64,000 nucleotides of DNA from contig WFTQ01000103.1 of NCBI GenBank assembly GCA_015485355.1, positions 1 through 64,000 on the forward strand. Reading direction: 5' to 3'. Positions 1-64,000 of the stretch are shown here, piece by piece. Every line of letters starts with the position of its first letter. The first letter of the stretch is position 1. A program made the position numbers and the translations under genes. The DNA comes from a bacterium (GTDB lineage: Bacteria > Calditrichota > Calditrichia > RBG-13-44-9 > J042). The notes under the pieces were generated by a model. It had not been told where the DNA came from. It worked only from the letters and a program-made list of their open reading frames with translations, and searched no databases.

Positions 1-432
1 GCTTGGGGTCTTGGCCATGGGGAGATTTGTTGTCTGTATTTCGAATTTTGTGTGTGGAAATTTCCCTGTTCCCGGACTTTTTTCATTATCAGGAAGCGAA
101 GCATCTCTCTCCCTCGCCGTTTGGGTAGATGTTTCGTCGCTTCGCTCCTCAGCATCACACATTGCTCTCTCTGTCGATTTGGCTGCACCGCCGTACACGG
201 AACTGTCCATACGGTGATGGGAGAGGACGAAGGGTGCAGGTCTTTCTCCCACCCGCGTGCCGCTGAATCGGAATCAAAGGCAGGGTAGGTTTCCTTTCTC
301 CAATCGGAAAAGGATAGGCCCAGATAGCCGGTCGGGGAAGGACAAAATATTTCCCGCTATTTCATTTTTCCCATACAGGGTTTAAATTGCGACATCCGTA
401 AACGGGAATTCAACAAAACAAAGGGATACACC
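1..432. other. Upstream region of glyA, no recognised gene
   Basis: No convincing coding frame is seen; the short open frames have no recognisable protein character. Two small inverted repeats lie close together: CCGTA/TACGG at 190-194 and 210-214, and TGGGAGA/TCTCCCA at 218-224 and 245-251. They could be a structured leader of glyA or the end of an upstream unit cut by the window. I do not recognise a known riboswitch class. An AAGGGA ribosome-binding site precedes the glyA ATG. Confidence 0.4.
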
Positions 433-1734
433 ATGTTGCATCATATTAAACAGACGGATCCGGAAGTCTATCGGGCCATTGTGGGCGAGATCGATCGGGA
501 GAACACGACCCTGGAATTGATTGCTTCGGAAAATTTTGTGAGCCGGGCCGTTTTAGAAGCGGCCGGATGTGTTATGACAAACAAATATGCCGAAGGGTAT
601 CCCGGGAAACGGTATTATGGAGGTTGCGAATGGGTGGATGTGGCCGAGAATCTGGCTCGGGATCGCGCCAAAGCCCTGTTTCAGGTGGAACATGTTAATG
701 TGCAACCGCATTCGGGGACCCAGGCCAATATGGCGGTTTATTTCACCTTTTGCAAACCCGGGGATACGATATTGGGCATGAATCTGGCCCACGGAGGTCA
801 CCTGTCCCATGGCAGTCCGGTTAACTTTTCCGGAAAGATGTACCGGGTAGTTGCCTACGGAGTGAGCCGGGAGACCGGGTACATCGACATGGATGATGTC
901 GCCCGAAAGGCACGGGAACATAAACCTCGCTTGATAATGGTCGGTGCCAGTGCCTATAGCCGGTTTTATGATTACCCTCAATTCCGGGAGATTGCCGATG
1001 AGGTGGGAGCCGTTCTGGTGGCCGATATTGCCCATCCCGCGGGATTGGTGGCGGCGGGTGTGCATCCCTCACCCATGCCGTATTGTGATGTGGTGACGAC
1101 GACCACCCATAAGACGCTGCGGGGTCCGCGAGGCGGCATGATCTTGATCGGGAAAGACAAGGAAAATGATATGGGTATCGTCGCGCCGAAGTCTGGGCGG
1201 GTAAAACGGATTTCGGAAATTATTGACAGCACGGTGATGCCCGGCATTCAGGGAGGTCCGTTGATGCACATTATTGCCGCCAAAGCGGTGGCGTTTCAGG
1301 AGGCCCTGCAGCCGGAGTTCAAGGAGTATGCTCAGCAGATTGTTCGAAATGCCAGGGCGCTGGCGGAGGAATTGATGCGGCGGGGTTATGATATCGTTTC
1401 CGGCGGTACCGACAATCATCTCATGCTGGTCGATTTAACCGCGACCGGTATTACCGGACGCGATGCCGAAGACGCCCTTCATGCGGCGGGAATTACGGTG
1501 AATAAGAATATGGTGCCTTTCGACGAACGCAGTCCCTTTGTTACCAGTGGGATTCGGCTGGGCACCCCGGCCCTCACCACCCGGGGATTTAAGGAGGACG
1601 AAATGCGCAAAGTGGCTCATTTGATCGATCGGGTCCTGCGGAACATGGGGAATGAAACAATTTATCAACAGGTCCGGGGCGAAGTGGCCGACATGTGCCG
1701 GGCCTTCCCCTTGTATGACTTCGGAAGCCTGTAA
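433..1734 (+). CDS. glyA: Serine hydroxymethyltransferase
   Basis: This PLP enzyme interconverts serine and glycine while transferring a one-carbon unit to tetrahydrofolate, in the cytoplasm. The 433-residue protein is of normal bacterial length and is recognisable throughout. Visible signatures are SENFVS near residue 32, the YPGKRYYGG loop near 56-64, and the PLP-binding lysine in [14 protein letters not shown] (K227). The ATG at 433 follows a good ribosome-binding site and gives the expected N terminus. The gene stands alone and ends at a strong hairpin terminator shared with the convergent SGNH gene. In this window it connects functionally to the glyoxylate and aminotransferase genes around 45-49 kb, since glycine is their shared currency. 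That link is inference. Confidence 0.97.
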
Positions 1735-1768
1735 AAAAGATGCTTCACCGGCGATGGGGATTGAAACC

Positions 1769-1800
1769 AAAACGCCCGGCAGGTTCAGGCCGGGCGTTTT
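1769..1800. terminator. Bidirectional hairpin terminator between glyA and the SGNH gene
   Basis: AAAACGCCCGGC at 1769-1780 pairs perfectly with GCCGGGCGTTTT at 1789-1800 around an 8-nt loop. The T-run on the right arm serves glyA. The A-run on the left arm reads as T on the minus strand and serves the convergent gene ending at 1822. Confidence 0.9.
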
Positions 1801-1821
1801 GCGTGCAAGTATGCGGTTGAT

Positions 1822-3348
1822 TCAGCGATTCCGCTTCACAAACAGATATTTCACACCTTCCAAAGCCCGGGTGGCCGCATCCGGCAGGCTCGCCCTTCCC
1901 GCATATTGCTGCAACTCGGCCAAGTACTGGCCCTGAAATTGGGCCGTGTTAATTTGAGGGATGTTCAGACCCATGGCCTGTCCAAAGGCGGTATTGATGG
2001 TTTCGATAAACATGTTGGCAATAATGGCATAGCCCCCATTGTTGGGATGGACGCCATCCAAACTGAACGCCGTGTTGGCCAGATCAAACAGTACGTATTT
2101 GCCGGAATACCCGTCGATGCCGCTGCTGTTTAATTGCTGGAGCATCGCCTTCGCATCCACCACCGGTACCTGATAAGTCTGTGCCAGATCCCCAATGATG
2201 CTGTTGAATCCGTCCACCGCATCCCGGATGGCCTGCACTTCGTCGGCGGTCAGGGTCAGATTTTCTGGAATCGGTATACCGGAGGGGTTCAAGCCGCTGG
2301 CAATCATCCCCTGCACGATCTGGGCGGCCTGTACTGCGGCAACGGCGGCGTCCATTCCCGTCTGGATCAGAAAATCGGCGATAAAGGCGGAATCCGGTAC
2401 GCCCAATCCTGTGGTTTTGTAAGCCGTTAAGAAAGGCAATAGAACGTGACTGACACCGCTTTCGGTCATCTTCAGGGGCAAATACAGAACGGCCGCAGTG
2501 TCGGGATTAAAATCCACCGGTTGAAAATTTTCATCAAAGACCACGGGTAATTGGCCCAGTGCCCCAAAGTCCACGAAAATGACATCCAGGGCGTTAACAT
2601 AGGGGATATCGGTTACATAGGGGATGTTGGCCATGACGATCTGGGCGCTGCTTTGTTCCCGAATAGTGGATAAAATGGCCTCCAGACGGGTGCGAAAATC
2701 TTGCTGGGAGGTGATCTGAGTCAAATCTCCGCCATCCACGGCGGCTCCCAGCACATCGTTGTTTCCAATCCAGAGCAGGATCAGAGAGGGGTTCTGGATC
2801 AGGGCCTGCTCCAGCATCGTGAAATTCCCCAGATTGGGATTCCGCAATACAATGTTGAAGAAGGGATTGTCCTGACTGACTTTGGTGGTGAGCACATCGT
2901 TCAGGTCGGCGCCGGGTACAGCCAGGTTATCGTAGGGACGGGGAAATAAGGCGTTGGACAACAACCCCATGACCATATCGGCCCGGGTGGAATCGACGAC
3001 CGCTGGACCAGCCGGGGTCATGCGCAGGGGACCGGCGATATAGTTCGGATCGGTCAATTGGGTGGAGCCGATGCCCGGTTCCTCGATCCAGGGCATGCCG
3101 AAACGCCAGCCGATTCCCATTTGCTGGGCGATCAGGTAGGGATAACTGTGCTGCTGAAACGATTTGACCAAACCCGAGGACTGGTACCCTGCCGTCAGGC
3201 TGTTTCCAATGGCCACCACTTTCCGGAGCAATAAATTTTGTTGCTGCTCGGGGGTTACGGGGATCTTTTCCGCCGTGGGAGTGGGGAGTTCACACCCGAA
3301 CCAGAACATGAAGGCCAACAGCAAAGTACTAAGGATAATTTTTTTCAT
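1822..3348 (-). CDS. SGNH/GDSL-family esterase lipoprotein
   Basis: This is a predicted ester hydrolase of 508 residues with a lipoprotein signal peptide: a short basic N terminus, a hydrophobic stretch, and a lipobox ending FWFGC at Cys19. SGNH blocks are visible. Block I reads VVAIGNSLTAGY, so the GDSL motif is GNSL but keeps the nucleophile serine. Block III is WIGNND. Block V is DGVHPN, supplying the Asp and His of the triad. The protein is longer than a minimal SGNH hydrolase, with an extra helical region between blocks. It lies 27 bp downstream of a FadL-type porin on the same strand. That suggests the lipoprotein cleaves lipid esters at the outer membrane and the porin imports the released acyl chains (inference). 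The substrate is unknown. Confidence 0.85.
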   Translation of the reverse strand: MKKIILSTLLLAFMFWFGCELPTPTAEKIPVTPEQQQNLLLRKVVAIGNSLTAGYQSSGLVKSFQQHSYPYLIAQQMGIGWRFGMPWIEEPGIGSTQLTDPNYIAGPLRMTPAGPAVVDSTRADMVMGLLSNALFPRPYDNLAVPGADLNDVLTTKVSQDNPFFNIVLRNPNLGNFTMLEQALIQNPSLILLWIGNNDVLGAAVDGGDLTQITSQQDFRTRLEAILSTIREQSSAQIVMANIPYVTDIPYVNALDVIFVDFGALGQLPVVFDENFQPVDFNPDTAAVLYLPLKMTESGVSHVLLPFLTAYKTTGLGVPDSAFIADFLIQTGMDAAVAAVQAAQIVQGMIASGLNPSGIPIPENLTLTADEVQAIRDAVDGFNSIIGDLAQTYQVPVVDAKAMLQQLNSSGIDGYSGKYVLFDLANTAFSLDGVHPNNGGYAIIANMFIETINTAFGQAMGLNIPQINTAQFQGQYLAELQQYAGRASLPDAATRALEGVKYLFVKRNR

Positions 3349-3375
3349 TTTTATCTCTCCTGTGTTTTTGTCTCT

Positions 3376-4653
3376 TTACCTAATGGCATAACCAAAGCTG
3401 AAGAAGATCAGCGATGCGTTGGACGCATAACTCCCATTGAATTCGGCCACCGGAATGCCGTTTTCGAAGGTGCTGCGGGTACCGAAATTCACGAACATAT
3501 AGCCCGCGTCGATTTTCAATTTCCCGGTGGAATATCCAAAGCCAAAGGAAAAGTTGTTGCGGTCGTTGTCTGGTAAAATAGGAGAGACAGAATAAGTGGG
3601 TTGCGGGGTCTTGTCCCGGATGTAGCCTGCCCGCAGGGAAAGATTGTCGTTCAGTTCGTAATGGGCCCCCAGCCGCAGGGTGTAACTGTCCCGATAGTCT
3701 TCTTCGATCTTGGTGTCCAGCCGATAATTTTCAAAATCCAGAACCAGTTCCTGGAAAATGGACCAGGTGTAATAGTTGTAATCCAATTCAATTCCCAGTT
3801 TGGGGGTGACCCGGAAATACATCCCCACAGTCAGAATTCCTGGAAAAGGAATTTCGGTGGAACCCTTCTGGTCCACAAAAAGCCCCAGATTATCCACAAA
3901 CAGCGTCTGATACTGGTCATAAATGGTAAAATCTGCGGTCGCATCTTCGAATTTGTTGATGACGCGATGGCGATACGACAGACCAAACCCTACCCGTTCT
4001 GAACGCGCCAGGATACTGGCGGTAAAGCCCACGGCCAGTTTGGAGGTCCCTTCCATGTAAACGGTGCCCACTTCCACGCCGGGATCGGAATTCGGGGGGT
4101 CCATGGACACCAGAAGATAACGATCCAGGATCACTTGGGAGGTGACGATGTCTAACCCACCACCCAGGCTGATGTGGGGACTGATCTGATAGGCCACCAC
4201 AGGCGAGATATAAAATGAGCGGATTTCCGAGTTTTTGGAGAAGTATTTTCCGGGAAAATCATCACTCCACTTGAGACCCAGGCCGAAGGGGTTGGTGATT
4301 CCGATACCCACACCCAACCGTTCGTTGAACTTGTGGGAGATGTACACCCCAATGGGGGTAAAGACCTGGGATTCGGCATCGTAGACCTCTCCTGCCCAGG
4401 GATAGGGTTCGGGACCGACATAGCGGGCTTTGGGAAAGATTAACGTGGTACCCCCATAAAATTGTGTGCCTTTTAGAAAGGCCAGACCGGCAGGATTGTA
4501 GAAAATGGTAGACGGATCCACCGCCTGGGCCACCGTAGCCCCTCCCATGGCCGATGCCCGACCGCCGAATTCGTACAAGGCAAATCCACCTCCCCATACA
4601 CTACTGACTAAAAAAATCAGCATGACCAGAATGGCGACAGATTTTTGATGCAT
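3376..4653 (-). CDS. OmpP1/FadL-family outer-membrane transport protein
   Basis: A 425-residue beta-barrel of the FadL/TodX family, which moves long-chain fatty acids or other hydrophobic compounds across the outer membrane. The signal peptide (residues 1 to about 21) ends near SSVWGGG. The mature start, GFALYEFGGRASAMGGA, followed by DPSTIFYNPAGLAFL, is the classic FadL hatch/N-terminal signature with its NPAGL motif. Alternating hydrophobic strands continue to a C terminus ending FFSFGYAIR, which fits an outer-membrane barrel with an aromatic closing strand. It is the first gene of a two-gene unit with the SGNH lipoprotein and has a good promoter just upstream. Confidence 0.9.
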   Translation of the reverse strand: MHQKSVAILVMLIFLVSSVWGGGFALYEFGGRASAMGGATVAQAVDPSTIFYNPAGLAFLKGTQFYGGTTLIFPKARYVGPEPYPWAGEVYDAESQVFTPIGVYISHKFNERLGVGIGITNPFGLGLKWSDDFPGKYFSKNSEIRSFYISPVVAYQISPHISLGGGLDIVTSQVILDRYLLVSMDPPNSDPGVEVGTVYMEGTSKLAVGFTASILARSERVGFGLSYRHRVINKFEDATADFTIYDQYQTLFVDNLGLFVDQKGSTEIPFPGILTVGMYFRVTPKLGIELDYNYYTWSIFQELVLDFENYRLDTKIEEDYRDSYTLRLGAHYELNDNLSLRAGYIRDKTPQPTYSVSPILPDNDRNNFSFGFGYSTGKLKIDAGYMFVNFGTRSTFENGIPVAEFNGSYASNASLIFFSFGYAIR

Positions 4654-4712
4654 AGGGCCTCCTCCAGAGTTAGTTGATTCAAGAGATTAATTAACTTGCC
4701 GCTGGTGAAAAG

Positions 4713-4741
4713 ATTTTAAGAAAGGCCGGTAAAAAAATCAA
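4713..4741 (-). promoter_or_regulatory. Sigma-70-like promoter of the FadL-SGNH operon
   Basis: Read on the minus strand: TTGATT (4741-4736), a 17-bp spacer, then TAAAAT (4718-4713), about 60 bp before the FadL start codon. The spacing is canonical and the layout matches other promoters in this window. Confidence 0.65.
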
Positions 4742-4854
4742 GAGGATTTGACCGAATATTCATAAACGCCGGGCATTGCGTACAGCCGAAGGGGGAGGCA
4801 TTTGCTGCCGGGAATCGGAAACGGTCGGCCGTCCCGGAAAAAATTTTTTTTCGG

Positions 4855-4883
4855 TTGCCGATCCGGAGTTTAAGAATTATATT
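4855..4883 (+). promoter_or_regulatory. Sigma-70-like promoter of the ferritin gene
   Basis: TTGCCG at 4855-4860, a 17-bp spacer, and TATATT at 4878-4883. The Fur/PerR-type palindrome begins at the last base of the -10 element, so a bound repressor would block this promoter. Confidence 0.65.
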
Positions 4884-4897
4884 CATAATCATTATGA
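4883..4897. promoter_or_regulatory. Fur/PerR box (perfect 7-1-7 dyad)
   Basis: TCATAATCATTATGA is a perfect 7-1-7 inverted repeat with the layout of Fur and PerR operators (consensus TGATAATNATTATCA or TTATAATNATTATAA). It abuts the -10 element of the ferritin promoter and covers the expected transcription start. A PerR-type gene lies about 1 kb downstream at 5948. Confidence 0.85.
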
Positions 4898-4934
4898 TTG
4901 TGAAACACAGCAACCAAACACAGGAGGACGCAGT

Positions 4935-5378
4935 ATGAGCAGCAACAAAATCGATCGGCAAACCCTGATCCAGGGCCTTAACGAAGACCTGGCCAACGAA
5001 TATCAGGCCGTCATCACTTACCTGACCTATGCGGCCTGCGTCAGCGGTATTCATCGCCAGGAATTGAAAGAATTTTTCGAAAAGGAGATTCAGGAAGAAT
5101 TGCTACACGCCCAATTTTTGGCCAACAAAATCGCCGCCTTGGGGGGACAACCCACAACCGTTCCCACGCGCGTGCCGTATACCGAAAACCCCAAAGAAAT
5201 GCTGGAAAACGTTCTCTCAGCCGAAACGGAAACGATTAAGCGATACGTCCAACGCATGAAGCAAGCCGAAGAATTGGGCGATTATGGTCTGGCCAACGAC
5301 TTGCATGACATCATCAGCGATGAAACCCGTCACAAAGAAGAAACCGAAAAAATTCTCAAGGGATACCACGGCGATTAA
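4935..5378 (+). CDS. Ferritin-like di-iron protein
   Basis: A 147-residue four-helix ferritin-like protein, likely for iron storage or detoxification in the cytoplasm. The di-iron ligands are spaced as in ferritins and bacterioferritins: E22 in NEYQAV, E55 and H58 in EELLHAQ, E97 or E99 in AETETIKRY, and E130 and H133 in DETRHKE. I place the start at ATG 4935 because GGAGGACGCAGT gives a good ribosome-binding site and the helix begins directly after it. A longer open frame runs upstream, but it crosses the promoter and Fur-type box. Regulation by a Fur-family repressor is strongly suggested by the overlapping operator. A hairpin terminator follows. It could equally be called bacterioferritin-like; no haem-ligand methionine is obvious. 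Confidence 0.88.
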   Translation: MSSNKIDRQTLIQGLNEDLANEYQAVITYLTYAACVSGIHRQELKEFFEKEIQEELLHAQFLANKIAALGGQPTTVPTRVPYTENPKEMLENVLSAETETIKRYVQRMKQAEELGDYGLANDLHDIISDETRHKEETEKILKGYHGD

Positions 5379-5382
5379 CCAG

Positions 5383-5415
5383 GAGGGGCGTCCGCTGGAT
5401 CGACCGGACGCCCCT
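5383..5415 (+). terminator. Hairpin terminator after the ferritin gene
   Basis: AGGGGCGTCCG at 5383-5393 pairs with CGGACGCCCCT at 5405-5415 (11 bp, 11-nt loop), starting 5 nt after the ferritin stop. Only two T residues follow, so it may be a weak terminator or a stabilising 3' hairpin. Confidence 0.65.
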
Positions 5416-5456
5416 TGAACGAACCCAAGGATCAATTAAAAGTGATGGAGGGTCCA

Positions 5457-5900
5457 GTGATCGATATCCTGATGAAATATATCCATATTCTCGCTTTCAT
5501 GGTGGTGTTTACGGTGATCTTTATGGAGATGATTTTGATTAAGGCGACCAGCTCTTCTCGAGATGTGCTGCTGGTGAAGCGTTACCAGAAGATTTTGTGG
5601 GGTTTTCTGTTGTTGACCCTTTTGTCTGGGCTGTTTAAACTGGTAACGATGGGCGAACATGCTTCCATATATATGAAAAATGGCGTGTTCCATGTAAAGT
5701 TCACTTTATTTTTGATAATCGCTCTTTTAACCCTTTTGCCCTATCGGTTTTTCCGCAAGCTTACGCTTCAAGGCGAAGCGGATGATAAGATAGCGATTCC
5801 CCGATCCGTGCGACTGGTCTTGCACATTCAGATGCTTTTGCTGGTTTTGTTACCCTTATTGGGTGTCATGATGGTCCGAGGGATCGGCTATTTTGGTTAA
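5457..5900 (+). CDS. DUF2214-like small membrane protein
   Basis: An integral membrane protein of about 147 residues with four hydrophobic segments: around KYIHILAFMVVFTVIFMEM, then FLLLTLLSGLFKL, then TLFLIIALLTLLPYRFF, then a C-terminal LLLVLLPLLGVMM. It resembles the DUF2214 family of predicted membrane proteins, which have no established function. I prefer the GTG at 5457, which follows GGAGGG by 4 nt. ATG 5445 is an alternative, and a TTG at 5415 would lie inside the ferritin terminator stem. The gene sits between the ferritin and perR, 47 bp before perR, so it may belong to the peroxide/iron response. That is context only. Confidence 0.7.
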   Translation: MIDILMKYIHILAFMVVFTVIFMEMILIKATSSSRDVLLVKRYQKILWGFLLLTLLSGLFKLVTMGEHASIYMKNGVFHVKFTLFLIIALLTLLPYRFFRKLTLQGEADDKIAIPRSVRLVLHIQMLLLVLLPLLGVMMVRGIGYFG

Positions 5901-5947
5901 TCCCCTTGGGTTTTCTCGAAGGGAAAACGTGCAAGAAGGTGAAAGCA

Positions 5948-6412
5948 ATGAAAATTCAGATAGATCCATCCATTACCGAAGAGCTGCAGCGTCATGGCCT
6001 CCGCCCGACGCGGGCCCGGCAGCTGATTCTGGCGCTGATTGAAAAGGATAATCAGCATTACACGCCCGAAGAGATGCTGGTCCAATTGAATGCCCTGGGC
6101 GAGCGTTTGAGCATTGCGACCCTTTATCAGAATCTGGCCAAACTGGTAGACAAAGGGTTGTTGGTAAAGTTTGTGGGTCTGGACGGTGAATATCGGTATG
6201 ATTGTAATAAGACGCCTCATCATCATCTGATCTGTCGTTCCTGTGGCCGCATTGTCGATGTTGTGGTGAAACAGTCTCTGGATACCATTATGCCTCGCCC
6301 GGTGGATCCGCGGGCAGGTCAACCGTTGCAGCCCGGATGGAAGATTGTGCAGCGCCGGGTGGATTTTATCGGTGTATGTCCGGACTGCTCCCAACAAACC
6401 GAAGAAAACTGA
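5948..6412 (+). CDS. perR: Fur-family peroxide-responsive repressor (PerR-type)
   Basis: A 154-residue Fur-family metalloregulator: N-terminal winged helix (about 1-80) and C-terminal dimerisation domain. The structural zinc site is C96/C99 and C144/C147. The regulatory metal ligands fall at H37, D85, H91, H93 and D104, the same residue numbers as the ligand set established for Bacillus subtilis PerR. Asp at 85 and 104 is typical of PerR rather than Fur. Such proteins use Fe-catalysed histidine oxidation to sense peroxide. ATG 5948 is chosen because the fold starts there and AAGGTG precedes it. The likely target in this window is the ferritin promoter at 4855-4897. A strong terminator follows. 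Confidence 0.9.
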   Translation: MKIQIDPSITEELQRHGLRPTRARQLILALIEKDNQHYTPEEMLVQLNALGERLSIATLYQNLAKLVDKGLLVKFVGLDGEYRYDCNKTPHHHLICRSCGRIVDVVVKQSLDTIMPRPVDPRAGQPLQPGWKIVQRRVDFIGVCPDCSQQTEEN

Positions 6413-6866
6413 TGCCTTCGGCGATCCCTCCGCACGAATCCGAGACCGCACTGCCGGCAGGTTCGGTGGTGCGGTCTCCTTTTGCACTCTCGGGTTATCC
6501 GGACCACCGGGCCGGAGAGTCGTTGTCCCCGCAGCGCGTTTCTCAAAAGGATGGGGAGGGAATAATGCTCAGGGATATCGGTTATCTTTTCCTCCCGGAC
6601 GGATCCCACCCCGCACTCCCCGGACAACCCGGTCCTTCCGGGAGCCGGCGGGACTATGCCGTAGCGCTGCCGGATTGTCCTGATTCCCACAAAGAGCGGC
6701 CCCAAACCGATCCACATTCGAAGGATCGGTCGGGGTCGTAGAACGAAGGCGTTGTTTTCCGGGCGGTTCGAATGCCAGCCCCGGGTGATTCCGGAACGAG
6801 GGCCTTGTCGGCCGTTCCGGACGTTTGCCCGCCGGATTGACAATCCCCGGGGTACCGGCCGTTGGA
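6413..6866. other. Intergenic region between perR and the DPP-IV gene
   Basis: Apart from the perR terminator at 6442-6483, I see no gene. The open frames here are GC-rich and rich in Pro, Arg and Ser, without family character. The adjacent genes converge on this region. Confidence 0.5.
6442..6483 (+). terminator. Rho-independent terminator of perR
   Basis: GAGACCGCAC at 6442-6451 pairs perfectly with GTGCGGTCTC at 6469-6478 around a 17-nt loop, followed by CTTTT at 6479-6483. It starts 30 nt after the perR stop codon. Confidence 0.85.
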
Positions 6867-9071
6867 TCAATCCGATTGATGGCGCTTAAGATGTTCCTCC
6901 AGAAAATCGGTCATCATGTTGAACAGATGGATCCGATCACTGGTGGAGCGAATACCATGCATTTGCTGGGGGTACACCATGAAGTCGAATTGCTTTCCGG
7001 CATCGATCAGCCGATCGACCATGTGAATGGAGTTCTGGAAATGGACATTATCATCACCCGTTCCATGGATTAGCAACAATTTACCCGAAAGGCTGTCGGC
7101 AAAAAAGACCGGTGAACTGTTCCGGTAGCCCTCCGGGTTTTCCTGAGGCAAATTCATGTATCGTTCCGTATAAATGGTGTCGTAATCCCGCCAGTCGGTG
7201 ACCGGGGCGACGGATATACCGGCTTTAAACACCCGCGATCGGGTGAGTGCATACAGGGTCATATAGCCGCCGTAGCTCCACCCCCAGATGCCGATTCGCT
7301 CGGGGTCTACGTAGGGTAATGTTTTCAGGTAGGCCACTCCCCTTAACTGATCCTCCAGTTCATATTTTCCGAGCTGTTCGTACACCACTTTTTCCCAGTC
7401 ATGGCCACGGCCCCAGGAGCCCCGATTGTCCATGCTGAAGACGATGTAGCCCCGCTGGGCCAGCATCAAATGCCAGAGGAATCGGGTTCCCCCAAAAACT
7501 TTGCGAATCACTTGGGCATGGGGACCGCCGTAAACGTACACCAGCACCGGATACGTCCGGGAAGGATCGAAATCCGGGGGTTTAATCATACTGGCGTAAT
7601 AAGTGATCCCGTTATCTCCCTCGAAGGTAAAGAATTCCGGTAATCGTATGTGATATCTGGCGGCAAGATCCACTTCGCTGGCGGCAAACAGTCGCAATTG
7701 TTTACCGTTGTTCTTATATACAAATACCTCGAAGGGAGTCAAGAGATGGGAATAGGTATCCACAAAGTAATTCCCGCTAAAAGACAGGGAAATCCGGTGA
7801 GTACCTTCTTTCCGGGTCAGGCGCTTAAAATCTTTCCCGTTGGTTCTTACCCGATACAAATGCCGTTCCCGAAGGTCTTTTTCCGTGGCGGTGAAGTAAA
7901 CCCATTTTTCATCTTTATCCACCCCCAGAAAGTGGGTCACCATCCATTTGCCGCTTGTCAGTGTTCGGATAAGGTTGCCGTTGTAGTCGTATACATACAG
8001 GTGTCGGTAGCCGGTGCGTTCGGAACCCCAGATCAATCGTTGGCTTTTACGAAAAAAATGTACAAAGTCCCCCACATTGATGAAGTAGGGATCCCGTTCT
8101 TCCAGCACTACCCGGCTTTTCCCCGTCTGAATGTCTGCGAAAAGAAATTCCAGATGGCGTTGATAACGATCCAGGCGCATAAAGGCCAATCCGTCTGAGG
8201 AAGGTAACCAGTACACCCGGGGAAGGTAAATATCGGTGTTTTCCCCGGTATCGATCCAAACGGTTTGAGCCGTGGACAGGGATACTACCCCCAGTTTCAC
8301 GATGGGATTGGGGTCCCCGGCTTTAGGATAGCGCATGAGTTCCAGGGTGGGGTGATAGGGCATCCAGTCTACCAGCGGATATTGAGGAACCGGAGTTTCA
8401 TCGAACTGCAGGTAAGCAATGAATTGACCGTTGGGTGCCCACCAGTAACCCCGAAAGATGCCCCGACCGACCAATTCTTCCTGATAAACCCAATCCAGTT
8501 TTCCATTCAATAGGTCTTTGTGACCGTCAAAAGTTAATTGCTGTTCCTCCCGGCTCTCCAGATCGATGACGTAGAGGTTAAAGTTACGGACGAATGCCAC
8601 TTTGCGGCTGTCCGGGGAGATCTGAATTTCTTCTTCCTTGTCCGGCGTATCGGTAAGTCGAACCAATCGGCGGTTGGTTAGAGAATAGTACCAGATGTCG
8701 GCATCGGAATCGAGAAGGAGTCCCGATTCGTCGGGCAACCATTGGTAGTTAAGCAGGGAGACATCGAGGGTGTCCGTGTCCGTGATGAATTTTAAATCGT
8801 CGCTGGTTAGTACAACATTTTCGCGTCCGTTGTTAGCTTGGTGCACCACCAGTTGGAGGATACCCGATTCCCGATCGCGTTGAATATAGGAAAACCGATC
8901 GCTGGCGGGCAGCCATTTTAATCGGTTGGGATAATTCCGGTACATTTCCCGACTCAGGGTGGTAAAAATTTCCTCCACGGTGAGCTGCTCCCGCTGTTGG
9001 CCTGTGCTCGTGGTTACGAGAATCAGGAGGAAAGATATTATCCAGCAAGCAGTGGTTTGTTTCCCGTCCAT
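6867..9071 (-). CDS. Dipeptidyl-peptidase IV (S9 family), exported
   Basis: A 734-residue S9B serine peptidase that removes N-terminal dipeptides. A signal peptide (about residues 1-24, cleaved near STGQ) indicates export to the periplasm or surface. An N-terminal beta-propeller (DPPIV_N, about 100-450) carries the double-Glu anchor for the substrate amino terminus in WVYQEELVGRG. The C-terminal alpha/beta hydrolase has the nucleophile in GWSYGGY (about S599), the acid in HGTGDDNVH (about D674), and the base in QQMHGI (about H705). The gene is monocistronic, with a possible promoter at 9126-9153 in the divergent region it shares with the lipid operon. It probably serves peptide catabolism. 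Confidence 0.93.
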   Translation of the reverse strand: MDGKQTTACWIISFLLILVTTSTGQQREQLTVEEIFTTLSREMYRNYPNRLKWLPASDRFSYIQRDRESGILQLVVHQANNGRENVVLTSDDLKFITDTDTLDVSLLNYQWLPDESGLLLDSDADIWYYSLTNRRLVRLTDTPDKEEEIQISPDSRKVAFVRNFNLYVIDLESREEQQLTFDGHKDLLNGKLDWVYQEELVGRGIFRGYWWAPNGQFIAYLQFDETPVPQYPLVDWMPYHPTLELMRYPKAGDPNPIVKLGVVSLSTAQTVWIDTGENTDIYLPRVYWLPSSDGLAFMRLDRYQRHLEFLFADIQTGKSRVVLEERDPYFINVGDFVHFFRKSQRLIWGSERTGYRHLYVYDYNGNLIRTLTSGKWMVTHFLGVDKDEKWVYFTATEKDLRERHLYRVRTNGKDFKRLTRKEGTHRISLSFSGNYFVDTYSHLLTPFEVFVYKNNGKQLRLFAASEVDLAARYHIRLPEFFTFEGDNGITYYASMIKPPDFDPSRTYPVLVYVYGGPHAQVIRKVFGGTRFLWHLMLAQRGYIVFSMDNRGSWGRGHDWEKVVYEQLGKYELEDQLRGVAYLKTLPYVDPERIGIWGWSYGGYMTLYALTRSRVFKAGISVAPVTDWRDYDTIYTERYMNLPQENPEGYRNSSPVFFADSLSGKLLLIHGTGDDNVHFQNSIHMVDRLIDAGKQFDFMVYPQQMHGIRSTSDRIHLFNMMTDFLEEHLKRHQSD

Positions 9072-9125
9072 TCTTGCGTCTCCCTTTTGTTAGACCTGGT
9101 GCTGTAGATTCTTATTTTACGGCGT

Positions 9126-9153
9126 AAATTAAGGTAAAAATTGTTTTTCTCAA
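9126..9153 (-). promoter_or_regulatory. Possible promoter of the DPP-IV gene
   Basis: On the minus strand TTGAGA (9153-9148), a 16-bp spacer, and TAATTT (9131-9126), 55 bp before the start codon. This is plausible but weaker than other promoters in the window. Confidence 0.4.
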
Positions 9154-9231
9154 ATACGAAATTGTTAATCGCGAACAGAGGAAAATCCCCGAATCGGTTT
9201 TAAAAGTCGTGAAAAGTTTGTATTTTCCTTT

Positions 9232-10935
9232 ATGTGGCAGGAATTGTTGAAAGAGCAAAAATGGTGGGGGTGGGGAGAACCTTCCCGGCGGTTTGATTTC
9301 TCCCGGCGTCCATATTTCTGGCCTCATTTGCGAAGCCTGCTTCCCCTTCCCGGGAAAGCGTTCCGTTTTCCCCCGCCTCTGGAAGCTCTGCAATTGCCGC
9401 CCTCCCGGCTTACCGGTCTGGCGTTGTCGGAGCTGCGTCGAATACTGCCGGACGCTCGTTTCTCCCTGGAAGATAGGGCCAGGCTTATCCATACTTACGG
9501 TAAGAGTTACCGCGATTTGATGCGGATTCGCCTGGGGCGGTTGGATGCCCCCCCGGATGCGGTGCTGTTTCCTGAGACCGAAGAGGAGATGCTGGGGTTG
9601 CTTCGCTGGGCCGGCAGCCATGGAATCGCGGTGGTGCCGCGCGGCGGGGGAACCAGTGTGGTTGGGGGTGTGGAATGTGTGCCCGTCGCCCTGCAGCGAC
9701 CGGTGGTTGTGTTGAGCCTGCGGCGTTTCGATCGGGTGCGGAAAATCGACCCGGTTTCCCGGATGGTTGAGGCGGAAGCGGGGATCACGGGGCCCAAACT
9801 GGAAGCCGTCCTGAATAAGGAAGGTTTTACCCTGGGCCATTTCCCGGAATCGTTTCATTATTCCACTCTGGGAGGGTGGGTGGCCACCCGATCGGCGGGA
9901 CAACAATCGACCCGCTACGGTAAAATTGAGCACATGGTGGAAAGTTTGCGTATCCTGACGCCGAGCGGTATCTGGCAAACGCCCGCCTTTCCGGCTGCTG
10001 CCGACGGCCCCGATTTTGATCAGTTGTTTGTGGGCTCCGAGGGAGTGCTGGGGATCATCACCCGGGTGCGGCTGCTCATCCATCCTCTCCCCCAACAGCG
10101 GCTGTATACGGCTTTCCTTTTTCCGGAATTTACCGCCGGGGCGGAAGCCGTGCAACACATCGTGCAGGACGGTTTTTTACCCGCAACCGTCAGGCTTTCG
10201 GATGCCCTGGAAACCGACTTTTTCTTCGCCCTGCGGGAACAACCCGTATCCCGGGGGAAACGGGTATGGCAGGAATGGGGATTGAAGTTCCTGGAGCACC
10301 AGGGATATCGGAGCTCTCGCCGGAGCGTGCTGATTCTGGGACTGGAGGGAAGTCGGGAGCAGGTGCGCCGGCAGTTTAAAAAACTCCGTCGAATTTTCCG
10401 CCGCTATGGTGCCTATCACCTGGGGCCTCGCCTGGGTCAGAAATGGTATCGTCACCGCTTCGATAATCCTTATTTAAGGGATGAATTGTTGAACTTTAAC
10501 CTTCTGGTGGATACGCTGGAAACCGCCTGCGACTGGAGCCGCTTCTGGTCCCTGTACCAGGAAGTCTGTCGTGCGATTCGCCAAGCCTATCAACAACTGG
10601 GCATTGCAGGCATCGTTTTTGCCCATCTTTCCCATATTTACCAGACGGGAACCTCTCTGTATTTCGTGTTGCTGGCGGTTCCCGATCCGGGCAAGGAGCT
10701 GGAACAATGGGCGGTGATCAAAAAGGCGGCTTCGGAAGCGATTGTCCGGAATGGCGGCACCATCAGTCATCATCATGGCGTGGGGCTGGATCATCGCCCT
10801 TGGATAGCCCGGGAAATCGGCCCCGCCGCGGTGAAGCTGCTGAGGCAAATGAAACGATCTCTGGATTCCGCGGGCATCCTGAATCCGGGCAAATTGATCC
10901 CCGATGCCGAAGCGGATTCAACCAACAGAACATAA
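9232..10935 (+). CDS. FAD-binding oxidase, alkylglycerone-phosphate synthase-like
   Basis: A 567-residue flavoprotein of the GlcD/VAO superfamily that most resembles alkyl-DHAP synthase (AGPS), which swaps the acyl chain of acyl-DHAP for a fatty alcohol to form the ether bond. AGPS-like traits: the N-terminal KWWGWGEPSRRFDF, the FAD PP-loop PRGGGTSVVGG (about 136-146), HYSTLGGWVATRSAGQQSTRYG, the VRLSDALE segment, YQTGTSLYF, the catalytic-type HHHGVG near 525, and the C-terminal GILNPGKL. It starts an operon with a GlpD homologue and a diacylglycerol kinase-like gene, which strengthens a lipid role over lactate or glycolate oxidation. No acyl-DHAP acyltransferase or fatty-alcohol-forming reductase is seen nearby. 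A D-2-hydroxyacid dehydrogenase is the main alternative. Confidence 0.8.
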   Translation: MWQELLKEQKWWGWGEPSRRFDFSRRPYFWPHLRSLLPLPGKAFRFPPPLEALQLPPSRLTGLALSELRRILPDARFSLEDRARLIHTYGKSYRDLMRIRLGRLDAPPDAVLFPETEEEMLGLLRWAGSHGIAVVPRGGGTSVVGGVECVPVALQRPVVVLSLRRFDRVRKIDPVSRMVEAEAGITGPKLEAVLNKEGFTLGHFPESFHYSTLGGWVATRSAGQQSTRYGKIEHMVESLRILTPSGIWQTPAFPAAADGPDFDQLFVGSEGVLGIITRVRLLIHPLPQQRLYTAFLFPEFTAGAEAVQHIVQDGFLPATVRLSDALETDFFFALREQPVSRGKRVWQEWGLKFLEHQGYRSSRRSVLILGLEGSREQVRRQFKKLRRIFRRYGAYHLGPRLGQKWYRHRFDNPYLRDELLNFNLLVDTLETACDWSRFWSLYQEVCRAIRQAYQQLGIAGIVFAHLSHIYQTGTSLYFVLLAVPDPGKELEQWAVIKKAASEAIVRNGGTISHHHGVGLDHRPWIAREIGPAAVKLLRQMKRSLDSAGILNPGKLIPDAEADSTNRT

Positions 10936-10958
10936 AAAATCTTCTTTCGGAAATCTTT

Positions 10959-12665
10959 ATGCAACAGTCGAAATGGGAATTTTCCTCTGTCACCCGAAGC
11001 CAATATCTGGAACAGTTGCAAAAAGAGAGGTTTGATGTATTAATAATCGGGGGTGGAATTACCGGTGCCGGCGTGGTGCGGGACGCCGCCCTGCGGGGCT
11101 TAAAGGCGGCTCTCATTGAGAAAGGGGATTTTGGGGGCGGAACCAGCAGCAAATCGTCCAAATTGATCCATGGGGGCTTCCGGTATCTCTCCCAGTTAAA
11201 GTTCGGGTTGGTTCGAGAAGCCCTCATCGAACGTCGGACCCTGATGCAGCTGGCCCCTCATCTGGTCTACCCGCAGAAATGCCTGTTGCCGGTTTACCGA
11301 CATTCGCACAGTTCCCCGCGGAGTATCCATATCGGTTTATGGTTGTACGATCTGCTGGCGGGCTCCCGTAACATCGGTCATCATCGTATGCTGTCGGTCG
11401 CGCGGGTACAAGAAATGGAGCCGACCTTGAGCCTGGAGGATCTGCGCGAAGCAGCCCTATACTACGATGGAAAGGCGGACGATTTTCGTTTGGTTCTGGC
11501 AACTTTGCAAAGCGCTTCCTGGAGTGGCGCTGTGGTGGTGAATTATGTACAGGCCCGGGATGTGGCCATGCAGAATGGGAGTATTGAAGCCGTTCAGGCT
11601 CAGGACAATCTCACTGGAGAACGCTTCTGGATTAAAACTCGCAGTGTGGTAAATGCGGGCGGTCCCTGGAGTGATGTGGTAAGGCAACACCTGTTGAAGG
11701 TTAGCGATCGCCGGGTGCGCACCACCAAAGGCATTCATCTGGTCATTCACCGGGATGATTTACCCATCCGTCATGCGGTGATGGTTTTTGCCCCCCAGGA
11801 CGGCCGACCGATTTTTGCCATTCCCTGGAAACAGTTTGTACTGTTAGGAACCACCGATACCGATTATACCGGGGATCCCGATTGGATTCCTACAGAAAAA
11901 GACGACGTGGATTATCTTCTGGAAGCCTATCGGCATTATTTCCCCCGGGCCCGTTTGGATTATTCCCGCATCGTGTCCACCTTTGCGGGGCTGCGGCCCC
12001 TGATCTATCAGGAAAACAAGGCCGCTTCGGATATCACCCGGGAACATTTCATTTTCGAGGGCCCGCCGCTCTTCTTTTCTATTATTGGAGGCAAATTAAC
12101 CACTTATCGGGTAATGGCCCGGGAGGTGGTGGATCGGGTCCTGAAAGGGTTGAAAAAACGCTATGCTGTTGTACCCCCATATCCGGAATGCCGTACCGCA
12201 AGACAACCGCTTGTGGGGGGAGCCATACAAAACTTGGCGGATTTTCGTAACCGATGGATGCGTCAGTTATTGCAGGAAGCCAAGTTACCCCCGGATGTGG
12301 CCGAGCATCTCATCGAGACCTATGGGAGCCGGTTGCCCCGTTTTCTGGAGTGGCTGCATCGGGTCGAGGATGGTGCCCGGCGGCTGTTGCCGGATTTGCC
12401 CTACCTGCGGGCTCAGATCGATTATGCCCTGGCCTACGAAATGACCCTGGCCGTAGATGATTTTTTGATCCGCCGCACCCATGTTTTTTCCCTGGATCCC
12501 GATCAAGGCCGGGCGATTTATCGCCAGGTGGCCGACGTCATGGGACGACGGCTGAATTGGGAAAAGGAAGAATGGCAACGGCAGGTGGCTCGATACGAGA
12601 AAAAAATCCAGTATACCCGTCGATATTTGGAGCAATCGTCAAATGAAGACCAAAGTCATCATTAA
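10959..12665 (+). CDS. glpD: Glycerol-3-phosphate dehydrogenase (FAD, GlpD-type)
   Basis: A 568-residue flavoprotein that oxidises sn-glycerol 3-phosphate to DHAP and passes electrons to quinone at the membrane. The FAD dinucleotide motif is VLIIGGGITGAGVVRDAALRG (about 27-47), followed by GTSSKSSKLIHGGFRYL, which is diagnostic for GlpD. The TTKGIHLV and TDTDYTGDP segments and a C-terminal DAO_C helical domain are present. I take ATG 10959, 23 nt after the upstream stop; an in-frame extension would run into the AGPS-like gene. The last 23 nt overlap the diacylglycerol kinase gene. In this operon it could link DHAP and glycerol 3-phosphate pools to ether-lipid synthesis or break down ether lipids (inference). 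Confidence 0.9.
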   Translation: MQQSKWEFSSVTRSQYLEQLQKERFDVLIIGGGITGAGVVRDAALRGLKAALIEKGDFGGGTSSKSSKLIHGGFRYLSQLKFGLVREALIERRTLMQLAPHLVYPQKCLLPVYRHSHSSPRSIHIGLWLYDLLAGSRNIGHHRMLSVARVQEMEPTLSLEDLREAALYYDGKADDFRLVLATLQSASWSGAVVVNYVQARDVAMQNGSIEAVQAQDNLTGERFWIKTRSVVNAGGPWSDVVRQHLLKVSDRRVRTTKGIHLVIHRDDLPIRHAVMVFAPQDGRPIFAIPWKQFVLLGTTDTDYTGDPDWIPTEKDDVDYLLEAYRHYFPRARLDYSRIVSTFAGLRPLIYQENKAASDITREHFIFEGPPLFFSIIGGKLTTYRVMAREVVDRVLKGLKKRYAVVPPYPECRTARQPLVGGAIQNLADFRNRWMRQLLQEAKLPPDVAEHLIETYGSRLPRFLEWLHRVEDGARRLLPDLPYLRAQIDYALAYEMTLAVDDFLIRRTHVFSLDPDQGRAIYRQVADVMGRRLNWEKEEWQRQVARYEKKIQYTRRYLEQSSNEDQSHH

Positions 12666-13569
12666 TCCGCGGGCGGCCAACGGGAAAACCCTGAAGCTAT
12701 GGCCCAGGCTGAGGGGGTATTTAAATGAACTCTGGGGGGAGGATTTCCAGGCCGTGTTTACCACCCATCCCGGTCATGCCAGGGAATTGGCCCAAACGGC
12801 CCTGAAACACGGATTTCAACGCCTTTTGGCGGTTGGGGGTGATGGTACCCTGAACGAAGTGGTGAATGGTTTTTTCGAAGGGAATGCCCTCCATCCGTTG
12901 CCGGGGGTGCTGGGTCTCATCGAAATCGGTACCGGCTGCGATTTTGCACGCACCATTGGAATGCCTGCCGACCTGGCCGCGGGAGTGGAATATCTAAAAC
13001 ACGCCCAACCCCTTCCCACCGATGTGGGACGGGCCCGTTTCCAGACCCTGGATGGAAAAGAAACGACTCGGTATTTTATCAACATTCTGGACTTCGGAAT
13101 CGGCGGGGCGGTGGTGGAACGAGTCAATCGAACCTCCAAGGCGCTGGGCGCGCGGATCACGTTCCTCTACGGGATTCTGGCGACCCTGGCCACCTACTCC
13201 AATAAGACCGTGCATTACCGCCTGGATGATGGAGATTGGCAGGAAGCCCGATTCAATAATTTCATTATCGCCAATGGAAAGCATTTTGGTGGGGGATTGA
13301 CCCCGGCACCCATGGCCAGAGTTGACGATGGGTGGTTCGAAGTGGTGCTTCTCGGCGATATCGGCCGCTGGCAGGCAATGACCAACCTGCCTCACTTGCG
13401 GAAGGGAACCCATCTCGCAAATCCTTTGGTGCACACCCAACCGGCTCGGAAGATTGCGGCACGGGCCTCGGTAGAGGTTTATATCGATATGGATGGTGAG
13501 CTGGTGGGGAAATTACCCTTAGAGGTGGAAATGCTTCCGGGGGTTCTGCCGGTGCTGCGACGGGAATGA
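12643..13569 (+). CDS. Diacylglycerol kinase/LCB5-family lipid kinase
   Basis: A 308-residue member of the DAGK catalytic-domain family (YegS/DgkB/LCB5). These enzymes phosphorylate a lipid alcohol such as diacylglycerol. Seen in the sequence: IINPRAANGK at the N terminus, the nucleotide-binding GGDGTLNEVVNGF (about 65-77), EIGTGCDFARTIG, and a C-terminal beta domain ending in DMDGELVGKLPLEVEMLPG. The start overlaps the end of glpD by 23 nt, so the two are translationally coupled. As third gene of the operon it may phosphorylate an alkyl- or diacylglycerol to return it to phospholipid synthesis (inference). Confidence 0.88.
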   Translation: MKTKVIINPRAANGKTLKLWPRLRGYLNELWGEDFQAVFTTHPGHARELAQTALKHGFQRLLAVGGDGTLNEVVNGFFEGNALHPLPGVLGLIEIGTGCDFARTIGMPADLAAGVEYLKHAQPLPTDVGRARFQTLDGKETTRYFINILDFGIGGAVVERVNRTSKALGARITFLYGILATLATYSNKTVHYRLDDGDWQEARFNNFIIANGKHFGGGLTPAPMARVDDGWFEVVLLGDIGRWQAMTNLPHLRKGTHLANPLVHTQPARKIAARASVEVYIDMDGELVGKLPLEVEMLPGVLPVLRRE

Positions 13570-13715
13570 TTCGAACGGGTGACGTTTCGAAAGGGCTGGA
13601 ACACTACGGATTCCCCCCATCAACCTTCCCGAAACAGGGCCGTACACCGGCGGTTGCCGTCTGCCGCCCCGGGTGATCGTTGCCTTTTTCGAAAATTTCG
13701 ATTAAACTATCGATC

Positions 13716-16700
13716 ATGAGAGCCAACGCCGTCTACAGCGTGTGTATTCTACTGATCCTGGGGGCCCGGGGGGGTACCCAGCCAGAGAAAATGCTGTTTA
13801 AGCGGTATACCATCGACGATGGGCTGTCCCAGTCCAGCGTATACGCCATTGCCGAAGATCGTTTGGGATTTATGTGGTTCAGTACTCAGGATGGCCTGAA
13901 TCGCTTCGACGGATACACGTTTACCGTGTTCCGGAACCATCCGCAGGATACCACAACCCTGTCGGATAATTATTGTTGGACCCTTATCCCATCCCGGCGG
14001 GGAGGATTATGGGTGGGTACCTATGATGGGGGCGTGTGTTACTACGATCCCATTACCGAAACCTTTACTCAGTATCGGGCCGGTGCAACAAACGCCCCGG
14101 AACTGTTGGTGAACAATATACCGGCTTTGCTGGAAGAACCCAGCGGCGTGCTCTGGATTGGGAGTTGGGGTGGAGGATTGTACCGTTTCGACCCTTCCAC
14201 GGACCAGTGGAGCGTGTTCTTACACGATGAACAGGATGCCCATTCTCTGATCAGTAATCGGATTTCCAGTTTTGCCCTGCAAGGGGAGCGTTATTTGTGG
14301 ATCGGCACCTGGAATGGCGTCTGCCGTCTGGATATTCGCGATTGGTCGGCGGGACGATTCGATCGTTTCCGCTATCCGGAGGGTCGCCCCGGTGCGCGAC
14401 TGGAAAATCAGGTATGGAAATTGTTTATTTCCGATGACGGAACCGTCCTGGTAAGTTCTTGGGGTGGAGGGGTCAATATGGTGGATACCGTGCGTCGACG
14501 GCTGGTCGACTGGTCGAGCCGGGTTCCCGAGGCCCGTGCCCTTACCGGTCGTTTCATTTCGGAGATGTTTATGGACCAACGGCAACGGTTGTGGATCTTA
14601 ACCTATGGGGCGGGACTATTTATTTGGAATCCGGAAACCCGCCGGATGGTCTCCATTCGTCACCGTTTGAACGATCCTTTGAGCATCATCAGCGATGCGT
14701 TGTATTGCATTTATCAGGATCGCTCCGGCCGGCTCTGGATAGGGGGAGAGGGTGGTGTAGCCACCACCGATTTTTCCGAATGGAAATTCGAAAATTACCG
14801 CTATATTCCCGGGGATCCGGGCAGCCTGAGTCATCCCAATGTCCGCGCCATATTGGTGGACCGGGAAGGAGGATTATGGATCGGCACCCTGGGTGGGGGA
14901 CTGAATTATCTCCCTCCGGGCGGTACCCGGTTCCGCCATTTCCGAAAGCGGCTGGGTGGAGGCCGGGGGCTTTCCAGCGATCGTATTGTGGCCCTGCTGC
15001 AGGATCGTCGGGGAAATATCTGGATCGGTACCGAAAATGCTGGCATCGATATCTACCATCCCCGCAGCGGCCGGTTTCGCCGCCTGCGCCATCGTCCCGG
15101 GCAACCCAATACCCTGTCCAGCAATGCGATTGTAACCATTTACCAGGATGCTGCCGGGGTTTTCTGGATCGGGACGGCGGGAGGCGGGCTGAATCGCTAC
15201 CAGCCCGATACCGGCCAATGGACTCATTTTCGCATGGATGCGAAGGACAGCACCTCCCTGAGCGGCGATTGGGTCTGGGCGATCCAGGAAGATGCCCAGG
15301 GACGTTTGTGGGTGGGCACCTGGGGTGCCGGCGTGTGTCGCCTGAACCGAAGCACCGGAACGTTTAAACGGTACCGCCATCAGCCGGGAAAGGCCCACAG
15401 CCTGAGCAAGAACTCGGTGTTTTCCATTCTGAAAGATCGTCGAGGTACTCTATGGCTGGGAACCTGGGGCGGCGGTTTGGAACGATATGACCCCGACATC
15501 GATGGATTTCATCACCTGACGGAAAAGAATGGATTACCCAACAATGTTGTTTATGGTATTCTGGAAGATGAAGAGGGAGGGATCTGGTTAAGTACCAATC
15601 GAGGATTGTCCCGGTATCATCCCGGTACCGGACGGTTCACCAATTTCAGCATCAACGATGGATTGCAGAGCAACGAATTCAATCAGGGCGCTTATTGCAA
15701 GGCACCGGACGGGAAGCTCTATTTTGGCGGCATCCGGGGGGTAACCTCTTTCTATCCCCAGGCCATTCGGCCCCATCGCTATCTGCCGCCCCTGGTCATT
15801 ACCCGATTCGAAATCCTGGCCCAACCGTTTCCCATTCAATCCTACATGAATTCGGATAAGGTGCTGGTATTGAAGCCCTGGGAGAATAACTTTTCGTTTC
15901 AGATGGCCTCTCTGGACTACCGAGCCCCTCAAAAAAACCAATATATGTATTTTCTGGAAGGATTCGATGAGGATTGGATATCCAGCGGTACCCGCCGGTA
16001 TGTGGCCTATACCAATGTCCCCCCGGGAGAATATACCCTGCATCTGAAAGGCTCCAACAGCGACGGCCTCTGGAATCCCGAGGGCATCACTATACGGCTT
16101 AAGATTTTGCCCCCTTTCTGGCAAACCTGGTGGTTTGTGTTGCTGTCGGTGTTATTCATTGGGGGCACCATAGCCACGTTTGTGGTGTATCGGATTCGTC
16201 AGCTGTTGGAGATCGAGCGCCTCCGGGCCCGCATAGCCGCCGATTTGCATGACGATATCGGGGCCGGTTTAACCGAAATTTCCATCCTCAACGAAATATT
16301 GTACCAGAAATTACCTCCCCAATGGCGGAAAAGCATTGGGAAAGAATTTCGCCAGATTGGGGAACGGGCCCGGTTGTTGATCGATAAGATGAGCGATATT
16401 GTTTGGTTGGTCAATCCCCGGCGGGATACGCTGTTTGACCTGTTGTCGCGTTTGGGGGATTCGGCCCGCGAAGTTTTGCCTACCGAACAGGCCGTTTTCC
16501 GAACCGAAAACCTGGAATCCCTAAAGAACGTGCGCCTGGGTATGGAAGATCGGCAGCACCTATTCCTGATTTTTAAAGAAGCCATTCATAACGCCCTGAA
16601 GCACAGCCGGGCCGGCGAGGTGGTGCTTTCGGCAACGGTGGAAGGCCGGAAATTACGGATGACCCTGCGCGACAACGGAAAGGGGTTCCGGATGGAGGAG

Positions 16701-16823
16701 ATTCGGGCAGGGAACGGATTGCTGAATATGCAAGAACGTGCCGCCCGGCTGGGAGGAACCTTGCGCATTCAGAGCGAACCGGGTCAGGGTACTGTGGTGG
16801 AATTCTGTGGCCGGGTCAGGTAA
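13716..16823 (+). CDS. Two-component regulator propeller sensor histidine kinase
   Basis: A 1035-residue membrane sensor. After a signal peptide (about 1-22) come many Reg_prop repeats of the form LWIGTWGGGLYRFDP/NRYQPDTG (about 30-690), which build two periplasmic beta-propellers. A Y_Y_Y immunoglobulin-like domain follows (VPPGEYTLHLKGSNSDG), then one membrane helix (about 804-827). The cytoplasmic kinase has the phosphoacceptor in AADLHDDIGAGL (H845) and an HATPase domain with N-box HNALKHS, G1 DNGKGF and GNGLLNMQERA. The HisKA_3-like phosphotransfer helix matches a NarL-type partner, and such a regulator lies 122 bp downstream. Similar proteins in Bacteroidetes often sense sugars or peptides; the ligand here is unknown. 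ATG 13716 is chosen because it begins the signal peptide. Confidence 0.92.
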   Translation: MRANAVYSVCILLILGARGGTQPEKMLFKRYTIDDGLSQSSVYAIAEDRLGFMWFSTQDGLNRFDGYTFTVFRNHPQDTTTLSDNYCWTLIPSRRGGLWVGTYDGGVCYYDPITETFTQYRAGATNAPELLVNNIPALLEEPSGVLWIGSWGGGLYRFDPSTDQWSVFLHDEQDAHSLISNRISSFALQGERYLWIGTWNGVCRLDIRDWSAGRFDRFRYPEGRPGARLENQVWKLFISDDGTVLVSSWGGGVNMVDTVRRRLVDWSSRVPEARALTGRFISEMFMDQRQRLWILTYGAGLFIWNPETRRMVSIRHRLNDPLSIISDALYCIYQDRSGRLWIGGEGGVATTDFSEWKFENYRYIPGDPGSLSHPNVRAILVDREGGLWIGTLGGGLNYLPPGGTRFRHFRKRLGGGRGLSSDRIVALLQDRRGNIWIGTENAGIDIYHPRSGRFRRLRHRPGQPNTLSSNAIVTIYQDAAGVFWIGTAGGGLNRYQPDTGQWTHFRMDAKDSTSLSGDWVWAIQEDAQGRLWVGTWGAGVCRLNRSTGTFKRYRHQPGKAHSLSKNSVFSILKDRRGTLWLGTWGGGLERYDPDIDGFHHLTEKNGLPNNVVYGILEDEEGGIWLSTNRGLSRYHPGTGRFTNFSINDGLQSNEFNQGAYCKAPDGKLYFGGIRGVTSFYPQAIRPHRYLPPLVITRFEILAQPFPIQSYMNSDKVLVLKPWENNFSFQMASLDYRAPQKNQYMYFLEGFDEDWISSGTRRYVAYTNVPPGEYTLHLKGSNSDGLWNPEGITIRLKILPPFWQTWWFVLLSVLFIGGTIATFVVYRIRQLLEIERLRARIAADLHDDIGAGLTEISILNEILYQKLPPQWRKSIGKEFRQIGERARLLIDKMSDIVWLVNPRRDTLFDLLSRLGDSAREVLPTEQAVFRTENLESLKNVRLGMEDRQHLFLIFKEAIHNALKHSRAGEVVLSATVEGRKLRMTLRDNGKGFRMEEIRAGNGLLNMQERAARLGGTLRIQSEPGQGTVVEFCGRVR

Positions 16824-16945
16824 CCACATTTTCGGGTAGTGCCGTTGAACCTTCGAGGGCGGTGCCGATGAAAACCGCATGAATGGGCAATTGGAAATCG
16901 GATCATATTTATCTACTTTCAATCATTCAATTGGGATGACCATCG

Positions 16946-17578
16946 ATGATACGCATTGTGATTGTAGAGGACAACCGCACCATTCGGGAAGGTTTGACCG
17001 TGTTGATTAATGGAACGGAAGGATTGCGGTGCGTGGCCGCGTATCGCGAGTGTGAGAAAATGTTGAGCCGGCTGCAAGAGGACCAACCGGATTTGATTCT
17101 GATGGACATAGGGTTACCCGGAATGTCCGGCATTGAAGGGGTTAAAAAGGTGAAAGAAAAATCCCCGGAGACCCAGGTAGTGATGCTCACGGTGTATGAA
17201 GATGAGGATTCCATTTTTCGTGCTCTCTGTAACGGAGCGATTGGTTATTTGTTAAAAAAAACCCCGCCGGCCCAATTGCTGGAATCCATCCACAATGCGT
17301 ACGAAGGCGGTTCTCCAATGAGCAGTCAGATTGCTCGCAAGGTGGTCAGCTTTTTCCGCCGTTTTGCGCCGGTGGAAGACGAACAACCTTCCCTGAGTAA
17401 GCGTGAATTGGAAATACTGGAAGGATTGTCCCGGGGCAATAGTTATAAAATGCTGGCCGATACCCTTTGTATCAGCATGGATACCGTGCGCTATCATGTC
17501 CGAAACATCTATAAAAAATTGCATGTTCATTCCCAATCGGAGGCGGTGGCCAAAGCACTGCGTAAGGGGTGGATTTGA
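16946..17578 (+). CDS. NarL/LuxR-type response regulator
   Basis: A 210-residue response regulator with a receiver domain (about 1-120) and a LuxR-type helix-turn-helix (about 145-205). The phosphoacceptor is D54 in LILMDIGLPG, the acidic pocket is VEDN near residue 8, and the conserved lysine is K104 in YLLKK. The output domain reads SKRELEILEGLSRGNSYKMLADTLCISMDTVRYHVRNIYKKLHV, split across residues 148-195, a canonical GerE fold. It is the evident partner of the propeller kinase immediately upstream. Its targets are not apparent here. Confidence 0.93.
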   Translation: MIRIVIVEDNRTIREGLTVLINGTEGLRCVAAYRECEKMLSRLQEDQPDLILMDIGLPGMSGIEGVKKVKEKSPETQVVMLTVYEDEDSIFRALCNGAIGYLLKKTPPAQLLESIHNAYEGGSPMSSQIARKVVSFFRRFAPVEDEQPSLSKRELEILEGLSRGNSYKMLADTLCISMDTVRYHVRNIYKKLHVHSQSEAVAKALRKGWI

Positions 17579-18041
17579 TCCCATGATCGGCGGCTTCGAT
17601 CGCCTCTGACCCGCTGCTGGAACGGTGCCGATAGCCCTTCTCAGGACGTCCCTTGGGCAACCCAGCTTCCAGGCAAATTCTCCCGATTCCAGCGCGGAAC
17701 CCGGCCCACAGGAAGCGGCTCCCCTGCCGCGATCGGTGGTTGAGGAAGGCTCTTAGGCTTTCCGGGCGTCATCCCGGTGCGACATGTTGCCCCATCTATA
17801 CCCTACCATTTCCTTCCTTCATCCCGGAAGAGCGACCCCGACCCGTTCCCTGAACAATGGGCTTATGATTGATCGGCGGTATTAAAAAGATACATGAATG
17901 GGTGGGATCGAGAAGCCGTACGGGCGATCGAAGCGGAAAATTATCGTTTCATGCAGTAGATTCCCATTTTTTTTAAACCTATTTTATAGAGTGTAAAACC
18001 TTACCAATCGGTAACGATTAATGAGAAGAAAGGATGCTGAT
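17579..18041. other. Intergenic region, no recognised gene
   Basis: No frame here has recognisable protein character. The right end becomes AT-rich (about 17950-18000) and could hold the promoter of the small membrane peptide at 18042, but I cannot fix -35/-10 elements. It opens a gene-poor zone that runs to about 21.3 kb. Confidence 0.4.
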
Positions 18042-18182
18042 ATGAAAGCGCTGCAGAAAGAGACCCTGATAATAAGTCTGAAAATACTCATTCTTCTCCT
18101 GTCCTGGATTATCGTTTTAATGACCGGATTGCTGATTCTATTTCCCCAAAGGCATCAATTGTTTGCGTTGATAGTTCCTTAA
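18042..18182 (+). CDS. Small single-pass membrane peptide (46 aa), unknown
   Basis: This short gene encodes 46 residues: a polar N terminus (MKALQKETL), one strongly hydrophobic helix of about 25 residues (from IISLKILILLLSW to LLILF), and a short tail PQRHQLFALIVP. A good ribosome-binding site (AAAGGA, 7 nt before the ATG) supports translation. An in-frame ATG at 18021 is possible but lacks such a site. The size and single helix recall small membrane regulators or respiratory-complex accessory peptides, but nothing identifies it. It could also be a type I toxin-like peptide; I see no antisense RNA to support that. Confidence 0.5.
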   Translation: MKALQKETLIISLKILILLLSWIIVLMTGLLILFPQRHQLFALIVP

Positions 18183-18694
18183 AGACGCGGATGGAAAATT
18201 TTGGGGTAGTTCGACGGGTCGCTCGACAGCCGCCGGGGATTCTGTCCGGATGAATTCGGGCCTGTAACGAGGGGACGTTTGAGGTCGGGATTACCGGCCC
18301 GAAGGCGAGGGGCCTCTGTGCCGATCAGGGAGAAATGGTCTTCAAAACCGCTCCGGATAAAACCAGAGTACTCCTCCCGGCCCGTAGCATCGGAAGGTCC
18401 TCTATCCTGGGACAACCCGAGGACGGTTCCGGGATGATCGGCGCGAGGTTTCAGAAAAGCTTCCCACATGGATGGGGAGAACACAGAGGGGCATTTTTTC
18501 GGAAGGCCGGAAAACCGCACTATTGTGCGGTTGAAAAATAAAGTCGGGGTATGTACCTTCAGGTGGGAAAGGGAGAAACAGCAACGATTGGATAAAATTT
18601 ACGGATCCAGGTATTGGGGGGCTGCATCATCCAGCGAGGGATGGTGCAGCCCTGGGTGAGTGAATTTGCGAATCGCGGGGAGGAGAGCGAATCG
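18183..18694. other. Intergenic region with two hairpins, no recognised gene
   Basis: No convincing gene. AACCGCAC/GTGCGGTT (18513-18520 with 18525-18532, TATT loop) forms a compact hairpin. GCTGCATCATCC/GGATGGTGCAGC (18621-18632 with 18639-18650) forms a 12-bp stem with one G-T pair. Either could be a terminator or a remnant of a structured element. Confidence 0.4.
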
Positions 18695-19036
18695 ATGGGA
18701 GTAGAAGAAAAACGAACCCCACCCGGGATGTCCACCGAATTTCCTGTTCCGGATGATGGGAGAAATTTTACCTGTTTTCCGGCGTCCAATCTGGTGACTT
18801 TTCAGACGGAGCTGGAGATGCACAGCGTGGCCGAATACTATCGCCGGGAGTTTGCGGGCTGGAACTTCCGGGAAAGGGTGGATCTGAACACCGAGCGGAT
18901 CGATTTTATCCGCCTGGTGTTCGAACACCGGAAAGACGGCTCGATGGTGGTCGTACAGATTATGAATCTGAAGTACACTTTGCATATCAATTTGCGCTAT
19001 GTTCATATCTTTCAGGAGGAGAGACGAATTCGATAA
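18695..19036 (+). CDS. Hypothetical protein, 113 aa
   Basis: A 113-residue soluble protein, not recognised. After a short linker the sequence reads PVPDDGRNFTCFPASNLVTF, then SVAEYYRREFAGWNFRERVD, then RIDFIRLVFEHRKDGSMVVV, and ends in beta-type strands (LHINLRYVHIF). The alternation of an amphipathic helix (AEYYRREF) and strands is typical of a compact alpha/beta domain and unlike a chance frame. The pattern resembles domains in which a short peptide and a helix pack on a sheet. ATG 18695 follows GGGGAGGAG by about 9 nt. It has no obvious operon partner. Confidence 0.6.
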   Translation: MGVEEKRTPPGMSTEFPVPDDGRNFTCFPASNLVTFQTELEMHSVAEYYRREFAGWNFRERVDLNTERIDFIRLVFEHRKDGSMVVVQIMNLKYTLHINLRYVHIFQEERRIR

Positions 19037-19102
19037 TACGGTGGTAGGGTGGATTCCGTTCCCGGGGAAGGATTCCCGAAAATGGTGCGAGGTCTGGTCT
19101 GA

Positions 19103-19507
19103 TCAGGAGTAGATCAGCCAGACCTGCACCTGTACCTGTCGCCATAGGGGCGCTTGGGGATTCACTCCGGCAATGCGACCCTGCAGGGGAACATTATGTT
19201 TCAGCAATCGGCTGATGTGGCGATTGTCGCTGCGAGGCACATAACCCACCTGTTGCCCCCGATAGAGTATTTTCACCGCAAATGCATCGTAAGGATTGCC
19301 GGGTTCAGCCTCGAAAGTGACCGCTTCCCCAACCTTCATCCAATCCAACCAGGCAGGCCCTTGGTAATATTGAAATCCCGCAATGCTAAACTGGTTGATC
19401 AATATTTTTTTCTTGGTTGCGGCCCGTCCCGAGGCCCCGGGAATCAGGAAAGCCCCCACCGCGGACAACTCGAGTAACCATTTCATGAATTTTCTGCGAG
19501 TGACCAT
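19103..19507 (-). CDS. Tat-exported HIRAN-domain protein
   Basis: A 134-residue protein. The N terminus TRRKFMKWLLELSAVGAFLI has the twin-arginine (Tat) pattern with a hydrophobic stretch, ending near SGRAA. The remainder (about 40-132) is a HIRAN domain: FSIAGFQYYQGPAW, then EAEPGNPYDAFAVKILYRGQQVGYVP in parts, then HISRLLKH. HIRAN is established as a DNA-end-binding module fused to helicases such as HLTF and Rad5, and standalone bacterial versions exist. A folded, exported HIRAN protein is odd for a DNA repair module and suggests another ligand or scavenging of external DNA (inference). It lies alone in a degenerating region. Confidence 0.82.
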   Translation of the reverse strand: MVTRRKFMKWLLELSAVGAFLIPGASGRAATKKKILINQFSIAGFQYYQGPAWLDWMKVGEAVTFEAEPGNPYDAFAVKILYRGQQVGYVPRSDNRHISRLLKHNVPLQGRIAGVNPQAPLWRQVQVQVWLIYS

Positions 19508-19899
19508 GGGCCCTCCCCGTTTTGGTGGTGGTTGAAACCGGTTGATTCACCCCTTTTTCGAATGCACGCCCGACGGTGGTTGTCGAACGGCGATGCACTC
19601 CAGTGCTTTCCAGAACGCCATCTTTTCAGGATTGTCCCTTTTAAGATGGAGTGGTTAAAAAGTTCCCTTAAATTTTTTCGGGTGGCGAAGATCGGTGGAG
19701 GAGGGCAAGGCTTTTTCCTGGTGTCCCAATTGTCTGCGGGAGTACTGGAGGACCGCAGGGTTTTCCAGGCTGGGTGCCGCCTGGAAGGTGCCGGCAATCC
19801 GGCTAAATTAAAAGGTTTGAAACCAAATGACTTTTTGATGATCTAATTATCGGCCGATGCGGTGCCCGGAAAGAGAAAACCGGTCCGGTCGGAGAAAAT
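19508..19899. other. Intergenic region, no recognised gene
   Basis: Open frames on both strands in this interval have no family character. It precedes two pseudogenes and may hold further unrecognisable remnants. Confidence 0.35.
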
Positions 19900-20567
19900 G
19901 GAAAGGGTGTGGTTGGACGGGAATTGTGCGGTGTTATTACCCTCTGGCCCTGACCGCCCTGCTCGCCCTGGCCGTTCATCCCCTTGCCACGTTTTTTAGG
20001 GAAAAGCCGCCTTCCCGTGGAGTCCCTGGCTGTGCTCCCCGTCATCAACGCCTTTCTATTCATTTTTCGAAACGTAATTCTGTCCTTTCAAGAAGTGGTG
20101 ATCGCCCTGCTGGAAGATTCCCCAAAAAATTATCCCACGGTACGCAATTTTGGGTATCTGCTGGGGGGATATTGCTGGGCCCGTTACTGCTTCTGGCGTT
20201 CACCCCATTATTGGACTGGTGGTACCGAACGGTTTCGGGATTGACCCCGGCGCTGAGTCGCCTGGCGGAAGTGCCCACCCGCATTCGGGTGGGGATGCCG
20301 GTGTTGACCCTATGGATTGCCTTTCAGCGGGCGATACTGGTTGTGGCTCGGAAAACCCTTCCCATGACCCTGGCCAGTCTGCTGGAAATCGTGGGGTTGG
20401 CTCTTGTGCTATGGTTGACGATTTATCATCTGAATTTGATCGGAATTGTTGCGGCGGCGGCCTTTGTCCGTGGCCGTTTGCCGGCAAATCTCTATTTGTA
20501 TAGACCCGGCAAAAGGCTTTTGAACCTTATCTTACGACCCAATCGAAAGGTACGGGCATGGGATTAA
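19900..20567 (+). pseudogene. Frameshifted MATE-like membrane transporter remnant
   Basis: Three pieces in alternating frames join into one polytopic membrane protein. The first runs to HPLATFF near 19990. The second, in another frame, reads LGKSRLPVESLAVLPVINAF onward to about 20160. The third, back in the first frame, runs from ILLGPLLLLAFTPLLDWWYR to about 20500. The joints fall at a run of six T (19991-19996, one extra T) and a run of six G near 20163 (one missing G). The helices and the INAFLFIFRN and SFQEVVIAL segments suggest the C-terminal half of a MATE/polysaccharide-flippase-fold exporter. No intact N-terminal half is visible. Sequencing error at homopolymers is possible, but the missing half and neighbouring decay favour a real pseudogene. 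Confidence 0.7.
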
Positions 20568-21290
20568 CCAATGCCAAGAAGATCGTTGAAGACCATGGGG
20601 GAGAGCGGCACGGGAAAAGAACCGGTTGCGCGGGCCGTTCACCATCAGAGCCCATGAAACGGCAAGCCCTTTGTGAAAGTCAATTGTGCCGCCATACCCG
20701 GAGAGCCGCTGGAAAGTGAACTGTTTGGTCATCGTAAGGGCGCGTTCACCGGTGCGGTGCGCGATTATACGGGGAAGTTCCTGGCTGCCGATGGGGGAAC
20801 CCTTTTCCTGGACGAGATCGGAGACAGGGAACCTCGCCTGCAGTTATGGCCCTGGAGCAGGGAGAAATCGAAATCTTGGGTGATAACCGGCTTCGTCGGG
20901 TGGATGTGCGCCTCCTGGCCGCGACCAACAAAACGCTGGAGCAGATGGTAGCCGGAGGGCGATTCCGGGAAGGCCTGTATCATCGCTTGAATGGGGTACA
21001 AATTTATCTGGCGCCCCTTCGGGAGCGCCGAATGGATATCGCTCCATCGGCGGAATACTTTTTAAACCAATAGGCCCAAACGTACAACAAAACCCTTTCC
21101 GGCTTTACGCCCGGGGGCGCTCCGCATGGTAAGTGAACGGTAATGGCCCGGTAATGTCCGTCGATTGAAGAATGGGATCGAAAACATCACCCGGTTTGCC
21201 GGTGGCCCCATCGTCCGAGAATTTGAAACCGGGGCCCATCCCGCGGCGAATTCGCCCTCAATCCTGTGGAAACTCATCCCGGTTGACATT
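20549..21290 (+). pseudogene. Fused remnants of a histidine kinase 3' end and an NtrC-type sigma-54 activator
   Basis: At 20549-20605 one frame reads [19 protein letters not shown], the ATP-lid G2 box and C terminus of a histidine kinase. It runs directly into another frame with [16 protein letters not shown], the Walker A of a sigma-54 AAA+ domain. The AAA+ part continues through [18 protein letters not shown], then [25 protein letters not shown] and LAPLRERRMDIAP, to WPGNVRRLKN near 21160. It is broken by an in-frame TGA (20655-20657), a short deletion with frame change near 20845, TAG (21071-21073), another frame change and TAA (21141-21143). The receiver and DNA-binding domains are missing. 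This is a deleted and decayed two-component locus. Confidence 0.85.
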
Positions 21291-21311
21291 CAATCCCATA
21301 GCGGTTATATT
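21283..21311 (+). promoter_or_regulatory. Sigma-70 promoter of the TPR/periplasmic-binding gene
   Basis: Consensus TTGACA at 21283-21288, a 17-bp spacer, and TATATT at 21306-21311, about 55 bp before the TTG start. This is one of the best promoter matches in the window. Confidence 0.75.
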
Positions 21312-21365
21312 TTCCCGTTGTGGATCGGTGTTTTTTCATAACACATTTCGTTAGAGGAGGTTACC

Positions 21366-23210
21366 TTGAGAATATCACCCATGGTGTATGCGCTCTTTCT
21401 GCTTTTGGTGGCTTACCAACTCACCTTCTCCCAACAGTCCGAAGAAACCCTGTTTCAAGAAGGGCTGAAGGCTTACCGGAATGAAGATTACGCCCGGGCA
21501 CAAACCCTGTTTTTCAAACAATTGCAATCCCATCCCCGCGGAAGATTGGTCACCGCGGGGAAACTGATGCTGGCCAAGTCCTATTACAAGCTGGGGGACT
21601 ATAATGCGGTATTGATTTTGTGCCGGGACTTTTTCAAACGCTATCCCGCCAGTCAATACCGGGATGATATGCATCATTTACTGGGCAATACCTATTTTCG
21701 GCAGGGGGACTACCTGCAGGCGGTGAAGGAATGGTACTGGGTGGTGGCGCATAGCCCGGATGTACGGTTGAAGCGGCTGGCCGCAAGGTATTTGTATCAC
21801 ACGGCCGATCGATACCTAAGCGAAGCGGAGTTGCAAAAGTTGCAAGATCAATATCGCTCCCCCATCTTCCATGGGATGTTGCTGGTTTTGGAAGCCCGGC
21901 GCCTGCTCCGGCAGGGCCGGCAGACGCAGGCGGTGGAAATGCTCACAGAATTTATTCAGACTCAACCCAATCATATTTATGCGGAGCAGGCGCGTTTGCT
22001 GTTACGGCTTGCCGACCAGCGTCCCGCCGGGAAGGCCGCCATTGTATACCTGAAGTCGGTGTTCCCGGATGAAGAACCGGTGAGCGAAGCCATCGAATTG
22101 GGCATGCGCTTTGCCCTGGGGGAATTCGCAGACCGCCGGAAGGTGAACGGCCTGGATTTGATTTCTCTTCCGGTGAGCGAAAGCGTCCTCAATACCCTCC
22201 AGACGGTGCAGCAGGGGATGGGCACGACCAATGCCTTGGCTCTGGTGGGGCCGCTGGATGCGGATCAGTGTGCCGCCGTGGCACTCTTATCCCACTACGA
22301 GAAATTGCCCTACATCATACCCACCAGTGCCGCGGTGGGCTTTACCGAGATCAGCCAATATGCTTTTCAACTCAATCCCGATGCCGAGACCAAAGGCCGC
22401 TTTTTGGGTAACTATGCCACCCGGGAAATGGGACTCAAGACCCTGGCGGTGCTGGCACCGGTAACCGAATACGGTGAGCATTTTGTCCATAGTTTTATTG
22501 AGGCCGTGCAGGCCAACAATGCCGAAGTCGTTACCACCCAGTGGTATTACGAAGATACCCAGGATTTTACCCGGCAGTTCCGGGCCATTCGCAAGAAAGG
22601 ATTTTATGTATTTTACCGGGATTCCATTCGGCAGGTGGATTCTACCCTGAGTGAAGAAGACATCCAGAAAGGATTCCGGGGATGGCTGGATGAAAAGTTT
22701 TCCACTAAAACGTTCGGGGCCAAGGTCGATTCAACTCAAATTCCTTCCACGGGAATCGATGGCCTGCTGATCGTGACTTCGCCCGATCTGGTTCCCATTA
22801 TTGCTTCGCAGTTTGCTTTCCATAACATTCAATGCACCCTTCTGGGCAACGAGGGGTGGAATAATCTGGAAGCCCTTCAAAAAAACAAGGATTACCTCCC
22901 CGATCTGGTATTCATCAGCGCCGCCTATTACGATCCCCGCTCCTGGGAATACCGCCGGTTTGTCACGCGCTTCCGGGCCCGCATGAAAACCACTCCGGAG
23001 CTGTTTCATATGTTGGGATACGATCTAATGTCCTGGCTGCTGGAAAAATATCGTCCCAATATGAACCGGGAGGAATTTACGTCTCGCTTAAACCATTCGG
23101 GCAAATTCCAGGGCATCGTGGAGAGCATCGAATTTCGGGAAAAACCCAGAATTAACAGCCACCTTTTTGTGCTGCGCTTTAAACTGGGCCAGTTGCTGAA
23201 GGTGGAATAA
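21366..23210 (+). CDS. TPR plus type-1 periplasmic-binding-fold protein
   Basis: A 614-residue exported protein: signal peptide (about 1-22, ending TFSQQ), TPR-type helical repeats (about 25-195; units such as EEDYARAQTLFFKQL-like and DYLQAVKEWYWVV), then a Leu/Ile/Val-binding-protein-like bilobed domain (about 205-605) with LALVGPLDADQCAAVALLS, YIIPTSAAV, and VFISAAYYD. This order resembles LpoA/LppC-type penicillin-binding-protein activators and other TPR-PBP fusions. There is no lipobox cysteine, so it is probably soluble in the periplasm. Start is TTG 21366, supported by GAGGAGGT; ATG 21381 is an alternative. The satD gene begins 7 bp after its stop, so the two are likely co-transcribed. 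Ligand or cell-wall role unknown. Confidence 0.8.
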   Translation: MRISPMVYALFLLLVAYQLTFSQQSEETLFQEGLKAYRNEDYARAQTLFFKQLQSHPRGRLVTAGKLMLAKSYYKLGDYNAVLILCRDFFKRYPASQYRDDMHHLLGNTYFRQGDYLQAVKEWYWVVAHSPDVRLKRLAARYLYHTADRYLSEAELQKLQDQYRSPIFHGMLLVLEARRLLRQGRQTQAVEMLTEFIQTQPNHIYAEQARLLLRLADQRPAGKAAIVYLKSVFPDEEPVSEAIELGMRFALGEFADRRKVNGLDLISLPVSESVLNTLQTVQQGMGTTNALALVGPLDADQCAAVALLSHYEKLPYIIPTSAAVGFTEISQYAFQLNPDAETKGRFLGNYATREMGLKTLAVLAPVTEYGEHFVHSFIEAVQANNAEVVTTQWYYEDTQDFTRQFRAIRKKGFYVFYRDSIRQVDSTLSEEDIQKGFRGWLDEKFSTKTFGAKVDSTQIPSTGIDGLLIVTSPDLVPIIASQFAFHNIQCTLLGNEGWNNLEALQKNKDYLPDLVFISAAYYDPRSWEYRRFVTRFRARMKTTPELFHMLGYDLMSWLLEKYRPNMNREEFTSRLNHSGKFQGIVESIEFREKPRINSHLFVLRFKLGQLLKVE

Positions 23211-23217
23211 CCGCCCG

Positions 23218-23877
23218 ATGAAGACCCTGCGTTTACACAGCTTTTATCTGGCCATCATCGGCGATATCGTCCGTTCCCGGGATATTCCCGACCGGAAAGC
23301 GTTTCAACAACAATTTCATCGCGTGATGGACCAAGTCAATCGTCGGTTTCAGTCGGATATCCTTTCGCCCTTCACGGTCACGCTGGGAGATGAGTTCCAG
23401 GCCTTGCTGACGCGGGCGGATTCCCTGTTCACCATCCAGCAGTTTTTGCGGAAGCATCTGGCGCCTCAGCAGCTGGTATTCGGTGTAGGCATTGGTGAGA
23501 TCGAGACCGACATCAATCGTGAAACCTCCATCGGCATGGATGGCCCCTGTTTCCGGCTGGCCCGGGAACAAGTGGAGGCGGCCAAAACGAAACCTCCCCG
23601 AATGCGATTTGCCGTTCAGGGAGTAGACAGCGAGGTGTGCAATACCCTCATGCGGCATATCGAACGGCTGGAAGACAGGCGGACCCCCAGACAACGGGAA
23701 ATTATCCAGGTTTATCAGGAAGTCCGGCATCAACAGAAAGCGGCCGCTCGAATGGGAATCAGCCAGGCGGCCGTGAGTCAGGCTCTGGAGAGTGCCGGCT
23801 ATTTCTTACTAGAGGAGAGCCGAATGGCCCTGACGAAATTTATTGGGCAATTTTTGCGACCCATCGCAGCGATGTAA
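23218..23877 (+). CDS. satD: SatD-family protein with C-terminal helix-turn-helix
   Basis: A 219-residue SatD-family protein. The N-terminal domain (about 10-145) reads AIIGDIVRSRDIPDR, then TVTLGDEFQALL, then VFGVGIGEIET, then GMDGPCFRLAREQVEAAK. This order of an acidic strand, a GDEF-type hairpin and a GIG strand recalls the palm fold of GGDEF and nucleotide cyclases. The C-terminal part (about 160-205) is a helix-turn-helix: TPRQREIIQVY, then QKAAARMGISQAAVSQALES. The family is named after an acid-tolerance locus of Streptococcus; its biochemical activity is not known to me. Immediately downstream are two perfect dyads and a DUF3307 membrane gene. This suggests SatD binds the dyads and controls its partner (inference). 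Confidence 0.85.
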   Translation: MKTLRLHSFYLAIIGDIVRSRDIPDRKAFQQQFHRVMDQVNRRFQSDILSPFTVTLGDEFQALLTRADSLFTIQQFLRKHLAPQQLVFGVGIGEIETDINRETSIGMDGPCFRLAREQVEAAKTKPPRMRFAVQGVDSEVCNTLMRHIERLEDRRTPRQREIIQVYQEVRHQQKAAARMGISQAAVSQALESAGYFLLEESRMALTKFIGQFLRPIAAM

Positions 23878-23880
23878 ACG

Positions 23881-23930
23881 CTTATATTCGTACAATATAA
23901 GTAAAAATGCTTATATTGTATGCGTATAAG
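23881..23930. promoter_or_regulatory. Two tandem CTTATA-N9-TATAAG dyads (candidate SatD operators)
   Basis: Two 21-bp inverted repeats share the same layout: CTTATA at 23881-23886 with TATAAG at 23896-23901, and CTTATA at 23910-23915 with TATAAG at 23925-23930. Each has a 9-bp centre and their starts are 29 bp apart. In the first, the arms extend to CTTATATT/AATATAAG. A further half-site CTTATA lies at 23932-23937. They fill the gap between satD and the DUF3307 gene and overlap its likely promoter. Confidence 0.8.
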
Positions 23931-23968
23931 TCTTATAGTTTATAAATGGTGCAAAACCCGGGACGATT

Positions 23969-24724
23969 ATGGCTTGCCAGAATTATCATATCCTTCCCTT
24001 GAGCATCTTAGCCTATTCAGTGGCGTATTGGTGGGTGGTGTTTCCCGGGAAAACTCTCCCATCCCGTTGCTGGAAGGAAGCCCTGGGGGGAGCACTCCGG
24101 TTTTTACTTCCTCACCTTGTGTTGGTGGTGGGGATTCCTTATCCATTGGCCTGGCTGTATATTGGGATGGTAACGGGGGCGGTCTGGGTGCTGTTACGTT
24201 ACACGACTTGGTTCAATCTTCCGGAAAGTTTGGGTGGTTATACCGGCATTCATCTGGCGGCCGTGGGGCATGTGGCCGCCCTGACCTACCTTTTCAGCAA
24301 AGCTCCCGATTTTTGGGCCCTGGGATGGTGGCGTTCCAGTGTGGGGCTGCTGATGAATGACCATCAATTCTTTCAGGGGGTATGGTATGCCATTGGATTT
24401 ATCTGGATGGTCTGGGGAGGTACGGTTTTTGTCCGTTCGGTATTGGCCCCTTTTTCGGTGAATCGTTCCGGGGGCATCTCCGGAGAAGAGCTGCAGCGCG
24501 GCAAAGTCATCGGAAATCTGGAGAGGTTGCTGATTTACCTGCTGATTCAACTGGACATGCTGGGCCTCATCACCCTGACGGTGGGATTAAAAGCCGTGGC
24601 CCGTTTCAAAAAACTGGAGGAAAGGGACTTTGCAGAATATTTTCTGATCGGCACCCTTTCCAGTTTACTGTTTGCCGTCAGTGTCGCGGTGCTGATAAAA
24701 TACCTGGTGCGTTACGGGGGATGA
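23969..24724 (+). CDS. DUF3307-like membrane protein, SatD partner
   Basis: A 251-residue membrane protein with about seven hydrophobic segments. The C-terminal third is the best recognised part: GKVIGNLERLLIYLLIQL, then GLKAVARFKKLEERDFAEYF and LIGTLSSLL, as in DUF3307 proteins, which are commonly encoded beside satD. The N-terminal half has diverged: it starts at MACQNYHILPLSILAY and the usual acidic residues of early DUF3307 helices are not obvious. The ribosome-binding site is poor, so the start is uncertain. Function unknown. The paired operators directly upstream suggest tight control, possibly by SatD. Confidence 0.68.
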   Translation: MACQNYHILPLSILAYSVAYWWVVFPGKTLPSRCWKEALGGALRFLLPHLVLVVGIPYPLAWLYIGMVTGAVWVLLRYTTWFNLPESLGGYTGIHLAAVGHVAALTYLFSKAPDFWALGWWRSSVGLLMNDHQFFQGVWYAIGFIWMVWGGTVFVRSVLAPFSVNRSGGISGEELQRGKVIGNLERLLIYLLIQLDMLGLITLTVGLKAVARFKKLEERDFAEYFLIGTLSSLLFAVSVAVLIKYLVRYGG

Positions 24725-25198
24725 GGGGTGAATTGTGCCGGCGGGATGGGCCTCGGTTGACGGTGCATCATTGGATTCTCCGGCAAAAACAGGGGCACAA
24801 AGGCCCAACCCTCCGGATCCGTCCATGGCATCGGTTGTTTCGCAATGCTTTTCCGGCCGGGGAGCTCAATACTCGGGGAAAGATCCGGCGTCATCCGGAA
24901 GGGCGACGATGTTTAGACCGGGTGCGCAATCAGCACCCCGCTCGACGTATTTGTATGCAGTACAAAAAGGACAAAGGGAAACCCTCCAGACGAGGGTGAA
25001 TCCCTGAACCGCCCGGACGTCGGCTGAATGCCCTTATCGTCAACGGAGGGACGGTTATGGGTTACGGAATCCCCGAAGGTCGCTCCGGGAACCCCAAATG
25101 TTAAGTTTAACACAAGGAATTTAAAATACCCCCGGGAATTATTGCCCCCTTTTGTTACCTTCAAACGAACGGGGATTTAGCAAGGAGATCGACAGGAC
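24725..25198. other. Intergenic region, no convincing gene
   Basis: A frame from ATG 24721 (overlapping the DUF3307 stop) to 24999 encodes 92 residues, very rich in Arg, His and Pro. It lacks a ribosome-binding site and any domain pattern, so I do not call it. The AT-richer stretch near 25100-25140 probably carries the promoter of the phosphoesterase gene. Confidence 0.4.
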
Positions 25199-26887
25199 GT
25201 GATGGCTCGGTGGCGTAAGATTTCTCGTTATTTCAGGTCGATTTTTCCCGTTCGGGAAAGAACCCTGGTCATCATCTATACCACGGATGTTCATGGGTTT
25301 ATTTATCCGTATGATTATGTGTTGGGACGGGAAACCCACTGGGGATTGGCTCGAATAGCTACATTGATTGAAAAATACCGAAAACAGTATCCCGATTTGA
25401 TATTGCTGGATAACGGGGACTTTTTGCAGGGAAGTCCCTTAACCTATTATTACAATTTTTTACGCCGTCGGGGCAGTCATCCCGTGGCGCGGGTGATGAA
25501 CGCCTTGAGGTACGATGCCGCCTCGGTGGGTAATCATGATATTGAACAGGGCCCCGGGGTGTACCATCGGGTACGGCGGCAGCTGCGTTTTCCCTGGCTT
25601 TCGGCCAATGCCAAGGTAGGACGAAAGCGGTCGTACTTTCAGCCCTATACCATTCGAGAATTTGGGGATTTGAAGGTGGCCATTCTGGGTTTGACCACTC
25701 CGGCCATTCCATTGTGGTTGAATCCGGACGTGTATCCCGGCATTCGATGGCAGGACATGGTCTCTGCCGCCCGGGGGTGGTTGCCGTTTTTACAGGAAAG
25801 CCGGAAGGCCGATGTGATTGTGGGGCTGTTCCATGCCGGTATTCATCCCAATGCCAATCGTCCGGATTGGCCCGACGATGTTCCCGAAGAAAATCCCTGT
25901 TTGCAGATTGCCGAAGCATTGCCGGCCTACGACGTGATTCTGGCGGCCCACGAACATCGGTTGTACAATTCGCATCCCATGGAAGGGGAGCCCGGAAATG
26001 CCCGCCGCCCTCTGGTGATGATGGCAGGCAGCCATGGCCGACACCTTGGGGTCATTTTCCTGAAATTGAAAAAACAAAAGGGTCGCTGGAGGGTGATCGA
26101 CAAGTGGGGAAAGATTGAAAACGCCCGGCGGGAAGCCCCCCACCCCCGGGTGATCCGGATCATGCAACCCTATCATCGGCATATCATGCGCTACATCAAC
26201 TCGCAAATCGGCTACGCCAGAGATACCATCTCCTCCCGCTATTCCCGATTAAAAGATGGGGGATTTGTGGATTTGATCCATCAAACTCAATTTCGCTTTT
26301 CCGAGGCCGAAGTATCGTTTGCCGCCAGCTTTACCACCACCTATGTGCTGAAAAAGGGCCCCATTCGGATTCGGGATGTCTATGGGTTGTATAAATATGA
26401 AAATTATCTTTACCTGGTCATTCTCACCGGTCAACAGATTATCGACCATCTGGAATGGGCGGCCCAGTATTTTAATACCGTCGATCCCCGGAATCCCCTG
26501 GCAAGGCCGCTGATCAACCCCGATTTTATGGGGTTTAATTATGATACGGCTGAAGGCATATCGTACCAAATCGATCTGACCCGACCGGTGGGAGAGCGCC
26601 TACAACATGTCCGCTTGAGCGATACCAACGAACCGATCGACAGACAGCGGAAATTCCGGGTGGCCGTTAATAGTTATCGTGCCCAGCAACTCCGAAAACG
26701 GTTCCGGTGTCCAATCGTCTGGAAATCCAATAAGGAAATCCGCGACCTGTTGGTCGAGTATATTCGGGAAAAAAAGGAGATCGTGGATAAGCCCACCCAA
26801 AACTGGAAGCTGATACCCGAATGGATTGTGGAGAAGTACATCCGGGAACGGTTGGAAAAGGATTTCAGCGCCATTGAAGAGCAATGA
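25199..26887 (+). CDS. 5'-nucleotidase/cyclic phosphodiesterase-like metallophosphoesterase
   Basis: A 562-residue two-domain enzyme of the UshA/CpdB type that hydrolyses nucleotide phosphoesters with two metal ions. The N-terminal calcineurin-like domain has DVHGF (about 32-36), DNGDFLQGSP (metal site), VGNHDIE, GLFHAGIH, and AAHEHRLY. The C-terminal 5'-nucleotidase domain follows from about 330, with GLYKYENYLYLVILTGQQI in its substrate-binding part and AVNSYRAQQ. Unusually, no export signal is visible: the N terminus is basic (MARWRKISRYFRSIF) and only weakly hydrophobic, whereas UshA and CpdB are periplasmic. GTG 25199 and ATG 25202 are adjacent possible starts. It stands alone. Confidence 0.88.
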   Translation: MMARWRKISRYFRSIFPVRERTLVIIYTTDVHGFIYPYDYVLGRETHWGLARIATLIEKYRKQYPDLILLDNGDFLQGSPLTYYYNFLRRRGSHPVARVMNALRYDAASVGNHDIEQGPGVYHRVRRQLRFPWLSANAKVGRKRSYFQPYTIREFGDLKVAILGLTTPAIPLWLNPDVYPGIRWQDMVSAARGWLPFLQESRKADVIVGLFHAGIHPNANRPDWPDDVPEENPCLQIAEALPAYDVILAAHEHRLYNSHPMEGEPGNARRPLVMMAGSHGRHLGVIFLKLKKQKGRWRVIDKWGKIENARREAPHPRVIRIMQPYHRHIMRYINSQIGYARDTISSRYSRLKDGGFVDLIHQTQFRFSEAEVSFAASFTTTYVLKKGPIRIRDVYGLYKYENYLYLVILTGQQIIDHLEWAAQYFNTVDPRNPLARPLINPDFMGFNYDTAEGISYQIDLTRPVGERLQHVRLSDTNEPIDRQRKFRVAVNSYRAQQLRKRFRCPIVWKSNKEIRDLLVEYIREKKEIVDKPTQNWKLIPEWIVEKYIRERLEKDFSAIEEQ

Positions 26888-26943
26888 CGGCGAAAGCCTG
26901 AGAGAGGCTCTGGGAGGGAAAAGGCGGGCATTTTTGATTAGGG

Positions 26944-26972
26944 TTGATTTCCTGGGGGATTTTTAGTAAAAT
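26944..26972 (+). promoter_or_regulatory. Sigma-70-like promoter of the HU gene
   Basis: TTGATT at 26944-26949, 17-bp spacer, TAAAAT at 26967-26972, 22 bp before the HU start codon with an AGGAGGAT ribosome-binding site between. This leaves a very short leader. Confidence 0.65.
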
Positions 26973-26994
26973 CATGGGCTTTTAGGAGGATTGT

Positions 26995-27324
26995 ATGACG
27001 GTAACCAAGTCCGAATTGGTGAATCTTCTATCCGATGCCACCGGTTTAACCAAAGTGGATGTGGAAGTGATTGTGAATGGGCTGTTGTATCATATTATGG
27101 AAGCGTTGCGCAATGGCGATCGGGTGGAGATTCGCAGTTTTGGTAGCTTTTATGCCAAGGAACGTCTGCCCCGGAAGGTCAAAAATCCGCAAACCGGGCG
27201 GGAAATCGATGTGGAGCATCGGTTTGTACCGGTGTTTAAACCGGCAAAATTCTTTCGCGAATCGGTTAATCAAAGGTTATTGGAAAAATATAACATAGGT
27301 GAACCGCCAGATGAAAACCTGTAA
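26995..27324 (+). CDS. HU/IHF-family DNA-binding protein
   Basis: A 109-residue nucleoid protein of the HU/IHF family that bends DNA. The hallmark dimerisation helices (TKSELVNLLSDATGLTKVDV) and the region VEIRSFGSFYAKERLPRKVKNPQTGREI, split over about 44-72, are present. The GSF and RNPxTG-like (KNPQTG) motifs and the FKPAKFFRESVN tail are typical. The extra C-terminal tail (LLEKYNIGEPPDENL) makes it longer than the usual 90-95 residues, nearer IHF-like versions. It overlaps the next gene by 14 nt. Confidence 0.93.
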   Translation: MTVTKSELVNLLSDATGLTKVDVEVIVNGLLYHIMEALRNGDRVEIRSFGSFYAKERLPRKVKNPQTGREIDVEHRFVPVFKPAKFFRESVNQRLLEKYNIGEPPDENL

Positions 27325-28162
27325 TCAGTGTGGAAAGTCCGTACCTGAAGAAGCCCGGTTTTGTCCCTACTGTGGCGCCGCCCAGGAAGCGGCACCGCGC
27401 ACGTGCTCCAAATGTGGCAGCGACAATCCGCCCGATGCCCGTTTCTGCCGTTCCTGCGGCACCGCCTTGCCGGGCCGGGAAGCCCCTCCCTCTCAACAAG
27501 CGGTCCAGGCGGCCCCATCGCGGCACTTATGGAACAACCCTTATTTCATAATCATGCTGGTGGCTGTCGTGGCCATGGGTGTGGCCACAATCTATAATTA
27601 CTCTTACATCCGAATCGAGCAGCAGAAGGCCCGATCCGCCGCCAATCCGCAGCAACCCCACGTGCATGAAGAGACCCCCCCCCAACCGGCTTCGGCAGAG
27701 CCGACCATGGACCCTCAGGAGCTGGAAGCCCATATCCAGACCTTAAAAGAGCAAATTGATAAAGACCCCCAGAATACGGAACTGTATGTTCACATGGGCA
27801 ATTTACTGTTCGACAATCATCGCTTTGAGGAAGCCATTCCCTACTATGAAAAGGCCGTGCAACTGGATCCCACCAATCCCAATGTGATTGTGGACCTGGG
27901 GGTATCGTACTTCCAGATTCAGCAATTCGACAAAGCCAAGGCACTGTTTCGCACGGCTCTGACCATCGATCCCAATCATGTTTTTGCATTGTACAATTTA
28001 GGGGTGGTCAATTTGCAGATGAAGGATATGAATGGCCTGATGGAGGCCTGGGGGAAGTTGCTGGAAATCGCACCGAATTCTCCGCAGGCGCAACGGGCCA
28101 ATCAAATTCTGGAAGAAATTCACCAAACCGTTAATATGAATGCAAATGGAGGAACCGATTAA
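27311..28162 (+). CDS. Double zinc-ribbon, single-pass TPR protein
   Basis: A 283-residue protein. Two zinc ribbons at the N terminus have four cysteines each: CNQCG with CPYCG (about 4-25) and CSKCG with CRSCG (about 35-57). A linker leads to one membrane helix (about 79-98, FIIMLVAVVAMGVATIYNY). Three or more TPR units follow (about 145-265), including DNHRFEEAIPYYEKAVQLDP. The ribbons are probably cytoplasmic and the TPRs periplasmic. ATG 27311 follows AGGTGA by 8 nt; the in-frame GTG at 27299 is less likely. It overlaps the HU gene and the following COX24-like gene, so the three are co-translated. Its role is unknown; scaffold or assembly functions are typical of TPRs. Confidence 0.82.
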   Translation: MKTCNQCGKSVPEEARFCPYCGAAQEAAPRTCSKCGSDNPPDARFCRSCGTALPGREAPPSQQAVQAAPSRHLWNNPYFIIMLVAVVAMGVATIYNYSYIRIEQQKARSAANPQQPHVHEETPPQPASAEPTMDPQELEAHIQTLKEQIDKDPQNTELYVHMGNLLFDNHRFEEAIPYYEKAVQLDPTNPNVIVDLGVSYFQIQQFDKAKALFRTALTIDPNHVFALYNLGVVNLQMKDMNGLMEAWGKLLEIAPNSPQAQRANQILEEIHQTVNMNANGGTD

Positions 28163-28257
28163 TGCCGTGCGGTCGTAAACGTAAGCGCCATAAAATGGCG
28201 ACCCATAAGCGAAAAAAACGCCTACGCAAGAATCGTCATAAGAAAAAATTGCGCTGA
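28162..28257 (+). CDS. AURKAIP1/COX24-domain small basic protein (31 aa)
   Basis: Thirty-one codons encode an extremely basic peptide: MPCGRKRKRHKMATHKRKKR followed by LRKNRHKKKLR. The KRKRHKM-KRKKRLRKNRHK pattern is that of bacterial AURKAIP1/COX24-type proteins of the FCB group, related to small ribosome-associated proteins. The ATG shares its first base with the last base of the upstream stop codon, and GGAGGA lies about 9 nt before it. The length is normal for the family. It probably binds ribosomal RNA (family knowledge, not shown here). Confidence 0.85.
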   Translation: MPCGRKRKRHKMATHKRKKRLRKNRHKKKLR

Positions 28258-28304
28258 GCCGGTGGCCCGTATCGGGATTTCTGCGGCCGCCATTGGGGGA
28301 AGAA

Positions 28305-29507
28305 ATGGGAGAAAAATTCGTCTATACAGTCAGCCGGTTGACCCGGGAGATTAAAGAACTTCTGGAAATGAGTTTCCCCAGGCTGTGGGTGGAAGGAGAA
28401 ATCTCGAATTTTAAACGGCATACCTCGGGTCACCTGTATTTTACCCTGAAAGACGAGCAGGCCCAGATCAACTGTGCCATGTGGCGGTTTCGCGCCAACG
28501 GTTTGCTGTTTGAGCCCCGGGACGGAATGCAGGTGGTGGTGGAGGGGGAACTGCAGGTCTACGAAAAGGGGGGCTACTATCAGCTCGTTGTGCACCAGAT
28601 TCAACCCGCAGGGGTAGGGGCCCTGCAGATGGCCTTCGAACAGTTGAAGCAGAAGCTGCATCAGGAAGGCCTGTTTGACGAAAAATATAAAAAGCCCATC
28701 CCCGGTTATCCGGAACGCATTGGCGTGGTTACCTCCCCAACCGGTGCGGCCATCCGGGACATTATCAGTGTCATCACGCGACGTTTTCCCGGGGTGCAGA
28801 TCATTCTCTACCCGGTACGGGTGCAGGGGGAAGGCGCGGCGGAGGAGATCGCCCGAGCCATCCGCGACTTTAATGAATTTGGGGAAGTCGATGTGCTGAT
28901 TGTCGGTCGAGGAGGCGGTTCCCTGGAAGACCTATGGGCCTTTAATGAGGAAATTGTGGCCCGCGCCATATTCGATTCCCACATCCCCATCATCTCGGCT
29001 GTCGGTCATGAAATCGATTTTTCCATCGCCGATTTTGTTGCCGATCGCCGCGCCCCGACGCCTTCGGCGGCGGCGGAAATGGCGGTGAAAGATCGAATGG
29101 AATTATTGGGCATCCTACGCTACTATCGAGAAAAGATGACCGTTTCCCTGGCAAAGGAAATTCGAGCCTATCGGGAAAAGTTACACAGCCTTTTACGCAG
29201 CTACGCCTTCCGAAAACCCGAAGATATTGTTTTCCAGAAAATGCAGCGCATAGATGAGTTGCAGAGGAATATTTTTCTGGCCGTCAGTCACAGGATTGCC
29301 CTGAAACGCAATCGATTGGAAAGCTTACACTATCAGCTCGAAGCGTTAAACCCCACGGCCATCCTGAAACGCGGCTACAGCATCTGTTATAAAGATGGAA
29401 AAGTGGTGAAAGATGTCGCTCAGGTCGATGTACTGGACATTGTTCAGGTGCGTCTGGCCAGGGGCCAGTTTTTATCACAGGTACAAATGCTGGGCGAGGG
29501 TTCATGA
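28305..29507 (+). CDS. xseA: Exodeoxyribonuclease VII large subunit
   Basis: The 400-residue large subunit of the single-strand-specific exonuclease ExoVII, with an N-terminal OB-fold (about 5-100; WVEGEISNFKRHTSGHLYFTLKDE, given in parts) and a catalytic domain carrying RIGVVTSPTGAAIRDI, then VGRGGGSLEDLWAFN, then SAVGHEIDFSIADFVADRRAPTPSAAAE in parts. A long helical region and the C-terminal LNPTAILKRGYS motif follow. ATG 28305 is preferred, preceded by GGGGGAAG; an in-frame TTG 12 nt upstream is possible. The stop overlaps the start of xseB (ATGA). Confidence 0.96.
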   Translation: MGEKFVYTVSRLTREIKELLEMSFPRLWVEGEISNFKRHTSGHLYFTLKDEQAQINCAMWRFRANGLLFEPRDGMQVVVEGELQVYEKGGYYQLVVHQIQPAGVGALQMAFEQLKQKLHQEGLFDEKYKKPIPGYPERIGVVTSPTGAAIRDIISVITRRFPGVQIILYPVRVQGEGAAEEIARAIRDFNEFGEVDVLIVGRGGGSLEDLWAFNEEIVARAIFDSHIPIISAVGHEIDFSIADFVADRRAPTPSAAAEMAVKDRMELLGILRYYREKMTVSLAKEIRAYREKLHSLLRSYAFRKPEDIVFQKMQRIDELQRNIFLAVSHRIALKRNRLESLHYQLEALNPTAILKRGYSICYKDGKVVKDVAQVDVLDIVQVRLARGQFLSQVQMLGEGS

Positions 29508-29746
29508 AAACCAATAAAGAATGGACGTTTGAAAAGGCATTGGGCCGGCTGGAAGAAATCGCCCGTCAACTGGAAAGCGGGGACATCCCTCTGGAAGACT
29601 CCCTGAAGATGTATGAAGAAGGGATGAAACTGATTGAATTTTGCAATCAAAAATTGAATGAAGCCGAAAAGAAGGTTCAAAAACTCTCCCGCAATCCAGA
29701 AGGGGATTGGATCACCGAACCCCTGGATTCTCCTCCCGGCGAATGA
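29504..29746 (+). CDS. xseB: Exodeoxyribonuclease VII small subunit
   Basis: An 80-residue helical small subunit of ExoVII. The FEKALGRLEEIARQLESGDI and PLEDSLKMYEEGMKLIEFC segments are the family signature. Its first codon overlaps the xseA stop, so the subunits are translationally coupled. Several copies bind each large subunit in the holoenzyme (family knowledge). Confidence 0.95.
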   Translation: MKTNKEWTFEKALGRLEEIARQLESGDIPLEDSLKMYEEGMKLIEFCNQKLNEAEKKVQKLSRNPEGDWITEPLDSPPGE

Positions 29747-29750
29747 AGCC

Positions 29751-29826
29751 TCCGCCCAGCAATCCTTACCGGAATGCCACCAACAGCATGCGGTTCGCCA
29801 CCGAAGTCAGATAGGCGGATTTTTTT
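29751..29826 (+). terminator. Possible terminator after xseB
   Basis: TCCGCC at 29751-29756 can pair with GGCGGA at 29814-29819, followed by seven T (29820-29826). The intervening loop is long, about 57 nt, with some smaller hairpins inside, so this is only a candidate. Confidence 0.4.
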
Positions 29827-29980
29827 GGAAAGTCTCTTTTGGGATGACTGCGGGGCCGAATCCTTGCCCCGGAGCCCGAAACATCCAGAATCTCGTCGTA
29901 TTTCCCGGGTGTTTTGAATAAACCTCAAAGTTAGGGGTAGAACAAGAGGTTTAGAAAGAGGTCAAACCGACGAGTGGTGA

Positions 29981-30535
29981 ATGACGGACGCTGAGCTTAT
30001 ACAAAAAAGCCTGGACGGAGACGGAAAGGCCTTCGAAGAGCTGGTGCGGCGGTACTATCAAAAGGCCTATCGAACGGCGATGATGTATGTGAAAAATCCC
30101 GATACGGCCCTGGATATTTCTCAGGAGGCGTTTTTGCGTGTTTATCGGAACTTGAAACATTATCGATTCCAGCACTCATTTGGGGGGTGGTTGTATCAAA
30201 TTGTTAAACATTTGTGTTTGAATCATCTAAAAAGGAAACGCCGCAAGTGGTTGGTATTCAGTGATGCGTTCGCCCGGTACGATGGTCGTCCCCGGGCCGC
30301 GGAGGTGCATCCGGTGCCGGACGGGCTGGAGATGGAGGAACGTGCCCGGTTGTTATGGCAGGCGATGCAACAATTGCCCCCGAAAGATCGGGAAATTCTT
30401 ATGCTCAAAGAAGCGGCCGAATTGTCTTATCAAGACATCGCCCGGTTATTGGATATCCCCATGGGTACGGTGATGTCCAGGTTATATTATGCCCGAAAAA
30501 AATTGGCCGGGTTGTTAAAAGGGGTGCTGGAATGA
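29981..30535 (+). CDS. ECF-type RNA polymerase sigma factor
   Basis: A 184-residue extracytoplasmic-function sigma factor. Region 2 (about 10-80) has KAFEELVRRYYQKAYR, the DISQEAFLRVYRNL segment and FGGWLYQIVKHLCLNHLKRK. Region 4 (about 125-178) has LPPKDREILMLKEAAELSYQ, the helix-turn-helix DIARLLDIPMGTVMSRLYYARKKL in parts. It overlaps the following zinc-finger membrane gene by 4 nt (ATGA), the standard sigma/anti-sigma arrangement. Confidence 0.94.
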   Translation: MTDAELIQKSLDGDGKAFEELVRRYYQKAYRTAMMYVKNPDTALDISQEAFLRVYRNLKHYRFQHSFGGWLYQIVKHLCLNHLKRKRRKWLVFSDAFARYDGRPRAAEVHPVPDGLEMEERARLLWQAMQQLPPKDREILMLKEAAELSYQDIARLLDIPMGTVMSRLYYARKKLAGLLKGVLE

Positions 30536-30984
30536 GAGTTGATTGCAATACAGCCAGGATGCTGATGATGAAACGGCTGGATGGGGAAATTACCCCGGTG
30601 GAAGACGGGAAACTCCATGCCCATCTGAAACAATGCGTTTCCTGCGGCAAAGAATGGCATCAATTCCATACATTGAAAGGGGTGACCGGCGAAATGAAGA
30701 AACGGCTTTTACCCGAAATGGCCTGGGAGGAGTACTGGCGCCATCTGTATAACCGGATGGAACGCGGCATTGCCTGGATGTTGATCTCCCTGGGTCTGAT
30801 CATATTACTGGGTTATGCGAGTATCGACTTTGTGCGGGACATCCTCCACAGCACTGCACTGACTCCCTTCCAAAAGGTGGGTGTATTCGCGTTGATGCTG
30901 GGAACGGTGGTGTTGTTCGTTTCGGTATTGCGAGAGAAGTTGATGGTGCGTCGGCACGATAGATATCGGGAGGTGCAACGATGA
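30532..30984 (+). CDS. Zinc-finger membrane anti-sigma factor
   Basis: A 150-residue protein with an N-terminal anti-sigma zinc finger: an early Cys (C5) and the HLKQCVSCG core, which supplies the H-x3-C-x2-C ligands near residues 33-40. Two membrane helices follow (about 84-106, WMLISLGLIILLGYAS; and about 118-136, VFALMLGTVVLFVSVL). It probably holds the sigma factor encoded just upstream at the membrane until a signal arrives. It overlaps both neighbours by 4 nt, so all three genes form one unit. Confidence 0.85.
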   Translation: MRVDCNTARMLMMKRLDGEITPVEDGKLHAHLKQCVSCGKEWHQFHTLKGVTGEMKKRLLPEMAWEEYWRHLYNRMERGIAWMLISLGLIILLGYASIDFVRDILHSTALTPFQKVGVFALMLGTVVLFVSVLREKLMVRRHDRYREVQR

Positions 30985-31295
30985 TCATTTCAACCACAAA
31001 CTATGTTCCGGGAAGGGAAGTGACCCAGATTTTGGGGATTGTCAAGGGCAATACCGTGCGTTCCCGCCATCTGGGGAAAGATTTTGTCGCTTTGCTGAAG
31101 AATGTGGTCGGTGGCGAAATCGAGGAGTATACCAAGTTGATCGCCGAGGCCAGGGAACAGGCGCTGGATCGGATGATTACCCAGGCCAAGGTCCTGGGTG
31201 CCGATGCGGTTATCGACGTGCGGTTCAGCACCTCCTACATTATGACCAATGCTTCGGAGATCCTGGCTTACGGTACCGCGGTAAAGTTGAAGTAA
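30981..31295 (+). CDS. YbjQ/UPF0145 family protein
   Basis: A 104-residue member of the YbjQ (UPF0145) family, sometimes called a heavy-metal-binding domain. It forms pentameric assemblies in known structures, with no agreed function. Typical segments are GREVTQILGIVKGNTVRSRH, then EEYTKLIAEAREQALDRM, then AKVLGADAVIDVRFSTSY. It is translationally coupled to the anti-sigma factor, which suggests that it acts in the same envelope-stress response (inference). Confidence 0.9.
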   Translation: MIISTTNYVPGREVTQILGIVKGNTVRSRHLGKDFVALLKNVVGGEIEEYTKLIAEAREQALDRMITQAKVLGADAVIDVRFSTSYIMTNASEILAYGTAVKLK

Positions 31296-31300
31296 GGGGT

Positions 31301-33637
31301 TTATCGAGCCGGAGCGGGATGAGGAAATGCCAGCTCCACGACCTCTCCTTGTTGAATGGGGACGGCCAGATGGTCCCGAATCTCGTCTTTTGCGGAGAAA
31401 TACAGTATCTGCCAGCCGCTTCGGCTTAATTCCAGAAGCATGCCTAACAGGCGCTCCAAACGCTCCCGGTCCGCCTTGAGAAAGGGATCGTCCAGTATGA
31501 AAAAACCCGTCCGGCCTTTCAGAACTTCCCGGGCCAGAGCCAGGCGAATGGAAAAATACAGCTGGTCGAAGGCCCCGCCGGACAGCTGCTCGGGCCGCAG
31601 CTCTACACCATCCTTGCGGGTAACCCTGATCTGGTGGTCCGCCGGTAGATACCGAACGTTTGTGTACCGCCCCTCGGTAAAATGGCGAAAGTAATGCAGC
31701 GTGCGGCTCTTTTCCCCAAACAATTCCGAAATGTGCCTCTGCTCCCGTTCATAAACCTGATCCAGCACCTCCAGCAGTTTAATCGCTTTCCATTTCTGGC
31801 GCTCCACGGTCTGACAAAAGGCTTCCAGACGACGACGCAGAACGGGGAAATCGAATACCGTACGGCAGGTAACCGGCTCACCCTCCAGAACCTCCCCCAC
31901 CGCCTTTTCCAGTTGGCGACACACTTCATCGTGTTTTCGCAGAACTTCGCTCAGTTGTCGGGCTTTCTCTTCCAGGCTTTCTTTTTCGCTTTCCAGCTGT
32001 TGCAAAAGAGTGGGTTGAAATTCTGTGTCCCCCGCCTGGTCCTTATAGGGTTGCAGCTTTCCCAATTCCTCCTGCCATCGTTGAAGTTGTGTCGGGAGAG
32101 CGGATGCCTGGGTACCGAGCATCTGGTTCAGTTCGCCCTGCAATTCTCTTAATTGCTGTTCCCAGTTGGTTTTTTGCTGGAGGCGTCGGTTGAATTCCTC
32201 CAGGCTGGTGATGCCCAGCGCTGTTTTCAGGGATTGGAGTTGCTGCTGGTATTGATGCCGTTCCTGGATGCAATGGTGCAGTTCTGTTTGCTTTTCCTGC
32301 AAATTTTTCTGCGCCGCCTTTACAGTGCTTTCCAGTTCGCTCAGCTGATGGTGCTGCATTTGTAACCTGTCCAGAAAACGATATGCCTGGGCGACGGCGG
32401 CCTCGGCGGTTTCCGCGGAAAATCCCAGTGAGATCCCCATGTTTTTAATCTGCTGGAGCTGCTGCTGGCGCTTGCTTTCTGAACGGATGATGTACCACCA
32501 GTAGGCCGTGACGGCGCCGCCGAAAATCAAAAAGCTTACCAGGAAGCCGACCAGGGAAAATGAAGAGGGGTTTTTCAACAGAAAGTATAGGGTGAGGAGC
32601 ACGGCCGCCAGAGCACCTCCCAGCAAACTGTGCAAGAGGAAACGCATGACGGGGCGCCGGGCGGACTGCGCAGCGAATTCGCACAACCGTTTCCATTCCG
32701 GGAGCAATTGGTCTTCAATCTGGCGCCGAAGAAGTTCCTCCCGGGCCACCTCCGCCCTCAATGCTTTCCACCGCTGTTCTTCCTGGTGGAGCCGGACCTC
32801 GAGGTTCCGGATGCCCTGCTCCAGGGTTTCGATGCGTTTTTGTTGCTGCTGGATCTCGCTTTCCAGTCGTACCCATTGTTGGGAAGCCTCGCTGGTAAAA
32901 GCGCTCAGGGAAGCAAGGTGTTTCTGCAGTTGTTGAAACGACCCTATGCGCTGAAGGGCCTGATGGTACAGCGTACGCAAGCGGGCTTTTTCCAGGCGAT
33001 CGATCTGCCACTGCAGTTCGTGCATCCGGTGGCGGACCCGCGCCAGTTGAAGAACGATCGTGTCCCACTTCTCTTGCCGAGCCCTCGTTTGTAGTCGCTC
33101 AATTTCCCCGAGCCATTGCTGCGCCTTTTGATAGCGATGTTTTACATATCCGGATTCCCTGCTGTTGCTGAGTTCCCTGCCCGGGGTCAAGCGGCCCTTT
33201 TCCAGAACCAGCTGTTTCAATCGTTCCAAACGGGATAAACGCGAATGGGTCAAGACTTCGGTCACCTTCCCGTAAATGCCCCGGTCCGACCGGGATTTTT
33301 CTTTGAAAACAAGATCGCTGTTCCGCACCACAAAAAGGTTAATGAACAAATCCCGGGTTATGGAGAGCAGCTCACATATTGATCCCTCAGACCCTAATCG
33401 CAGGGATGCTCCGTTGTCGAGTTGCACCACCACATAACCTTCGGGTCGTTCCTCGACTCGCTGATAGTCTTCCAGCTTGGTGGCATGTTTTCCCATCAAC
33501 AATTTTACCAGAGCTTCCAGGGTCAGGGTTTTGCCGTCTTCGTTTCGACCCCAGAAAAGGTTGAACGTTTGCAGTTGAATGGGTTCCGATGCCCGCAGCG
33601 GGCCATAGTGATAGATTTGAAAACTTTCGATTCTCAT
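31301..33637 (-). CDS. yhaN: YhaN-like SMC/Rad50-type ATPase with membrane segments
   Basis: A 778-residue AAA/ABC-type ATPase. The N terminus has the Walker A GRNEDGKTLTLEAL (about 30-43). The C terminus has the ABC signature LSGGAFDQL and Walker B FFILDDPF. Between them are two long coiled-coil stretches that would form an arm. Unlike Rad50/SbcC, the arm tip has no zinc hook; two hydrophobic helices lie at about 330-385 (LLHSLLGGALAAVLLTLYFL and LVGFLVSFLIFGGAVTAYWW). The same feature occurs in YhaN of Bacillus. Its start overlaps the phosphoesterase stop by 4 nt, giving an Mre11-Rad50-like pair probably acting on DNA ends near the membrane (inference). Confidence 0.83.
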   Translation of the reverse strand: MRIESFQIYHYGPLRASEPIQLQTFNLFWGRNEDGKTLTLEALVKLLMGKHATKLEDYQRVEERPEGYVVVQLDNGASLRLGSEGSICELLSITRDLFINLFVVRNSDLVFKEKSRSDRGIYGKVTEVLTHSRLSRLERLKQLVLEKGRLTPGRELSNSRESGYVKHRYQKAQQWLGEIERLQTRARQEKWDTIVLQLARVRHRMHELQWQIDRLEKARLRTLYHQALQRIGSFQQLQKHLASLSAFTSEASQQWVRLESEIQQQQKRIETLEQGIRNLEVRLHQEEQRWKALRAEVAREELLRRQIEDQLLPEWKRLCEFAAQSARRPVMRFLLHSLLGGALAAVLLTLYFLLKNPSSFSLVGFLVSFLIFGGAVTAYWWYIIRSESKRQQQLQQIKNMGISLGFSAETAEAAVAQAYRFLDRLQMQHHQLSELESTVKAAQKNLQEKQTELHHCIQERHQYQQQLQSLKTALGITSLEEFNRRLQQKTNWEQQLRELQGELNQMLGTQASALPTQLQRWQEELGKLQPYKDQAGDTEFQPTLLQQLESEKESLEEKARQLSEVLRKHDEVCRQLEKAVGEVLEGEPVTCRTVFDFPVLRRRLEAFCQTVERQKWKAIKLLEVLDQVYEREQRHISELFGEKSRTLHYFRHFTEGRYTNVRYLPADHQIRVTRKDGVELRPEQLSGGAFDQLYFSIRLALAREVLKGRTGFFILDDPFLKADRERLERLLGMLLELSRSGWQILYFSAKDEIRDHLAVPIQQGEVVELAFPHPAPAR

Positions 33638-34710
33638 CCGGCCTCTTCCGCCATGATGCTGACGAGAAACTCGATCAACTCCCGCTGATCCTCCGGAGTA
33701 AATTCCTTCCCGTTCTTGATGGTTTCTTGCAATGTTTCGAACAAATCATCGCTGACGATTCGATGGATATCGATGGCTTGCAGGGAAAATTCGGCCGCTT
33801 CTTCCCGAAGGAGCTCTTGCAACGCCTGGTGGATTCCGTCCTCGGTTAAACCCAGTTTTTGGGAATCGAAATGTCCTCCCACCGTAATCAACGGCTTTGC
33901 CGTGGGGGGCAGAGATTGGAGCCGCTGTTGAAGACGCTTTCGAAACGATGGCCAGCGGTCTTGTGGAGTAATGGTCAGGTGAAGCAACTCGTAGTGGAAG
34001 GTCGCCACGGGAACTTCCTGTGGAGGGTGCCCCGGTGAAAACAGATTGACCTTACGAATTCCCACCTCTTTACGGGTGATGGAGACCGGCGAACCCGGAT
34101 AGACAAAGTATTTGCCGGGTTCCATTTCATAAGCCTTAAAGCGGGTGTGATAATGACCCGCCAGGACGTACTGCCAGATTTTTCCCCGAAAATGATCCTG
34201 TTGAACGGGCATGTACAGCCGTTGGTTTTCATCACCGAACGCGTCCGGATCAGGACGCACATCCAGCAACTCTCCATGGAAGAGCAGCAGATGCACCGCA
34301 TCCGCTGAAAGCTGTTGCGCCCGTTGATTCAGTTCCGTTAATTGATATGCGAGTTCTTCCGGGCTGATATCCTGGTAGGGTAGACCCCAGAAATAAATGT
34401 TGTCGATCCGGATAGGCCGCCGGCTGTCCAGGATGACCTGTACGTTTTGCCCCCAGAAATAACCATCCTCGAATGCCTGAAAATCATGATTCCCCGGAAG
34501 CAGGAGAATTTGTCCGGGGAAAGATTGGAACAACGGGCGGATTTTGTCTCGCACGCGATCTCCCTGATAGGAGGCATTGAACAAATCCCCGCTGATGACC
34601 AGTACATCGGCCTGGTGGCGGCGCGCGGCGGCCAGAATGACCTCTAAGGCCTGCCAGCGTTGATCATCGGGAGCCGTGATGTGAATATCGGCCGTGTGAA
34701 GAATTTTCAT
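33634..34710 (-). CDS. yhaO: SbcD/Mre11-like DNA exonuclease (YhaO-type)
   Basis: A 358-residue calcineurin-like phosphoesterase related to SbcD/Mre11/YhaO. Metal-site motifs are present in order: HTADIHI (D8, H10), VISGDLFNA, LLPGNHDFQ, LFHGELLD, and AGHYHTRF. Together with the adjoining ATPase it should form a nuclease-ATPase complex that processes DNA ends. The first gene of a two-gene unit, it is divergent from the membrane protein at 34895. Confidence 0.88.
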   Translation of the reverse strand: MKILHTADIHITAPDDQRWQALEVILAAARRHQADVLVISGDLFNASYQGDRVRDKIRPLFQSFPGQILLLPGNHDFQAFEDGYFWGQNVQVILDSRRPIRIDNIYFWGLPYQDISPEELAYQLTELNQRAQQLSADAVHLLLFHGELLDVRPDPDAFGDENQRLYMPVQQDHFRGKIWQYVLAGHYHTRFKAYEMEPGKYFVYPGSPVSITRKEVGIRKVNLFSPGHPPQEVPVATFHYELLHLTITPQDRWPSFRKRLQQRLQSLPPTAKPLITVGGHFDSQKLGLTEDGIHQALQELLREEAAEFSLQAIDIHRIVSDDLFETLQETIKNGKEFTPEDQRELIEFLVSIMAEEAG

Positions 34711-34894
34711 GGCATGCTCTGTTTTCGTCCGATTTTCGGCAAAAGGCGATCGTTTATCTTCGATTCTCCATTAGATTCGGTTTTCTACCCCTGTTTTCTT
34801 TTTTAAATTAAATAAAAAATGAGCCGAACAGAATCACTTTTTTGGTGATGGGTGCAGCATCGTAACCGGGTTGAAATAACACGGAGGGAGTGGC

Positions 34895-35569
34895 ATGAAA
34901 CGAGTGGTGCTCTGGTTGACCCTCTATGCCGTTGCCATGGCTTTTCTGGAAGCAGCGGTGGTAGTGTATTTAAGGGGGTTGTACTACCCGGAAAATATTT
35001 TACAAATTTTTCCCCCCCGGATGTTTCGTCCGTTGGACTTTGTTGTGGAACTGGGTCGGGAAGCGGCGACACTGGTCATGATGGTAAGTGTGGCCCTCCT
35101 GGCGGTGCCTCGTAATCCCACCCGCATTTTTGCCGCATTTGTTTATCAGTTTGGGGTGTGGGATATCTTTTATTACGTGTGGTTGAAGCTTACCATCGGT
35201 TGGCCGGTTCGTTGGGGGGAATGGGATATTTTGTTTTTGATTCCCTGGGCCTGGTTGGGGCCCTGGATGACTCCGGTGGTCATCGCTCTGTTGTTCGCCG
35301 TGTGGGGGTTCCTGGTATTAACCGATAGCCGGGAGCCTCGACTCTCGGGTATTTTCCTGGGAGCCTTTTTGCTGGGGGTGGTCCTGGCCCTGGGGGCCTT
35401 TCTGCAACCCGCTTTTCCCTTTGTGATGGGAGGAAATTGGCGCGACTTGCTGCAGTTTCAGCCGCGCGATTTCTGGTGGGAACTATACCTACCCGGGGTG
35501 TTGCTGATGTTACTGGGACTGATGGGCAGCTGGTGGCGGATGCGCCGCACCGGAATCGGGAGTGGATAG
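34895..35569 (+). CDS. Polytopic membrane protein, unknown
   Basis: A 224-residue integral membrane protein with about six helices, rich in Trp (for example WPVRWGEWDILFLIPWAW) and ending in a basic tail. The core YQFGVWDIFYYVWLKLTIGW suggests a small conserved family of predicted membrane proteins, but I cannot name it. A basic N terminus (MKRVVLW) and a GGAGGGAG-type ribosome-binding site support the start. No operon partner; the tRNA-Lys gene lies 71 bp downstream on the opposite strand. Confidence 0.7.
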   Translation: MKRVVLWLTLYAVAMAFLEAAVVVYLRGLYYPENILQIFPPRMFRPLDFVVELGREAATLVMMVSVALLAVPRNPTRIFAAFVYQFGVWDIFYYVWLKLTIGWPVRWGEWDILFLIPWAWLGPWMTPVVIALLFAVWGFLVLTDSREPRLSGIFLGAFLLGVVLALGAFLQPAFPFVMGGNWRDLLQFQPRDFWWELYLPGVLLMLLGLMGSWWRMRRTGIGSG

Positions 35570-35640
35570 GCCGGAGCGGCGGAGGAAACCGTTTTTGCGA
35601 TAAACAGCGAAGGGAATGAAAGGTCATTCCCTTCGGTTTG

Positions 35641-35713
35641 TGAGCCCGCCAGGATTCGAACCTGGGACCAACGGCTTAAAAGGCCGCTGCTCTACCAGCT
35701 GAGCTACGGGCCC
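35641..35713 (-). tRNA. tRNA-Lys (anticodon TTT)
   Basis: A 73-nt cloverleaf on the minus strand. It starts GGGCCCGTAGCTCAG, has the anticodon stem CGGCC/GGCCG-type around loop CTTTTAA with anticodon TTT, and the T-arm GGTTCGAATCC. The acceptor GGGCCCG pairs with CGGGCTC (one G-T). No CCA is encoded. A strong promoter lies upstream at 35746-35774. Confidence 0.97.
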
Positions 35714-35745
35714 GCATTTATAGATAAGGTTCAAAAAGCAGGGCC

Positions 35746-35774
35746 AATATAGACATTCCGCCCAGAGCAGTCAA
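35746..35774 (-). promoter_or_regulatory. Promoter of tRNA-Lys
   Basis: On the minus strand TTGACT (35774-35769), 17-bp spacer, TATATT (35751-35746), about 33 bp before the mature 5' end. It has the same layout as the tRNA-Asp and gltX promoters. Confidence 0.75.
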
Positions 35775-35851
35775 GAAAAAATTACAAACTCGATGGAAGA
35801 AAAACCGCCCCCTTTTTGACATTAACCTTTTTCGGAGGGGAATTGTTTCTA

Positions 35852-35880
35852 TTGCGTAAGTCCTTGAATTCCATTAAATT
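35852..35880 (+). promoter_or_regulatory. Possible promoter of the adenosine-specific kinase gene
   Basis: TTGCGT at 35852-35857, 17-bp spacer, TAAATT at 35875-35880, 31 bp before ATG 35912. Confidence 0.45.
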
Positions 35881-35911
35881 TGAGTTATACGACAACCGGG
35901 AGGAACGGGGT

Positions 35912-36394
35912 ATGGAGCTCAAAGTGGTCCGCATCGAGAAACCCGATGACATGAATTTTATTATGGGGCATAGCCATTTTATCAAGACGGTGGAGGATTT
36001 ATACGAGGCCGTGGTGCAAAGCGCACCCGGGATCAAATTTGGCATTTCTTTCTGTGAAGCCTCCGGAAAAACGCTGATCCGCTATACCGGCAATGATGAG
36101 GAGCTCATCGCCATCGCGAAACGCAATGCGGCCAATGTCGCGGCCGGGCACACGTTCTTCATTTTTTTGGGCAATGCCTTTCCTATCCATGTGCTCAACG
36201 CCGTGAAAATGGTTCCCGAAGTATGCCGCATTTATTGTGCCACCGCCAACCCCACGGAGGTCATCCTTGCTGAGACCGATATGGGGCGATCGGTGTTGGG
36301 AGTGGTCGACGGCGCGCCGAGTAAGGGATTCGAAACGGAGGCCGATATCGAAGAACGGAAGGCGTTTTTGAGAACCATCGGTTATAAGCAGTGA
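35912..36394 (+). CDS. Adenosine-specific kinase (DUF355 family)
   Basis: A 160-residue protein of the adenosine-specific kinase family (PAE2307-like), common in archaea and thermophilic bacteria. Members bind adenosine or AMP; one crystal structure underlies the name, and the reaction is poorly tested. The sequence is well conserved: [19 protein letters not shown], then [21 protein letters not shown] in parts, then [20 protein letters not shown] and [10 protein letters not shown] 35912 is chosen because GGGAGG precedes it and it gives the family length. An open frame extends further upstream but crosses the promoter. It is probably monocistronic. Confidence 0.9.
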
Positions 36395-36572
36395 TACCGG
36401 CATGATGTTTGTACCTTTATCCCTGCGGGACCGGTGAGAAAAACCGTTAACAAAGTAAATTTTAATGGTTTACACGGAACGAAGGAGCAGGGATGTTGGG
36501 TACCGGGCGCATCAAGGAGAAGCATATGAGCAGAAATTGCACACATGCCAATCGCTGGGAGATGAAAAAACG

Positions 36573-37853
36573 ATGTCTATGAAACGCCGGACGAGGCCAC
36601 AGGGGTGGAGGGCGGCACTGGTAGCGGGAATGTTGCTGCTGGGAGGCATTCCGACTTCCCTTTTTGCCCGGGAAATATCGCCTCTCGATTCCGCCAATGT
36701 GGTTCGGGATGCCGATCGCCTCATTCAAAATAAACAATTTGCCTCGGCTCATCAATTGCTGGAGAAAGCCATACAGGCCTTCGGTCTCCAACCGGTATTT
36801 GCCTGCCTGATGGTGGAAAATGCCCTGAAGAATCACTTTACCCACCGAAACTTTCAGGTCTTTTATTTGCGCGATTATCCCAGTCAGTGGAACGGCGGCC
36901 GAAACGATTCCTTGAGGAATTTTGAGGTGGTTTCCTTGCGCTATCCCGACCGATGGCTGAAAAAGATTATCGAACGGCATCCCGACTATGGACCGGCCTA
37001 TAAGTTGCTGGGGGATTATTATGACATGCAACTTTCCTATCAGGCCGAATCCGACATGTTGAAGAAGCAGTCCATTCAGGAGATCGAAAACCGTATCTTT
37101 GCCAATTATCAGAAGGTCGTAAAACTGGGCCTCAAAGACGCTTATGTGTTTCGATGGTTAGGGGATTACTATTTCAAACAGGAACATTTTAATAAGGCCA
37201 AGGACTTTTACCTGCGCAACGTGGAAAACCATTTCCAGGATCCCATCTCCTATTTCCGGTTGGCGCAAATTTATTTTCAGGAAAAACAATACAGCCAGGG
37301 CTTTAAATTTGCCAATCTGGCCCTCCAGAAATTTTCCGAAGATGAAATCTATATGCGTTACGAATCTTTGCGCTTGGCGGCTCTCTCCCTGTTGAACCTG
37401 GGGGAAGAGGAACGCTTCTTGGATTATGAGTTTGAAGCCATTCATCTGTTGCCCGACCAGCAGGATGCCTACCTGGACGTGATGGAGTACTATGATCGCC
37501 GGGAAGATGTGGCTACCATTGAGAAGCTGGTCCGGGAAATGCTGAAGAATAATCCCTATGATCGTAAAGGGTTCGAATATCTGGAAAAATTTGTGGTCAA
37601 ATACAACAATTTTTTGTTTAGCGAAAAACTGTTTGAAGAGTTGATTGTACAATTCGAAAGCTCCGACGAGGCCATGGGGAACATATACCTGTATCGGGGC
37701 AATATTCTGTTTCGCCAGGGATTGGCCGACGAGGCGCGCAAGCTCTGGGAAATCAGTCGCAGCTATTTTAAAAAATGCCTGCCGGAAAACCATCCCATCT
37801 TTAAACAGATTGGGAATGTGACTCAGCGTTCGTTTTTACAACATTCCCGTTAA
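36573..37853 (+). CDS. Exported TPR-repeat protein
   Basis: A 426-residue protein with a signal peptide (about 1-32; a basic MSMKRRTRPQGWRAA then ALVAGMLLLGGIPTSLFA). It is all-helical with TPR-like units: NKQFASAHQLLEKAI, YKLLGDYYDMQLSYQAE, LGDYYFKQEHFNKAKDFYLR, and the later GNILFRQGLADEARKLWEI. The middle (FLDYEFEAIHLLPDQQDAYL) continues the solenoid. I choose ATG 36573 because the signal peptide begins there; ATG 36579 is also possible. Probably periplasmic; partners unknown. Confidence 0.75.
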   Translation: MSMKRRTRPQGWRAALVAGMLLLGGIPTSLFAREISPLDSANVVRDADRLIQNKQFASAHQLLEKAIQAFGLQPVFACLMVENALKNHFTHRNFQVFYLRDYPSQWNGGRNDSLRNFEVVSLRYPDRWLKKIIERHPDYGPAYKLLGDYYDMQLSYQAESDMLKKQSIQEIENRIFANYQKVVKLGLKDAYVFRWLGDYYFKQEHFNKAKDFYLRNVENHFQDPISYFRLAQIYFQEKQYSQGFKFANLALQKFSEDEIYMRYESLRLAALSLLNLGEEERFLDYEFEAIHLLPDQQDAYLDVMEYYDRREDVATIEKLVREMLKNNPYDRKGFEYLEKFVVKYNNFLFSEKLFEELIVQFESSDEAMGNIYLYRGNILFRQGLADEARKLWEISRSYFKKCLPENHPIFKQIGNVTQRSFLQHSR

Positions 37854-37972
37854 TTCCGCCCAGATGGAGGAATGCGAATCCTGCGGGGTCGGGAAAAGCG
37901 ACCGGGTCGCCCCTGTCGGAGGCAAACGATCGATTTATCACCCTGGGGCATTGAAACACCGACAACGGAAGG

Positions 37973-38869
37973 TCAGGAGTTGATGCGGGCATTACTGGGG
38001 GTAGAACGGTATTGCAAGGTCGACAGGCTCTGGTAAATGACCCGTCGCATCAGGTCCTCGAAGCGAGGGCTGTCCAAAAATAACAGGAAAGCCTTCTGAA
38101 TCCATTTAAAACTTTTCCCGCGGCGCAATTGCCGGTCCAGCACCCGAATGAAATTCCGCTTCAGATCGTTAACGAAGTAGTTCATGATACGGGCCATGCG
38201 ATCCTGCCTTTCCAAAAAAATGGTGGAAACCCGTTCCTGAATGCTTGCTCGAAGTTCCATGATAAAGTATTCATGAATAAATTGAATGGCTTCGGAAAGG
38301 GTGTAGAATTTCTTCATCTGCACCAGAAAGCACTCTTCAAAACTTTTTTGTAAATCCCCGATGCAGTGAATGGAAACGTGGCTGTCGGAGTTCATTGGAG
38401 CACTGAATTGACGCCGAAAATACTTTTTATAATTGTCGGAAAGTTCTTTGTAATATTCTTGAATCTCTCCGTTGAGTTTCCGATGAATGGTTTGGAGCAG
38501 GGTCGATTTGAACGGCAGGCGGCGCGTCTGTTCGAAGCGCATCAATCCGCCGGCCTGATATTTCACATTCAAGGAACAACTTAACAAAATTGTCAGACTG
38601 TTGAATTCGCGCTCCAGAAAAGGGGTTAAAGAGAGGGTTGGATCCGTCTGCAACGCCTCGTACACGGCTCCCAGTTCTTTCTGAACAAAGGAGCGGAATG
38701 TTCCTTTGATGTCGTCGAAGATGTTCTCTGTAAGCAGTTGCAAGAAGTAGTTGGTATCGAAGTATTTAACCAGCAGGTGAATCTCTTCGACAACCCGCCG
38801 GTAGTAGCCGTACTGTTTTAATAACTGCACCCCATTGGCATATTTTGTTTCCAGCGTTGTTAGATCCAT
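37973..38869 (-). CDS. Hypothetical helical protein, 298 aa
   Basis: A 298-residue soluble protein that I do not recognise. It is almost entirely alpha-helical with many aromatic and basic residues (KQYGYYRRVVEEIHLLVKYF near the start; MNYFVNDLKRNFIRVLDRQL near 225-250). There is no signal peptide, membrane segment or catalytic motif. Codon composition resembles its neighbours and the frame is long, so it is a real gene. It may be lineage-specific. No clear operon: the adjacent genes lie on the other strand. Confidence 0.65.
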   Translation of the reverse strand: MDLTTLETKYANGVQLLKQYGYYRRVVEEIHLLVKYFDTNYFLQLLTENIFDDIKGTFRSFVQKELGAVYEALQTDPTLSLTPFLEREFNSLTILLSCSLNVKYQAGGLMRFEQTRRLPFKSTLLQTIHRKLNGEIQEYYKELSDNYKKYFRRQFSAPMNSDSHVSIHCIGDLQKSFEECFLVQMKKFYTLSEAIQFIHEYFIMELRASIQERVSTIFLERQDRMARIMNYFVNDLKRNFIRVLDRQLRRGKSFKWIQKAFLLFLDSPRFEDLMRRVIYQSLSTLQYRSTPSNARINS

Positions 38870-39012
38870 CCTGGACGGGTCCGCTCTCTTTTTCTTATGG
38901 GGCTATTATCGCCCGGTATGTTCGATTAAATGAATAAAAAATAGATTATTAAAATCGCTTTTTTGGATCCCTCGCCTTGTGACGATCTCCGCAACCTTCC
39001 CGCATTATTCGC

Positions 39013-39041
39013 TTGCGCTTTGCCCGGAATGGGTGTATTAA
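39013..39041 (+). promoter_or_regulatory. Possible promoter of the pterin dehydratase gene
   Basis: TTGCGC at 39013-39018, 17-bp spacer, TATTAA at 39036-39041, about 80 bp before the start codon at 39124. Confidence 0.45.
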
Positions 39042-39123
39042 TTAAATAGCTGTTTCCAGGGATGGCAAACACTAATTTGGGCCGGGAGGTCATTTTTTAT
39101 TTGTCTACCCTGCGGAGGTCGAA

Positions 39124-39402
39124 ATGAAGAGATTATCGCATCAGGATATACAGGCGCGCCTGTCGGAGGCGCCCGGTTGGCGTTACGATGGTTCGGTGCT
39201 TTCCCGCCAATGGCGGTTTGCCGATTTTCGGGAGGCCGTGGCGTTTGTGAATCGGGTGGCCGGACTGGCCGAAGCCCTGGATCATCATCCGGACATCTTA
39301 ATCCGCTATCATACGGTGCAATTGACCCTGACGACCCATTCGGTGGGTGGTGTCACTGAAAAAGACCTGCAGCTGGCCGCGCGGATTAATCGATTAGAAT
39401 AG
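39124..39402 (+). CDS. phhB: 4a-hydroxytetrahydrobiopterin dehydratase (PCD/DCoH)
   Basis: A 92-residue pterin-4a-carbinolamine dehydratase, which recycles the oxidised pterin cofactor of aromatic amino acid hydroxylases. The active-site histidines are in ALDHHPDI (about 57-64), preceded by FVNRVAGLAEA and followed by VQLTLTTHSVGGVTEKDLQL, the usual family end. Length is typical. No aromatic hydroxylase is visible nearby, so its role may be in other pterin chemistry. Its last 17 nt overlap, tail to tail, the end of the agmatinase gene. Confidence 0.93.
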   Translation: MKRLSHQDIQARLSEAPGWRYDGSVLSRQWRFADFREAVAFVNRVAGLAEALDHHPDILIRYHTVQLTLTTHSVGGVTEKDLQLAARINRLE

Positions 39403-40255
39403 CGATGAGCAGTTCCCGCAAAACTTTGGCCGCTGTGATGGCGGAGTTGCCGGTGGGGTCCAGTTTTGGGGAAAGTTCCACCAGATCACAGCCAACAATG
39501 TTCAGGTGCTTGATGGCTTTGAGCAGCTCGATGTACTCGTCGAAGAAGATGCCCCCGGCCTCCGGGGTGCCGGTGCCCGGAACCAACGAGGGGTCGAATA
39601 CGTCCACATCCAGAGAAAGATAGACGGGACGATTTTCCAGCAAATGAATATGGTTCTGAAACTCCCGGGTGTTAAACAGGAACAAGCGGGTGTGCCGGTG
39701 GGCGAACTGGAACTCTTCTTTGCTGCCGCTGCGGATACCCACCTGGAGCAGGCGTTCGCTTTCTTGCAGAATATCCAGTATCCGCCGCATGACGGTTCCA
39801 TGGGACAATCGGTCTCCAAACAGTTGGTCCATTAAATCCAGATGGGCATCCAGTTGCAGCACGTGCAGTTCGGGGTGAAACCGATGGATCGCCCGGACGG
39901 CCGGCAGGGTGACCAGGTGTTCGCCCCCGATGAGACAGGGTATCTTCCCGGCCCCGCAAATCTCTTCCACAGCCGCCTCGATTCGATGAAGAGCCTCCGT
40001 CTTATCCCCGAAGGGCAGTTCCAGATCTCCGGCGTCGTGAACGGGGAATTCGGTCAGATCCCGCTGGAAATAGGGACTGTAATTTTCCTGGGAAAGCAAG
40101 GTCTCCGCCCGAATGGCTTGGGGAGCAAATCGGGAGCCCGGTCGATAACTGGAAGTGCCGTCGTAACCGGCCCCCAGCAACACCAATCGGGCTTCCCCGT
40201 AGGTGCACACACAACCCTCAAACGGTATGCGGGGCACCAGCCATTTACTCTTCAT
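39386..40255 (-). CDS. speB: Agmatinase/ureohydrolase
   Basis: A 289-residue binuclear-manganese ureohydrolase that removes urea from agmatine or from N1-aminopropylagmatine. Metal-site motifs are GGEHLVTLPAVRA, LDAHLDLMD (DAHxD), and SLDVDVFDP, plus VELSPKLDPTG. The start is taken at ATG 40255 (MKSKWLVPRIPFEG); a longer frame exists, but the shorter one overlaps the speE stop by only 11 nt, which fits an operon. With speE directly upstream, the pair makes polyamines. In thermophiles the order may be aminopropylation of agmatine first and urea release second. Substrate specificity cannot be read from the sequence alone. Confidence 0.9.
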   Translation of the reverse strand: MKSKWLVPRIPFEGCVCTYGEARLVLLGAGYDGTSSYRPGSRFAPQAIRAETLLSQENYSPYFQRDLTEFPVHDAGDLELPFGDKTEALHRIEAAVEEICGAGKIPCLIGGEHLVTLPAVRAIHRFHPELHVLQLDAHLDLMDQLFGDRLSHGTVMRRILDILQESERLLQVGIRSGSKEEFQFAHRHTRLFLFNTREFQNHIHLLENRPVYLSLDVDVFDPSLVPGTGTPEAGGIFFDEYIELLKAIKHLNIVGCDLVELSPKLDPTGNSAITAAKVLRELLIAILID

Positions 40256-41090
40256 CGACCAGCTCCCGGAAAAAGGTCGGCAGGGCAAACGCTCCACGAT
40301 GAACATCGCGATTATAATATCGGAAGGCCAAACCCGATGCTTGATAGCGCTCCGCCTGGAAATCCTTGATCGGATGGTATTTTTTGCTGCCCATACCGAA
40401 TGCCCAGTGCCCCGAGGGGTATGTGGGAATATGGGCCTGGTAGAAGAATACCCTGGGAAAAATGGCCTTTAATTTTTTGGCAATGCCGCGGACCAATTCC
40501 GGTGCCCAGGGAGGAAATTCACTCTGCGCTACCAGCAACCCATCCTCGTTCAGAATATTAAAACAGTTGCGATAAAATTCCCGGGTAAACAGCCCCTCGC
40601 CCACACTGACCGGATCGGTGGAGTCGATCAGTATCACATCATAGGTTTCGCGAGTATGGCGAACGTATTCAACCCCATCTTGAAAATAACAGTTGACGTT
40701 TTCGGATAACAATTTGCTGGCCAAAGAGGGTACATATTGCAGACAGGCCTGGCTGACCATTTCATCGATTTCCACCAGATCGACCTGTTTCACAACCGGA
40801 TGTCGTACACACTCCCGGACGGTTCCCCCATCGCCGCCGCCGATGACCAACACTTTCTCTGGACGGGGATGAGTATACAGAGGTACATGGGCGATCATTT
40901 CGTGGTACACATATTCATCCCGTTCGGTAAACATTACCAGATTGTCGATCAACAACACTCGCCCCAGGTGAGTGGTTTCCACAATCTCAATTTTCTGATA
41001 GGGACTGCGGTCGGAAAACAGAATCTGAGTCACTTCGAAACTGAACGCACCGTTGATTTCGGGATATTCCTCAGTAAACCGAATGGCCAT
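40245..41090 (-). CDS. speE: Spermidine synthase/aminopropyltransferase
   Basis: A 281-residue enzyme that transfers an aminopropyl group from decarboxylated S-adenosylmethionine to putrescine or, in some thermophiles, agmatine. The SAM-binding motif is VLVIGGGDGGTVRE (about 80-93). Catalytic and substrate segments are YHEMIAHVPLYTHP, VEYVRHTRETYDVILIDSTDPV in parts, and GHWAFGMGSKKYHP near the end. It is the first gene of the speE-speB unit, and a promoter-like TATAAT lies at 41191-41186 on the minus strand. No ornithine decarboxylase, arginine decarboxylase or SAM decarboxylase is seen in the window. Confidence 0.92.
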   Translation of the reverse strand: MAIRFTEEYPEINGAFSFEVTQILFSDRSPYQKIEIVETTHLGRVLLIDNLVMFTERDEYVYHEMIAHVPLYTHPRPEKVLVIGGGDGGTVRECVRHPVVKQVDLVEIDEMVSQACLQYVPSLASKLLSENVNCYFQDGVEYVRHTRETYDVILIDSTDPVSVGEGLFTREFYRNCFNILNEDGLLVAQSEFPPWAPELVRGIAKKLKAIFPRVFFYQAHIPTYPSGHWAFGMGSKKYHPIKDFQAERYQASGLAFRYYNRDVHRGAFALPTFFRELVDEE

Positions 41091-41247
41091 CTGGCACCTC
41101 CTTGCTCTTTGTAACCCCTCACCCCCTGTATCGCCGAATCCGACTCCCCCTGACGTCGCTCCCGATCGGGAATTTGGTGCGGCTAATTATAAGAAAAATT
41201 TTTTTTCCGCAAAAGTGTTTGGTGACAAAATCGTCGCTGCGTCGGGG

Positions 41248-42366
41248 TCAGGTCGACAGGCTGTGCAGGTAATTCAAAAACGAGATCAAGTCTCCCCGGG
41301 TAATGATGCCCACCAGTTTACCCTCGTGAAGCACCGGAAGTTGATTGACCCCGTCTTTATCCATGGCCTGAAGGGTGCTCCACATATCGGTATCCGGAGT
41401 TACCCAGCGCATCCGCGAAAACGGCAGCATCACCTGGGCCACCTGAACGATGGGCCATTTTTCGGGGGAAACGGATTTCAGGTGGTGCAGGGTCAACATG
41501 CCGGCAATGTCGCCGTCGTCTACCACGATGACCGCCCGGCGCCCCATCCCCAGTACATGCCGGTCCACAATCTCCTGCAATGAGCTGTCCGCGGGCACGA
41601 TCGCAAAGTTGGGGTTCATGGCCTCTTGTACCTTGTGTCGGATCAACAACGTCCGGACTTCTTGCTGGTGAATTTGTGAAGAGGCCGCACTTTCCAAAAA
41701 CAGTCCGATGAATATCGTCCACAGTCCGTCCATGATCCGTCCCGCAATAATTTGCAAGGCGCCCAGAAAAATAAAGGCAAAAGCAAAAAATCGTCCCACG
41801 TTGGCGGCAACGATAGTGGCCTTTCGTAGATCGCCGGTTATTCCCCAGAGAAGGGAACGGAAAATGCGTCCCCCGTCCAGGGGAAATCCGGGAATGAGAT
41901 TAAAACCCGCCAGAACCAGGTTGATAAATGCCAAATATTTAAAAAAAGCAAACAGGGCTTCCATCCCTTCCGCCAAAGGCGTTACGAAATAGAAAGCGGC
42001 CGCCAGGAAAAAGCTGACAATGGGCCCCGCCAGAGCAATCCAAAATTCCGCCCGGGCACTGGGTGGCTCTCCCGCAATCTGAGCGATGCCGCCGAATACA
42101 AACAGGGTGATCCGCCGTACCGGTAAACGAAATCGCCGCGCCACCAGAGAATGGCCCAGCTCGTGCAATATGACGCTCACAAACAAAAAGAAGGAGGTAA
42201 CCATGCCCATAAGCCAGTATTGCCACTGAGGCCAATCTTGGAATTCCCCGGGATAATAATTAATGGCCAACATCCAGGACAAAAGGGCAAAAATGAGAAA
42301 CCAGGAGGAATCCACGTTTAATGGTATTCCAAAGATGCGTCCCAGAACGATGGTGTTTTTGTTCAT
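41248..42366 (-). CDS. Site-2 protease-family metalloprotease with CBS pair
   Basis: A 372-residue membrane metalloprotease of the M50B/S2P family with about six transmembrane segments. The zinc-binding HExxH is in VILHELGHSLVARRF (about H66), and the third ligand motif is GFPLDGGRIFRS (about 160-171). Two CBS domains follow (about 240-368; MNPNFAIVPADSSLQEIVDRH and MLPFSRMRWVTPDTDMWSTL), which often bind adenine nucleotides and regulate activity. Such proteases cut membrane-anchored regulators. Its substrate might be an anti-sigma factor, such as the one at 30532, but no link is shown. Confidence 0.92.
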   Translation of the reverse strand: MNKNTIVLGRIFGIPLNVDSSWFLIFALLSWMLAINYYPGEFQDWPQWQYWLMGMVTSFFLFVSVILHELGHSLVARRFRLPVRRITLFVFGGIAQIAGEPPSARAEFWIALAGPIVSFFLAAAFYFVTPLAEGMEALFAFFKYLAFINLVLAGFNLIPGFPLDGGRIFRSLLWGITGDLRKATIVAANVGRFFAFAFIFLGALQIIAGRIMDGLWTIFIGLFLESAASSQIHQQEVRTLLIRHKVQEAMNPNFAIVPADSSLQEIVDRHVLGMGRRAVIVVDDGDIAGMLTLHHLKSVSPEKWPIVQVAQVMLPFSRMRWVTPDTDMWSTLQAMDKDGVNQLPVLHEGKLVGIITRGDLISFLNYLHSLST

Positions 42367-42829
42367 AAAACCGCCTGTTTTTGATTATTCGATTTTAAGA
42401 GATTTTTCAGGAAAAGACAAATGCATGAAGGCGAAAAAAACCATCTTTATGAAGGGAGGGAACCCAATCAGCCGCGGCTTTTGGGTTTTCCCCCTTCCAG
42501 CTCTCCGGATTTCCCCGGATTGGCTGAAAGAAGTCCCATCGGCGGATACCTCCGATAGGGTTTCCGGGAAACAGGGAAGCGAGCCCGACGGGATAAATTA
42601 CCGTTTGATTCCCCGGCTTCTGTCAATAAATTTGGGCCATAGATGGTCCAGGGAGCGGTTACCGGTGTGTGAGGCGGAAAACATGCCGATCCCACAGAGG
42701 GGCGGTGTGATCCTCATCTGCCTTTCGGGGGGAGAGATGCCGACGCTTTGGGGAGAAGCCAGGGCGCGGAGGGATTCGGCGGACCAGGGGGAGCGGTGCA
42801 CCAGAAAACCAGCGAGCGCTTGAAACAAT
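42367..42829. other. Intergenic region before the Rossmann-sigma-54 regulator
   Basis: No convincing gene. AACCCAA at 42461-42467 pairs with TTGGGTT at 42481-42487 around a loop that itself holds AGCCGCGGCT; it looks like a terminator or a structured leader. Confidence 0.4.
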
Positions 42830-44260
42830 ATGCAGGCGAATATCCAACCACCGTTGCGAATCGTAATCATCGGGGCCGGTCGTGCCGGGAGCATGCTGCT
42901 GCGGTTGTTGCAGGGCGATCCCTCAGTCGAAGTGGTTGGTGTGGCCGAGGTCAACCCGGATGCCCCCGGTGTGGCCCTGGCCCGGGAGTACCGGGTTCCG
43001 GTCAGTCGCAACTACCGGTCCTTCCTCGACGGCGCTGAGGTGGATATCCTCATCAACGTCACCGGAAACGCCGCTTTGCAAGAGGCCCTCTTGCGGGAAA
43101 AGCCGCCGGGTGTGGAGGTCATTGGCGGGATGAGCGCCCGATTGATATGGATGTTACTGGATGAGTATCGACAGAAGCAGATTCTGCAGGATACCTATGA
43201 CCTGATGCGGCGAGAGCTGGACCGACTTTCTGAGGGGGAATTCCTGATCGGTAAAACCCGTAAGATGCAGGAGATCATGCAACGGATCCAGCGGGTGGCG
43301 CCCACCCCCACAACCGTGCTCATCCGCGGGGAGAGTGGCACGGGCAAGGAACTGGTTGCCCGCCTGATTCATCAGAATAGTCCCTGGCGTAATAAACCGA
43401 TGATCACGGTGAATTGTACGGCCTTCAGTGCTTCGTTAATTGAAAGTGAACTCTTTGGATACAAGAAGGGGGCTTTTACCGGAGCCACCCAGGACAAGGT
43501 GGGCCTGCTGGAACTGGCCCACGAGAGTACTATTTTTCTGGACGAAGTGGGAGATATGCCCCTGGAGATGCAGGCTAAAGTATTGCGCTTTTTACAATCG
43601 GGCGAAATTCGGGCTATTGGGGATACGGTTACCAAACGGGTGAAAGTGCGGGTCATTGCCGCCACCAACCGCCGATTGGAGGATGATATTCAAGCGGGAA
43701 AATTCCGGATGGATTTGTTTTACCGGTTGAATGCTTTTACCATCTACATGCCTCCCTTGAGAGAGCGAAGAGACGATATTCCTTTGTTTGCCTATCATTT
43801 TTTGAAGATTGCCCAGGCCAAAGTCAATAAACATGTGCATAAGATCTCGCCTGCCGCCATGGCGGCACTGGTACAATACACCTGGCCTGGCAATTTACGC
43901 GAATTGGAAAACGTTATTGAGCATGCGGTGGTGTTGACGAATACCGACGAGATCGATCTGCCCCATTTGCCTTTGATACTTCAGCCGGACGATTTTAAGG
44001 CCCTGCTGCCCAATGAACCATTGGAAGGCGGATTAATGCGCATGAAGGCGGCGGTGGTGGATCGATTCGAATACGAAGCCGTCTGTCGGTATCTGGCGGA
44101 AAACAATGGCAACGTTTCTCGGGCGGCCCGTGCCGCCGGCGTACCCCGCAGAACGTTCCAGCGTCTGATGGCTAAACATCAAATCAAAGCCCATGCCTTT
44201 AAAGACAAACCGTTCGCTTCGTCGGATGACCATTTCGCCCCTTCCTCCCCGGACGATTGA
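42830..44260 (+). CDS. Sigma-54 activator with N-terminal NAD(P)-binding Rossmann domain
   Basis: A 476-residue enhancer-binding protein with an unusual sensor. Residues about 9-115 form a Rossmann domain: IVIIGAGRAGSMLLRLL with GxGxxG, VVGVAEVNPDAPG, and ILINVTGNAALQEAL, like dihydrodipicolinate reductase or other NAD(P)-dependent enzymes. The AAA+ domain has Walker A GESGTGKE (157-164), the sigma-54 loop GAFTGA (204-209), Walker B TIFLDEVGD, and WPGNLRELENVIEHA. A Fis-type helix-turn-helix ends it (NNGNVSRAARAAGVPRRTFQ, about 424-443). There is no receiver domain. The Rossmann part probably senses NAD(H), NADP(H) or a linked metabolite. Next downstream are a sigma-54-like promoter and the glyoxylate-shunt genes. 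Confidence 0.9.
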   Translation: MQANIQPPLRIVIIGAGRAGSMLLRLLQGDPSVEVVGVAEVNPDAPGVALAREYRVPVSRNYRSFLDGAEVDILINVTGNAALQEALLREKPPGVEVIGGMSARLIWMLLDEYRQKQILQDTYDLMRRELDRLSEGEFLIGKTRKMQEIMQRIQRVAPTPTTVLIRGESGTGKELVARLIHQNSPWRNKPMITVNCTAFSASLIESELFGYKKGAFTGATQDKVGLLELAHESTIFLDEVGDMPLEMQAKVLRFLQSGEIRAIGDTVTKRVKVRVIAATNRRLEDDIQAGKFRMDLFYRLNAFTIYMPPLRERRDDIPLFAYHFLKIAQAKVNKHVHKISPAAMAALVQYTWPGNLRELENVIEHAVVLTNTDEIDLPHLPLILQPDDFKALLPNEPLEGGLMRMKAAVVDRFEYEAVCRYLAENNGNVSRAARAAGVPRRTFQRLMAKHQIKAHAFKDKPFASSDDHFAPSSPDD

Positions 44261-44878
44261 TCAGCCATCAGGCCGGCTTCGGCCTTACCCGCACCGCCCG
44301 TCCAGCCAAAAACGATAGCGCCGATCCACGAAAGGCCGCCATTGCCCGAGCACAATTCGACAACCGGGGGGACGGCCCCGGAAAAGTAAGCCTCGATGCA
44401 TAACCCCGGGGATAAAATGGCCCCTCGCTGTGGATTCGGGCGACAGCGCCGCGGAAAGAGCCGGCGTTTAAGCCGACAACCGTTGACCCGTTGCAGAAAG
44501 GTTGCCGCCGGTGGAGGCGGCATGAAATCGGGTGGTGGCTTTCGGGGGATACAGACAGAGTGTGACGAGAATGTCGCATCTTGAGTGTGTCGGGGGTGAC
44601 GCATGGTTTAAAGCCCCGCTTTCAACCCTATCGGCTTGATGGACGTTCGAAGCAGCGAAAAAAAGGTTTTCATTTCGGCGGCGAGATTGAGGAGCTGGTG
44701 TTTAAAGTGCGTCATTGGTGTCGCGTTTTCGGGTGTTCTCCCTGCGGAAGAGCCCTGGAGAAAGGGTAGTTAATTTATTGATATTCCGATAGTTACATTA
44801 TTTTTCGCCGCGGCCCCGGTTGCCCTGGCACGGTCTTGGTATCCCCTTACGAAAAGAACGGAAAAGCGAGAGGTGGTC
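44261..44878. other. Intergenic control region upstream of aceBA
   Basis: No convincing gene in 618 bp; a 62-codon frame at 44581-44769 has no domain character. The region holds a sigma-54-like promoter at 44825-44841. An imperfect dyad within TGTGACGAGAATGTCGCA (44561-44578) lies about 260 bp upstream of it and could be an activator site (speculative). Confidence 0.5.
44825..44841 (+). promoter_or_regulatory. Candidate sigma-54 promoter of aceBA
   Basis: CTGGCACG at 44825-44832 matches the -24 element (YTGGCACG) perfectly. The -12 element, TGGTA at 44837-44841, matches TTGCW at three of five positions and keeps the invariant G exactly 12 nt after the first G of the -24 GG. The predicted start of transcription is near 44852, about 27 nt before the aceB ATG. 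The adjacent upstream gene is a sigma-54 activator. Confidence 0.6.
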
Positions 44879-46480
44879 ATGCAATATCCCGAATTGATTC
44901 AAATTACCCAGGAATGGGAGATCGTTGGGGAGATGAAATCCGGCTTTCAGGAGATCTTGACCCTCCGGGCCCTGCAGTTTTTGGCCGGTCTGGAAAAAGA
45001 ATTTGGCGATCGTCGTCGCCGTCTGTTGCAGTTGCGTCGGCAACGGCAGGCGGAAATCAATGCCGGAAAATGGCCTGCTTTTTTGCCCGAAACGGCCCCT
45101 ATTCGGGAAGCGGATTGGAAAGTCGCTCCCATTCCACCGGACTTACAGGATCGACGGGTGGAGATTACGGGTCCGGTGGATCGCAAAATGATCATCAATG
45201 CGTTAAACTCCGGTGCCAATGTTTTTATGGCCGACTTTGAGGATTCCACTGCTCCGACCTGGAGGAATGTCGTTCAGGGTCAGATGAATCTGCGCGATGC
45301 GGTGCGAAGAACCATCGCATATACCAGCCCCGAAGGAAAGCACTATCGACTAAAGTCCACGGTGGCCACCTTGATGGTACGCCCCCGCGGATGGCACCTG
45401 GAAGAAAAGCATGTGCGTTTGAATGGAAAAGCGATCTCGGCGGCATTGTTCGATTTTGGATTGTTCTTTTTTCATAACGCCCATGCCCTTCTGGAGAGAG
45501 GAACGGGGCCCTATTTTTATCTGCCCAAACTGGAAAATCACCTGGAGGCCCGGCTGTGGAATGAGGTGTTTGATTACGCCCAGGATGCCCTGGGTATTCC
45601 TCGGGGAACCATTCGAGCCACGGTACTCATCGAGAACATACTGGCTGCCTTCGAAATGGATGAGATATTATACGAATTGAAAGATCATTCGGCGGGCCTG
45701 AATTGTGGTCGCTGGGATTATATTTTCAGTTTCATTAAAACATTTCGTGAGTTTCCGGAATGTGTGTTGCCTGATCGGGCCCAGGTGACCATGACCACCC
45801 ATTTTATGCGCTCGTATTCGCGTTTGTTGATACAGACCTGTCATCGTCGGGGAGCCCATGCCATGGGAGGGATGGCGGCGCAGATTCCCATCAAGAATGA
45901 TCCTCTGGCCAATGAGCAGGCGCTGGAGAAGGTACGGTTCGACAAAGAGCGAGAAGTGAACGACGGCCACGATGGCACCTGGGTGGCGCATCCCGGTTTG
46001 GTGCCTGTGGCCAAAGCCGTTTTTGATGAGAAGATGCCCACTCCCAATCAGATTCATCGATCCCTGGAGAATTTAACCGTTACTGAAAAAGACCTGTTGC
46101 AGGTTCCCCAGGGCGACATCACCGAAGATGGGTTGCGCACCAATATCAATGTGGCCATTCAGTACCTGGAGGCCTGGTTGCGGGGGGTGGGCTGTGTGCC
46201 CATTAACCACTTGATGGAAGATGCAGCCACGGCGGAGATTTCCCGGGCACAACTCTGGCAATGGATTCGAAACCGGGTCCCCTTGAACGATGGTCGGGTG
46301 GTCACGCGGGAACTCTATCAGAAGCTGGTACCTCAGGAATTGGAAAAAATTCGCCACCTGGTGGGCCAGGCGCGGTTCCGAAATGGAAAATTCGAGTTGG
46401 CCACCCAGTTGTTGAATGACCTGTCCACCTCGCAGGTCTTCGAGGATTTTCTGACTTTGGTAGCGTATAACCATCTTTAG
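44879..46480 (+). CDS. aceB: Malate synthase A
   Basis: A 533-residue malate synthase that condenses glyoxylate with acetyl-CoA to malate in the glyoxylate shunt. Characteristic segments are [20 protein letters not shown] (about 116-135), [66 protein letters not shown], and [13 protein letters not shown]. The catalytic Asp lies in the [20 protein letters not shown] region. ATG 44879 is chosen because GAGAGG lies 5 nt before it; a GTG 6 nt upstream is possible. It is the first gene of the aceBA unit, 51 bp before aceA. Confidence 0.96.
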
Positions 46481-46531
46481 CCATGGGTCCGGAAACCGGG
46501 CGTCCAGGGAACCAAAACGTAAGGAGCGGCC

Positions 46532-47881
46532 ATGTTGCCTAAAGAAGCGATTCATCAATTGGAACATGATTGGCGAAACAATCCCCGTTGGGAGGGGATC
46601 ATTCGCCCCTACACGGCGGAAGAGGTGGTGCGCTTGCGCGGAACGGTGAAAATTGAATATACCCTGGCGCGAATGGGGGCACAGCGGCTGTGGGATCTTT
46701 TCCGCACCGACCCGTATATCCGTGCGCTGGGGGCTCAAACGGGCAGCCAGGCCGTGCAAATGGTGCAGGCCGGCTTGAAGGCCATCTACGTCAGTGGTTG
46801 GCAGGTGGCCGCCGATATGAACGAAGCCTTGCACACCTATCCCGACCAGAGCCTCTATCCCGCCGATAGTGTCCCCAATCTGGTGCGTCGCATTAACAAT
46901 GCTCTGTTGCGTTGTGATCAAATTATGGTCGCCGAGGGCAAGGCTGCCGATATGCCGTATTGGATGGCCCCCATCGTGGCCGATGCCGAAGCCGGATTCG
47001 GCGGTGTATTGAACGCCTTCGAGCTGATGAAAGCGATGATCGAGGCCGGTGCCGCCGGGGTTCACTTCGAAGACCAATTGTCTTCGGCAAAAAAATGCGG
47101 CCACATGGGGGGCAAGGTTTTGGTCCCCACCCAGGAAGCCGTTCACAAGTTAGTGGCGGCGAGGCTGGCCGCAGATATCATGGATGTTCCAACCATCATC
47201 ATTGCGCGTACGGATGCCAACAGCGCCAAACTGATAACCAGTGATGTGGATGAACGCGATCGTCCCTTTTTAACCGGAGAACGCACCGCAGAGGGATTCT
47301 ACCGGGTACGACCCGGCCTGGAGGCGGCCATCGCCCGGGGCCTCCACTATGCTCCTTATGCCGATGTTCTCTGGTTTGAAACAGCCCGGCCGGACCTGGA
47401 AGAAGCCCGTCGGTTTGCCGGCGCCGTTCACGAAAAATTTCCCGGAAAAATCCTGGCCTATAACTGTTCGCCCTCATTTAACTGGAAGTTGCATCTGGAT
47501 GATGCCACCCTTGCGCGCTTTCAAGATGCGCTGGGTGACATGGGCTACAAATTCCAGTTCATCACGCTGGCCGGTTTCCATGCCCTGAATTATATCATGT
47601 TCGAACTGGCACGGCGTTATCGCGAAGAAGGCATGAGCGCCTATGCCCGCCTGCAGGAACAGGAGTTTCAGCTGGAGCAGGCCCACGGGTATCGGGCCGT
47701 CAAACACCAAAGTTTTGTTGGAGCGGGGTATTTCGATACCCTGACCCAGGTGATCACCCGGGGGAATACCTCGCTTACCGCGCTGGATGAATCCACGGAA
47801 GCGGAGCAGTTTCAGGCACCGGTTTCCGCCGACGGTGGAAACGGAAAATGGAACCGGAAAAAAGCCAAAACGCCCCGGTGA
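46532..47881 (+). CDS. aceA: Isocitrate lyase
   Basis: A 449-residue isocitrate lyase that splits isocitrate into glyoxylate and succinate. The catalytic motif KKCGHMGGK (C189) is intact, along with [24 protein letters not shown] and [22 protein letters not shown] near residue 310 is also a family hallmark. Together with aceB it allows growth on acetate or fatty acids, which fits the FadL/SGNH lipid-uptake operon elsewhere in the window. A hairpin (47989-48028) lies downstream. Confidence 0.97.
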
Positions 47882-48083
47882 AAGAACCAGAAGTCGGGCC
47901 GGAATAGGACGATATCCCCCGAGTCCCCGAAAAGCGGAACGGTTTGGAAAATTGAACATCCCTGTTCGGGGAAGGGCGGGCCCTGCCTGAACCGGGCAAG
48001 TGCTTCGCTGAGGGGCTTGCCCGGGTTCCGGGGTGTGGCGCGTTGCCCTCGTTTTTTCCGCCGGTGAAAGGATATCTCCACGC

Positions 48084-48112
48084 TTGTTCCCCCAATAAAA
48101 TTTGCTTATACT
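48084..48112 (+). promoter_or_regulatory. Promoter of the aminotransferase gene
   Basis: TTGTTC at 48084-48089, 17-bp spacer, TATACT at 48107-48112, giving a leader of about 105 nt. Confidence 0.6.
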
Positions 48113-48118
48113 ATTTTT

Positions 48119-48140
48119 GGGAATCGGCGGCTCGATTCCC
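48119..48140 (+). promoter_or_regulatory. 5' leader hairpin of the aminotransferase mRNA
   Basis: GGGAATCG at 48119-48126 pairs perfectly with CGATTCCC at 48133-48140 around a 6-nt loop. It begins at the expected transcription start, a position that can protect an mRNA 5' end. Confidence 0.5.
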
Positions 48141-48225
48141 GCAGGGTTTACCGAGCCGAAGAAAGGGGTTCTGGAAACGGTCACCCCCGCACATGGGAAC
48201 ATTCGGGATAACGGTTGGAGGTTTT

Positions 48226-49362
48226 ATGGGTCTAACATCTTTTCATCCTCCCCAGCGTATTTTGATGGGTCCGGGTCCCTCGGAAATTCACCCTCGGGTG
48301 TTGCGGGCCCTGAGTCGTCCCACTGTCGGCCACCTGGACCCGGAGTTTATCCGCATGATGGATGAGGTGAAGGAGCTGTTGAAACGAACCTTGCTTACCC
48401 GCAACGAGATGACCTTTGTGGTTTCCGGACCGGGTTCGGCCGGTATGGAAATGGCCCTGGTCAACACGGTGGAACCCGAAGATGCCGTGGTGGTCTGTGT
48501 GAATGGTGTATTTGGCGCCCGGATGAAAGCGATCGTGGAGCGTCTGGGGGCCCGGGTCGTCGTGGTCGAGGCTCCCTGGGGACGCGCCATCGATCCTCAT
48601 CGCCTGGAGGATGCCTTGAAGGCGCATCCCGAGGCCGGAGTGGTCGCTTTTGTGCATGCGGAAACGTCCACCGGTGCGTTGTCGGACGCGGCGGCGCTGG
48701 CGGCCGTGGCCCATCAGCACGATTGCCTGGTGATTGTCGATGCGGTGACTTCCCTGGGGGGCTGTCCCCTGAAAGTGGATGAATGGAAATTGGATGTGGT
48801 GTATTCCGGAAGTCAGAAATGTCTCTCGGCCCCGCCGGGATTGTCGCCCATAACCTTCAATGATCGCGCCCTGGAACGGCTGCGGCGCCGGAAGAGCCCG
48901 ATCCCCAGCTGGTTTATGGATGTGAATTTGATCATGCAGTACTGGGGGGGAGATCAGCGCCGGGCCTATCATCACACCGCGCCGATTCACAATTTGTACG
49001 GCTTGCACGAGGCGCTGGTCCTGTTGCAGGAGGAAGGGCTGGAGAATGCCTGGCGGCGCCATTGGGAAAATCATCGGCGTCTGAGGGAAGCCCTGCAGGC
49101 CATGGGGCTGCAATGGTGGGTTCCGGAAGCGGAACGTATCCCGCAATTGAATGCGGTGCGGATACCGGCGGGGATAGATGATGCCCGGGTACGCCGTCGG
49201 TTGCTGGATGAATATGATCTGGAGATTGGCGCCGGTCTGGGGCCCATGGCCGGAAAAATTTGGCGCATCGGCTTGATGGGGTATAGCAGCCGTCGGAAAA
49301 ATGTGCTTTATTGTTCCAGCGCCCTGGCGGCGGTCCTCCGGGAAGAGGGCTATTCACCCTAA
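48226..49362 (+). CDS. Alanine-glyoxylate aminotransferase-like class V PLP enzyme
   Basis: A 378-residue class V aminotransferase resembling alanine/serine-glyoxylate aminotransferases. The family start ILMGPGPSEIHPRVLRALSR is present. The PLP region has VVSGPGSAGMEMALVN, FVHAETSTGAL, IVDAVTSLGG, and the Schiff-base lysine in YSGSQKCLSAPPG (about K203). ATG 48226 follows TTGGAGG by about 5 nt; a longer frame upstream crosses the promoter. It would convert glyoxylate to glycine, linking the shunt upstream to glyA. It has its own promoter and is convergent with the DUF5916 gene. A serine-pyruvate or purine-pathway aminotransferase is an alternative. Confidence 0.9.
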   Translation: MGLTSFHPPQRILMGPGPSEIHPRVLRALSRPTVGHLDPEFIRMMDEVKELLKRTLLTRNEMTFVVSGPGSAGMEMALVNTVEPEDAVVVCVNGVFGARMKAIVERLGARVVVVEAPWGRAIDPHRLEDALKAHPEAGVVAFVHAETSTGALSDAAALAAVAHQHDCLVIVDAVTSLGGCPLKVDEWKLDVVYSGSQKCLSAPPGLSPITFNDRALERLRRRKSPIPSWFMDVNLIMQYWGGDQRRAYHHTAPIHNLYGLHEALVLLQEEGLENAWRRHWENHRRLREALQAMGLQWWVPEAERIPQLNAVRIPAGIDDARVRRRLLDEYDLEIGAGLGPMAGKIWRIGLMGYSSRRKNVLYCSSALAAVLREEGYSP

Positions 49363-49398
49363 CCCTTCTGTGATGGGCACGGTGGTTTGTTGCCGCCC

Positions 49399-51615
49399 CT
49401 AAAGCAGGCGGAAAGGTTGCTGAAAAGTGTAGGTAAATTTTAAAAGCACGGTGCGATTCTCCACCCACGGGGAATCGCCGCCGTCCACTTCCAAGTTTTC
49501 ATTGTACACCAGATACAGATCGTTTCCGTCTCGGGGATTGTAGCGGAAGCGGACGTTAATCCCCACTCGTTGGGTTGCCGAATTGTATTGGATAAAAGAA
49601 CTCATGGAAAAACGGGTATCCAGGTTGCCCCGGAGGCGCAATCGAAAGATATCGGCGTTAAAGGCTTGCTTGCGAGAGGGAAAACGGACCCGATTGATCT
49701 GGTATTCACCCCCCACTTCCAGGTGGGAAGAAATGGACCAGGAAGGTGCCAGCCCAAAAGTAACCCGCCAGCCGTCGTAAAAAGCGCCGGCGTCCATGCT
49801 GATCCGGGCCCGGAGCAGATACCCGAACGGGGAAATGAAGAACAGGCTCACTTTGGAAAATGGGTAGTTACCGGGAGCCACCCAGGCCTCCGGGGCGATT
49901 CGAAATGTATCGACAATGGACTCGTAGTTCATGGAAGCATAAATGCGCATGAATCCGCCGATTTTTGGGTTCAAGCGCCATTCGGGTCCCAGTTCTGCGG
50001 TTTCGATAGAGCCGTCGGAATTGCGAATAAAGGCGGATGCCCGAAGAGTGAGGGAGGTTTTGTATAACAGCGATTGGCGTCCCGGATACCATCCATATCC
50101 CAGATTGCCCATAAGAAAAAGAAAATCTTTCCGGCGCACAAAACCGATGCCCGGGTTGTAATCGGCGCCCGACCAACCCAGCCGGGCACGATAGAACAGT
50201 CCCCTGTCGGAACGTTTATCCCAGGCAATGCGCAGGCGTCCCCGGTTCAGATCCCAGCGGGAACGCGCTGTTTCGAAAGAATGGGCCCAGGTGACCGTTA
50301 AATAATCGTCTCCAAACACCCGAATGATGCCGTCTACACCATATACGGTGTTGAAACGGCCGTTGGTGCCCACACGGTTGGTGAAAATCGCTCCCAGATA
50401 AGAGTTCTCGTTAAACACCCGTCGTCGCAATCGGAGGACGCCAAAATTTTCGGAAGGTGTATCGGTGTAGGGAGCGGTTTGCATATTCAACAGGCCCAGG
50501 TCCCAGTTGCCGATCCGACCGATCAGGCGTACCCCTCCGTAAATGCGCAGGGGGGTTCCGTCCCGGGTCAACCCGATTCGGCGGCTGTAGAACACCCGCG
50601 ATTGTCCCCCGGTGGAAAAATCGAATATGCTGGCCCGCTCCTGAAAAAAGAGGCGCTTTTCCGGATAGAACAACAAGAACCGGGTGAGATTGACCTGCTC
50701 GTCGTCGGATTCCACCTGAGCAAAATCGGTGTTCAGGGTTACATCCAGGGTCAGATTGCTGGTGATGCTGTATTTCACGTCCAGCCCTAACTCCCGGGTG
50801 GGATCGGTGGAAAGCCGGGATGGGAATGGCCGACCGGCGCTAAAGGGTGTCTGTTCCACACCCCCCAGGATGTAGGGCGTGATGTAAAGCGGCTTGCGGG
50901 AAAAAACCCCTTCCAGGAGTACATCCCGGGCGATCGAGGGTTTATACAATCCCCAGCGCCATTTCGACGGGATGGCGGGAAAGGTCACCACTTCGTTTTT
51001 ACGGGCGATGGCACGCCAGGTGATGACGCCCATGACGACCCGTCCATGATCATCCTGAAAACGTAAGCTGGTAAAGGGTATGCGCACTTCGGCAAACCAG
51101 CCCCGATCGGTGCGGACCACCGCGGCGTCCCAAAAGGTATCCCAGCTCCGATTCAGGGGCGGTCCCCGGGTGCTTTCGCCATCGTTGTAAACGGCAAAGT
51201 CGCTCCGGGCCCCGGCGGGATTGATGACGAAACCAAGTGCATTTTCATTGTCGTTGAAGGTATCCAGAATGAGGGCAAAACGATCGTCGCTGAAGTTGAT
51301 GCCGTCGCGCGTAAGGGTGTTGGCCCGTACGCCCCCAGGTTCCGAGTCGTAAAACGCTCCGGCCGCATACAGGTAATGATCATCATAAGCCAGACGGATT
51401 TCGGTTATTTCTGTGGGAGGGGCCCCATACGTGGGCGAGGACATGACCAGCGGCAAAGGATCGATTTCCTGCCACACCGCTTCGTCCAGTATCCCGTCCA
51501 GCTTAATCGGTTGATCGATTCGGTGGAGCCGAAACAGGGTAGAATCCTGGGACAGGGCCTTGCCTGGATACCCCAACCATAACAGTCCTAAGAAGACCAA
51601 ACACCTGTAGCGCAT
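49399..51615 (-). CDS. CBM9-like plus DUF5916 outer-membrane protein
   Basis: A 738-residue exported protein: signal peptide (about 1-22, LVFLGLLWLGYPGKALS), an N-terminal carbohydrate-binding-module-9-like domain (about 35-220; KLDGILDEAVWQEIDPLPLV, then RLAYDDHYLYAAGAFYD), then a long beta-barrel-like DUF5916 region, with YPEKRLFFQERASIFDF and many alternating strands to the C-terminal FKFTYTFQQPFRLL-type end. Such proteins are common in FCB bacteria; their role is unknown and often called hydrolase without proof. I take ATG 51615 (MRYRCL), preceded by AAAGGCGG, rather than the ATG 12 nt upstream. Monocistronic. Confidence 0.85.
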   Translation of the reverse strand: MRYRCLVFLGLLWLGYPGKALSQDSTLFRLHRIDQPIKLDGILDEAVWQEIDPLPLVMSSPTYGAPPTEITEIRLAYDDHYLYAAGAFYDSEPGGVRANTLTRDGINFSDDRFALILDTFNDNENALGFVINPAGARSDFAVYNDGESTRGPPLNRSWDTFWDAAVVRTDRGWFAEVRIPFTSLRFQDDHGRVVMGVITWRAIARKNEVVTFPAIPSKWRWGLYKPSIARDVLLEGVFSRKPLYITPYILGGVEQTPFSAGRPFPSRLSTDPTRELGLDVKYSITSNLTLDVTLNTDFAQVESDDEQVNLTRFLLFYPEKRLFFQERASIFDFSTGGQSRVFYSRRIGLTRDGTPLRIYGGVRLIGRIGNWDLGLLNMQTAPYTDTPSENFGVLRLRRRVFNENSYLGAIFTNRVGTNGRFNTVYGVDGIIRVFGDDYLTVTWAHSFETARSRWDLNRGRLRIAWDKRSDRGLFYRARLGWSGADYNPGIGFVRRKDFLFLMGNLGYGWYPGRQSLLYKTSLTLRASAFIRNSDGSIETAELGPEWRLNPKIGGFMRIYASMNYESIVDTFRIAPEAWVAPGNYPFSKVSLFFISPFGYLLRARISMDAGAFYDGWRVTFGLAPSWSISSHLEVGGEYQINRVRFPSRKQAFNADIFRLRLRGNLDTRFSMSSFIQYNSATQRVGINVRFRYNPRDGNDLYLVYNENLEVDGGDSPWVENRTVLLKFTYTFQQPFRLL

Positions 51616-51627
51616 ACCGCCTTTCAT

Positions 51628-52031
51628 GGTTGTTTACATTCCTATCATCGGAACCCGTTTCCTCACCCCTGATTGTCGTTCGAGTAGACAGAGGATCGGC
51701 TGTTCAGCATACCGACATGGGGCCGTCGTTTATCTATCGAAAAAGAGGGTATTGGCGTTTTGAACCCCACTGATTTTGCTATAAACCCCGAAATTATGCG
51801 AAAATATTACGGCGGGCACAAGGAGAAAGTTTTGAAGAAAAGTAAAATTTGCTGAAACGGCGTTTCCGGGGAAAGGGTTGGTGGTCGGGCATCCGCCGGT
51901 CAGCAGGAATTCCGCACCGATGACCAGGGAAAGGTCTGTTAGCGGTTGGATCCGGGGACCGGAAAAGGCAAGGCGCCGAATCACGAAAATAAAACAGCGG
52001 GAATTTCCGGACAATTCCCGCTGCCTTTCTG
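51628..52031. other. Intergenic region, no recognised gene
   Basis: Between the DUF5916 gene and tRNA-Asp. No frame with protein character and no clear structured RNA. It should hold the promoter of the DUF5916 gene, which I cannot fix. Confidence 0.4.
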
Positions 52032-52105
<74 letters not shown>

Positions 52106-52161
52106 GTGGCGCTACCTTCAAAAACCGTTCTTCTTGTTGCTAAGTTCCTTAAGGCGGCAAA

Positions 52162-52190
52162 AATATATAGTTGAGGGGAAGCAAAATCAA
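52162..52190 (-). promoter_or_regulatory. Promoter of tRNA-Asp
   Basis: On the minus strand TTGATT (52190-52185), 17-bp spacer, TATATT (52167-52162). It lies between the NtrC gene stop and the tRNA, about 57 bp before the mature 5' end. Confidence 0.7.
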
Positions 52191-52224
52191 GCCATTTTTA
52201 AAAACCCGTGGACTCCTGGAAGAA

Positions 52225-53583
52225 TCAATTAATCCCATATTTTTTCAGTTTGGACATGAATGTGCTGCGATGGATCCCCAATTTTTCTGCGGTGCGTAGC
52301 TTGTTAAAATTATTTTCCCGTAAGGCTTTCAGAATGATCTGTTTCTCGTAGGCATCCACCAATTCGTTTAAGCTGCGGTTGGTATCGATTTCGATGATTT
52401 CGGGTTCCTGGGATTGCACCACATAGGGCGGAAAATCCCGGGTGGTTAAAATACCGGTTTTATTTAACACCACGGCGCGTTCCAGCAGGTTTTCCAGTTC
52501 CCGAATGTTGCCCGGCCAGTGGTACGACTGCAGGAATTTCATGGCTTCGTCGTCCACGGCCTGAATTTTTTTGTTGAATTCTCGGTTGAATTTTTCCAGG
52601 AAGTGACTCACCAGCAGGGGAATATCGTCACGACGCTCCCGAAGAGGCGGAACCTCTATGGGGATAACGTTCAAACGATAATACAAATCTTGACGAAATT
52701 CTCCCTTTTGCATGGCTTCTTCCAGGTTGCGATTGGTGGCCGCGATAATGCGGACATCCACTTTGATGGTTTCCGTACCCCCCACGCGTTCAAATTCCCC
52801 TTCCTGAATGACCCGCAACAGCTTGAGCTGCATGTTGGGCGAAATGTCTCCGATCTCGTCCAGAAAAATGGTTCCCCCGTGGGCCAGTTCGAAACGGCCC
52901 AGCTTGTCTTTTATGGCTCCCGTAAAAGCCCCTTTCACGTGTCCGAATAATTCGCTTTCCAGCAAATTTTCCGCCAGTACCGCACAATTCACCTTGACGA
53001 AAGGTTTTTTGGCCCGTTCCGAATTAAAATGAATGGCATGGGCGATCAATTCCTTGCCCGTGCCGCTTTCTCCGCGGATCAAGACCGTGGAGCTGGTCTG
53101 AGCCACATCTTTGACCAGCTCGAACAACGCCAGCATTTTTTTGTTTTTCCCGACAATATTGTCGAATTTATATTTTTTGGAAAGCTTTTCCCGTAAATAT
53201 TCGTTTTCCCGGATGAGAGATTTCAACTGGGCGATCGTTTCGACTTTGGCCACGATCTCGTCCAGCCGCAGAGGTTTAAGGATATAATCTTTGGCGCCCT
53301 TCTTCATCGCCTCGACGGCCGTTTCGATGGTACCATGAGCGGTGATCATGATGACGGCGATATCGGGATATTTTTTGCTGACAACATCGAGCAATTTCAT
53401 GCCATCCATTTCCGGCATCACCAGGTCGGAAATCATGATGTCCGGTTCGTGGTCTCGAATGATGCTTAGCGCTTCCAGGCCGTTCCGTGCGGTGTAGGTT
53501 TCGTAACCGTTCTTCTGGAACAGTTCTTCCATTAAATCCAGCGCATCGACTTCGTCGTCCACGATAAGAATTCGGGTTTTCAA
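52225..53583 (-). CDS. NtrC-family sigma-54 response regulator
   Basis: A 452-residue response regulator. The receiver domain (1-120) has D53 in MISDLVMPEMDG and K103 in YILKPLR. The AAA+ domain has Walker A GESGTGKE (171-178), GAFTGA (218-223), Walker B TIFLDEIGD, and WPGNIRELENLLERA. The C-terminal Fis-type helix-turn-helix reads ENNFNKLRTAEKLGIHRSTF. All catalytic and sigma-54-contact motifs are intact. It lies 30 bp downstream of the histidine kinase gene on the same strand, which should be its partner. Confidence 0.95.
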   Translation of the reverse strand: MKTRILIVDDEVDALDLMEELFQKNGYETYTARNGLEALSIIRDHEPDIMISDLVMPEMDGMKLLDVVSKKYPDIAVIMITAHGTIETAVEAMKKGAKDYILKPLRLDEIVAKVETIAQLKSLIRENEYLREKLSKKYKFDNIVGKNKKMLALFELVKDVAQTSSTVLIRGESGTGKELIAHAIHFNSERAKKPFVKVNCAVLAENLLESELFGHVKGAFTGAIKDKLGRFELAHGGTIFLDEIGDISPNMQLKLLRVIQEGEFERVGGTETIKVDVRIIAATNRNLEEAMQKGEFRQDLYYRLNVIPIEVPPLRERRDDIPLLVSHFLEKFNREFNKKIQAVDDEAMKFLQSYHWPGNIRELENLLERAVVLNKTGILTTRDFPPYVVQSQEPEIIEIDTNRSLNELVDAYEKQIILKALRENNFNKLRTAEKLGIHRSTFMSKLKKYGIN

Positions 53584-53613
53584 CGCTATCCCCTCCTGAA
53601 AATGGTTGTGGTT

Positions 53614-55143
53614 TTATTGCTTGGTTTTGCCTCTGGCTGTGGACGGACGCCGCCCGGTGCGGGACGACGCAGAGGTCTCCGTCACATCGTATACCGGAAA
53701 TTCAATCATCAGCAAGGGGCCCTGCGGAGCGTCTTCATCAATGCGAAGGGTACCCCCATAGTTGGAAAAGATCGTGTGTACGATGGCGGATTCCAGGCTG
53801 GAGCCCGATGTGGCCGATTGGGTTAACAGCCGAAAAGGTTCAAACGTTTTCGAAAGGTTGGGCTTACCATCCGGAAAGAATTCCACCCGCACCCGGGGCT
53901 TGGGAGAAAAGGCTTTCGAAACATGGGCGCTGATGGTTAGCCCCATGGGTCCCGTGGTTATGTTCTGAAATCCCTGAAACAGATAGTGAAAGGCATCCTC
54001 AAACTGGTACTTGTTGGCTTCGATGCGAATTTGCCTCACCGCGGGGGGAAAATCCATCTTGAACTGGATGTTGGGGTAGTTGCCCCGGCGTTGGCGGATA
54101 AAATTTTCCAGAAATTCGGTGATCGGGAAGATTTCGGGGATGGTGTCGTCCCAGTTGACGTTGAATTTTAACAGCTGAGTGACAATGTAGGAAATGCGGT
54201 CGATTTGCCGCTGAATGATCTCGAAGCTCTTCTGGAAGCGTTTGTCGGTGGCTTCCTTTTTCAACAGTTGAATGCGGCCGGAGAGGATATTGATGGGATT
54301 GCGGATCTCGTGGGCCAGGGCGTTGGCCAGGTTGGCGATGCTGGCCAGTTTCTCCTTGCGAAGCAGCTGGTTGAATAAATCGTTCTGAAAAGTGGTGTTC
54401 TCCAGGGTAATGATGAGTCCCGCCGTCTGGCTCCCGTTTTCGTGAAGAAAATCGGCGCTTAGATTGACGTCCAGCTTCTGGGTGTTGTCCACCCGCAGGG
54501 TAACCCGATATCCGCCCACCGGTTTCCCGATCATAAGCTGATGGTAGACGTGGTTCAGCACTTTGTATCCATCGAGGATGTAATTTTGTAGATTCTGATT
54601 GAAGAGTTCCTCGAAGGACATTTTCAGGAAATTTTCGGCGGTGCTGTTGCAATACTGGATCAAAAAGTCCAGGTTGACCACGAAAATGGCTTCGCTGCTG
54701 CTATTGAGCAAGTTTTCGTAAAACCGGCGGGTCTTTTGATTCTCTTCGATCAGTCGCTGATTTTCTTCGCGCAATTTGAGGTTCGTTGTGGCCTGGAGCA
54801 GCGAGGCGTTTAAGGCTTCCACCGGAAACGGCTTCAGCAAATAGGCATCGACACCATAGTTCAATGCGGTGATGGTATTGTCTAAGGTGGCATTTCCGGT
54901 AATGATGATGGTATAAGCGTGAGGAAACCGGTGTTTCAGGCGTTCGTAGACCTGGAGTCCGGAGCCGTCGGGCAGTACCATGTCCAGAATGGCGATGTCG
55001 ATTTTGTGTTGTTGAATGATCTCGCGGGCCTGGGCCAGGGTATGACCGGTGAACACAGCATAACCCAGTGACCGCAGGTGCTTTTCCAGGTCCAAACAAA
55101 TTTCTTTTTCATCATCAACAACCAATACTTTCCAGGGGGTCAT
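53614..55143 (-). CDS. Hybrid REC-PAS histidine kinase with degenerate ATP-binding domain
   Basis: A 509-residue soluble protein: an N-terminal receiver (about 1-120; D52-region ILDMVLPDGSG, lysine in YLLKPFP), a PAS domain (about 145-255), a HisKA helix with H278 in ALAHEIRNPINI, and a C-terminal HATPase-like domain (about 370-490). The ATP-binding motifs are damaged. The N-box region reads YLFQGFQN with Gln where the Mg-chelating Asn is expected, the DxGxG box is FFPDGKPN, and GTGLGL is SGSSLE. FEPF (F-box) and NYGG remain. The fold is retained but ATP hydrolysis is doubtful, so it may act as a phosphatase or allosteric partner of the NtrC regulator downstream. It starts 13 bp after the gltX stop. 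Confidence 0.88.
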   Translation of the reverse strand: MTPWKVLVVDDEKEICLDLEKHLRSLGYAVFTGHTLAQAREIIQQHKIDIAILDMVLPDGSGLQVYERLKHRFPHAYTIIITGNATLDNTITALNYGVDAYLLKPFPVEALNASLLQATTNLKLREENQRLIEENQKTRRFYENLLNSSSEAIFVVNLDFLIQYCNSTAENFLKMSFEELFNQNLQNYILDGYKVLNHVYHQLMIGKPVGGYRVTLRVDNTQKLDVNLSADFLHENGSQTAGLIITLENTTFQNDLFNQLLRKEKLASIANLANALAHEIRNPINILSGRIQLLKKEATDKRFQKSFEIIQRQIDRISYIVTQLLKFNVNWDDTIPEIFPITEFLENFIRQRRGNYPNIQFKMDFPPAVRQIRIEANKYQFEDAFHYLFQGFQNITTGPMGLTISAHVSKAFSPKPRVRVEFFPDGKPNLSKTFEPFRLLTQSATSGSSLESAIVHTIFSNYGGTLRIDEDAPQGPLLMIEFPVYDVTETSASSRTGRRPSTARGKTKQ

Positions 55144-55156
55144 GGGGATACCCGAT

Positions 55157-56620
55157 CTATGGTTGTAGCATTTGTTCCTGAAGCTGATCTTTTCGCTTCA
55201 GGAAATGATTTAATCGGCGCAAAACCGTTGCTTTCCCCAGGACAACCATCAATTCGAACAACCCGGGCGTGACCGTTTGCCCACTGATAGCCAGCCGGAT
55301 GGGATGGATGAGTTTGGCGGCGGAAATTCCCTTCTGCTCGGCGAATGCCCGGAGGAGCTGCTCCACGGAGGCTTCGGTAAATGTTTCGAGTTGCTCCAGT
55401 TGGCGGGTCCATTCGGCGAGGTGATTCCAGATGTCGGGCGATTTCAGGTGTTTGCGCAACCCCTTGGGGTCGTAACGGTTCGGATCCTTAAAAAAATACA
55501 GGGCGGAATCGACGAATTCGGTCAGCAGTTTTACCCGCGGTTTCAATAATTGTATCACCTTCAACAGATACGGTTTTCGGCGAATGGCTTCCCCTTCGGT
55601 CAGGACCCCTCGTTGGACGAGCACCTCTGTGACCAGTGCCCAGAGGCGGTCGTCGGGTGTTCGGCGGATATACTGGCCGTTCATCCAGATCAATTTTTTT
55701 TCATCGAAAACGGCATTGGTGCGGGAGATTCCTTCTAAAGAAAACAATTGCAGAATTTCTTCTCGGGAAAGGATTTCTCGATCGTCTCCAGGAGACCATC
55801 CCAGTAGGGCCAGGTAGTTGAACAGGGCGTCGGATAAGATGCCCATGTGGCGATATTCATCCACAGAGGTGGCCCCGTGGCGTTTGCTGAGCCGCTTTTT
55901 GTCCGCCCCTAAGATGAGCGGAACATGGGCAAATTGAGGGACCTCCCATCCAAAGGCCTGATAAAGCAGTATTTGCTTAGGGGTGTTTGAAATATGATCG
56001 TCCCCCCGAATGACATGGGTGATTCCCATAGAGTGGTCATCGACCACCACAGCCAATTGATAAATGGGACTGCCGTCTGAACGCAGGATAATAAAATCAT
56101 CGATTTCCCGGTTTTGGACCTCGATGGGGCCATGGACACCGTCCAACCAGCGGGTCGTGCCCTCTGGTACCTTGAAACGGACGGCGAAGGGAAGTCCGGC
56201 GGCCATCCGCTGCTTTACCTCCTGGGGGGACAGATGGCGGCAGGTGCCGTCATATCGGTAGGCGCGTTTTTCGGCCGCCGCCCGGGCCCGTTTTTCTTCC
56301 AGCTCCTCTTTGGTACAAAAGCAGGGGTAGGCATGCCCCGAGCGAACCAGCCGCTGGGCGTGTTCCCGATGGATGGACGCCCGTTTCCCCTGATAAATCA
56401 CTTCTTCATCCCAGCTCAATCCTAACCAGACCAAACCCTCAAAAATCCGACGCGTCATCTCCTCGCTGGAGCGCTCTCGGTCGGTGTCTTCTATGCGTAA
56501 CAGGAATTTCCCGTTGTGTTTACGGGCAAAAAGCCAATTGAACAATGCCGTGCGAGCACCGCCGACATGTAAATATCCCGTGGGACTGGGAGCAAAGCGC
56601 GTGCGTACTTCAAAAGCCAT
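55157..56620 (-). CDS. gltX: Glutamyl-tRNA synthetase
   Basis: A 487-residue class I synthetase that charges tRNA-Glu. The HIGH-type motif is PSPTGYLHVGGARTALFNW (11-29) and the KMSKS-type motif is KRLSKR (242-247). Zinc-finger cysteines C100, C102 and C127 are present. The GDDHISNTPKQILLYQAFGW stretch is typical. It starts an apparent operon with the histidine kinase and NtrC regulator, with an excellent promoter at 56674-56702. Only one gltX is seen, so whether it is discriminating is not clear. Confidence 0.96.
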   Translation of the reverse strand: MAFEVRTRFAPSPTGYLHVGGARTALFNWLFARKHNGKFLLRIEDTDRERSSEEMTRRIFEGLVWLGLSWDEEVIYQGKRASIHREHAQRLVRSGHAYPCFCTKEELEEKRARAAAEKRAYRYDGTCRHLSPQEVKQRMAAGLPFAVRFKVPEGTTRWLDGVHGPIEVQNREIDDFIILRSDGSPIYQLAVVVDDHSMGITHVIRGDDHISNTPKQILLYQAFGWEVPQFAHVPLILGADKKRLSKRHGATSVDEYRHMGILSDALFNYLALLGWSPGDDREILSREEILQLFSLEGISRTNAVFDEKKLIWMNGQYIRRTPDDRLWALVTEVLVQRGVLTEGEAIRRKPYLLKVIQLLKPRVKLLTEFVDSALYFFKDPNRYDPKGLRKHLKSPDIWNHLAEWTRQLEQLETFTEASVEQLLRAFAEQKGISAAKLIHPIRLAISGQTVTPGLFELMVVLGKATVLRRLNHFLKRKDQLQEQMLQP

Positions 56621-57063
56621 TGTTCACCATTTCCTTTGCCGTTTTCCCCTGAACGACTGTCTAATTTTTGGACAATATAGGATATATCGACACCGGCGTC
56701 AAATTCTTTTGCGTTCTCGTAAAAAAAGGGTCACTTTTTCCATCATCGAAGGAAAACGAGGGCATTTTGGGGTACAGGAGTGTTTAAAAATACAACAATC
56801 GGCACAAAAAGGGGCGGGGATTCCATATTTGCAATATGGGGCGGCTCCGGGAATCAACGAAGCGTCGTCGACCCCGGGGCGCCGGCGAAAACCATTGCCC
56901 GGGTCCAATTGGCCGGTAGGCTGACGATCCCTATCCTCTATTGAGGCCGGCTGGTCCCCTTGATATTGCTCCCCGCTGGCGATTTTTTCGGAATCGATTG
57001 GGATTACCGGGTCAAAACATGTAAACTTGGGAAACCGGATGCACCAAATGTAAGGGTGGAGTC
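56621..57063. other. Divergent intergenic region gltX/SDR
   Basis: It contains the gltX promoter. The remaining 360 bp show no gene; frames here are short and have no family character. Confidence 0.45.
56674..56702 (-). promoter_or_regulatory. Promoter of the gltX operon
   Basis: On the minus strand TTGACG (56702-56697), 17-bp spacer, TATATT (56679-56674), 54 bp before the gltX start codon. Confidence 0.75.
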
Positions 57064-58050
57064 ATGAAAGTATTTGTAACGGGGGCCACGGGATTTGTGG
57101 GCAGCTGGGTGGTGGATGAGCTTTTGCGCATGTATCCAGGGGCGCACGTGGTTTGCTTGGTACGGCCGACCAGCAATTTGCGCTGGATCCATCAAAAACC
57201 GGTGGTGTTGTTCACGGGTAGTCTGTTGGATGAAAACGGTTTACGGCCTGCGTTGGAGGGGGTGGACTATGTGCTCCATGTCGCCGGTGTGACCAAAGCG
57301 TTGACGGTTGCCGAATATTATCGGGGCAATGTGGCGGCGACGCAACACCTGCTGGAGGCTGTTTTTCAGGCGGCGCCCGGAATAAAAAAGTTTGTTCATA
57401 TAAGCAGTCAAGCGGCCGTGGGCCCTTCGCCCTCCCCACAACCCGTGGATGAGACCTTCCCCTGCCATCCGATTACCGATTACGGCAAAAGCAAGCTGGA
57501 GAGCGAGAAAATAGCTCGCCGGTGGATGGATCGGCTGCCCATAACCATCTTGCGCCCTCCGGCGGTCTACGGCCCCAGAGATACGGATATCTTTCAGGTA
57601 TTTAAAAATATCCAACGGGGGGTAAACCTTAAGATTGGAAAACAAGAACAGCTGATCAGTCTTATTCACGTCAAGGATTTGGCTCGGGGCATTCTTCTGG
57701 CTGCCGAGCATCCGGCCTCCGCGGGAGAAACCTATTTCATTTGCAACGATGAAGTGTATCGGTGGTCTCAGATCATTCAACTCCTTGAGCAAGTAATGGG
57801 CCAAAACACCATTACCGTTTCCATCCCTTTCCCGGTGGCGTATGGGGTGGCCACGTTTTTAGAAGCGATTTCGTATCTGAGACGCAAACCCAGCATATTG
57901 AATCGCCAGAAGATGCAGGAAGTGCGCCGGCGGTATTGGGGCATGTCCAATGAGAAAATCCGCACCCAATTGGGTTTTCGGCAGACGGTATCCCTGGAAG
58001 AGGGGCTGCGGTCAACCTATCGATGGTATCGGGAGGAAGGGTGGCTGTGA
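57064..58050 (+). CDS. Extended SDR: NAD-dependent epimerase/dehydratase
   Basis: A 328-residue extended short-chain dehydrogenase/reductase. The NAD(P) motif is VFVTGATGFVGSWVVDEL (GxxGxxG, about 3-20). The catalytic tetrad has S in HISSQAAVG and Y-x3-K in DYGKSKLESE (about Y139, K143). PPAVYGPRDTD is the usual substrate-loop element. The C-terminal half is smaller than in sugar-nucleotide epimerases and resembles dihydroflavonol-reductase, hopanoid-associated or 3-beta-HSD-type sugar or sterol enzymes. Substrate unknown. It is alone, with about 375 bp before the next gene. Confidence 0.85.
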   Translation: MKVFVTGATGFVGSWVVDELLRMYPGAHVVCLVRPTSNLRWIHQKPVVLFTGSLLDENGLRPALEGVDYVLHVAGVTKALTVAEYYRGNVAATQHLLEAVFQAAPGIKKFVHISSQAAVGPSPSPQPVDETFPCHPITDYGKSKLESEKIARRWMDRLPITILRPPAVYGPRDTDIFQVFKNIQRGVNLKIGKQEQLISLIHVKDLARGILLAAEHPASAGETYFICNDEVYRWSQIIQLLEQVMGQNTITVSIPFPVAYGVATFLEAISYLRRKPSILNRQKMQEVRRRYWGMSNEKIRTQLGFRQTVSLEEGLRSTYRWYREEGWL

Positions 58051-58427
58051 GCCGATAAGGTGCGGGAACCATTCCTTGTCACGATATCCGGCCGATGCCT
58101 CCGTGGATAAGTCCCCCCATCCCAGGATGGGACCCGATCCAGAACCCTGGAAGCCTGACTCCCCCTTTTTCTCCTCGCCGGTTCAGAAAGGTTGTGGATT
58201 CAGAGCGATTCCCTTTCGATGGGATAGGGGGTTGAGTTAAAAAGAGCGGGGAGCCTGCCGACAATGGGCATCATCGCCGGGGCCGTGGAAGAGCGTCCGG
58301 GGACATCGGGGAGAGGTTGATGACGAGGCATGTGGAAACGGGTAGTTGGGAATCCGGAAAAATCTTCGGAATTCGAGACGTTCCTTTATAAATTTATGAT
58401 TGCCGTGGAAAAAATGTGAGGGAACCC
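58051..58427. other. Intergenic region, no recognised gene
   Basis: No gene or strong hairpin seen beyond a short CCCAT/ATGGG repeat near 58120. It presumably holds the promoter of the PEGA gene. Confidence 0.4.
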
Positions 58428-59714
58428 ATGCCACTGACGCCGGAAGAAGAGAAGCGTTTACGGGAGCAGATACGCAAGGAGTTGGAGGAACGGGAACGCC
58501 GTGCCCGGGAAAGCAAGCAAAAGGAAGAAGAAGAACGCCAGCGGCGCCTGGAAGAACGGTTGCGACTGAAGATTCGGGAAGAAGAGGAAGAACGTTTCTA
58601 TACCGAAAAAGGATATGTCAAATACATTAATCATCGGGGTGGAGTGGAGTGGATCACCCCGGAAGAAGCCCGGGCCCGGGAGGAACGACGGCGTAAGAAA
58701 ACACCATCCCGACATCACCGCTCTTACCGCCGCCGAAAGCTTGTGCGTTTTCTGGTCAATGGAGCGTTGGTATTGACCGCCTTAATGGTTTTTATGGTTC
58801 TATATCGATACAACTTCTCCCGAAAACCGGTCTATGGAAAGGTGCTTGTGGTTACCGATATCCCTGGAGCCCAGATTTATCTGGATGGAATGGAAATGAA
58901 GGGATTTACTCCGGATACCCTCCCCCGGGTCAAAACGGGATTGCATTACATTTCTGTCTATAAAGAAGGGTATTCCGCCTGGCCACCCATGCAACGGGTT
59001 GCGGTGGGTAAGAGTAAGCTGACCGAGGTGCGTTTCGCTTTGCGGGGCCTGGCTCCCCTGGGGGAAGTGATCATTGAAACCGACCGGAAACCGTTCCGAT
59101 TATTTGTTGACGGCGTACCCCATCCCGTCCATGAATCGGTATTCAAGGTGCCGGTGGGTTATCATGTGTTTACGGTGGTAAAAAAGGGGTTTTTATCCGA
59201 TCCCCTTTACCATCGGGTGCTGGTGGAAGAGGGCAAACCCGTTACTCTCCGGTTCCAATTTCAGCCGCTGGAGGAATTTGGCCATTTGCGGGTATCTGCC
59301 AACGAATCCCAGGCCTGGGTTTATATCGATAATCAGTTTTCGGGATTCAAAGCCAATCATCAATGGATTCCTGTTAGGCCGGGGATTTATGACGTGCGCG
59401 TGCGTAAAAATGGGTATCGGGTGACCCCGGCTTACGAGACGATTAACATCCTTCCGGGAGAACGGCATTCTCTGGTTTTCGATCTCCAGCCGACGGCCGA
59501 GGTCCGCAAGATAGCCATCTTAACACCGGAACCCGGAGCGGTAATCATTTTAAACGGGGAATGGTTGCCCTACATGACCCCTTTGAAAAGTTTCTCGATC
59601 TCCCCCGGCGATCATTTCCTCAACTTGATGCGCAATGGAAAGCTCTACAGCACCACCGATGTGCACATCGATTCCCGTAGAATCACCGCCGGGGAACTAC
59701 GGTTTCGATTCTGA
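58428..59714 (+). CDS. PEGA-repeat membrane protein with charged coiled coil
   Basis: A 428-residue protein. Residues about 1-105 are extremely charged, with Glu/Arg-rich coiled coil (EEEEERFYTEKGYVKYINHR at its end). One membrane helix follows (about 108-128, FLVNGALVLTALMVFMVLYRY). Outside are about four PEGA-type beta repeats (VTDIPGAQIYLDGMEMKGFT, VIIETDRKPFRLFVDG, LRVSANESQAWVYIDN, and ILTPEPGAVIILNGEW). PEGA domains are found in surface-layer and envelope proteins. ATG 58428 is preferred because GAGGGA precedes it; GTG 58416 is possible. It is 17 bp from the next gene, so they are likely co-transcribed. Confidence 0.83.
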   Translation: MPLTPEEEKRLREQIRKELEERERRARESKQKEEEERQRRLEERLRLKIREEEEERFYTEKGYVKYINHRGGVEWITPEEARAREERRRKKTPSRHHRSYRRRKLVRFLVNGALVLTALMVFMVLYRYNFSRKPVYGKVLVVTDIPGAQIYLDGMEMKGFTPDTLPRVKTGLHYISVYKEGYSAWPPMQRVAVGKSKLTEVRFALRGLAPLGEVIIETDRKPFRLFVDGVPHPVHESVFKVPVGYHVFTVVKKGFLSDPLYHRVLVEEGKPVTLRFQFQPLEEFGHLRVSANESQAWVYIDNQFSGFKANHQWIPVRPGIYDVRVRKNGYRVTPAYETINILPGERHSLVFDLQPTAEVRKIAILTPEPGAVIILNGEWLPYMTPLKSFSISPGDHFLNLMRNGKLYSTTDVHIDSRRITAGELRFRF

Positions 59715-59731
59715 TCGACCGTGGGCCGTGG

Positions 59732-60619
59732 ATGAACGTCAGTCTGGACAAACAAACCTTCGATCGGGTGTATGCCCGGGTGACCCCCGAAATCCGGGAA
59801 TCTCTGTGGCGATTCCGCAGGAATCTCCCTCTGCAGCGGTGGAGTGTAGACGGCGTACCATGGGAATATTTGATTACCGGTAAGGGAAGGCAAACCATTC
59901 TCTTTTTACATGGTCTGGCAGGAGCTTATGATGTCTGGTGGCAGCAAATCCGGATATTGCAAGACGAGTTTCGAATGATGACCCTCACCTATCCTCCGGT
60001 CTTTCCACTGGCGGCCCTGGAAAGAGGTATCATGCACCTTCTGGATCGGCATCGTTTAGAGCGGGTATTGATGGTTGGGACCTCCATGGGGGGCTATCTG
60101 GCGCAGTACCTGATGGCTCGACGACCGGAGCGTTTCTTGAAAGTGGTTCTCTCGAACACCTTCCCACCCAATCCTTACATTGCCCGAAAAAATCGATTTA
60201 CGGGTCTCCTGCTATCGGTGTTGCCGGAGGGGCTTATCTGGCGCCGATTCCGAACCCACACACGCAAAATGATTTATCCCGCTTCTGGAGGGCACGAACT
60301 AACCCTGGCGTATTTGAACGAGATGAGCCGGGGACGCATGCGGAGAACCCACCTGATTGCGCGTTTCCGATGTATTGTGGAACCCTTCGAAGCTCCGTTT
60401 CCGGCTGTACCGATTCTTATTCTGGAATCGGAGAATGACCCACTGGTGGAACCCCGCTTACGGGGGATGTTGCGCCGGCGGTATGCCGGGGCCTACGTCT
60501 ACACGTTCCCGGACGCCGGACATTTTCCCTATCTGAATCGCCCCCGGGAATACGCCGTCTGCCTGAAAAGATTTTTTACAGAAGACCGCCACGTTTCCCG
60601 GAAGTGGGAGCGGGTGTAG
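59732..60619 (+). CDS. Alpha/beta hydrolase
   Basis: A 295-residue alpha/beta hydrolase without a signal peptide. The oxyanion region is FLHGLAGAYDVWW (about 54-66). The nucleophile is in VGTSMGGYLAQYL (about S118). The acid is probably the Asp in ESENDPLVEP, and the base is the His in FPDAGHFPYLNRP (about H269). The cap region includes LPEGLIWRRFRTHTRKMIYP. Members include esterases, lactonases and thioesterases; substrate unknown. It follows the PEGA gene closely. Confidence 0.83.
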   Translation: MNVSLDKQTFDRVYARVTPEIRESLWRFRRNLPLQRWSVDGVPWEYLITGKGRQTILFLHGLAGAYDVWWQQIRILQDEFRMMTLTYPPVFPLAALERGIMHLLDRHRLERVLMVGTSMGGYLAQYLMARRPERFLKVVLSNTFPPNPYIARKNRFTGLLLSVLPEGLIWRRFRTHTRKMIYPASGGHELTLAYLNEMSRGRMRRTHLIARFRCIVEPFEAPFPAVPILILESENDPLVEPRLRGMLRRRYAGAYVYTFPDAGHFPYLNRPREYAVCLKRFFTEDRHVSRKWERV

Positions 60620-60931
60620 AACCACCCGTCGATTCCCGCCCCGGAGTTTGTACTCCCTCACTTTCCCTGTTCCCTTTCCAATTGCATCGTCCCTGAGAAA
60701 CCCGGTATCCTGCATAGACTAATGCACCCTCATTGTCGGGTGTTGATGTTAGGATAGATTGATGCCTTCCCTGGTAGGTGGTTTCAGTTACCCAAACCGC
60801 GTCATGGTGGCGCGTCTTTTCATTCCCGTTTGAACCCGAGGTGGCGTCGAAAGTTTAGGAACCCCGGATAGGGTTTGAATTTTTCGTCTCCCCCCATTGA
60901 CAATTTTAGGGAGGAGTATTACTTTGTTTGT
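60620..60931. other. Intergenic region, no recognised gene
   Basis: No gene seen. GGGAGGAG at about 60909-60916 is too far from ATG 60932 (15 nt) to be an ideal ribosome-binding site, leaving the start of the next gene slightly uncertain. Confidence 0.4.
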
Positions 60932-61576
60932 ATGAACAGGAGGCGCTGGAAATGGATACTATCGATCCTGGCTCTGGCCGCGATGATCGGCGCCCTGGCA
61001 TTCCGCTACCTTCCGGAGTATCTGGGACTGGTGTGGTTATTCTTTTATATTATACCCAGCAATTCCTTTATTCCTTTTCCGCATGAACCGGCGATCATTT
61101 ATTACGGGAAGATTTATGGTCCCTTCATTACCACTTTGACCGCATTGGTGCCTACGATTATCGCCTGTTACATCGATTACGAAGTCCTGACGCCGGCATT
61201 CGATCGAACCCAGTTACGGAAGATTAAGCATACCCGAATATATCGGAAAACGCTGCATTACTTTTCGAAAGCGCCATTTTTTACCAACGCCTTTGCCGCG
61301 TTGTCTCCGGTGCCCTTCTACCCGGTACGCATATTGTCCATCAGCAGTGGATATCCCGCATCCCGGTATACCCTGGCGGTTTTGCTGGGTCGTCTGCCCC
61401 GCTATTTTATTCTCGCTTACGGAGGCGCCGCACTGGATGTGCCCAATGGGCTGATTCTGTTGATTTTTGTGGGTTTCTTACTGATCATCGCCCTACGGAG
61501 GTGGAAAAAGGATGCTCCCCAAGTGGCCCTGGTGCTGGAACCGGCCGACGAGATCAACCCCGCCCGGGATGGCTGA
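60932..61576 (+). CDS. VTT/DedA-like membrane protein
   Basis: A 214-residue polytopic membrane protein resembling the VTT (SNARE-associated, DedA/YdjX) family, linked to lipid scrambling and membrane homeostasis. It has about five helices, starting with WILSILALAAMIGALAF. The core SNSFIPFPHEPAIIYYGKIYG resembles the re-entrant loop of the family, and the region VPFYPVRILSISSGYPASRY onward to LLGRLPRYFILAYGG matches the conserved G-x-R motif. ATG 60932 begins the basic segment MNRRRWK before the first helix. It lies 74 bp before the CDP-alcohol phosphotransferase, so it may join phospholipid synthesis. Confidence 0.72.
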   Translation: MNRRRWKWILSILALAAMIGALAFRYLPEYLGLVWLFFYIIPSNSFIPFPHEPAIIYYGKIYGPFITTLTALVPTIIACYIDYEVLTPAFDRTQLRKIKHTRIYRKTLHYFSKAPFFTNAFAALSPVPFYPVRILSISSGYPASRYTLAVLLGRLPRYFILAYGGAALDVPNGLILLIFVGFLLIIALRRWKKDAPQVALVLEPADEINPARDG

Positions 61577-61650
61577 AGCGCTGACCAATAAATCGGCGGA
61601 ACCGGGCAGGAGAAAAAGGTTTTTCACCAAACCCGAGAAGGAGACCCTCC

Positions 61651-62331
61651 GTGAGCCAATCGCAGGTACAACATATGGCTGCCAATATCATCACTTTGAC
61701 GCGCATTGTGCTGGCATTTGTTGTCATTTTTCTTTTGCAAATGGGATTTTATTATCGAGTGATGGGGGTGCTGCTCATTATCCTGGTCATATATCTGGAT
61801 TCTCTGGACGGGTATGTGGCGCGGCGGTTGGGAGTGGCCAGCGATTTTGGGGCTCTGTTTGATATTACTGGAGATCGCATCGTTGAACACGTGTTCTGGA
61901 TTTTTTTCAGTTCCGTGGGGCTCATCAGCGTCTGGGTACCCATCATTTTCATCAGCCGCAGTTTTCTGGTGGATACTCTGCGTAGCGTGGCCTATGCCAA
62001 AGAGGGACGCACCCCGTTTGGGGAAAAAACCCTGATGCGAAGCCCGTTTACCCGGTTTCTCACCGCGTCTCCCTTCAGCCGAACGGTATATGCCCTGGGA
62101 AAAGTGGTGGCCTTTGTGCTGTTGGGGTTCATTCTGGTCTTTCAGGAAGGATTTGCCGTTATGCAACAGTGGTTGTCCCCGGAACGGTTTGGGGATCTGT
62201 TTCTGGTCACCGAAATCGTCGTTTGGGTGGTTGTGGCCATGAATCTCATTCGTGGTATTCCGGTGCTCGTGGACGGCCGGTATTATCTGTTTGACCGGCA
62301 GTTTCCCAAAGAGTTAAAGGATGAAGGGTAG
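61651..62331 (+). CDS. CDP-alcohol phosphatidyltransferase
   Basis: A 226-residue membrane enzyme that links a CDP-activated lipid to an alcohol such as glycerol 3-phosphate. The diagnostic motif DG-x2-AR-x8-G-x3-D-x3-D is complete: DGYVARRLGVASDF then GALFDITGD (about 52-74). Several hydrophobic helices surround it. GTG 61651 is supported by AAGGAG 8 nt upstream; an in-frame ATG lies 24 nt downstream. The next gene, starting directly after its stop, is a HAD phosphatase; together they fit a phosphatidylglycerol-type pathway (synthesis of PGP, then dephosphorylation). That is inference; myo-inositol or other acceptors are possible. Confidence 0.88.
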   Translation: MSQSQVQHMAANIITLTRIVLAFVVIFLLQMGFYYRVMGVLLIILVIYLDSLDGYVARRLGVASDFGALFDITGDRIVEHVFWIFFSSVGLISVWVPIIFISRSFLVDTLRSVAYAKEGRTPFGEKTLMRSPFTRFLTASPFSRTVYALGKVVAFVLLGFILVFQEGFAVMQQWLSPERFGDLFLVTEIVVWVVVAMNLIRGIPVLVDGRYYLFDRQFPKELKDEG

Positions 62332-62985
62332 ATGGCGCACTGGGCCGTGTTTGATGTGGATGGCACACTGTTGCCGGGGACCTCCATGGAAAAGATGTTC
62401 CTGTGGGAACTGATTCGGCGAGGGGAAATCCCCTGGCAAAACATGGCCTATTTTTTATCCCATGGAATTTACACCCTGGTGCGGACTCGCTCTTGGGACG
62501 TACTGAAAGGGAGCAAACTGTATTTAAGGGGATTGTCGAAACAACGGGTGACCCATTTGGCCGAATGGTACTTTCGGCGGTGTATTGTAGGCCGCCTTTC
62601 CCGGCGGGGGATGATGGAAGTGCGTCATCATCGTACCAGGGGATTTCGAATCCTGTACTTGAGTGGTTCACCGGAGTTTCTGATCCGGTGCCTGCAGCAA
62701 CAGGAACCCGCCGACTACTGGCTTGCGGCTCAACCCGAGGTCAAGCAAGGCATGTTTACCGGCGCACTGGCCCGACCCCATCCCTATGGAAGGCAAAAAA
62801 AAACCTATCTGTTGCAATTGCAACATGCCCTGGATATCGATTTTTCCCGATCCATTGTGTTTGCGAATCATCACTCGGACGTGCATCACATGGAAATGTT
62901 TGGGCAGGCCGTCGCCGTCAATCCCACAGCCCGATTGCGGCAAATTGCACGCCGAAGGGGTTGGCCGATTGCTATCTGGGATTAG
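62332..62985 (+). CDS. HAD-IB family phosphatase
   Basis: A 217-residue haloacid dehalogenase-type hydrolase, subfamily IB. Motif I is FDVDGTLLPGTS (D8, D10), motif II is ILYLSGSPEFLI, and the lysine/motif IV region reads FANHHSDVHHMEMFG followed by VAVNP. Related proteins carry SDHHSD at motif IV; here the first acidic residue is Asn, so metal binding might be weaker, although the second Asp is present. Candidates are a PgpC-like phosphatidylglycerophosphatase or a phosphoserine-type phosphatase. Adjacency to the CDP-alcohol phosphotransferase (0 nt gap) favours the first. Confidence 0.85.
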   Translation: MAHWAVFDVDGTLLPGTSMEKMFLWELIRRGEIPWQNMAYFLSHGIYTLVRTRSWDVLKGSKLYLRGLSKQRVTHLAEWYFRRCIVGRLSRRGMMEVRHHRTRGFRILYLSGSPEFLIRCLQQQEPADYWLAAQPEVKQGMFTGALARPHPYGRQKKTYLLQLQHALDIDFSRSIVFANHHSDVHHMEMFGQAVAVNPTARLRQIARRRGWPIAIWD

Positions 62986-63325
62986 CCGCCCTTTTGTTGA
63001 GGGTCGCTTCCCCCCGAACCCCTCCGCGAAAGTCCGCCTTTGAATCGCCGATTTTTGCCCACCAATCTCTCCGGATGAAAGCCCTTAATGTTTTAAAATT
63101 CCGAAAGTTATCTCCCAAAGTCCGGGGTTTCTGTTAAAGGGCGATCCAGGAAAACCGACAATGATCTAATGGGTATTCGAGCACAGGATGGGTAGGGTCT
63201 ATCAGAATCCTTCGCGTTAACGGGGGAGGGCCTGTTGGTGGAGGAACCAGAGGGTATTTCCTGTTTTGCGATCCACTGATCCCGGGTAAAGTGGTAACAG
63301 GAATACATAACGAGGGGAGTCTGGG
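62986..63325. other. Intergenic region, no recognised gene
   Basis: Nothing recognisable. The AT-richer part near 63080-63110 may hold the promoter of the sensor gene that starts at 63326. Confidence 0.4.
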
Positions 63326-64000
63326 ATGAACACATTACAAAAGCGTTTGCTCATGTTGTTCTTCCTGGTGGGGATCGTACCGTTCATGATGATTGTCGTC
63401 TTCAACGTCTGGAAGGGGCAGTCTTATTTCAAGGAGCAGCAGATAACCCATTTAAAACGGCTGGCCGCGGTCATGAATGCCGCCTTGCATCATCATTATC
63501 AATGGCTGGTGAAAGATGCGGAGATGTTGGCGGCGTTGCCGGCGGTTCAGGAATTTCTGGAGCAATATACCTCCGTAGGGGATCCAATACTGGAAAAGCG
63601 GCAGTCGGCCTTTCGCCGGGCGTATCAAATCCTGCAGACTTATCAGGAACGGCACTGGGGGGCCTTCCATCATGTTTTCCTGGTGGATACCCAGGGCCGG
63701 GTGATCCTTAGTCCGTTACATCCGGCCACAAATTCCGGACATCAGGGAGCCCATATAGGTGATGTGCCCGGTTTTCGGCAGGCCTTCAAGGAGAACCGTT
63801 TCACCGATTACTATGGATTTCGGGAATCCGATCATTACCATCAATTGCTCCTTCAGCCGGTGTTTTCGGAATCGGGACACTCCCTTGGCCTGCTGGTGTT
63901 GGAGGTGGAGATTGGGGAGGTCTTGGAGATTCTGAATCAGAAAATGCAAACCGGAAATGGTGAGAGGGTGTTTTTGACCACGTTATCCGGATACCGCATA
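63326..64000 (+). CDS. Membrane sensor protein, N-terminal part (cut by window edge)
   Basis: The frame is open to the last base (225 codons seen). The ATG follows GAGGGGAG by 7 nt. Residues 1-30 have a basic start MNTLQKRLL and a hydrophobic helix (LMLFFLVGIVPFMMIVVFNV), then a large extracytoplasmic domain from about 35 on: AAVMNAALHHHYQWLVKDAE, VFLVDTQGRVILSPLHP and YYGFRESDHYHQLLLQPVFS. The last two resemble a Cache-type double PAS-like ligand domain, so the missing C terminus may be a histidine kinase, chemoreceptor or cyclase. The output cannot be determined. Confidence 0.75.
   Translation, partial: MNTLQKRLLMLFFLVGIVPFMMIVVFNVWKGQSYFKEQQITHLKRLAAVMNAALHHHYQWLVKDAEMLAALPAVQEFLEQYTSVGDPILEKRQSAFRRAYQILQTYQERHWGAFHHVFLVDTQGRVILSPLHPATNSGHQGAHIGDVPGFRQAFKENRFTDYYGFRESDHYHQLLLQPVFSESGHSLGLLVLEVEIGEVLEILNQKMQTGNGERVFLTTLSGYRI

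Follow-up and report, generated by a model that had tools for sequence, protein, structure and literature searches.

Genes and sites at the satD locus

The window analysed here is a stretch of 64,000 nucleotides from a bacterium of the Calditrichota (contig WFTQ01000103.1, positions 1 to 64,000). It contains a satD gene, preceded by a gene with TPR and Peripla_BP_6 domains and followed by a spacer with palindromic sites and a gene for a multi-helix membrane protein (Table 1). The SatD family takes its name from the sat operon of Streptococcus mutans. In the literature, mainly the freely accessible part of it, SatD appeared solely as a secretion/acid-tolerance name, and no publication was found that assigns SatD a fold, a DNA target or a recognition code. 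Pfam identified the SatD open reading frame, which has a C-terminal helix-turn-helix (HTH), as a full-length match to PF16264 (129 bits, cut-off 29), and all 72 SatD relatives likewise exceeded the gathering score of this family.

Table 1. Position of genes, codons and putative operator sites at the satD locus of the window.
Feature	Position	Strand	Basis or remark
TPR + Peripla_BP_6 gene	21366-23210		ends 7 bp before satD
satD: predicted palm (class III cyclase-like) domain, residues ~10-135, and C-terminal HTH	23218..23877	+	PF16264 2.5e-37; AF2; Foldseek
D16 codon, invariant first metal-site-like aspartate, strand b1	23263..23265	+	72 SatD sequences; model
D58 codon in GDEFQ, invariant second metal-site-like aspartate, b2-b3 hairpin	23389..23391	+	72 SatD sequences; model
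Predicted recognition helix, residues 183-192	23764..23793	+	DSSP of model; covariation
Two CTTATA-N9-TATAAG dyads, inter-operator register of the array	23881..23930	.	motif search
Putative operator O1, surviving right half CTTATA	23881..23886	.	shuffles, relatives
Putative operator O2, TATAAG-N8-CTTATA	23896..23915	.	register from relatives
Putative operator O3, TATAAG-N8-TTTATA, one mismatch between halves	23925..23944	.	comparison with relatives
Membrane partner, 251 aa, multi-helix, without DUF3307 match	23969..24724	+	ORF, Pfam
Conserved C-terminal core of partner, GkvIGnLERlL...KavARF...FAEYFLIGTLsS	24470..24721	+	partner alignment

An array of putative operators accompanies satD

The spacer contains two perfect dyads, CTTATA-N9-TATAAG, at 23881-23901 and 23910-23930, spaced 29 bp. 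Markov shuffling of the spacer (23878-23968) never yielded two identical perfect 6-6 dyads in 20,000 rounds, and exact copies were found nowhere in the 3.44-Mb genome apart from the satD locus. These dyads, already noted in the preliminary description, are therefore real and not a product of chance. They also belong to a conserved array, but their register is offset from the unit kept in relatives. There, the repeat unit reads ATAAG-N7/8-CTTAT, and each array holds one more complete copy of it than in the dyad register (three perfect copies versus two in the relative L041). Since relatives keep complete copies in this other register, CTTATA-N9-TATAAG was rejected as the binding unit. The unit is a palindrome of 17-18 bp, with the form TATAAG-N8-CTTATA in the window, and by this comparison the dyads are the gaps between three putative operators, O1, O2 and O3. 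The left half of O1 lies inside the 3' end of satD and is degenerate; in L041 O1 is complete. A search for a wider regulon returned five ATAAG-N6-8-CTTAT sites in the genome, fewer than the 11 of a reversed control pattern, and repeated sites were present at the satD locus only.

The comparison was extended to about 100 genomes, with named SatD loci drawn from 84,980 species representatives and supplemented by loci of related genomes. At most satD loci an array of usually 2-4 palindromes of 17-18 bp, repeated every 28-29 bp, lies either upstream of satD or in the spacer that separates it from the membrane gene. Such arrays occur in many bacterial phyla and on haloarchaeal plasmids, where gene pair and arrays are both present. 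A survey of other satD loci for dyad-type sites, as proposed at the outset, thus returned them across phyla, though in the offset register. The half-sites follow NNAA(C/G)N in most groups, being ATAAG in three Calditrichota families (f1, f4, f5), ATAAC in a fourth (f6) and TCAACC, TAAACC, TGAACC or TTAACC outside these families. A generic scan, assuming neither motif nor spacing, gave p<0.05 for 50 of 86 upstream regions (40 shuffles each). When each locus was searched with its own consensus and spacing was left free, 131 of 152 adjacent pairs of sites were spaced by 28 or 29 bp; this count is not fully independent, because the sites behind the consensus had been selected within a range of 27-30 bp, whereas the generic scan is independent. 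The flanks displayed no peak at 28-29 bp, and their site density was 30-fold lower than that of the array region. No array was found in five hold-out loci (two of them truncated), at the plasmid locus L264 or at any of 34 loci of clade-B paralogues, which have no membrane partner.

The gene order in the window family (WIN, L041, L042, L046) is TPR/Peripla_BP gene, satD, array, membrane gene. In other Calditrichota, the array precedes satD, and satD and the membrane gene abut. Since satD follows the TPR/Peripla_BP gene after 7 bp and the array is located downstream of satD, the window array would control the membrane gene only. Of the self-regulation initially ascribed to SatD, the tie between array and membrane gene stands, but the window array sits 3' of satD and the window SatD is not strictly self-regulated. 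Judging from the loci compared, the array goes along with the promoter from which the membrane gene is transcribed, wherever that promoter lies. The satD gene of the window family seems to have been captured by another operon, that of the TPR/Peripla_BP_6 gene.

The window genome encodes a second SatD paralogue, of clade B (G000:C109:6540-7064; L002/L058), with the motif MDGPAFHRAN. This gene lies downstream of one with a weak V4R-like match (E 0.044) and has neither membrane partner nor array. Clade B, common in the class, may have another job. The satD of genome G027 (L040/L096) is interrupted by an in-frame TGA within its conserved GD motif (FTII*DMIGS), reflecting either a sequencing error or a decayed gene.

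The membrane partner is defined by a conserved C-terminal core

The gene next to satD had been described as encoding a DUF3307 membrane protein. Pfam gave no PF11750 match at E<=1 for 23969-24724, which rules out this label for the window partner, and only six of 63 homologous partners matched the domain (e.g. Syntrophomonas, 4.3e-21). In our literature search, DUF3307 was mentioned in a single phage paper. The partners have in common a C-terminal core some 80 residues long, in which G..IG..ER, K, R, EY, G and S are invariant, and the window partner also conforms to it (G000:C103:24479-24709, 1.6e-29). A membrane gene is found beside satD, downstream of it, in 71 of 80 named loci. Conversely, 43 of 385 genomes contain the core and 40 of these 43 also have SatD (co-occurrence p 3e-38). 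Of the three genomes seemingly without SatD, two turned out to have a divergent SatD-like gene immediately upstream of the core gene, and in the third the region is interrupted by a contig end. The partner core thus occurs almost only beside SatD. The AlphaFold2 model of the partner had no structural match in the PDB by Foldseek. The partners in L092, L250, L252 and L258 comprise about 110-140 aa and are barely longer than the C-terminal core. Because some partners are little more than the core, the N-terminal part, DUF3307 or other helices, appears to be an optional addition.

SatD is predicted to combine a palm-like fold with the HTH

An AlphaFold2 model of SatD, built with 72 sequences, reached a pLDDT of 94.7. 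It contains strand b1 (residues 10-17, with D16), a hairpin (48-64, with G57-D58-E59-F60) and strand b4 (86-93), and so reproduces the order of acidic strand, GDEF hairpin and GIG strand proposed from the sequence. Foldseek ranked class III adenylyl cyclases first (prob 1.00, E ~1e-4, TM to target 0.5-0.57), followed by further matches to mCpol OptS, GGDEF and GTP cyclohydrolase III. Structure prediction and Foldseek together support the suspected palm/cyclase-like fold, and we predict a class III cyclase-like palm for the N-terminal domain. D16, D58, E59, M107-D108-G109 and the motif MDG..F..AR are invariant in the 72 SatD sequences. By analogy with the cyclases, D16 and D58 are inferred to be metal-site residues.

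Sequence profiles gave a different picture. SatD had no Pfam match to the cyclase profile PF00211 or to the GGDEF diguanylate cyclase profile PF00990, and hhalign comparisons with Calditrichota cyclase and GGDEF alignments were not significant (E 0.022 and probability 2% for GGDEF). The hairpin reads LGDEFQ and not the GG(D/E)EF signature. The SatD motif G..FHxAR resembles the cyclase motif G..VNxAxR, but the Asn is absent and the Arg is displaced by one residue; at the position of the ribose-binding Asn SatD usually has His, also Tyr or Arg, with Arg in the window. Homology to the cyclase or GGDEF families was rejected on account of the hhalign result, and for the same reason we claim fold similarity and not family membership. 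Sensing of a nucleotide by the palm is plausible.

Operator bases co-vary with the recognition helix

The window SatD carries A184, S187 and Q188 at the co-varying positions of the recognition helix. Among all SatD residues, mutual information with the operator bases peaks at the pairing of residue 188 and base -4 (z 17.6); next come residue 187 (bases -8 and -7) and residue 184 (base -7), and all three residues lie within helix 183-192. Residues outside the HTH reach z ~8.8 from shared ancestry alone, and only the excess above this value is informative. Lys or Arg at 188 is combined with C at -4 in 57 of 57 cases and Gln188 with G at -4 in 14 of 16; Arg184 is accompanied by G at -7 in 8 of 8. 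Because the site finder gave C and G the same weight at -4, the covariation was not built in. On a tree calculated from the palm domain alone, residue 188 changes six times and base -4 five times, with no pair going in opposite directions; restricted to well-supported branches, this tree leaves two pairs per trait, which puts significance out of reach. A contrast within Vreelandella is provided by L121, with helix ERSVYK and sites TGAACC, and L136, with EQSVYK and TAAACC.

Arrays recurred among hold-out loci found by Pfam HMM or tblastn outside the training set, and the code was followed there too. Among unambiguous calls, Lys or Arg predicted C in 9 of 9 loci (L243, L245, L248, L252, L254, L094, L261, L262, L263) and Gln, Asp or Glu predicted G in 3 of 3 (L251, L258, L247). 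L054, L253, L255, L256 and L259/L260 were ambiguous, doubtful or mixed, and L244 repeats a training locus. Exceptions to the code are L168 (Gln188 with C), L098 and the mixed sites of L109 and L259/L260. Since the array bases co-vary with the recognition helix above all other residues, SatD very probably binds the array sites.

L107 and L109 encode near-identical Chloroflexota SatD proteins that differ in residue 188 (Lys/Gln) and in the C/G content at -4, possibly a specificity switch in progress. The haloarchaeal L259 and L260 and the distant bacterial L247 agree in the helix motif STVSE and resemble each other in their TTCG-type sites, which suggests transfer of a regulator-operator unit or convergence.

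SatD as a putative repressor of the membrane partner

Scored with a sigma-70 consensus, which is crude and in its own right similar to the AT-rich sites, 52 of 57 loci have a promoter-like sequence overlapping the operators, against an expectation of 31. At 44 of the 57 loci the predicted -10 element itself overlaps an operator, and the median distance from the centre of the last operator to the downstream satD start is 31 bp. That SatD regulates its membrane partner, as first suggested for the window, is strongly supported by the array accompanying the satD/membrane operon across phyla and by the recognition helix. As far as sequence comparison can tell, SatD with its array is a real and widely conserved regulatory system, and SatD a palm-plus-HTH one-component regulator.

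We propose that SatD acts as a one-component transcription factor, the HTH of which would bind the phased operator array at the promoter of the membrane partner and usually also at its own. Bound SatD would repress by covering the promoter. Binding of a (metal-)nucleotide or related ligand to the palm domain would alter DNA binding, and the membrane protein would thereby be made only under a certain condition. Repression of the partner is likely in view of the overlap between operators and promoters, while the ligand response is deduced just from the fold and the invariant residues. To the reading of SatD as a palm-fold, ligand-responsive repressor of one dedicated membrane-partner gene, acting via the array, we assign a probability of about 0.8. 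In Streptococcus pyogenes satD is essential by transposon mutagenesis in strains carrying it, yet accessory, being present in 178 of 249 genomes and absent from about 29% (PMC11323703). Such a pattern would fit a repressor of a harmful partner, and the model offers a possible reason for it; a polar effect or an unrelated cause is possible as well.

A different role of SatD would follow if the palm catalysed the synthesis of a nucleotide that gates or silences the membrane protein, in the manner of an OptS/OptE-like guard or a second-messenger pair, with DNA binding secondary and autoregulatory. The residues and motif invariant in 72 sequences (D16, D58, E59, MDG..F..AR), the Foldseek match to the Panoptes OptS mCpol (TMt 0.62), the obligate pairing of satD with a membrane protein and the essential yet accessory gene of S. 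pyogenes are in line with this view. It is nevertheless unlikely, given the missing profile match to cyclases or GGDEF, the replacement of the ribose Asn mostly by His, also by Tyr or, as in the window, Arg, a partner model without structural match and a window pair without PADLOC match or any phage or defence context seen. A bifunctional guard, in which the palm makes or senses a nucleotide that restrains a potentially harmful partner and the HTH reports it via the array, we consider rather unlikely; if true, bacteria and archaea would have a two-gene system for nucleotide surveillance that differs from both CBASS and Panoptes. SatD was absent from viral contigs, as searched at the level of close relatives, and from phage records, and viral structures gave no Foldseek match at E<=0.001, so a viral origin or carriage by phages was discarded. 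Assignment to a known defence system was dropped as well, there being no noteworthy PADLOC match.

The remaining explanations concern the array. SatD might bind it and activate the partner instead of repressing it; the overlap of -10 and operator (44/57) and the median distance of 31 bp to satD are repressor-like positions and make activation improbable. A different regulator might occupy the array and control the operon, with SatD acting elsewhere, as binding by SatD is deduced from sequence comparison. This is highly improbable, because the operator bases track the recognition-helix residues best and change together with them on the tree, and because repeated sites in the window genome are confined to the satD locus. 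Dyads are abundant in spacers and this spacer is AT-rich, as would suit a terminator, an attachment site or a chance feature, but a result of 0 in 20,000 shuffles and a constant period of 28-29 bp over unrelated sequences, from bacteria to haloarchaea, leave such an origin with practically no credence.

Annotated copies of both genes occur in many bacteria and on haloarchaeal plasmids. For this gene pair, the repressor model supplies a predicted operator, a testable residue-to-base code, one dedicated target gene and a predicted fold for the sensor.

Comparison with known systems

Class III adenylyl and guanylyl cyclases (Ma1120, Rv1900c CHD) are the best Foldseek matches of SatD, and the two invariant aspartates of SatD are located in the strand and the hairpin that correspond to theirs. 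Unlike these enzymes, SatD has a C-terminal HTH, no PF00211 or hhalign match and no conserved ribose Asn. Regulators of the PucR/CdaR type with a GGDEF-like palm (Rv2242, BAD_0249; PF17853) share with SatD the order of palm-like domain and HTH, and SatD shows Foldseek matches to them and a weak Pfam GGDEF_2 match below the cut-off (E 0.096). They nonetheless form a different family, full-length Foldseek alignments giving an rmsd >13 A and a TM of ~0.3, and we know of no dedicated operator array for them. In Panoptes, the palm-fold protein OptS and the membrane protein OptE form a two-gene unit (PMC12657218). SatD is likewise predicted to have a palm fold (palm TMt up to 0.62) and is paired with a membrane protein, but its partner does not match OptE by fold or PADLOC. 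Moreover, OptS is a minimal palm without HTH, whereas SatD carries an HTH that would read the operator array.
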